23,492 nt of DNA from Gemmatimonadota bacterium (GTDB lineage: Bacteria > GCA-2686955): positions 1 through 23,492 of the forward strand of contig NYZA01000109.1 in the NCBI GenBank assembly GCA_002686955.1, written 5' to 3'. Under the pieces are notes generated by a model. It ran no database searches, was not told the DNA's origin, and worked only from the letters and a program-made list of their open reading frames with translations. The position numbers and the translations under genes were made by a program. Of the stretch, positions 1 to 23,492 are shown one piece after another. Every line of letters starts with the position of its first letter. Position 1 is the first letter of the stretch.

Positions 1-1776
1 CAGATTGCCCGGCTGGGCTCGGGCGCGGCGCGGACGGCGGTGGTCTTGGTGCCGAACCGGGCGCTGGGTGAGGAGCTGGCGGCGGCGCTGCGGGATGAGG
101 GCGTGGAGCGGGTGCTGCTCTTGGAGCGGGCCGGAAGGGGGGTCGATCGGGACGCGCGCGTGGTGATCGCCGATGCCGGGGGATTTCATGATCCTCTCCT
201 GGTGCAACATGAGCACTGGCATCATATTTGGAGAAATGTGTCGCTTGTGGCGGTCGCTCATGCCGAGGAGTTTACGGGAGTTCTCGGGAGCCATGCGGCG
301 TGGTTCATGCGGCGCGCCGCCAGGGTCGTTCATTTGGCGAAGAGCGCGGGGGCGGCGTTGGGAGTGGGGTCGGGGCCGGGCGCGGGCGCTGAGGTCGCCG
401 GGCCCGTGCGAATCGTTGTCGGATTTGGACTGGCGAATGCGCGAGATCATGCGGAGTCCTTGCTGGGGAGCGCCGTGGACATCGTGGGGGGGCAGGACTA
501 CGTCGCGCTCCCCAGGGTGTTGGTGGATGCGGCGGCGGCCGAGGGGGCTTGCCGCGACACAATTCGCGGGGCGCTGGTAGAGGAAGAGCGTTGGCGAGGG
601 GTCCGCGTTCACTCGCTCGGACGGGAGCTTTCCCCGCGGTCACCGGGGATCTGGTTGGTCGAGCGGCCGGGGCCGATCGAGTGGTTTCGGTCGACCCGCG
701 GCAAGGTCGCTCGTCGCCACGCCGCCCACGATCACGAAGCGGACACGGTTCGGATCGACCAACTTCTCGCCGCGTCGGCGGAAGCGCCGCTGGCTCCCGG
801 CGATGATCGTTGGTTCGGCGCGGGGGCATGGTCGCTCCTGGAGGCTCTCGATCAACGTCTCGTGCTGGGCGAAGAGGCGGAGGACGGAAGCGTGGAGTCG
901 GCCTGGCGCTACCGGGGCTGGGAGCCGCCGGGGGCCCTCGTGCAGCCGGAGGCGCTGGAGCGCGCGCCTTTCCGAGTCGTGACTAGCGGTCGAGTGTACG
1001 AGGTCGTTGGAGCGCTTTGCCATGGTGAGGTGGCCTTCGCCGCGCATCCGGGGGCGATCCTCGAGGTCGGAGGTGAGCATTTCCGCGTGCGCGATGTCGA
1101 TTTGGACGAGCGCGAGATTTGGGTGTCGCGACAGAAGAAGGCGGCCATCGAATCGGGCAGGGGCACGGTTCCGCGCCATCGTCGCCACCACGAAATCACC
1201 GAGGTGATGCGCACTCGCGCCCCCCTGGGCGACGGGTCTCTCCCCGTGCTCGGGCGGGTGGAAGTCATAGATACGGTCACCGGCTACTCGTTGAGCCGAA
1301 CGGCGGGTAGGAAAGCCGAGGCGTGTGGGCTCGATCCACCATTCGTGACGACCTACCTCACGACCTGCGCGTGGATCGATCTGGTGCCGGCCCGTTCGAC
1401 CGAAATCGAAGCCGCCGGCGGTGATCGCACCGAGGTGTTGAACTTCGTCGCCGACTTGCTCGGGCGTTTTCTGATATTGAGGATTGGGACGGAGCACTTT
1501 GGGGAAGTGGTGGTGGCGGCGTACCGGTCTCACGCGGCTCTCGACGGTGGGGGGATCTTCGTTCACGAGGCGATGCCTTGTGGGGCGGGCGCGGCGGGCG
1601 CTTTTCTCGACCTGCTGCCGGAGCTGCTCGAGAGTGCCGCTCGTACGCTGCGCTCTGGAACCGCCCTACCACCACGCGTCCTGGGGCGGCTTTCCGGCGG
1701 GGACGAGCGGGGCGATTCCGCGATCGCGCGCTCGTCGCTGGCCCTTCTGGAACGTTTATTGGCGCGGAGCCGATAG
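1..1776 (+). CDS. MrfA/YprA-type (DUF1998) helicase-like protein, 5'-truncated by window edge, motor motifs degenerate
   Basis: The frame is open from base 1, so the gene starts outside the window; the first internal start is GTG at 40, and residue numbers count from it. The C-terminal half follows the DUF1998 helicase family closely. The segment around residues 330-365 (HPGAILEVGGEHFRVRDVDL) matches the family's HPGAIYLHQGE..Y.VEELDLE signature, and residues about 430-545 match the DUF1998 end domain. Family members such as MrfA are 3'-5' DNA helicases in DNA repair. Here the DExH Walker B box reads AHAE (residues 73-76), just before the otherwise conserved G-V-x-G-S-H segment. Motif III (SAT) reads GFG (128-130). 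Only about 60 residues stand where a second RecA domain of about 200 should be. The usual C-terminal CPSC zinc cluster is absent. I infer a helicase relative without ATPase activity, perhaps a structural DNA-binding partner, or a decaying gene with an intact frame. Family call is fairly sure; function is not. Confidence 0.72.
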   Translation, partial: QIARLGSGAARTAVVLVPNRALGEELAAALRDEGVERVLLLERAGRGVDRDARVVIADAGGFHDPLLVQHEHWHHIWRNVSLVAVAHAEEFTGVLGSHAAWFMRRAARVVHLAKSAGAALGVGSGPGAGAEVAGPVRIVVGFGLANARDHAESLLGSAVDIVGGQDYVALPRVLVDAAAAEGACRDTIRGALVEEERWRGVRVHSLGRELSPRSPGIWLVERPGPIEWFRSTRGKVARRHAAHDHEADTVRIDQLLAASAEAPLAPGDDRWFGAGAWSLLEALDQRLVLGEEAEDGSVESAWRYRGWEPPGALVQPEALERAPFRVVTSGRVYEVVGALCHGEVAFAAHPGAILEVGGEHFRVRDVDLDEREIWVSRQKKAAIESGRGTVPRHRRHHEITEVMRTRAPLGDGSLPVLGRVEVIDTVTGYSLSRTAGRKAEACGLDPPFVTTYLTTCAWIDLVPARSTEIEAAGGDRTEVLNFVADLLGRFLILRIGTEHFGEVVVAAYRSHAALDGGGIFVHEAMPCGAGAAGAFLDLLPELLESAARTLRSGTALPPRVLGRLSGGDERGDSAIARSSLALLERLLARSR

Positions 1777-2078
1777 CTGTTCAGGGTGTGCGCAGGTCGA
1801 CGCCAATGTCATCTCCCAGGCCGAAAGGTGTCGGCGGGGCTGAGGCCGCGCCGGGGCCGGGGCCGGATCGCCTTGGAGTGAAGTAGCTTAAGGCTTCGGC
1901 AGGACAAGAGCGCAGGGGGGCGAACCGGGGGCGAGAATCGACCGTCGCGGAGGGCGGAGCTGTTCAACACCTCAGCAAGAGGAACCGAAGAGACGGCCCC
2001 GCCATCGCCCGAGTTGGTGCCCGCTAAGTGGCCGTAGCTCTGGGGATTAGGGCTCGGGGAGCGGCCTGGGGCGGCGTC
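1777..2078. other. Non-coding stretch, GC-rich, no recognised gene
   Basis: About 300 bases between the helicase-like gene and the pilin promoter. Frames here are short or give low-complexity Arg/Gly/Pro translations with no family resemblance. I see no clear intrinsic terminator (no hairpin followed by a T run). A GC-rich run at about 1846-1866 is a CCGGGG tandem. The part 2030-2070 has possible long-range pairing between GGCCG and CGGCC. It could hold a structured leader or a small RNA, but nothing matches a riboswitch I know. Confidence 0.4.
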
Positions 2079-2094
2079 TGGCATGCGCCATGCA
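2079..2094 (+). promoter_or_regulatory. Candidate sigma-54 (RpoN) -24/-12 promoter of the pilin-like gene
   Basis: TGGCATGCGCCATGCA matches the sigma-54 consensus TGGCACG-N4-TTGCW at 10 of 12 defined positions. The invariant GG (2080-2081) and GC (2092-2093) are exactly 10 bases apart. Transcription would start near 2105, leaving a leader of about 95 bases. Sigma-54 with a PilR-type activator is the established control of major pilin genes in several Gram-negative bacteria. No activator gene lies in the window. The element is partly palindromic, so a chance match is possible. Confidence 0.55.
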
Positions 2095-2189
2095 CAAGGG
2101 AGCGGGACAAACCCAGCAGCACGACCCGCCTCGGCATCCGCCAGGGTCAGCCCGCCTTCCTCGGCGGATCCCAGTCTTCCCCCGTCCTC

Positions 2190-2193
2190 GGAG
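2190..2193 (+). promoter_or_regulatory. Ribosome binding site fixing the pilin-like start
   Basis: GGAG stands 8 bases before the ATG at 2202. It decides against the in-frame upstream start at 2028, whose 58 extra codons are Arg/Gly/Pro-rich and unlike a signal sequence. Confidence 0.75.
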
Positions 2194-2201
2194 AATCTCG
2201 C

Positions 2202-2615
2202 ATGGGCCAACAGCAAATCCTCCTGATCGTTCTCGGCGCCATCATCGTCGGTATCGCGACCGTGGTGGGTATCAACATGTTCAATGAGAGCGCGGCGAAC
2301 GCCAATCTCGACGCGGTCTCGAACGACCTGCTCAATCTTGCATCCAGAGCACAACAGTACTACCGCAAGCCAACCAGTATGGGTGGCGGCGGGAAGTCGT
2401 TCACCGGCTTGACCGCCGATGCGACGGGCATCGCCCAACTCACCTCCAATCCGGTCAACGACAACGGCACGGTTTCCATTTCGGTGGCCGGCAACGACTC
2501 GCTCGTCACGATCCAAGGACTGGGGGTCGAAGACGCCGATGGGGACGGCGATCCGGTTCTGGTCTCTTGTACGGTGACTTCGTCCGGCGCATCGCTCACG
2601 ATTACCGACCGCTAG
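2202..2615 (+). CDS. Leaderless type IV pilin/pseudopilin-like small protein
   Basis: 137 residues. The N-terminus is MGQQQ followed directly by a hydrophobic helix (residues 6-27), then an amphipathic stretch (28-56) ending in QQYYRKP, the layout of a pilin N-terminal helix. There is no positively charged leader, no G^F/M cleavage site and no Glu at mature position 5, so it is not a standard PilD substrate. The C-terminal half is a small domain rich in Ser, Thr, Val and Gly. Residues 111-117 read DADGDGD, resembling a calcium-binding loop such as that of GspG-type major pseudopilins (inference). It is the first gene of the pilus-like cluster, preceded by a sigma-54-like promoter and followed by two GC-rich hairpins before pilC. 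From memory, proteins with this N-terminus recur beside pilC-like genes in FCB-group genomes, usually as hypothetical proteins. I infer it is the fibre subunit or an initiating pseudopilin. Confidence 0.68.
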   Translation: MGQQQILLIVLGAIIVGIATVVGINMFNESAANANLDAVSNDLLNLASRAQQYYRKPTSMGGGGKSFTGLTADATGIAQLTSNPVNDNGTVSISVAGNDSLVTIQGLGVEDADGDGDPVLVSCTVTSSGASLTITDR

Positions 2616-2623
2616 ATCCTTCC

Positions 2624-2645
2624 CCGCGGAGTGAAAGCTCCGCGG
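2624..2645 (+). repeat. GC-rich hairpin after the pilin-like gene (first)
   Basis: CCGCGGAG (2624-2631) and CTCCGCGG (2638-2645) form a perfect 8-bp stem around the loop TGAAAG, starting 9 bases after the pilin stop. No T run follows, so it is not a typical intrinsic terminator. It may instead protect the 3' end of a pilin-only transcript or weaken read-through into pilC. Confidence 0.6.
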
Positions 2646-2649
2646 CGGA

Positions 2650-2675
2650 CCCCCGGGTGCTTCGCGCCCCGGGGG
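2650..2675 (+). repeat. GC-rich hairpin after the pilin-like gene (second)
   Basis: CCCCCGGG (2650-2657) pairs perfectly with CCCGGGGG (2668-2675) around a 10-base loop containing TTCG. It lies 5 bases after the first hairpin and also lacks a T run. Two tandem strong stems between a structural subunit gene and its machine genes fit differential expression of subunit over machine. Confidence 0.6.
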
Positions 2676-2742
2676 CGCTCTGCGTGCCGCCCACAGCACA
2701 TCCAATCACTCGCTTTGCAGCAAGTCTCTGGGACGATCGTCC

Positions 2743-2757
2743 GGCCCATCACGGGCC
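2743..2757 (+). promoter_or_regulatory. Small hairpin abutting the pilC ribosome binding site
   Basis: GGCCC (2743-2747) and GGGCC (2753-2757) make a 5-bp stem with loop ATCAC, directly before the AGG (2758-2760) that serves the ATG at 2770. It could modulate pilC translation, but the stem is short and may be chance. Confidence 0.3.
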
Positions 2758-2769
2758 AGGGTGAGAGAC

Positions 2770-4116
2770 ATGCCCGTTTATCGCTATCAAGGAATCAATC
2801 CGCGCAACCGTCCAGTGCAAGGCGTCATGCACTGTGGCTCCGGTCGCGAGGCGCGCAACAAAGCCGCCGCGATCGCGAGGAGTCGCGCGATTCGTCTCAC
2901 GGGCATCCAGAAGAGGCGCACCTACGTTTATCAGGCCCGCCGCGGTGTCGAAGCTGCGGTTAGGGGCGAGAAGAAGGCATTCGCTCGCCAAGATGTCGAA
3001 GGCGCGCTCAGCCGCGCCGGCTTCCGTGTCATCAAGGTACGACCTCGCATCACCGACGCTTGGATCCGGCCCTCGTTCAAAGATGTCGTGATGTTCATGC
3101 GGCTCTCGGCCGATCTTCTCCGGGAGCAGCTGCCGTACGACGAGATCCTAACGCTTCTCAAGAGTGACATGCCTTCGCGCGCCATGCGCGACGCGATCGA
3201 GGAGATCTATCAGGATCTGAAGGACGGCCGAACAGGTCATGAGGTTTTCGGAAAACATCGCGACATTTTTGGCCAGTTCCCCGCCTATATGCTCGGAATT
3301 GCATCGACCAGCGGAAACATGGTCGAGATATATACCGCGGCGGCGAAGTTTCTCGAGCGCAACGCCGAGTTCAAGAAGATGCTCCGCTCGGCGCTCATCA
3401 TGCCCGCGGCAACCTGCGTCGCCCTGCTTGCGGTCGTCATTTTCTATGTAGGGTACATCTTTCCAAAGACCGCCGAGCTCTTCCTGCGCTTCGACATGGA
3501 TCTGCCGCCCATGACCGCCGGCACGATGGAGCTATCGTACCTCATCCGCGATGAGATCGGCTGGATTCTTGCGTCTTCCGGTCTCTTTATGCTTGCTCTC
3601 TGGCAGGCATTTCGGAGCCCGCGCGTGCGCCTCTTCATCGATCGCTGGATTCTGAAGATACCGATCCTGGGGTCGCTTCTTCAAAAGACATCGATCGAGA
3701 TCTTCTGCCGCGTGTTCTATGCGACCTATAGCGGCTCCGGCGACAACATCGAGGTCATCCGCGTTGCGGCGGAAGCCTGTCAGAATCGCTACATCGAAAA
3801 GAAGATCAAGGAAGAAGTGTTGCCGCGGATGATCCGGAAGGGGTCGGGCTTTGTCGACGCTCTCGACAGAAGCGACGTGTTCACGAAGACCGCGATCTCC
3901 AGGCTACGTTCGGGAGCGGAGACAGGCACCATCAGAGAAACCGCCCTTCAGCTGGCCAACTACTACGAAGCCGACACGACCTATCGACTCCGTGCTCTGG
4001 TCGACTATATACAGATCCTGTTGAGCATCTTCATCGTGCTCGTGATGATCGCCATCACGATCGTCTCGTCCGAAACCGCCATCATCCACCCGAATCCGCC
4101 AGGCACTGTCTCATGA
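2770..4116 (+). CDS. pilC: Type IV pilus inner-membrane platform protein (PilC/GspF family)
   Basis: 448 residues. PilC forms the inner-membrane platform on which the assembly and retraction ATPases act. The N-terminus MPVYRYQGINPRNRPVQGVM is the usual PilC opening (M-x-x-Y/F-x-Y-x-G/A). Two GspF domains follow, at about 105-230 and 305-430. Membrane segments lie at about 208-231, 264-281 and 414-433. Conserved pieces include RLSADLLRE, FLERNAEFKK and SGAETGTI. The ATG at 2770 is preferred to the GTG at 2761 because it starts at the family's N-terminus and has AGG 9 bases upstream. The last codons overlap the start of the next gene (ATGA, 4113-4116), implying translational coupling. The protein looks complete and, from memory, closely resembles PilC-like proteins of FCB-group bacteria. 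Confidence 0.9.
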   Translation: MPVYRYQGINPRNRPVQGVMHCGSGREARNKAAAIARSRAIRLTGIQKRRTYVYQARRGVEAAVRGEKKAFARQDVEGALSRAGFRVIKVRPRITDAWIRPSFKDVVMFMRLSADLLREQLPYDEILTLLKSDMPSRAMRDAIEEIYQDLKDGRTGHEVFGKHRDIFGQFPAYMLGIASTSGNMVEIYTAAAKFLERNAEFKKMLRSALIMPAATCVALLAVVIFYVGYIFPKTAELFLRFDMDLPPMTAGTMELSYLIRDEIGWILASSGLFMLALWQAFRSPRVRLFIDRWILKIPILGSLLQKTSIEIFCRVFYATYSGSGDNIEVIRVAAEACQNRYIEKKIKEEVLPRMIRKGSGFVDALDRSDVFTKTAISRLRSGAETGTIRETALQLANYYEADTTYRLRALVDYIQILLSIFIVLVMIAITIVSSETAIIHPNPPGTVS

Positions 4117-6008
4117 AGCTGCCATTCTCACAGCGGAGCACGCAACCCACTCCAGCGACGCCGGTGGAAGCGGCCGAGCCGCGTCATGATGCCGAACTTG
4201 CCCCTCCTCCGCTCTACAAGACGACAGATCACGACAGGGCACTTCAGATACGCGCGACCGACCGAATCGGCACCCGGCTCGTAAAGAGAGGCTTGATCGA
4301 TCAAGCGACACTAGATCGTGCGTTGCAGATTCAATCAGACGAATCCGCTCCGAGCAGGCGAAAGCTCGGACAGATACTCACCGACGACTGTGGCGTAGAA
4401 GCCGACGCGATTGCGCGAGAAGTCGCCCTGATGTACGGCTTCCCCGAGGTAGACCTCGCCGATAATGCCATCTCCGAACTAGAGCTCTCGGTCGCGACGG
4501 AAATCCTATCGGAGCTCTCCGACGAGCTTCTGGATGAGCTCAGGAATCTCCCCTTGGTGCCGATCGCGGACCGCGAGGGCGGGCGCTCTCCTGTGCGATT
4601 GGTGACCTCCAACCCGACCGATCCCGCAATCGCGAAGCTCGCCAGACAGATGGGTCTCGTCCGATTCGAAATCGTCTTCGCCATCGAATCGGCTGTGCAG
4701 GAATTCTTCTTCCGCGTGGCCCATGACGAGAACCGTTATCTTCGCGATTTGAACAGAGCGCGGGATGAAGTAGAAGAGGTCGAAGAAGATCAGGAAGAAG
4801 AGACGATCGAGATCCACCATTCGGCTTTGACCAATCTGGTGGAAGGCAGCCTTGTGGAGGCAGTTCGAATGGGCGCGAGCGACATCCACATTCTTCCTTC
4901 GGCCGAGGGGGGCGTCGAGATCCGCTTCCGGGTCGACGGTCGTCTGCAGCTATGGATGGAGCAACGTGGGTTCAATCCCGAAGCGTTCGCGGCGGTGATC
5001 AAGGACCGGGCGCGGAATGTCGATCGATTCGAGCGGGAGGCGGCCCAAGATGGCTACATTCAGAGAACCGTAGATGATCATCAGATACGCTTTCGGGTCT
5101 CCATCCTACCGATCGTTGGCGCGGAGTACAAGCGACGAATCGAAAGCGTAGTGATACGGGTTCTAGACGACAGGAAGCTGATTCTGGACCTCGAAAAGGT
5201 CGGCTTCCTTGAGCGTGCGCGACAGGACTTTCGAAAGGCAATACACCGGCCTCAGGGAATCGTGATTCTGACCGGCCCCACCGGCAGTGGCAAGTCCACC
5301 ACTCTGGTCGCGGCCTTGGCCCAGGTGCTAGATCCGACCTTGAATGCGATCACGGTGGAAGATCCCGTCGAGTACATTATCGAAGGCGCACGCCAAGTCA
5401 AGCTGGGTCAAAAGCTCGATTTCGAACAAGCGCTTCGATCTATTCTCAGGCACGACCCGGACATCGTGATGGTCGGGGAAATGCGGGACCGAGTCACGGC
5501 CGACATTGCAATCAAATTGGCAAACACCGGACACCTGACATTCTCCACTCTTCACACCAACGACGCCCCATCCGCGGTGTCGCGTCTCTACAAGTTGGGC
5601 ATCGAGCCCTTTCTTATCGCCTATGCGATAAACATCATCGTTGCGCAGCGACTCATTCGAACTCTCTGCCCGCACTGCCGCGCGATTGACGATGCGATCG
5701 GCAGCGAAATACCCAGAAGAGCAGGGTTCACCGAGACCGAAATCGAAAGGCTCGATTTCTATAGGCCGGTCGGATGCTCGGAGTGTAGCGATGGTTTCAA
5801 GGGTCGTGCGGCAATCCATGAATCGTTGCTCTTCAACAAAGAAATCCGAAGTCTTATCTTGGATTCGCGAGACGAGATAGATGAGCAGGGTATTCGTGAA
5901 ATAGGATCACGCGCCGGGATGTTGTCTCTAAGACAGTCCGGCCTGGAGCGAGTCCGCACGGGCGTAACGACCTGTGAGGAAGTACTCTTCGCCACGACAT
6001 CGGAGTGA
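4113..6008 (+). CDS. pilB: Pilus assembly ATPase (PilB/GspE family)
   Basis: 631 residues; the cytoplasmic hexameric motor that drives subunit addition through PilC. An MshEN/GspE N-terminal domain covers about residues 45-210 (IGTRLVKRGLIDQATLDRAL). An acidic linker at about 220-232 (EEVEEDQEEE) leads into the motor. Walker A GPTGSGKS is at 388-395, the Asp box ITVEDPVEY follows, Walker B DPDIVMVGE is at 448-456, and the His box has GHLTFSTLHTND. The tetracysteine zinc site is C519/C522 and C555/C558. All catalytic signatures are intact, unlike the next gene. The start overlaps the pilC stop by 4 bases. The zinc site and MshEN domain are typical of PilB and GspE; the PilT-like, PilM and PilP neighbours favour a type IV pilus-like role over type II secretion. 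Confidence 0.92.
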   Translation: MKLPFSQRSTQPTPATPVEAAEPRHDAELAPPPLYKTTDHDRALQIRATDRIGTRLVKRGLIDQATLDRALQIQSDESAPSRRKLGQILTDDCGVEADAIAREVALMYGFPEVDLADNAISELELSVATEILSELSDELLDELRNLPLVPIADREGGRSPVRLVTSNPTDPAIAKLARQMGLVRFEIVFAIESAVQEFFFRVAHDENRYLRDLNRARDEVEEVEEDQEEETIEIHHSALTNLVEGSLVEAVRMGASDIHILPSAEGGVEIRFRVDGRLQLWMEQRGFNPEAFAAVIKDRARNVDRFEREAAQDGYIQRTVDDHQIRFRVSILPIVGAEYKRRIESVVIRVLDDRKLILDLEKVGFLERARQDFRKAIHRPQGIVILTGPTGSGKSTTLVAALAQVLDPTLNAITVEDPVEYIIEGARQVKLGQKLDFEQALRSILRHDPDIVMVGEMRDRVTADIAIKLANTGHLTFSTLHTNDAPSAVSRLYKLGIEPFLIAYAINIIVAQRLIRTLCPHCRAIDDAIGSEIPRRAGFTETEIERLDFYRPVGCSECSDGFKGRAAIHESLLFNKEIRSLILDSRDEIDEQGIREIGSRAGMLSLRQSGLERVRTGVTTCEEVLFATTSE

Positions 6009-6010
6009 CA

Positions 6011-7249
6011 ATGAAGGCATGCATAGAAACAACAGCCAGTGCGCCGCCTCTGCCGGGTGCGGAAGAAACCAGAGCGATACCTCGCTTGCTTCAAGGCGTG
6101 GATCGACAGGAACGCGTCGGAGAAATCGTGGCCTCTTTGGAAGAGAGCGCGAGAAACCATCTCGTGGTCTACATGGAGGAACGGATGGAGAAGATGCTCT
6201 CGATCGGCGCCTCTGACATGGATCTCGGCGGGGAAGGGTGCGCGCACCGGATCTGGTACCGTGTCGCAGGAAGAAAGGTGGCAGATATGGAGGGACCGGT
6301 GCTGAGCTTTGAAGATGGGGATCTGTTGATTCACTCGCTACTGACCGAGAAACAGCAGGGCCACCTACTGAGCGAACGAAATGTAGATTTCTCTTACACA
6401 CTCGAACTGGATGGTGTACGACACAGATTGAGAGCCGACGCCTACTTTGATTTGGGACATCTTGCCCTGAATATGCGTTTGATACCTGGCGGCATTCGTC
6501 CGCTGCAGGAGCTGGGGTTCCATTTTAGAGCGATGGAGCGCTTCAACATCCAGCGGGAGAAGCGTGGCTTGGTGTTGGTCACCGGAATCACGGGATCAGG
6601 TAAGAGCTCGACCCTTGATTCGATTGTCGATGCGAACAACCGAATAGCCGACTCCCACGTTACGATCATCGCGTCGCCCATAGAGACGATTCATGAACCT
6701 CGCCGCTGCATCATTCGACATCGTGAGGTCGGTCGCGACGTCCGCTCATTCAAAGAGGGGACGGTTCAAGCGCTCCGTCAAGATCCCGACATCGTCGTTA
6801 TCGGAGAGATGCGTGATCCGGACACCATCATGACCGCGCTCGAAATCACGGATTCTGGCCACAAGGTATTTTCGACACTGCATACGTCGAGCGCCGCGGA
6901 ATCGGTGGACCGAATAATCGGCGAAGTGCCAGCTGTGGAGCAGGAACGCGTGCGGCTACGTCTGGGGGATGTGTTGAGCTGCGTCGTAAGCCAGAAGCTG
7001 GTTCCCGTAATAGGCGGAGGGCGAGTGCTCGCCAAGGAAGTGCTCGTCGTTACATCATCAGTGCGCGCCGCCATCAAGAACAACAACATCGGAGAGGTGT
7101 ACCAGATGATAATGGAGTCACGCGATGATGGCATGATCACGCTGGAGCAGGACCTGCACCGGCTCGTCGGGGTAGGACGGATTCGTCCCGAGGTAGCGAG
7201 AGACTTCGCTAACAACAAGCGCAGAATGGAAGCGTTGCTCAATGGATAG
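6011..7249 (+). CDS. pilT: PilT-like retraction-type ATPase with altered Asp box
   Basis: 412 residues. PilT-family hexamers depolymerise pili. Walker A is GITGSGKS (192-199), Walker B DPDIVVIGE (258-266), and the His box reads GHKVFSTLHT. REVGRD and ALRQDPD are typical of PilT. The Asp box, normally IEDPIE, reads IASPIE (A221, S222): both acidic residues are replaced. It lacks the cysteine zinc site of PilB, as expected for PilT. The N-terminal 60 residues are longer and more variable than in PilT. The start is taken at ATG 6011, with GGAG at 6002-6005 and 5 bases of spacing; a GTG at 6005 overlapping the pilB stop would add two residues. The altered Asp box suggests a motor of changed activity, or a PilU-like accessory (inference). 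Confidence 0.85.
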   Translation: MKACIETTASAPPLPGAEETRAIPRLLQGVDRQERVGEIVASLEESARNHLVVYMEERMEKMLSIGASDMDLGGEGCAHRIWYRVAGRKVADMEGPVLSFEDGDLLIHSLLTEKQQGHLLSERNVDFSYTLELDGVRHRLRADAYFDLGHLALNMRLIPGGIRPLQELGFHFRAMERFNIQREKRGLVLVTGITGSGKSSTLDSIVDANNRIADSHVTIIASPIETIHEPRRCIIRHREVGRDVRSFKEGTVQALRQDPDIVVIGEMRDPDTIMTALEITDSGHKVFSTLHTSSAAESVDRIIGEVPAVEQERVRLRLGDVLSCVVSQKLVPVIGGGRVLAKEVLVVTSSVRAAIKNNNIGEVYQMIMESRDDGMITLEQDLHRLVGVGRIRPEVARDFANNKRRMEALLNG

Positions 7250-7290
7250 CGAAACGATGTTGGACATAGTAGCCACCGGAGCGGGGCGCT

Positions 7291-7295
7291 AGGAG
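7291..7295 (+). promoter_or_regulatory. Ribosome binding site of the PilM-PilN gene
   Basis: AGGAG lies 6 bases before the ATG at 7302. This is the only gene after pilC in the cluster that is not coupled by overlap or near-overlap: a 52-base gap separates it from pilT, so it has its own strong ribosome entry. Confidence 0.7.
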
Positions 7296-7301
7296 AGAAA
7301 G

Positions 7302-9035
7302 ATGGCCCGTCGTCAGAGAGTCGCGGTTGGAATCGCCCTGGAAGGGAACGTACTGCGCATCGTACAATTGGAACGAAGGCGGGATCAAACGATTCATCTG
7401 ACAGCAATTCGACGGGCCAGCCTAATCGGCGATGATGAACTGCAGCCCGAGGGCGCGGAGCACGTGGCTGCGACAGTTGGAGGAAGGGGCGGCTTCGAAT
7501 CCGACACCGGAGCGCCTCCCGTTGGCGACCCCTTTGCCGCGACGGCCGATGCCTCAATCGATTCTCTGAGCTCAGAAGTGGGTGGCTCTCCGCTTGTCGC
7601 CGCGATTCTCGCGGGTGTAGATGGATTCAGCCTCGACAACGTCGCGGTGAACGTGCCGGATACGCATGTGTTCTACCACCACATGGTGTGGGAAGATGGT
7701 GGCAACAAGAAAGAACTGTTGCGGCAAGCGAGGGCTGAGCTTGATTCGGGCAGCGGGGGATTGGCAACAGAGAGTATCGATACAATTCAAGGCAAGGGAG
7801 CAAGCGTGATCTCAGCCGCGCGGGTGGGCGGCTGTCCTGTGGCCGAGGGAGCTCTCGCGGCCGAGGAGTTTCTGGATCGAAAGGTGGGGGTGATCTCGGC
7901 GGCTCCCGATGAGATCGCAGTGGCGGATTTGAGCCGAAGGGTAGCGCCCGCACCGAGCGAGGAGACGATTTCAGCGATCATCCACATTGCGGATGATTCA
8001 ACGCGCGTAATTCTGATGCAGGGAGAGACGGTTCTACGTGTGGCTCCGATCATCCATGAGTCCACGGATTCGCCGGCGCTTGCGCGCACGCTCGTGAGCC
8101 GGGTGGTGCTTGCGCAAGACGAGGCCGGAATTGGGGCGGTCGATCGATTCTTGTTGACCGGCGCGGCGGAGTGGATCGAGGCGTCCGAGTGGTTGCGTTC
8201 GGAGTTCCCGGACGCCGAGGTTCGCTATCTCGACTTGGGTGCGATCCAGGTTGAAGAAGATGCGAACACCGAGGTGATCGACCGGTTCTCGGTGGCTTTG
8301 GGGTTGGCTTGGTCGCTGCTGGAACCTTCGGCGGAAGAGGGCTGGATCGACCTCCTCCCGAAGGAGATCCGCGACCGGAATCTGCGAGGATTGGCGTGGC
8401 ACGGGATGGCCATGATCAGCGCGACCTCGGTATGCGCCGGCTTCCTGCTCTTCGCCGGTTTCGGACTTGTGCGGGCGGAGCGTGCCGCGAGGACCGAACT
8501 GGAATCGGTCGAAACGCAGATAGCCGAAGTGCAAGAACCGGCAATGCGAGCGATGGCCTTGGCGGAAGAAGCAGACGAGATGGAGCGTTCCCTGGATCGT
8601 CTCGCTTCGCTCGCGGGCGCACGTAAGATCTGGAGCGATCTGATCAGCTCCGCGGGAACCCATTTCCGTCAGATTGGGGGCTGCTGGATCACCGTCGTGG
8701 CCTCGACGAAAGATGCCGGAATGGACCTGCACGGCATGACGGTGCGACGACCGCGCCTGGCCGAGCTCGCCAACCGCATGGGCGATGTCGTCTTGCGCAG
8801 TGCGTCGGAGCTGCGCGTCCGCACACGGCCTGTTTATCGCTTCGAGCTGCGCTCCGGTAAGGACGTCGAGTCGGAAATCGAGGCCGCCCACGCCCTCGCC
8901 GCGGCGATGGCGGCGACCCAGGCGGCAGCATCAGCGCCGACTTCGAACCCTGGTGCCGGCCCCATTTCAGCCGCTGAGGAGGCTGGCCCACCGCCGCCAC
9001 CTGGCTCGGGGCCGGACGGGAGTACAGATATATGA
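7302..9035 (+). CDS. PilM-PilN fusion, pilus alignment complex (GspL-like architecture)
   Basis: 577 residues. Residues 1 to about 340 follow the actin-like PilM layout (VAVGIALEGNVLRIVQL at the start, and a late ATPase-fold segment around DRFLLTGAAEWIEA). At about 347 the sequence changes to IDLLPKEIRDRN, the cytoplasmic N-terminal motif of PilN that PilM normally binds in trans. A transmembrane helix follows (about 367-390), then a coiled-coil-like periplasmic stretch (395-440) and a PilN-like ferredoxin fold (to about 525). The tail is Ala/Pro-rich and ends with PPPPPGSG. A PilM-PilN fusion recreates the topology of GspL. The gene overlaps the next by ATGA at 9032-9035. PilM resemblance is moderate and diverged; the PilN join is clearer. 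Confidence 0.78.
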   Translation: MARRQRVAVGIALEGNVLRIVQLERRRDQTIHLTAIRRASLIGDDELQPEGAEHVAATVGGRGGFESDTGAPPVGDPFAATADASIDSLSSEVGGSPLVAAILAGVDGFSLDNVAVNVPDTHVFYHHMVWEDGGNKKELLRQARAELDSGSGGLATESIDTIQGKGASVISAARVGGCPVAEGALAAEEFLDRKVGVISAAPDEIAVADLSRRVAPAPSEETISAIIHIADDSTRVILMQGETVLRVAPIIHESTDSPALARTLVSRVVLAQDEAGIGAVDRFLLTGAAEWIEASEWLRSEFPDAEVRYLDLGAIQVEEDANTEVIDRFSVALGLAWSLLEPSAEEGWIDLLPKEIRDRNLRGLAWHGMAMISATSVCAGFLLFAGFGLVRAERAARTELESVETQIAEVQEPAMRAMALAEEADEMERSLDRLASLAGARKIWSDLISSAGTHFRQIGGCWITVVASTKDAGMDLHGMTVRRPRLAELANRMGDVVLRSASELRVRTRPVYRFELRSGKDVESEIEAAHALAAAMAATQAAASAPTSNPGAGPISAAEEAGPPPPPGSGPDGSTDI

Positions 9036-9907
9036 ACGCCCGTACCCGGAACACCGTAATTGTATCGTTGCTAGGCATCGCAATTCTGGGCGTCGGGACC
9101 TGGGGAGTGCGAGTGTATCTTCCCGGTCGCACGACGGAGGCCCAGCAGAGGCTGCGTCTCAGGCAGGAAACACTCGTTGAGTATCGCGACATGGCTGCAT
9201 CGATCGAAGAGGTTAGCGCTCGCCGCGACGAGACCGAGCAGAGGTGGAAAAGCCGCCCCCATCGCGTCCCCCCCGTTTCGGCCGCACATGATGTTTACGG
9301 TGCGATTACGCACATCGCGGAATCCAAATGCCACGCGCTGCCCTACAGCTACGCATTCGTCAGACGAGAGATAGAGGACGATGCCGAATACGTGGTTCTC
9401 CAGCTACGCGGCGCGGGTCCCTTCATCGATGTCTATCGGTTCGTCTGGGAGCTCGAACATGCCCGAGAGATATACGGAATCGATCGAGTCCGCCTGCGCT
9501 GGCTCGATGCCGGACCGACAGAGGCCGGCTCTCTCGGTTTTGAGCTCGACTTGCGTGCCTACACCGGTGGGGATGGCAAGAAAGCCCAGTTGATCTCAGT
9601 CCGAGCGGAACCGAAATTCCCTTGGCTCAGCTACAACCCCTTCTCACCCCTGGTTCGAGAGACTCTGCCGCCGAATACCGACGACTTGGTCGAGGTGGAG
9701 CGATCGGTGCTGCGGGCCCTTACGCCCACCTTCGCCTTTGTGGAGGACCAGAAGGGCGAATTGGTAACCCTCAAAGAGGGTGAAGCGGTTTACTTGGGCT
9801 ACCTGACCAGGATCAACTCTGCCGCGAATAGCGCCCGATTCACCCTCAACAAGGGCGGCCTGATAGAAGCCATCGATCTCGAGTTGTTGCTGGGAGCGAA
9901 CCAATGA
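9032..9907 (+). CDS. PilO-PilP fusion, pilus alignment complex
   Basis: 291 residues. A short cytoplasmic tail and one transmembrane helix (about 9-31) are followed by a coiled-coil-like region (38-70) and an alpha/beta periplasmic domain (85-175), the PilO plan. After about residue 200 (YNPFSP) comes a beta-rich segment, with VEDQKGELVTLKEGEAVYLGYLTRI inside it shown here only in part as ELVTLKEGEAVYLGYLTRI. This is the homology-region fold of PilP: residue following NPF, then a small beta-barrel with a K-x-G-x-x-V/I-G pattern. PilP normally is a lipoprotein that ties PilN/PilO to the secretin; here it would be tethered through PilO's helix, with no lipobox needed. Overlaps of 4 bases exist at both ends (9032-9035 and 9904-9907 if the upstream secretin ATG is used). 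The PilO call rests on topology and position, the PilP call on local pattern. Confidence 0.68.
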   Translation: MNARTRNTVIVSLLGIAILGVGTWGVRVYLPGRTTEAQQRLRLRQETLVEYRDMAASIEEVSARRDETEQRWKSRPHRVPPVSAAHDVYGAITHIAESKCHALPYSYAFVRREIEDDAEYVVLQLRGAGPFIDVYRFVWELEHAREIYGIDRVRLRWLDAGPTEAGSLGFELDLRAYTGGDGKKAQLISVRAEPKFPWLSYNPFSPLVRETLPPNTDDLVEVERSVLRALTPTFAFVEDQKGELVTLKEGEAVYLGYLTRINSAANSARFTLNKGGLIEAIDLELLLGANQ

Positions 9908-9909
9908 AT

Positions 9910-9913
9910 GGAG
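9910..9913 (+). promoter_or_regulatory. Ribosome binding site deciding the secretin start
   Basis: GGAG is 8 bases before ATG 9922. The in-frame ATG at 9904 overlaps the previous stop and would add six polar residues ahead of a good signal peptide, so 9922 is preferred. Confidence 0.6.
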
Positions 9914-9921
9914 ATCACGAC

Positions 9922-11163
9922 ATGAATATAGCTCGAGCTCAGAGGTTGCCGATCTTTATCCTATGTGCTCTCACGCTAACCGTGGCGGCGCCCTCCGCCC
10001 GGGCTGCCGATGACAGAGAGATCGGGCGACTGGCACGTGGCGCATCCGCTGACGAAATTGTGTCCTTGGGCAGAGACATGCCGATACGACGCGCAATGGA
10101 AGTTCTGAGCGCCATCGCCAAAGAGAGCGAAGGCAAGGTAATCATCGATCTCGACAAACGTGGTGATCCGATTGGGATCGATATCGTGAATGTGCCCTGG
10201 CACAAGGCGTTCGAGATGATCCTGCGGTCGAATGCGCTCTCGTACAAGGAGTTCAAGGACCACTACCTGGTCAGCGCCGTCGATGGCGTGGCCGGAGACG
10301 GTGGACTGGCCGATATGGTCACGGCGGATCAACGCGAAGTCGTGATCTCAGCCACCTTCTTCGAGGCCGACAGAAAGCAGATCAAGGAGATCGGCATCGA
10401 CTGGTCGGCTCTGCTGGGCTCCTCCAGCGACCAGATCGAGTTCCTCGGTGCTACGAACGTAACTGATGATGTTTTCAAGGCCAAGCTGGAGGAAACCGAG
10501 CTCGCGTCCAACTTCTCATTGTCAGGGACTCTCAAGGCATTTGAATCGGAGAATATCGGCGAGATCATCGCCAGCCCGAGGATCACGGTGCTGACGGGGC
10601 GCCGGGGGCGGGTTCAAGTTGGTACCGACTTTTCGATAAAGACGCGCGATTTCGCGGGAAACGTCATCGACAATTTCTTCAGCACCGGAACGATACTCAC
10701 CGTTAGTCCAGAGGTGATCGAGGTCGAAGGGATGTCGTTCATCCATCTGCTGATCGAAGCCGAACGTTCGTCCGCGATTCCCGATGCTGTATCCACTCAG
10801 ATCAAGAAAGACCAGGCATCGACCGAAGTGTTTCTTCTCGATGGAGAGGAGACGGTATTGGCCGGGCTCTTCTCGACCGAAGAGCTGCACGTGCGAAAAG
10901 GCATCCCTTTCTTGAGAAACCTGCCGAGCTGGATGCTGGGGCTTCGATATCTCACAGGCTATGATCGGGTGGAAGTGACGGAGAAGGAGCTCGTGATCGT
11001 CATTGGGGCCGAGCTCGTGCCAAGGCTCGATGAGCGTCTGCAAGATAAAGTCGAGCAGGCCCGCGGGCACAGAGTCAGAGCCGCACGGGATGCCCTGGAT
11101 CAGATTCAATACGATGTTCGAAGCGCGCTCGATGCCAAGGAGGCATCAAACGAGCTGCAATGA
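9922..11163 (+). CDS. pilQ: Short outer-membrane secretin (PilQ/GspD family)
   Basis: 413 residues, about half the length of usual PilQ or GspD. A signal peptide (1 to about 29, ending SARA before ADD) is followed by a single STN/N-domain-like module (about 50-115). The secretin core runs from about 135 (REVVISATFFEADRKQIKEI) to 385. Family marks include SPRITVLTGRRGRVQVG, the STGTILTVSPEV segment, VFLLDGEETVLAGL and KGIPFLRNLP. It would form the gated channel through which the pilus or substrate exits. There are no AMIN domains and no multiple N1 repeats, so the periplasmic vestibule should be short and would depend on the PilP part of the preceding fusion. The last about 30 residues (DKVEQARGHRVRAARDALDQ) are probably helical and could serve as an S-domain-like or pilotin-binding tail. 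Its stop is one base from the convergent stop of the next gene. Confidence 0.85.
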   Translation: MNIARAQRLPIFILCALTLTVAAPSARAADDREIGRLARGASADEIVSLGRDMPIRRAMEVLSAIAKESEGKVIIDLDKRGDPIGIDIVNVPWHKAFEMILRSNALSYKEFKDHYLVSAVDGVAGDGGLADMVTADQREVVISATFFEADRKQIKEIGIDWSALLGSSSDQIEFLGATNVTDDVFKAKLEETELASNFSLSGTLKAFESENIGEIIASPRITVLTGRRGRVQVGTDFSIKTRDFAGNVIDNFFSTGTILTVSPEVIEVEGMSFIHLLIEAERSSAIPDAVSTQIKKDQASTEVFLLDGEETVLAGLFSTEELHVRKGIPFLRNLPSWMLGLRYLTGYDRVEVTEKELVIVIGAELVPRLDERLQDKVEQARGHRVRAARDALDQIQYDVRSALDAKEASNELQ

Positions 11164-11164
11164 C

Positions 11165-12865
11165 CTACATATTCGTGTAGTCCGGTCCTCCGCCACCTTC
11201 TGGTGTTACCCATGTGATGACTTCATAGGGATCCGATATGTCACACGTCTTGCAGTGGACGCAGTTCGAGAAGTTGATCTGCAGTTTCTTCCCCTCACTT
11301 TCGTCGTCTACGATTTCGTAGACCCCGGCCGGGCAGAAGTACTGGCACGGGTTCCCGTACTCTCTTGCGCAGATAGTTCCGCATAGCTCCGGAGTGGCTA
11401 CTTGCAAGTGGGAGGGCTGGTTCTCCTCGTGGATCGCGCCGGAGTGGTAGACATCGGTGAGTTTGTCGAGGAGGCCATCCCCCTTGAGATCGTTGCTGAA
11501 AGGATCGACGTCAGGTGATTGTCCGTCATAGAATTCCGCTACGGTCTGCCTGTCCGTATGGTCTGGGCTTATCCGGAGCTTGCCGGATGGCAATCGTCCC
11601 CCTGTCGCCTGCGCAAGAGCAGCCCACATCATGCCGCTTACCTTGCCTTTTCGGAAGGGTTGTCGGAAATTGCGTACCTTGTACAGCTCTTTTCCAAGCC
11701 AGCTCTCGTCGAGCGCCCGCGGATAGGCCCCTAGCGTCGCCGATGAGGTATCGCCAGAAATCAGTGCCTGGAAGATCGTTTCCGCCGCGAGCATCCCGCT
11801 CTTCATTGCGGTGTGAATCCCCTTGAGTCGAGGGGTGTTCAGTAGCGAGGCGGAATCACCAACAATCACGCAACCATCGACGGCCATACGCGGCATCGAA
11901 TAGTAGCCTCCTTCTGGGATCGTCTTCGCCCCATAGCGGACGATCTCGCCTCCTCCGAGGAGTTCCTGCATATATGGGTGTTGCTTGAATCGAGTGAAGA
12001 GGCGGTGAGGATCGAGATAGGGGTCTTTCCAATCCAGTCCGACCACCATTCCGATCGAAACATGTTCGTCGTCGATGTGGTAGATCCATGTGCCCCCATA
12101 CTGGTCTCGGTGCAGCGGAAAACCTGCCGTGTGGGTAACTTTGCCAGGGAACGCGCGCCCCTTTGGCAGTTTCCAGATCTCTTTGATCCCAGTCCCGTAG
12201 ATCTGGGGATTGCGCCCTTCGTCGAGCTTCATCTCCCTGGTGAGGTATTTGGTCAGATGTCCACGCGGACCTTCGCCCAGCACCGTTACCTTGGCTTTGA
12301 GAACCATGCCTGGTTCGAAGTTCGATCGCGGCTCTCCGTCGTGGCCGATTCCCATGTCGCCGGTTTGAACTCCAACGACTCCGCCATCCTCGATAAGTAG
12401 CTTGGCGGCCGGGAACCCTGGCATCACCTCGATCGCGTAATCCTCGCAAAACCCGGCCATCCACTTAACGACTCTATTGAGGCTAACGATGTGGTAGCCA
12501 TGTTGCCGAAGAGTCGGAGGCACGAACGGGGCTTTCCGATATCGGTTTTCAGAGAAGAGCAAGACCTCGTCGGAAACGACCGGTGCATCTTCCGGGAAAT
12601 CCCTCTGCATGTAGTCCGGCATCAGTTCTTTGATGGCGATCGGGTCCATCACCGCGCCGGATAGGGAATGCCCCCCTAGCTCAGGCGCCTTTTCCACCAT
12701 CATGATCATCAGCTCATCAAGAGCCTCGCCATCCTTCTTCCTCGACTGAATGGCCTCGTTGTGGGCCAGTACGAGTTGACCGAGTCGGATGGCCGATGCC
12801 AGGTTGGCGGGCCCGGCTCCGACGAAAAGGACGTCGACGTCCATGCTCTCGCGTTGGATCTCCAT
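11165..12865 (-). CDS. Electron transfer flavoprotein-ubiquinone oxidoreductase
   Basis: 566 residues. The enzyme takes electrons from reduced ETF (fed by acyl-CoA and amino-acid dehydrogenases) and passes them to ubiquinone or another quinone at the inner membrane face. The FAD-binding N-terminus reads VLFVGAGPANLASAIRL (G16, G18). The C-terminus carries the 4Fe-4S ligands: a Cys in FCPAGVYE and three in NCVHCKTCDI. GGYYSMPRM and GDSASLLNTPRLKGIHTAM are further family signatures. Length agrees with bacterial ETF-QO. ATG 12865 has AGGA 6 bases upstream (12872-12875 on the plus strand). A GTG at 12889 overlapping the acs stop would add 8 residues and cannot be excluded. It is the last gene of a minus-strand operon. 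No etfAB genes are in the window. Confidence 0.93.
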   Translation of the reverse strand: MEIQRESMDVDVLFVGAGPANLASAIRLGQLVLAHNEAIQSRKKDGEALDELMIMMVEKAPELGGHSLSGAVMDPIAIKELMPDYMQRDFPEDAPVVSDEVLLFSENRYRKAPFVPPTLRQHGYHIVSLNRVVKWMAGFCEDYAIEVMPGFPAAKLLIEDGGVVGVQTGDMGIGHDGEPRSNFEPGMVLKAKVTVLGEGPRGHLTKYLTREMKLDEGRNPQIYGTGIKEIWKLPKGRAFPGKVTHTAGFPLHRDQYGGTWIYHIDDEHVSIGMVVGLDWKDPYLDPHRLFTRFKQHPYMQELLGGGEIVRYGAKTIPEGGYYSMPRMAVDGCVIVGDSASLLNTPRLKGIHTAMKSGMLAAETIFQALISGDTSSATLGAYPRALDESWLGKELYKVRNFRQPFRKGKVSGMMWAALAQATGGRLPSGKLRISPDHTDRQTVAEFYDGQSPDVDPFSNDLKGDGLLDKLTDVYHSGAIHEENQPSHLQVATPELCGTICAREYGNPCQYFCPAGVYEIVDDESEGKKLQINFSNCVHCKTCDISDPYEVITWVTPEGGGGPDYTNM

Positions 12866-12885
12866 ATCTGTTCCTAGTGCTAGAT

Positions 12886-14853
12886 TCACCCTTCGATAGA
12901 CTCGTACTCTGTCTTCAATCGAGCCACGACGGATGGGTCCGCGAGTGTGGTCGTATCTCCGAGGGCGTGACCCTCCGCCACATCTCGTAGCAGACGACGC
13001 ATGATCTTTCCGCTGCGGGTCTTGGGTAGGTCCACGGCGATTAGCACTTTCTCGGGCTTGGCGATAGCGCCGATCTTCTGGGCAACGTGATCCTTGAGCG
13101 TCTGCTCCAAATCCTCGTCATGTTCGTGTGCCTCGCGAAGAAGTACAAAGGCGGCAATGGCGATGCCTTTGATCTCATGCTCGATGCCGACAACCGCGGC
13201 CTCGGCCACCGCGGGATGGTCGACGAGCGCCGACTCGACTTCCATTGTGCCGATACGGTGCCCCGCGGTGTTGATGACATCGTCGACTCGACCGAGAATC
13301 CAGAAATATCCGTCATCGTCCCGCTTTGCTCCGTCACCGGGGAAGTACGTATGTGGCCACTTGCTCCAGTAAGTCGAGACAAAACGTTCTCGATCGCCCC
13401 AGATTCCTCTCAGCATCGAAGGCCAGGGATCTCTAATCGCGAGGAGTCCACCGCCGGTTTCGACCGTTTCGCCGTCAGGCGTCAGGACTTCCGCCTGGAT
13501 TCCTGGGAATGCTCGCGTCGCCGAGCCGGGCTTGGTGGTGACCGCACCGGGTAATGGCGTGATCATGATTGCGCCTGTTTCAGTCTGCCACCACGTGTCG
13601 ACGATGGGCGAGCTTCGCCCGCCAATGACCTCATGGTACCACACCCAGGCCTCGGGATTGATTGGCTCTCCAACGGATCCCAAGAGTCGCAGGCTAGACA
13701 GATCTCTGGCGTCAGGCCACTCATTTCCCCATTTCATGAAAGCTCTAATAGCCGTAGGTGCGGTGTAGAAGATGCTGACGCCGTATTTCTCAATGATTCT
13801 CCAGAAACGATCCCTCTTCGGCCAATCCGGAGCACCTTCGTACATGATTTGCGTCACGCCGTTCGCCATTGGGCCGTACACGATGTACGAATGGCCGGTC
13901 ACCCATCCGCAGTCGGCAGTACACCAAAACACGTCGTCATCTCGAAGATCGAAAACGTATTTTGCTGTTGCGTAGGTGCCCACCATGTAGCCACCGGTGG
14001 TGTGAACGATCCCCTTCGGCTTTCCCGTTGTTCCACTCGTATACAGTATAAAGAGAACATCTTCCGCATTCGTCGGCTCCGGCCGGCAATGGAAAGACAT
14101 ATTTGCGACCAAATCATGCCACCAGACGTCCCTATCGGAATTCCACGCCAAGTCGCCGAGGGGCGTGGTGTCTCGCTGATAGACCACCACATGTTCAACC
14201 GAATTGGTGTCTGGGTTGTCGAGAGCGTCATCGACGATCGCTTTGAGCGGCAGCTTGTTTCCGCGCCTCCATCCGGCATCGGCGGTGATGATCGCTTTCG
14301 CCTTCGCGTCGGAAATCCGATCGACCAGGGAATCGGCACTGAAGCCGGCGAAGATTACTGAGTGGATCGCCCCAATTCGCGCGCAGGCCAACATCGCGAT
14401 CGGCAGCTCGGGGACCATCGGCATATAGATCGCAACCCGGTCGCCTTTGCGAACACCGAGGCTCTTGAGTCCGTTCGCGAACTTCGATACCTCGCGAAGC
14501 ATGTCCCAATAGGTGAGCGTTCGCTCGTCGCCGGGTTCGCCTTCCCAGATGATCGCCGCCCTATTACGCAGGCCCGAGGCAACATGACGGTCCAGACAGT
14601 TTGCGGAGGCGTTGATCTTTCCGTCCACGAACCACTCGGCGTCCGGAGTGTTCCAGCGGAGAACATCGGTCCACGGCGCGATCCACTCGAGCTCTTGGGC
14701 CATCTCGGCCCAGAAAGCCAGGGGGTCCGCGTCGGCCTTTTCGTACAAGCTCTCGTCGACGACGCGTGCCATGGAGACGAAGTCCTTGGGCGGCGCAAAG
14801 TAGCGATGCTCACGGAGAAGATCAGATATCGGAACGTGCGGTTTCTTGCTCAT
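12886..14853 (-). CDS. acsA: Acetyl-CoA synthetase (AMP-forming)
   Basis: 655 residues, the usual length. It activates acetate with ATP and CoA to acetyl-CoA, via acetyl-AMP. The ATP-binding loop [11 protein letters not shown] is at 271-281. [10 protein letters not shown] and the [16 protein letters not shown] hinge region are present. The C-terminal [11 protein letters not shown] holds the lysine (K616) that Pat/CobB-type systems acetylate to switch the enzyme off. ATG 14853 is chosen because AAGG lies 5 bases upstream; a GTG two codons earlier lacks this spacing. It is 75 bases after lptG and 20 bases before the ETF-QO start, on the same strand. All family motifs look intact. Confidence 0.96.
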
Positions 14854-14928
14854 GGACACCTTCTCGGTGGACTCTGTGATCGTGGCTCAATCAAGGGCGG
14901 AATGGTGCCAGCCTACCACAGCGCAAGG

Positions 14929-16011
14929 TCAGTGCCCGCGTTGCCGCCAACCCAGCATCGCGACACCCAGAATCGCGAAGATCCCGTCCGGGAGCCAGGC
15001 CGCGATGAGGGGCTGCACACTGCCGTGCTCGCCGAGCGTTTGCAATAGGCGCGTGAACATGACGAAGAGGAACCCCACGACCACGTAGATTGTGAAGCTC
15101 AGCCACGCGCCCCCCTTCTTCCTTTTGGTGGAGAGCGGAGCTCCGAACAGCACGAGTACCAAGGTCGACAACGGAAAGGAGAATCGAAGATGAAGGTTGG
15201 TCTTCTCGAGGGCAGTCGGTTCACCTGAACGCATTCGCACGTCGATTCGTCGCATGAGCTCCGTCAAGGTCAGCTCCCGTGCCTTTCGCTTCTCCGTGGA
15301 AAAATCCTCGGGTTGTTCAGGCAAGTCCGGCCTGGCCAAGCGCTCGAAAGCCTCGAAGGCCGTTTCTCGTTCACCGTCGAACGATCGCGCGACCCCATCT
15401 TCAAGAACCCACATCCCATCTCTCCAGATCGCTCTCTCGGCCCGCACGTGCTCGTAAACCCTCTGGTCTTCGATTCTGATGATCTCGACGTTGAGCATTC
15501 GCTTGCGACGACCGTCCCACCTTCGCATGAAGTATTTGTGCCCATGCAGTCCGTCATATGTGTGGTTGCTACGCGATTGCAAATCGATCTTCGGCCTGCC
15601 CTTAATCTCAACCATTTCGATGTCCTTGGCCGTACGCTCCGACTCTGGAATCATCGATGTTGCCAGATATGTGGCAAACGCGCTAATGATCACACCGCAG
15701 ACGAAGACAGGAGACAGAATTCTCGAAAGCGACAGCCCGGCCGCTCGCATGGCGTCGATCTCGCCGTGAGCCGCCAATCCTCCGATGCCGAAAAAACAAG
15801 CGATCAAAGCGGAGATGGGCAGGATCAGCTGAATTATGTATGGGATCTGAAACCAGTAGAAACGAACGATCTCGTTTGCCGTTGCTTCTTTGTCGATGAA
15901 GGTGTCGATGTTGTCGAAAAGGTCGACAAGAACGAAGACCGACAAAGAAGTGGCCAATACCGCTCCGAGCACCAATAAGAAACGGCCGGCCACGTACCGG
16001 TCGAGAATCAC
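14929..16011 (-). CDS. lptG: LPS export ABC transporter permease LptG
   Basis: 360 residues. LptG pairs with LptF and the LptB ATPase to extract lipopolysaccharide from the inner membrane and pass it to LptC/LptA. The YjgP/YjgQ plan is visible: N-terminal helices at about 10-33, 60-82 and 95-118, a periplasmic jellyroll (about 125-255), and three C-terminal helices (about 273-345). HGEIDAMRAAGLSLSRI is the coupling-helix region and MIPESER follows the third helix, both typical. The start is GTG 16011, overlapping the lptF stop as GTGA, with AGGA 7 bases upstream. Whether it is LptG rather than a second LptF is judged from gene order (F then G) and length. Confidence 0.9.
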   Translation of the reverse strand: MILDRYVAGRFLLVLGAVLATSLSVFVLVDLFDNIDTFIDKEATANEIVRFYWFQIPYIIQLILPISALIACFFGIGGLAAHGEIDAMRAAGLSLSRILSPVFVCGVIISAFATYLATSMIPESERTAKDIEMVEIKGRPKIDLQSRSNHTYDGLHGHKYFMRRWDGRRKRMLNVEIIRIEDQRVYEHVRAERAIWRDGMWVLEDGVARSFDGERETAFEAFERLARPDLPEQPEDFSTEKRKARELTLTELMRRIDVRMRSGEPTALEKTNLHLRFSFPLSTLVLVLFGAPLSTKRKKGGAWLSFTIYVVVGFLFVMFTRLLQTLGEHGSVQPLIAAWLPDGIFAILGVAMLGWRQRGH

Positions 16012-17294
16012 GTGTACATCCTAGGGATCGATTTGGGCAGCAGCCACCGTCTTGCCCCCTCGATCCAGTCCAGCCGCAGAAATAGCGTCTCGTGACCGTT
16101 CATGTATATCAACCAAGCTCCAGCCAGAGTAACGAGCACGTCGGGGAACCACATGGCGATCTCCGGAGTGACGATCCCGCGGTCGGCGATGCGCTCTCCA
16201 CCCACGAGACAGACATAGTGAGCGATGAAGAGGAAGAGACATATGATTACACCTAGGGCGTTGCCGCCTCTCTTGGGAATCGCCCCCAGTGGAACACCGA
16301 TCATAACGAATGAGATGCACGCAACGGCTATGGCGTACTTCTTGTGAATCTCTACTCTGTAGCGGTTCACCTCACGCGCCTTGCTGGCCGCGATCTTTCC
16401 CGCACGTTCCCATCGCCGAGATTCGGTACGCGTTGGAGGCCATTCCGCATCGCTTCGATCGACCCGAACGGCGTCCAGCTTCTCCTGGATCACCAATCTG
16501 CTGTCGCGAACGCGGTTCTGCAGTTCCCCGATTGAGAGCTCTCTATCGCCCCTGAAGTCAGAGTCGGTCCTCTGTAGTTCGGTCTCGGCCTGAAAACGAA
16601 AAGCGTTTGCTTTGAAATGCGTGCGTCGAAGCTCGGTCTTGTCATCTGCACTCGCTTCGATGATTTCGCCATCGAAGAGATCCAATATGATTCCACCTGC
16701 CCCATCTTCCACCATTCTGCCTCTGGGAGCTACGATATTGATGGGAGGAGCGTCGGTGCGCAGATCCAAGATCCTCACATCTTGGAGCTCTCCAGTACGA
16801 TGATCGACCGCCTCTACTCTAAGCCGCGTGTTCTTGTCGATCTCCGAAACAACACCTGCTTCGACGATTAGAGTTGGCTTCTTGCGCGCGATATCCGCGG
16901 TCAGATTTCGGATTCTGTGGTTGGTGTCTGGAAGCACGCGGTCTTGAAAGAGAATCAGGCCGGCGCAAAGCAACGACGCGACCACAACCGTGGGCCACAT
17001 GATGCGATGGAGCGGCATTCCGGCGGCCTTCATGGCCGTCAGCTCTAGATCTTGAGTGAATCGGCCGAAGGCGAGAACGGAGGATAGGAGAACGGCCATC
17101 GGAATGGTAAGCACGATAATGAAAGGGAGCGAGAGCAGAAAGAGCTCCCCCACCACCGAGGGCTCGAGATCTTTGTCGACGATATAGCGCATTAATTTGA
17201 GGAGTTGGTTGAGCAGGAGAACCACTGTGAGTGCCACGAGAGAGAAGAAAAATGGACCGATCTGCTCTCGTAGGACGTAGCGCGCAATCACCAT
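16008..17294 (-). CDS. lptF: LPS export ABC transporter permease LptF
   Basis: 428 residues, longer than the about 366 of E. coli LptF because of an enlarged periplasmic and linker region (about 250-310, charged, RxxExRRWERAGKI). N-terminal helices lie at about 13-35, 55-80 and 99-120; C-terminal helices at about 318-340, 348-370 and 382-400. DLELTAMKAAGMPLHRI is the cytoplasmic coupling helix that contacts LptB. RVLPDTNHRIRNL resembles the usual P-x-x-N segment after helix 3. ATG 17294 begins 9 bases after the M23 gene ends, and its stop overlaps lptG by 4 bases. The charged insertion fits the JM-helix linker seen in FCB and related groups, but I cannot compare directly. Confidence 0.9.
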   Translation of the reverse strand: MVIARYVLREQIGPFFFSLVALTVVLLLNQLLKLMRYIVDKDLEPSVVGELFLLSLPFIIVLTIPMAVLLSSVLAFGRFTQDLELTAMKAAGMPLHRIMWPTVVVASLLCAGLILFQDRVLPDTNHRIRNLTADIARKKPTLIVEAGVVSEIDKNTRLRVEAVDHRTGELQDVRILDLRTDAPPINIVAPRGRMVEDGAGGIILDLFDGEIIEASADDKTELRRTHFKANAFRFQAETELQRTDSDFRGDRELSIGELQNRVRDSRLVIQEKLDAVRVDRSDAEWPPTRTESRRWERAGKIAASKAREVNRYRVEIHKKYAIAVACISFVMIGVPLGAIPKRGGNALGVIICLFLFIAHYVCLVGGERIADRGIVTPEIAMWFPDVLVTLAGAWLIYMNGHETLFLRLDWIEGARRWLLPKSIPRMYT

Positions 17295-17303
17295 GAATCG
17301 CCG

Positions 17304-18347
17304 TCACCCCTCTGATGTCGATGCCATCAAGTCGTCGAGCTCGGCCCTTCTTGCGTCGAAGGCGGGCATGTTTGGAGCTGAGATCCTTCGTCGCATCGTT
17401 TCGTTTTGGCGAAATGGATCGAGGTAGCTTTCTTTGCCGCGGCGAAGGGCGTAGTGGAGGTGTGGATTGGTCGTTCTTCCGGTGTTGCCGGAAAGCGCGA
17501 TAACCGTTCCGGCTTCGATTCTACGTCCCGGTGTCACGACATCGTCGTATACGTTTGAGAGGTGCAAGAAGAGCCCATGTAGACCGGAATCCTCGAACAT
17601 CAGATCGATGCAATACCCATTGGAGCGCACGTTCCAGTTTTTGCGCAACACTTTGGCGGCCATAGGGGCGCGAACCGGCGTGCCGACTGGAACCTTGAAG
17701 TCGATGCCCTTGTGTCCTCTGCCGTCTCTTAGTCGAGCTGTGATTGCTTCGTAATCGTCGATCGGGGATCGCTTCAGTCGCTCGGCCACTTCGACGCCGT
17801 TTTCATCCCAAATACCCGCCCAGCGATCGCCGCTCGCTTGGAATCTGTACCCGCGAAAGGTTGATGCGTGTCGCAAGCTCCGGTACTCGTAGGACAGGAT
17901 TTCGATCGGGTCGCCCGGACCCTGGGTGGGAGTGCGATGGACGCCTTCACCATATCTATATACGACGCGGAAAGGGTCTCCCGGCCTTGGGTCACCACGC
18001 AGGTCGATCTGCCATGCCAGCGATCGTGCCAAATGCGCCGCGGTCAGCTGGGCTTCGGCGGCCGGCAGACGTGAACCCAAGGTCGCGGCGATGGAGCCGT
18101 CCAGACGCCCCGAGAAAATCCTGGGGTCGTCGTTGTCGATCGGCGCAAGCTCGATCGGGGCTTGGGGTTCTTCCGACGGAGCGATCGACGGGTTTCCTGG
18201 CGCGGGCGGGGGCGTCATCGCCGGGAGCACCGCCGCGGGTTCCGTAGTGCGCCGCAGTCCCGCGACGATGAAGTAGACGTTGAGTAGCAACGAAAGGGCG
18301 AGCAGTCCCGGAGTCCAGTTCGCTCGGCGCCGACCTAGCAGGGGCAT
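17304..18347 (-). CDS. M23 family zinc endopeptidase, membrane-anchored, Csd3/ShyA-like
   Basis: 347 residues. It should cut peptide cross-links in peptidoglycan in the periplasm. The protein has an N-terminal anchor (12-31), then a Pro/Ala-rich linker (37-70). Residues about 100-190 match the domain that precedes the catalytic one in Csd3/OapA/ShyA-type proteins (LARSLAWQIDLRGDPRPGDP). The catalytic LytM domain is at about 208-312, with zinc ligands H212 and D216 (GHKGIDF) and H298 in the HLHY motif; H262 and H296 are the other conserved histidines. All four active-site residues are present. ATG 18347 is chosen because AGGA lies 6 bases upstream and the membrane helix follows at once; the frame could start at 18428 but the added residues are Pro/Arg-rich and unsupported. 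It heads the lptFG operon, suggesting coordinated wall opening and LPS delivery. Confidence 0.87.
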   Translation of the reverse strand: MPLLGRRRANWTPGLLALSLLLNVYFIVAGLRRTTEPAAVLPAMTPPPAPGNPSIAPSEEPQAPIELAPIDNDDPRIFSGRLDGSIAATLGSRLPAAEAQLTAAHLARSLAWQIDLRGDPRPGDPFRVVYRYGEGVHRTPTQGPGDPIEILSYEYRSLRHASTFRGYRFQASGDRWAGIWDENGVEVAERLKRSPIDDYEAITARLRDGRGHKGIDFKVPVGTPVRAPMAAKVLRKNWNVRSNGYCIDLMFEDSGLHGLFLHLSNVYDDVVTPGRRIEAGTVIALSGNTGRTTNPHLHYALRRGKESYLDPFRQNETMRRRISAPNMPAFDARRAELDDLMASTSEG

Positions 18348-18734
18348 CAGGGTTCCTTGGGGTGGACTGTCGAACGGCGCCTTGCGCCGGGGGTCTTCCT
18401 GGGTGGAATCTGCGACCGATCCGGGCAATGGTACTGCGCGATCCAGGCGAACCCAAAGGCTTTGACGGTCGACTGACAGATTGGCATGCGACGACCGCCG
18501 TTCATGTCACGCATCCGCTCCGCGTCATCGTCCGGTGGGACGCCAACGCGCGCGACGCCCGTCAGGGTTTGGGCCGTGGCATACTTGTATTCCAAGTTCT
18601 TCTGAGTCTTTGGATCCGCATGGAGGGCCGGTGCCCATTGTGGGCACGGTCCTTGCGATCTAAGCCAAGGCTCGATCACACCCTTTCCACCGGCACCCCG
18701 TGGGCCGCCGGCAACGATCAACCAGAAATGGACC
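18348..18734. promoter_or_regulatory. Divergent control region between the M23-lptFG operon and lon
   Basis: About 390 bases separate two divergent starts, so promoters for both directions should be here. A TTGACG at 18462-18467 is a possible -35 box, but no good -10 follows at 16-18 bases. I see no CIRCE element (TTAGCACTC-N9-GAGTGCTAA) and no clear sigma-32 site. The one strong structure is the hairpin listed separately. Confidence 0.5.
18624..18653 (+). promoter_or_regulatory. Strong hairpin in the lon leader
   Basis: GTGCCCA (18631-18637) and TGGGCAC (18641-18647) pair perfectly around the loop TTG. With G18630 bulged, AGGGCC (18624-18629) continues the stem with GGTCCT (18648-18653), one G-T pair included, giving 13 base pairs. 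It ends 81 bases before the lon ATG. No T run follows on either strand, so a simple terminator is unlikely. It may be an operator palindrome or an RNA element in the lon 5' leader. Confidence 0.45.
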
Positions 18735-21470
18735 ATGGCGGACTCCGGCAAGAAAGCGACCGACGACTTCGATTTCGAAGGTGAGCTCGCGGAAGCTCTG
18801 GCGGATGCGCTGGGCGAGGCGATTCTCGCTCAGCGGTTGATTCTCAGAGAGATCGAGCGGGGCGGCCGATCTCCCGCCCGGGGAGCGTTCACTACCACCG
18901 ATCTATCTCGCCTGACGCACAGGGGGCACACCACCAAACCCGCGAAGGCCGCGGAGCAGTCGGACGAACCCGGCGAGCCAGTGCTCGATGAGGGGGCGGG
19001 TCGCCTATCGGACGATGCGCTGGGCGGTGTCGAGGTAGAGATCGATCGTGATGATCTCGATGAAACCGAAGAGGAGCGCCCGGCCAGCCGCCGCCTCGAG
19101 CTTCCGGTCGTGCCGCTTCGAAACACGATCCTCTTTCCACAGCAGGTCATCCCCTTGGCAGTTGGGCGAGAGCGGTCCGTGCGGGCCGTCGAGGCGGCCA
19201 TGGATGCTCGCCGGCGGTTAATGATCGTCTCGCAAAACGACGCGAAGATCGATCGACCCGGGGCATCCGATCTGTTCCGGTGGGGGACGGTGGCGCACAT
19301 CCTGAAGGTATTCGAGATGCCGGACGGCACGCGCAACATCATTGTGCAGGGAATGGCACGGGCCAATCTTCTCGAGCTGACGCAACTCGACCCCTACACG
19401 ATCGGCGTGCTCGAGACCCATTACGACGACATCGAGGAATCGATCGAGACCGAAGCGATCATCGGCAACCTGCGGTCGATGTTGGAGCAGATCTCCGATC
19501 TCGCGCCATATTTGACGCCTGAACATCAGGCCATGATCTCGTCGGTCTCGAAACCGGGTCATATGGCCGATGCGATAGTATCGGTGCTGAATGTGCCGCT
19601 CAAGGTCAAGCAGGAGATCCTCGAAACCTCCAATGTGGAAGAACGGCTCCAGAAAGCGATGGCCGTGGCGGCCAAGGAGCTGCAAAAGCTCGAAATCGGG
19701 AGCCGCATCCAAAACGAAGTACAGGGTGAGATCTCGAAATCGCAGAGGGACTACTTTCTGCGCGAGCAGATGAAGGCGATTCAGAGAGAGCTGGGCGACG
19801 GGGAAGACGCCTCGGACGAGAACAAGGAGCTGCGCGCGCGCATCCGAAAAAGCAAGATGCCCGCTGACGTCAAAAAGGCGGTCAACAAGGAGTTGGACCG
19901 GTTAGGGAGGATTCACCCCGGATCACCTGAGTACACGGTTTCAAGAACTTATCTTGATGTGATGCTGGATTTGCCGTGGAAGAAGCACTCGCGCGACCGT
20001 CTCGATATCGCCCTGGCACACGAGATCCTCGATGGTGATCACCACGGTCTAGAAAAGGTGAAGAAGCGCATTCTCGAGTTCTTGGCGGTTCGGAAACTCA
20101 AGAAAGACATGCGCGGTCCAATCCTCTGCTTCGTCGGTCCTCCCGGAGTTGGAAAAACGTCGCTGGGCAGATCGATCGCCAGTGCTCTGAAGCGGAAGTT
20201 TTTTAGAATGTCACTCGGAGGGTTGCGCGACGAAGCTGAGATTCGAGGGCATCGCCGAACCTATATTGGCGCCATGCCCGGCAGGATCATCCAGGGCATA
20301 AAGCGAACCGAGACAGCAAATCCCGTGTTCATGCTCGATGAGATCGACAAACTGGGGTCAGATTTTCGAGGTGACCCCTCATCGGCTCTCTTGGAAGTGC
20401 TCGATCCAGAGCAGAACCACTCTTTCACTGATCACTATCTCGACCAGCCCTTCGACCTCTCCAAGGTGCTCTTCATCGCGACCGCGAATGTGCTCGATAC
20501 TGTTCCGCTGGCGCTGCGGGATCGCATGGAGATCATCGAGGTTCCGGGCTATACACTCATCGACAAAATGAAGATCGCTCAGCAGTTCCTGGTGCGCAAA
20601 CAGATCGATGAGAACGGGCTCTCCAAAGGCCAGATCGAGTTCGCCGACACCGCGCTTCGAGCCATCATCGAGAATCATACCCGAGAGGCCGGGGTTCGAA
20701 ACCTCGAGCGCAGGATCGGTGCGGTCTGTCGCGGTGTCGCCAGAGGAATAGCCGAGGGCACGACAGAACACGAGACAATCGAAGAAGATGATCTTGCTAC
20801 ATACCTGGGGCAGCCACGCTATTATCCGGAGCTCTCCGAGAGATTCGAACGCCCCGGAATCGCGACAGGTTTGGCTTGGACCCCCACGGGAGGAGACCTG
20901 CTCTTCATCGAGAGCACGTGGATGCCCGGCACTGGAAAGCTGATACTCTCAGGCAGGCTGGGGGAGGTGATGAAGGAATCCGCCGGTGCCGCGCTCTCTT
21001 ACATTCGGAGCGGGGCCGATGATCTGGGTGTCCCTTCCGATCTGCACGAGAAGATGGATGTGCACGTTCATGTGCCCGCGGGAGCGATTCCGAAAGATGG
21101 GCCGTCGGCCGGTGTAGCGATTTTCTCGTCACTAATGTCTCTCGTAACGCAACGCTCGATTCGGCACGATACGGCGATGACCGGTGAGATAACGTTGCGA
21201 GGCGTCGTTCTCCCTGTTGGCGGCATCAAGGAAAAGCTACTGGCCGCCCACCGAGGGGGAACAAAAAGAGTGATCCTGCCGGAGAAGAACCGACGTGATC
21301 TCGACGAGGTTCCGGAAGATGTGAGGGCAGACCTCGATCTTCACTTCGTCACGAGCCTGGAAGATGCCCTCCCGTTGGTGTTGCGGGAGCAGGTGGTCAA
21401 GAAAGCGTCGAGCGCGAGCAAGCCGAAGACGACCACGGCGAAAAAGAGAGCGGTGGCGGCCACCCGGTAG
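18735..21470 (+). CDS. lon: ATP-dependent Lon protease with acidic N-terminal extension
   Basis: 911 residues, against about 784 in E. coli. Lon degrades damaged and regulatory proteins in the cytoplasm. The substrate-binding LON domain starts at about 121 (LELPVVPLRNTILFPQ). The AAA+ module has Walker A GPPGVGKT (468-475) and Walker B MLDEID (533-538). The protease domain has the Ser-Lys dyad at S791 (KDGPSAG) and K832 (GGIKEKLLAAHRGG). Residues 1-120 are an added segment: a helical Ala/Glu/Asp-rich start, a Thr/Arg-rich middle, then a strongly acidic patch (100-115). The C-terminal tail (about 890-911) is Lys/Ala/Thr-rich. No good ribosome binding site precedes ATG 18735, but no alternative ATG or GTG lies between it and the LON domain. 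The next gene follows 11 bases later. Confidence 0.95.
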   Translation: MADSGKKATDDFDFEGELAEALADALGEAILAQRLILREIERGGRSPARGAFTTTDLSRLTHRGHTTKPAKAAEQSDEPGEPVLDEGAGRLSDDALGGVEVEIDRDDLDETEEERPASRRLELPVVPLRNTILFPQQVIPLAVGRERSVRAVEAAMDARRRLMIVSQNDAKIDRPGASDLFRWGTVAHILKVFEMPDGTRNIIVQGMARANLLELTQLDPYTIGVLETHYDDIEESIETEAIIGNLRSMLEQISDLAPYLTPEHQAMISSVSKPGHMADAIVSVLNVPLKVKQEILETSNVEERLQKAMAVAAKELQKLEIGSRIQNEVQGEISKSQRDYFLREQMKAIQRELGDGEDASDENKELRARIRKSKMPADVKKAVNKELDRLGRIHPGSPEYTVSRTYLDVMLDLPWKKHSRDRLDIALAHEILDGDHHGLEKVKKRILEFLAVRKLKKDMRGPILCFVGPPGVGKTSLGRSIASALKRKFFRMSLGGLRDEAEIRGHRRTYIGAMPGRIIQGIKRTETANPVFMLDEIDKLGSDFRGDPSSALLEVLDPEQNHSFTDHYLDQPFDLSKVLFIATANVLDTVPLALRDRMEIIEVPGYTLIDKMKIAQQFLVRKQIDENGLSKGQIEFADTALRAIIENHTREAGVRNLERRIGAVCRGVARGIAEGTTEHETIEEDDLATYLGQPRYYPELSERFERPGIATGLAWTPTGGDLLFIESTWMPGTGKLILSGRLGEVMKESAGAALSYIRSGADDLGVPSDLHEKMDVHVHVPAGAIPKDGPSAGVAIFSSLMSLVTQRSIRHDTAMTGEITLRGVVLPVGGIKEKLLAAHRGGTKRVILPEKNRRDLDEVPEDVRADLDLHFVTSLEDALPLVLREQVVKKASSASKPKTTTAKKRAVAATR

Positions 21471-21481
21471 CGGTAGAGGAT

Positions 21482-21841
21482 ATGAGCGACGAAGATCCGC
21501 CCTTTGCGACCGATCGAGAGACCCTCGAACGAGAATGCAAGGTGGAGCTTCTCAAGGCCACCGGCCCCGGCGGACAGCATCGGAACAAACGTGAGACCGG
21601 CGTGCGATTGCGTCACCCCCCGTCGGGAGTCGTCGTTTCGGCGACTGAGCGGCGCTCTCAGATTCGCAATCTCGACGTAGCCTACGCGCGGTTGATCGAG
21701 CGCTTGCAGGAGCGCAACCACCGCCCTAGGAAGCGCAGGCCTACCCGGGTGCCCGCGGGAGCGAAACGGCGTAGACTAGACGAGAAGCGACGTCGCTCCG
21801 AAACCAAGTCGCGCCGTCGTGCCGATGGCGCGGAAGAGTAG
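21482..21841 (+). CDS. GGQ-domain peptidyl-tRNA hydrolase, release factor-like / ArfB-like ribosome rescue factor
   Basis: 119 residues. GPGGQHRNK carries the catalytic GGQ (30-32) that hydrolyses peptidyl-tRNA on the ribosome. The following segment, GVRLRHPPSGVVVSATERRSQ, is spaced as in RF1/RF2 domain 3. There are no stop-codon recognition domains. The C-terminus (about 80-119) is very basic and follows the ArfB tail pattern (RRPTR, then RRLDEKRRRSETKSRRR), which in ArfB enters the empty mRNA channel of stalled ribosomes. The protein thus should rescue non-stop ribosomes. The usual V in GGQHVNK is R here. It lies 11 bases after lon, and GAGG stands only 2 bases before the ATG, so translation may depend on coupling to lon. 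It could equally be called a generic release factor-like protein. Confidence 0.85.
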   Translation: MSDEDPPFATDRETLERECKVELLKATGPGGQHRNKRETGVRLRHPPSGVVVSATERRSQIRNLDVAYARLIERLQERNHRPRKRRPTRVPAGAKRRRLDEKRRRSETKSRRRADGAEE

Positions 21842-21853
21842 CCGCCCCACCAC

Positions 21854-21858
21854 AGGAG
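21854..21858 (+). promoter_or_regulatory. Ribosome binding site deciding the dihydropyrimidinase start
   Basis: AGGAG is 8 bases before ATG 21867. An in-frame ATG at 21819 would overlap the GGQ gene and add 16 residues not expected in the family. Confidence 0.8.
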
Positions 21859-21866
21859 AGAAATAC

Positions 21867-23306
21867 ATGGGCATCGTCATTCGAGGTGGAACCGTCCTCA
21901 CCGCCGATCTCACCACACGAGCGGATGTCTACTGCGACGGGGGAACTATTCAGGCCCTCGGGCCGGACGTCGAGGTGCCCACCGGCACTGAGGTGATCGA
22001 TGCGAGCGGCTGCTATGTCATGCCCGGCGGCATCGATCCGCATACGCACATGCAGCTTCCCTTCATGGGCACGCGCGTCGTAGACGACTTCTTCACCGGC
22101 ACCGTGGCCGGGGTCACCGGCGGCACGACAATGATCGTCGATTTCGTCATCCCCGACAAAGGCGGCTCCCTGCTTGATGCCGTGGATACTTGGCAAGAGC
22201 GCGCCTCGATCTCGGCGACCGATTTCGGTTTTCATGTCGCGATTACGGGTTGGAGCGAGGCCGTCTCCGAGGAGATGGGTGTCGTTACCGCTGAGCGGGG
22301 AATCAACAGCTACAAGTTCTTTATGGCCTACAAGAACGCCATCATGGTGAGCGACGAGGAGTTGGTGGCCGGCTTTTCTCGCTGCCGAGAGATCGGGGCA
22401 ATTGCGGCCGTTCATGCTGAGCACGGAGAGCTCGTTTTCCATCTGCAGCAGGAGATGCTCCGGCGTGGCATCACCGGGCCGGAGGGGCATCCCCAATCCC
22501 GACCCGCGGAGGTGGAGGGGGAGGCAGCGGCGCGCGCGATCTCACTCGCGGGTGTTCTAGGGGTGCCTCTCTATATCGTCCACATCGGGGCGGAGCAAGC
22601 GGCGCAGGCGGTCACACGAGCACGTTTGGCCGGGCAGCGCGTCTTCGGAGAGACCTTGGCGGGGTTCCTCGCCGTCGACGACTCCGTCTACTACAACGAA
22701 GACTGGGATTTCGCCGCGAGCCATGTCATGAGCCCCTGCTTCAAGCCGAAGGGGCATCCCGAGGCTCTGTGGAGGGCGCTTCAATCAGGAAATCTGCAGA
22801 CGATCGGTACCGATCACTGCACATTCACCGTTGAGCAAAAGCGGATGGGACTCGAGGACTTTACGAAGATCCCAAACGGATGCGGCGGAATCGAAGATCG
22901 CATGAGCATCGCCTGGGAGCTCGGCGTCAATACTGGGCGGATCACACCGAATGAGTTCGTCGCAGCGACATCTACGAGCGCGGCGCGAATCTTCAACATG
23001 CACCCGCAGAAGGGCGCGATTCGCGTCGGATCCGATGCCGACTTGGTCGTCTTCGACCCGGAAAAGAGCAAGACAATCTCCGCCCAGTCTCAGTATCAGG
23101 AAAACGACTTCAACGTGTTCGAAGGGACGACCGTCAAGGGCGTTGCGGTTCACTCTCTGAGCCGCGGCCGACATATTTGGGCAGACGGGGATGTACGCGC
23201 GGAGCGCGGTGCCGGCCGATTCGTATACCGAGAGCCCTATGGGCCCGCCTATGCGGGAATCGACCGGCGACTGGCGCTCTCGACCCCTCGCAAGGTCGAG
23301 CGCTAG
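21867..23306 (+). CDS. hydA: Dihydropyrimidinase (D-hydantoinase family)
   Basis: 479 residues, the usual length. It opens dihydrouracil and dihydrothymine to N-carbamoyl-beta-amino acids, the second step of reductive pyrimidine breakdown; relatives act on hydantoins. The amidohydrolase metal site is complete: H59 and H61 (DPHTHMQL), the carboxylated lysine K150 (INSYKFFMAYK), H183 (VHAEH), H239 (YIVHIGAEQ) and D316 (TDHCTF). Residues about 54-95 (GIDPHTHMQLPFMGT, then AGVTGGTTMIVDF) are very like the eukaryotic-type dihydropyrimidinases, more so than allantoinase or dihydroorotase. VHAEH replaces the common VHAEN. Neither dihydropyrimidine dehydrogenase nor beta-ureidopropionase genes are in the window, so the physiological substrate is inferred. 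It is 25 bases after the GGQ gene on the same strand and ends the operon at the inverted repeat. Confidence 0.93.
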   Translation: MGIVIRGGTVLTADLTTRADVYCDGGTIQALGPDVEVPTGTEVIDASGCYVMPGGIDPHTHMQLPFMGTRVVDDFFTGTVAGVTGGTTMIVDFVIPDKGGSLLDAVDTWQERASISATDFGFHVAITGWSEAVSEEMGVVTAERGINSYKFFMAYKNAIMVSDEELVAGFSRCREIGAIAAVHAEHGELVFHLQQEMLRRGITGPEGHPQSRPAEVEGEAAARAISLAGVLGVPLYIVHIGAEQAAQAVTRARLAGQRVFGETLAGFLAVDDSVYYNEDWDFAASHVMSPCFKPKGHPEALWRALQSGNLQTIGTDHCTFTVEQKRMGLEDFTKIPNGCGGIEDRMSIAWELGVNTGRITPNEFVAATSTSAARIFNMHPQKGAIRVGSDADLVVFDPEKSKTISAQSQYQENDFNVFEGTTVKGVAVHSLSRGRHIWADGDVRAERGAGRFVYREPYGPAYAGIDRRLALSTPRKVER

Positions 23307-23366
23307 AGCCCGTATATCTCACCAACTTCCGTCGCCACAGCAGAAAGTTGGTGAGATATGCGGGCT
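23307..23366. repeat. Long inverted repeat (22-bp arms) directly after dihydropyrimidinase
   Basis: Arm 1 is 23307-23328, starting with the base after the stop codon, and arm 2 is 23345-23366. They pair over all 22 positions with a single G-T wobble (CCCGTATAT against ATATGCGGG). The loop is 16 bases. There is no T run after it. The core reads ATATCTCACCAACTT. Arms this long are more than a terminator needs and suggest a mobile palindromic repeat (REP/MITE-like) or the end of an insertion sequence, which may also stop transcription. Confidence 0.65.
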
Positions 23367-23397
23367 AGGAGCCTGTTGCGCATAGGCTTTCGAGCCC
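23362..23397 (+). repeat. Nested hairpins overlapping the end of the inverted repeat
   Basis: GGGCT (23362-23366, also the last five bases of arm 2) can pair with AGCCC (23393-23397). Inside lies a second 5-bp stem, AGCCT (23370-23374) with AGGCT (23384-23388). This pairing competes with the base of the long inverted repeat. The remainder, 23398-23492, holds no gene I can recognise. Confidence 0.35.
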
Positions 23398-23492
23398 AGT
23401 GTTCGCGCTCGTTTCGAGATCAAGGAGCTGGGTCCGCGGGAAGGCTGGTTGCCTTTCAAGGACTTAGCGACGCAGAGATCGGAACGAAGACG

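Follow-up and report, generated by a model that had tools for sequence, protein, structure and literature searches.

A probable retractable type IVa-like pilus with leaderless pilins and fused alignment proteins in FCB-type bacteria

The window analysed here, a stretch of 23,492 nucleotides, is contig C109 of a draft genome of 4.28 Mb which is 84.5% complete. Between positions 2202 and 11163 it carries seven open reading frames, encoding in this order a pilin, PilC, PilB, PilT, a PilM-PilN fusion, a PilO-PilP fusion and a secretin; these and all other features located below lie on the forward strand. The positions of the frames, together with the Pfam and NCBIfam profile matches which support the identities of PilC, PilB, PilT and the secretin, agree with the preliminary description of the locus as a nearly complete type IV pilus-like machine. 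The operon is a real and complete type IV pilus machine. Most of its junctions had been described as 4-base overlaps, which is correct for four of them, while the pilin and PilC genes are separated by 145 nt and the PilT and PilMN genes by 52 nt. The intergenic stretch 3' of the pilin gene (2616-2760) contains two strong G+C-rich hairpins (MFE -71.4 kcal/mol, z -3.3), possibly an mRNA stabiliser or an attenuator. Promoter and terminator scans gave results no better than those for shuffled sequences.

Relatives were found by a PilT-alignment scan, which resulted in 80 named loci; since PilT was the query, its presence in these loci is partly built in. A scan of genome contigs with the single PilMN sequence yielded no relatives, probably because this protein is too divergent. 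The loci come from Balneolota/Rhodothermota, Ignavibacteria, KSB1, Calditrichota, Latescibacterota, Neomarinimicrobiota, LCP-89 and Coatesbacteria, and the cultured Fodinibius, Gracilimonas, Balneola and Roseithermus are among the hosts of the operon. The FCB-type host assumed earlier proved right. The operon is conserved in FCB-type phyla, and the machine occurs in many phyla that have been little studied. The nearest relative available, a member of the same family, is labelled as a Gemmatimonadetes MAG. The gene order pilin-PilC-PilB-(minor pilins)-PilT-PilMN-PilOP-secretin was found in nearly all loci where the contig was long enough. In a sample of 386 genomes around that of the window, most of them belonging to other families of the domain, the pilin family occurred in 12.

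The inner-membrane platform protein PilC (T2SSF; 2761-4116, starting at GTG 2761 or ATG 2770) matched PF00482 with an E value of 2.5e-28. The extension ATPase PilB (4113-6008) matched PF00437 (E 7.8e-102) and scored 426 bits with the PilB profile TIGR02538 as compared to 384 bits for GspE; at its N-terminus an MshE-like c-di-GMP-binding motif was seen at 30.6 bits, below the cut-off of 38 (NF053729). The retraction ATPase PilT (6005-7249) was recognised by TIGR01420 (E 7.7e-91; 305 bits, just below the cut-off of 319), and the aligned PilT sequences were 51-71% identical across phyla. The profile searches and the alignment therefore place PilB, PilC and PilT, all expected of a type IVa pilus, in this operon.

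The PilM-PilN fusion (577 aa; 7302-9035) was assigned from model folds and profiles. In the alignment-based structure model (pLDDT 79.6) residues 3-342 (7308-8327) form the actin-like domain of PilM, the PilM:PilN structure 2ych (Z 25.9, rmsd 2.9 over 281 residues) being ranked above FtsA (Z 21.7) and EpsL, a GspL-type cytoplasmic domain (Z 15.8). The PilN part (8331-8855) matched the M. xanthus PilN profile (profile positions 344-489, E 1.9e-12), and in the model it consists of the NLLP-like sequence IDLLP (residues 349-353), a helix with a TM segment (366-458) and a ferredoxin-like domain (461-518). IDLLP comes shortly after the PilM domain, presumably at the site where the N-terminal motif of PilN itself would dock. 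What follows residue 345 is PilN, and the proposal that PilM and PilN form one chain was confirmed.

The second fusion, PilO-PilP (291 aa; 9032-9907), was likewise recognised from model folds (pLDDT 86.8). Residues 79-179 (9266-9568) correspond to the ferredoxin-like domain of PilO (2rjz; Z 12.7, rmsd 2.3, 97 residues) and residues 211-291 (9662-9904) to the PilP / GspC homology-region beta domain (2lc4 PilP, Z 9.3); residues 223-286 also match the GspC HR domain (3oss; Z 9.0, rmsd 1.0, 57 residues). The fold beyond residue 195 is that of PilP, which upholds this single chain as well. Thus the PilM, PilN, PilO and PilP domains of a type IVa pilus are all present, as two fused chains, and the fusions plausibly set a 1:1 stoichiometry of M to N and of O to P. 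The short PilQ-like secretin (9904-11163; PF00263, E 5e-21) has an N0 and no N1 domain: its family profile aligned with PilQ in two blocks, N0 (268-380) and the secretin domain (440-706), and skipped PilQ positions 381-439, where N1 sits, in keeping with the single N-domain noted before. Its best NCBIfam match was of the PilQ type (TIGR02515, 86 bits, well below the cut-off).

The first gene of the operon (2202-2615) encodes the leaderless major pilin, a protein of 137 aa (MGQQQILLIVLGAIIVGIATVVGINMF...). Its start is supported by a GGAG upstream of the ATG and by the starts of its homologues, deduced from the geometry of the reading frames and from SD motifs. The leader of type IV pilins is described as a stretch of 6-26 hydrophilic residues, the last of which is Gly (or Ala) (PMC4471445, PMC10191384). 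Such a class III signal peptide leader was present neither in the major nor in the minor pilins of this operon family. For 53 of the 67 homologues the reading frame is closed by a stop at most five codons upstream of the pilin start, which leaves no space in these for a leader of the usual length; an upstream in-frame ATG, GTG or TTG was absent in 66 of the 67, and an SD-like motif preceded the start in 52. The window's own pilin gene is preceded by 58 open codons in the same frame, therefore the local argument rests on the position of the GGAG and on the homologues. A type II-like operon of the same genome (contig C154) served as control: it encodes canonical prepilins with a leader ending in GSRERG, followed by FTLIELL. 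Since the canonical prepilins of other peptidase-positive genomes also showed ordinary leaders, the method detects leaders where they are present.

The N-terminus of the major pilin reads MGQQQ(L/I)LL, with M1, G2 and Q5 invariant in the family alignment (A5), and it belongs to a hydrophobic helix of about 20 residues which, as in type IV pilins, leads into a presumably periplasmic domain. Glu5 is usual in type IV major pilins, not universal. Here position 5 (Met = 1) is Gln in 66 of the 67 pilins, and we conjecture that it may stand in for Glu5, the numbering moving by one if the Met is removed.

Three families of leaderless minor pilins, V (~165 aa), W (~185 aa) and X (~355 aa), accompany the machine, and nearly all of their 112 homologues begin at or beside the TM helix. 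V, W and X are found within the machine operon in many relatives; in the window's own genome they stand together on another contig, C86. These genes and the lack of pilin leaders had been overlooked in the preliminary description. In order and sizes the three resemble GspI-J-K of type II secretion. The first nine positions of X contained no acidic residue in 39 of 39 sequences; the acidic residue near position 5 is expected to be absent from a GspK-like tip subunit (PMC10191384). The match of W with GspJ-like proteins was weak (E 0.026, probability 2%), the profile-profile comparison of the major pilin with W was not significant, and Pfam gave nothing useful on the minor pilins except DUF4900 on X. 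What the machine assembles, left open before, can now be narrowed to one leaderless major pilin together with three minor pilins, leaderless as well, which form a tip set.

The machine had also been placed half-way from type IV pili to type II secretion. This view was not borne out as it was phrased: the machine is a PilT-bearing type IVa-like pilus rather than an intermediate. PilM is complete and closer to 2ych than to EpsL, the PilB and PilQ profiles outscore those of GspE and GspD, and PilT occurs in the window as well as in the related loci, in the latter partly by way of the PilT query. Type II secretion systems, which secrete substrates, have no PilT and possess separate GspM and GspC, whereas here PilT is present and O and P are fused. 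With the type IVa pili of Myxococcus and Pseudomonas the machine shares the motors, the platform, the folds of the alignment complex and a PilQ-type secretin; it differs from them in the fusion of M with N and of O with P, in the missing N1 domain, in pilins without leader or Glu5, and in that a prepilin peptidase was undetectable in most of the host genomes checked. GspL of type II secretion likewise joins PilM-like and PilN-like parts, its likeness to the fusion being the single chain only, and the PilP domain resembles the HR domain of GspC. The PilT, the full PilM in place of the reduced GspL fold, the joining of O and P and the leaderless pilins set the machine apart from type II secretion.

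These GspL- and GspC-like features, together with minor pilins in I-J-K order, would suit a type II-like pseudopilus driving protein export, and a Bacteroidetes relative, the 'putative T2SS' of Cytophaga hutchinsonii, has been linked to cellulose utilisation (PMC5553014). The latter is a divergent type IV filament machine of a neighbouring phylum with PilM/N/O-like parts. However, its cluster carries a Peptidase_A24 gene, which rules out that the two systems are the same, and PilT is unmentioned in its paper (PMC5553014). Since type II secretion systems lack the PilT found here, and the PilM fold and the PilB and PilQ profiles point to type IV pili, we regard a secretion function of this kind as unlikely. 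In the Amuc_1098-1102 cluster of Akkermansia muciniphila, Amuc_1101 is PilM-like and the PilO-like Amuc_1100 shares the PilO fold with PilOP. The NCBIfam Amuc_1101 profile matched 18 of 31 family members and in the window spans the M-N junction. Membership of PilMN in the Amuc_1101 family (NF045709) was rejected, as the score was 26.9 bits against a curated cut-off of 650 and only about 160 residues matched.

A dedicated prepilin peptidase is expected of machines in the type IV filament superfamily. Among 53 genomes holding the operon, Peptidase_A24 was detected in 18, that of the window included, and was undetected in 35, three of which are complete (loci L048, L088, L098). Cultured strains without a detected peptidase include Gracilimonas amylolytica, Fodinibius halophilus and Roseithermus sacchariphilus. 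A full-length PilD profile found nothing credible in the 35 negative genomes (best E 0.18) and gave 3e-108 and 1e-14 for two positive controls; of the archaeal-type prepilin peptidase PepC_II no match exceeded the cut-off. The presence of the peptidase tracks the other machines of the genome. It was found in none of the 20 genomes whose T2SSE ATPases are just two, this PilB and PilT, versus 18 of the 33 others (Fisher p 1.7e-5), and in every one of the 15 genomes where a classical GspE/PilB scored at least 440 bits (p 1.3e-10, the cut of 440 bits being chosen after the list had been viewed), while canonical N_methyl pilins occurred in 16 of 18 positive versus 2 of 35 negative genomes (p 1.4e-9); because the genomes are related, these Fisher values make the data look more independent than they are. 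A PilD-like protein is encoded in the window's own genome, as is a further, classical machine that would use it, therefore the pilins could still be processed there.

It might be argued that the pilins are cut by an unrecognised peptidase, unrelated or highly divergent, which removes Met-Gly or a similarly short leader. Gly is residue 2 in 66 of the 67 pilins, Gly precedes the cut in canonical prepilins, and some of the operon-associated genes are uncharacterised. On the other hand, inspection by eye revealed no conserved membrane-peptidase-like gene in the operons inspected, the A24, full-length PilD and archaeal-type profiles gave nothing credible, and in most W and V minor pilins residue 2 is not Gly. 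We consider such processing improbable.

In sequence the major pilin is linked only weakly to canonical pilins: Geobacter PilA-N was matched in a PDB profile comparison with E 0.0063, one hhalign comparison with canonical pilins reached E 7e-4 at a probability of 27%, and the best Pfam match, ComP_DUS, had E 1.8e-4. Homology is thus suggested tentatively, and leans partly on the operon position and on the missing canonical pilins elsewhere. The MGQQQ protein could then be an accessory membrane protein, the true major pilin being encoded elsewhere with a normal leader. Yet 33 of the 35 peptidase-negative genomes are without any N_methyl prepilin match, and the MGQQQ family was present in 37 of 37 genomes searched, just upstream of PilC in most operons, so that this explanation appears very unlikely.

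Our preferred interpretation, to which we give a probability of about 77%, is that this operon of FCB lineages specifies a type IVa-like pilus which can retract and whose pilins are synthesised directly in their mature form. The ribosome would start where the mature pilin begins, the position of the start codon replacing leader cleavage, and the initiator Met may stay or be cut off by methionine aminopeptidase. Sec would insert the pilin helix with its N-terminus at the cytoplasm and, given this orientation, neither leader cleavage nor N-methylation by PilD would be needed. The minor pilins V-W-X are expected to prime the tip as GspI-J-K do, with X as the GspK-like subunit that has no acidic residue near position 5. 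PilB and PilC would add the major pilin below the tip, possibly tuned by c-di-GMP considering the sub-threshold motif of PilB, and its removal by PilT would cause retraction. The filament would leave through the secretin, which PilMN and PilOP would tie to the inner membrane. Surface attachment, twitching or DNA uptake is the likely output.

In reviews the cleavable leader defines type IV pilins, and the prepilin peptidase is a core, ancestral component (PMC4471445, PMC10191384). Because of these definitions the system would be a new, apparently peptidase-independent variant, and since its pilins lack the class III signal peptide and the peptidase is missing from most hosts, it is a variant and not a plain type IVa member. 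No leaderless pilins or peptidase-independent pili of bacteria were found in a search of the open-access literature. It seems rather probable that prepilin peptidase is dispensable for a class of type IV filaments which is widespread in bacteria, and that neither assembly nor retraction universally requires leader cleavage and N-methylation by PilD. With a multi-phylum machine of leaderless pilins and no detectable peptidase, the role of cleavage and N-methylation, a question of long standing, becomes directly testable. The machine also exposes a gap in tools that find pilins via the signal peptide, and would simplify the reconstitution of pilus assembly, two fused proteins replacing four. It may further account for the pilus gene set of one such phylum being called incomplete. 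In the genome paper of Melioribacter roseus pilT, pilQ, pilB and pilC were found, pilA and pilD were not, and the set was called probably incomplete (PMC3534657). This published list is as expected if a leaderless system is read with canonical models, and it lends independent support to the leaderless interpretation.

Finally, the fused architecture is old and stable, because PilMN was a single reading frame in all 74 complete homologues and PilOP in all 66, with no split PilM/N or PilO/P genes among the relatives. Although the window comes from an incomplete draft, frameshifts or assembly and sequencing errors as the source of the fusions and the short secretin deserve practically no credence, as these homologues agree across independent assemblies, complete genomes included. 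A weak PilT-like match downstream in some Ignavibacteria loci turned out to be UvrA (tested in locus L033). Variants of the operon were also seen, in which PilB and PilT are separated by a cyclic-nucleotide-binding protein (PF00027, E 6e-12), or with LysM or TPR tails on PilMN, or a SPOR tail on the secretin.

Two strong G+C-rich hairpins (z -3.3) were found immediately 3' of the stop codon of the pilin gene, at positions 2616-2760 of the window, and these could raise the amount of the pilin mRNA relative to that of the downstream machine genes.

In the Balneolota and in some others, a cyclic nucleotide-binding protein is encoded between PilB and PilT (9186-9686 in the locus L024, and its equivalents), and this placement suggests that extension and retraction are under nucleotide control. 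The PilB of Roseithermus sacchariphilus (locus L088, 3366-6746) is 1127 aa in length and has a long N-terminal extension. In the genome carrying the locus L014, the secretin gene (18138-19331) is situated upstream of the pilin gene and not behind PilOP.

In some of the PilM-PilN fusions the chain continues at its C-terminal end into LysM or TPR domains (locus L071, 11190-13733; locus L015, 5078-7921), which possibly take the place of separate peptidoglycan anchors. A C-terminal extension is also present in the long secretins of the Balneolota (about 600-660 aa; locus L026, 13784-15751); in the single one tested, the end of the protein proved to be a SPOR domain.

The draft genome to which the window belongs also contains a classical type II-like operon, whose prepilins are canonical and have the FTLIE motif (locus L019, contig C154), as well as a second secretion ATPase with an adjoining RcpA-like secretin (locus L020, contig C208, 4195-7145), which is probably a Tad pilus locus.
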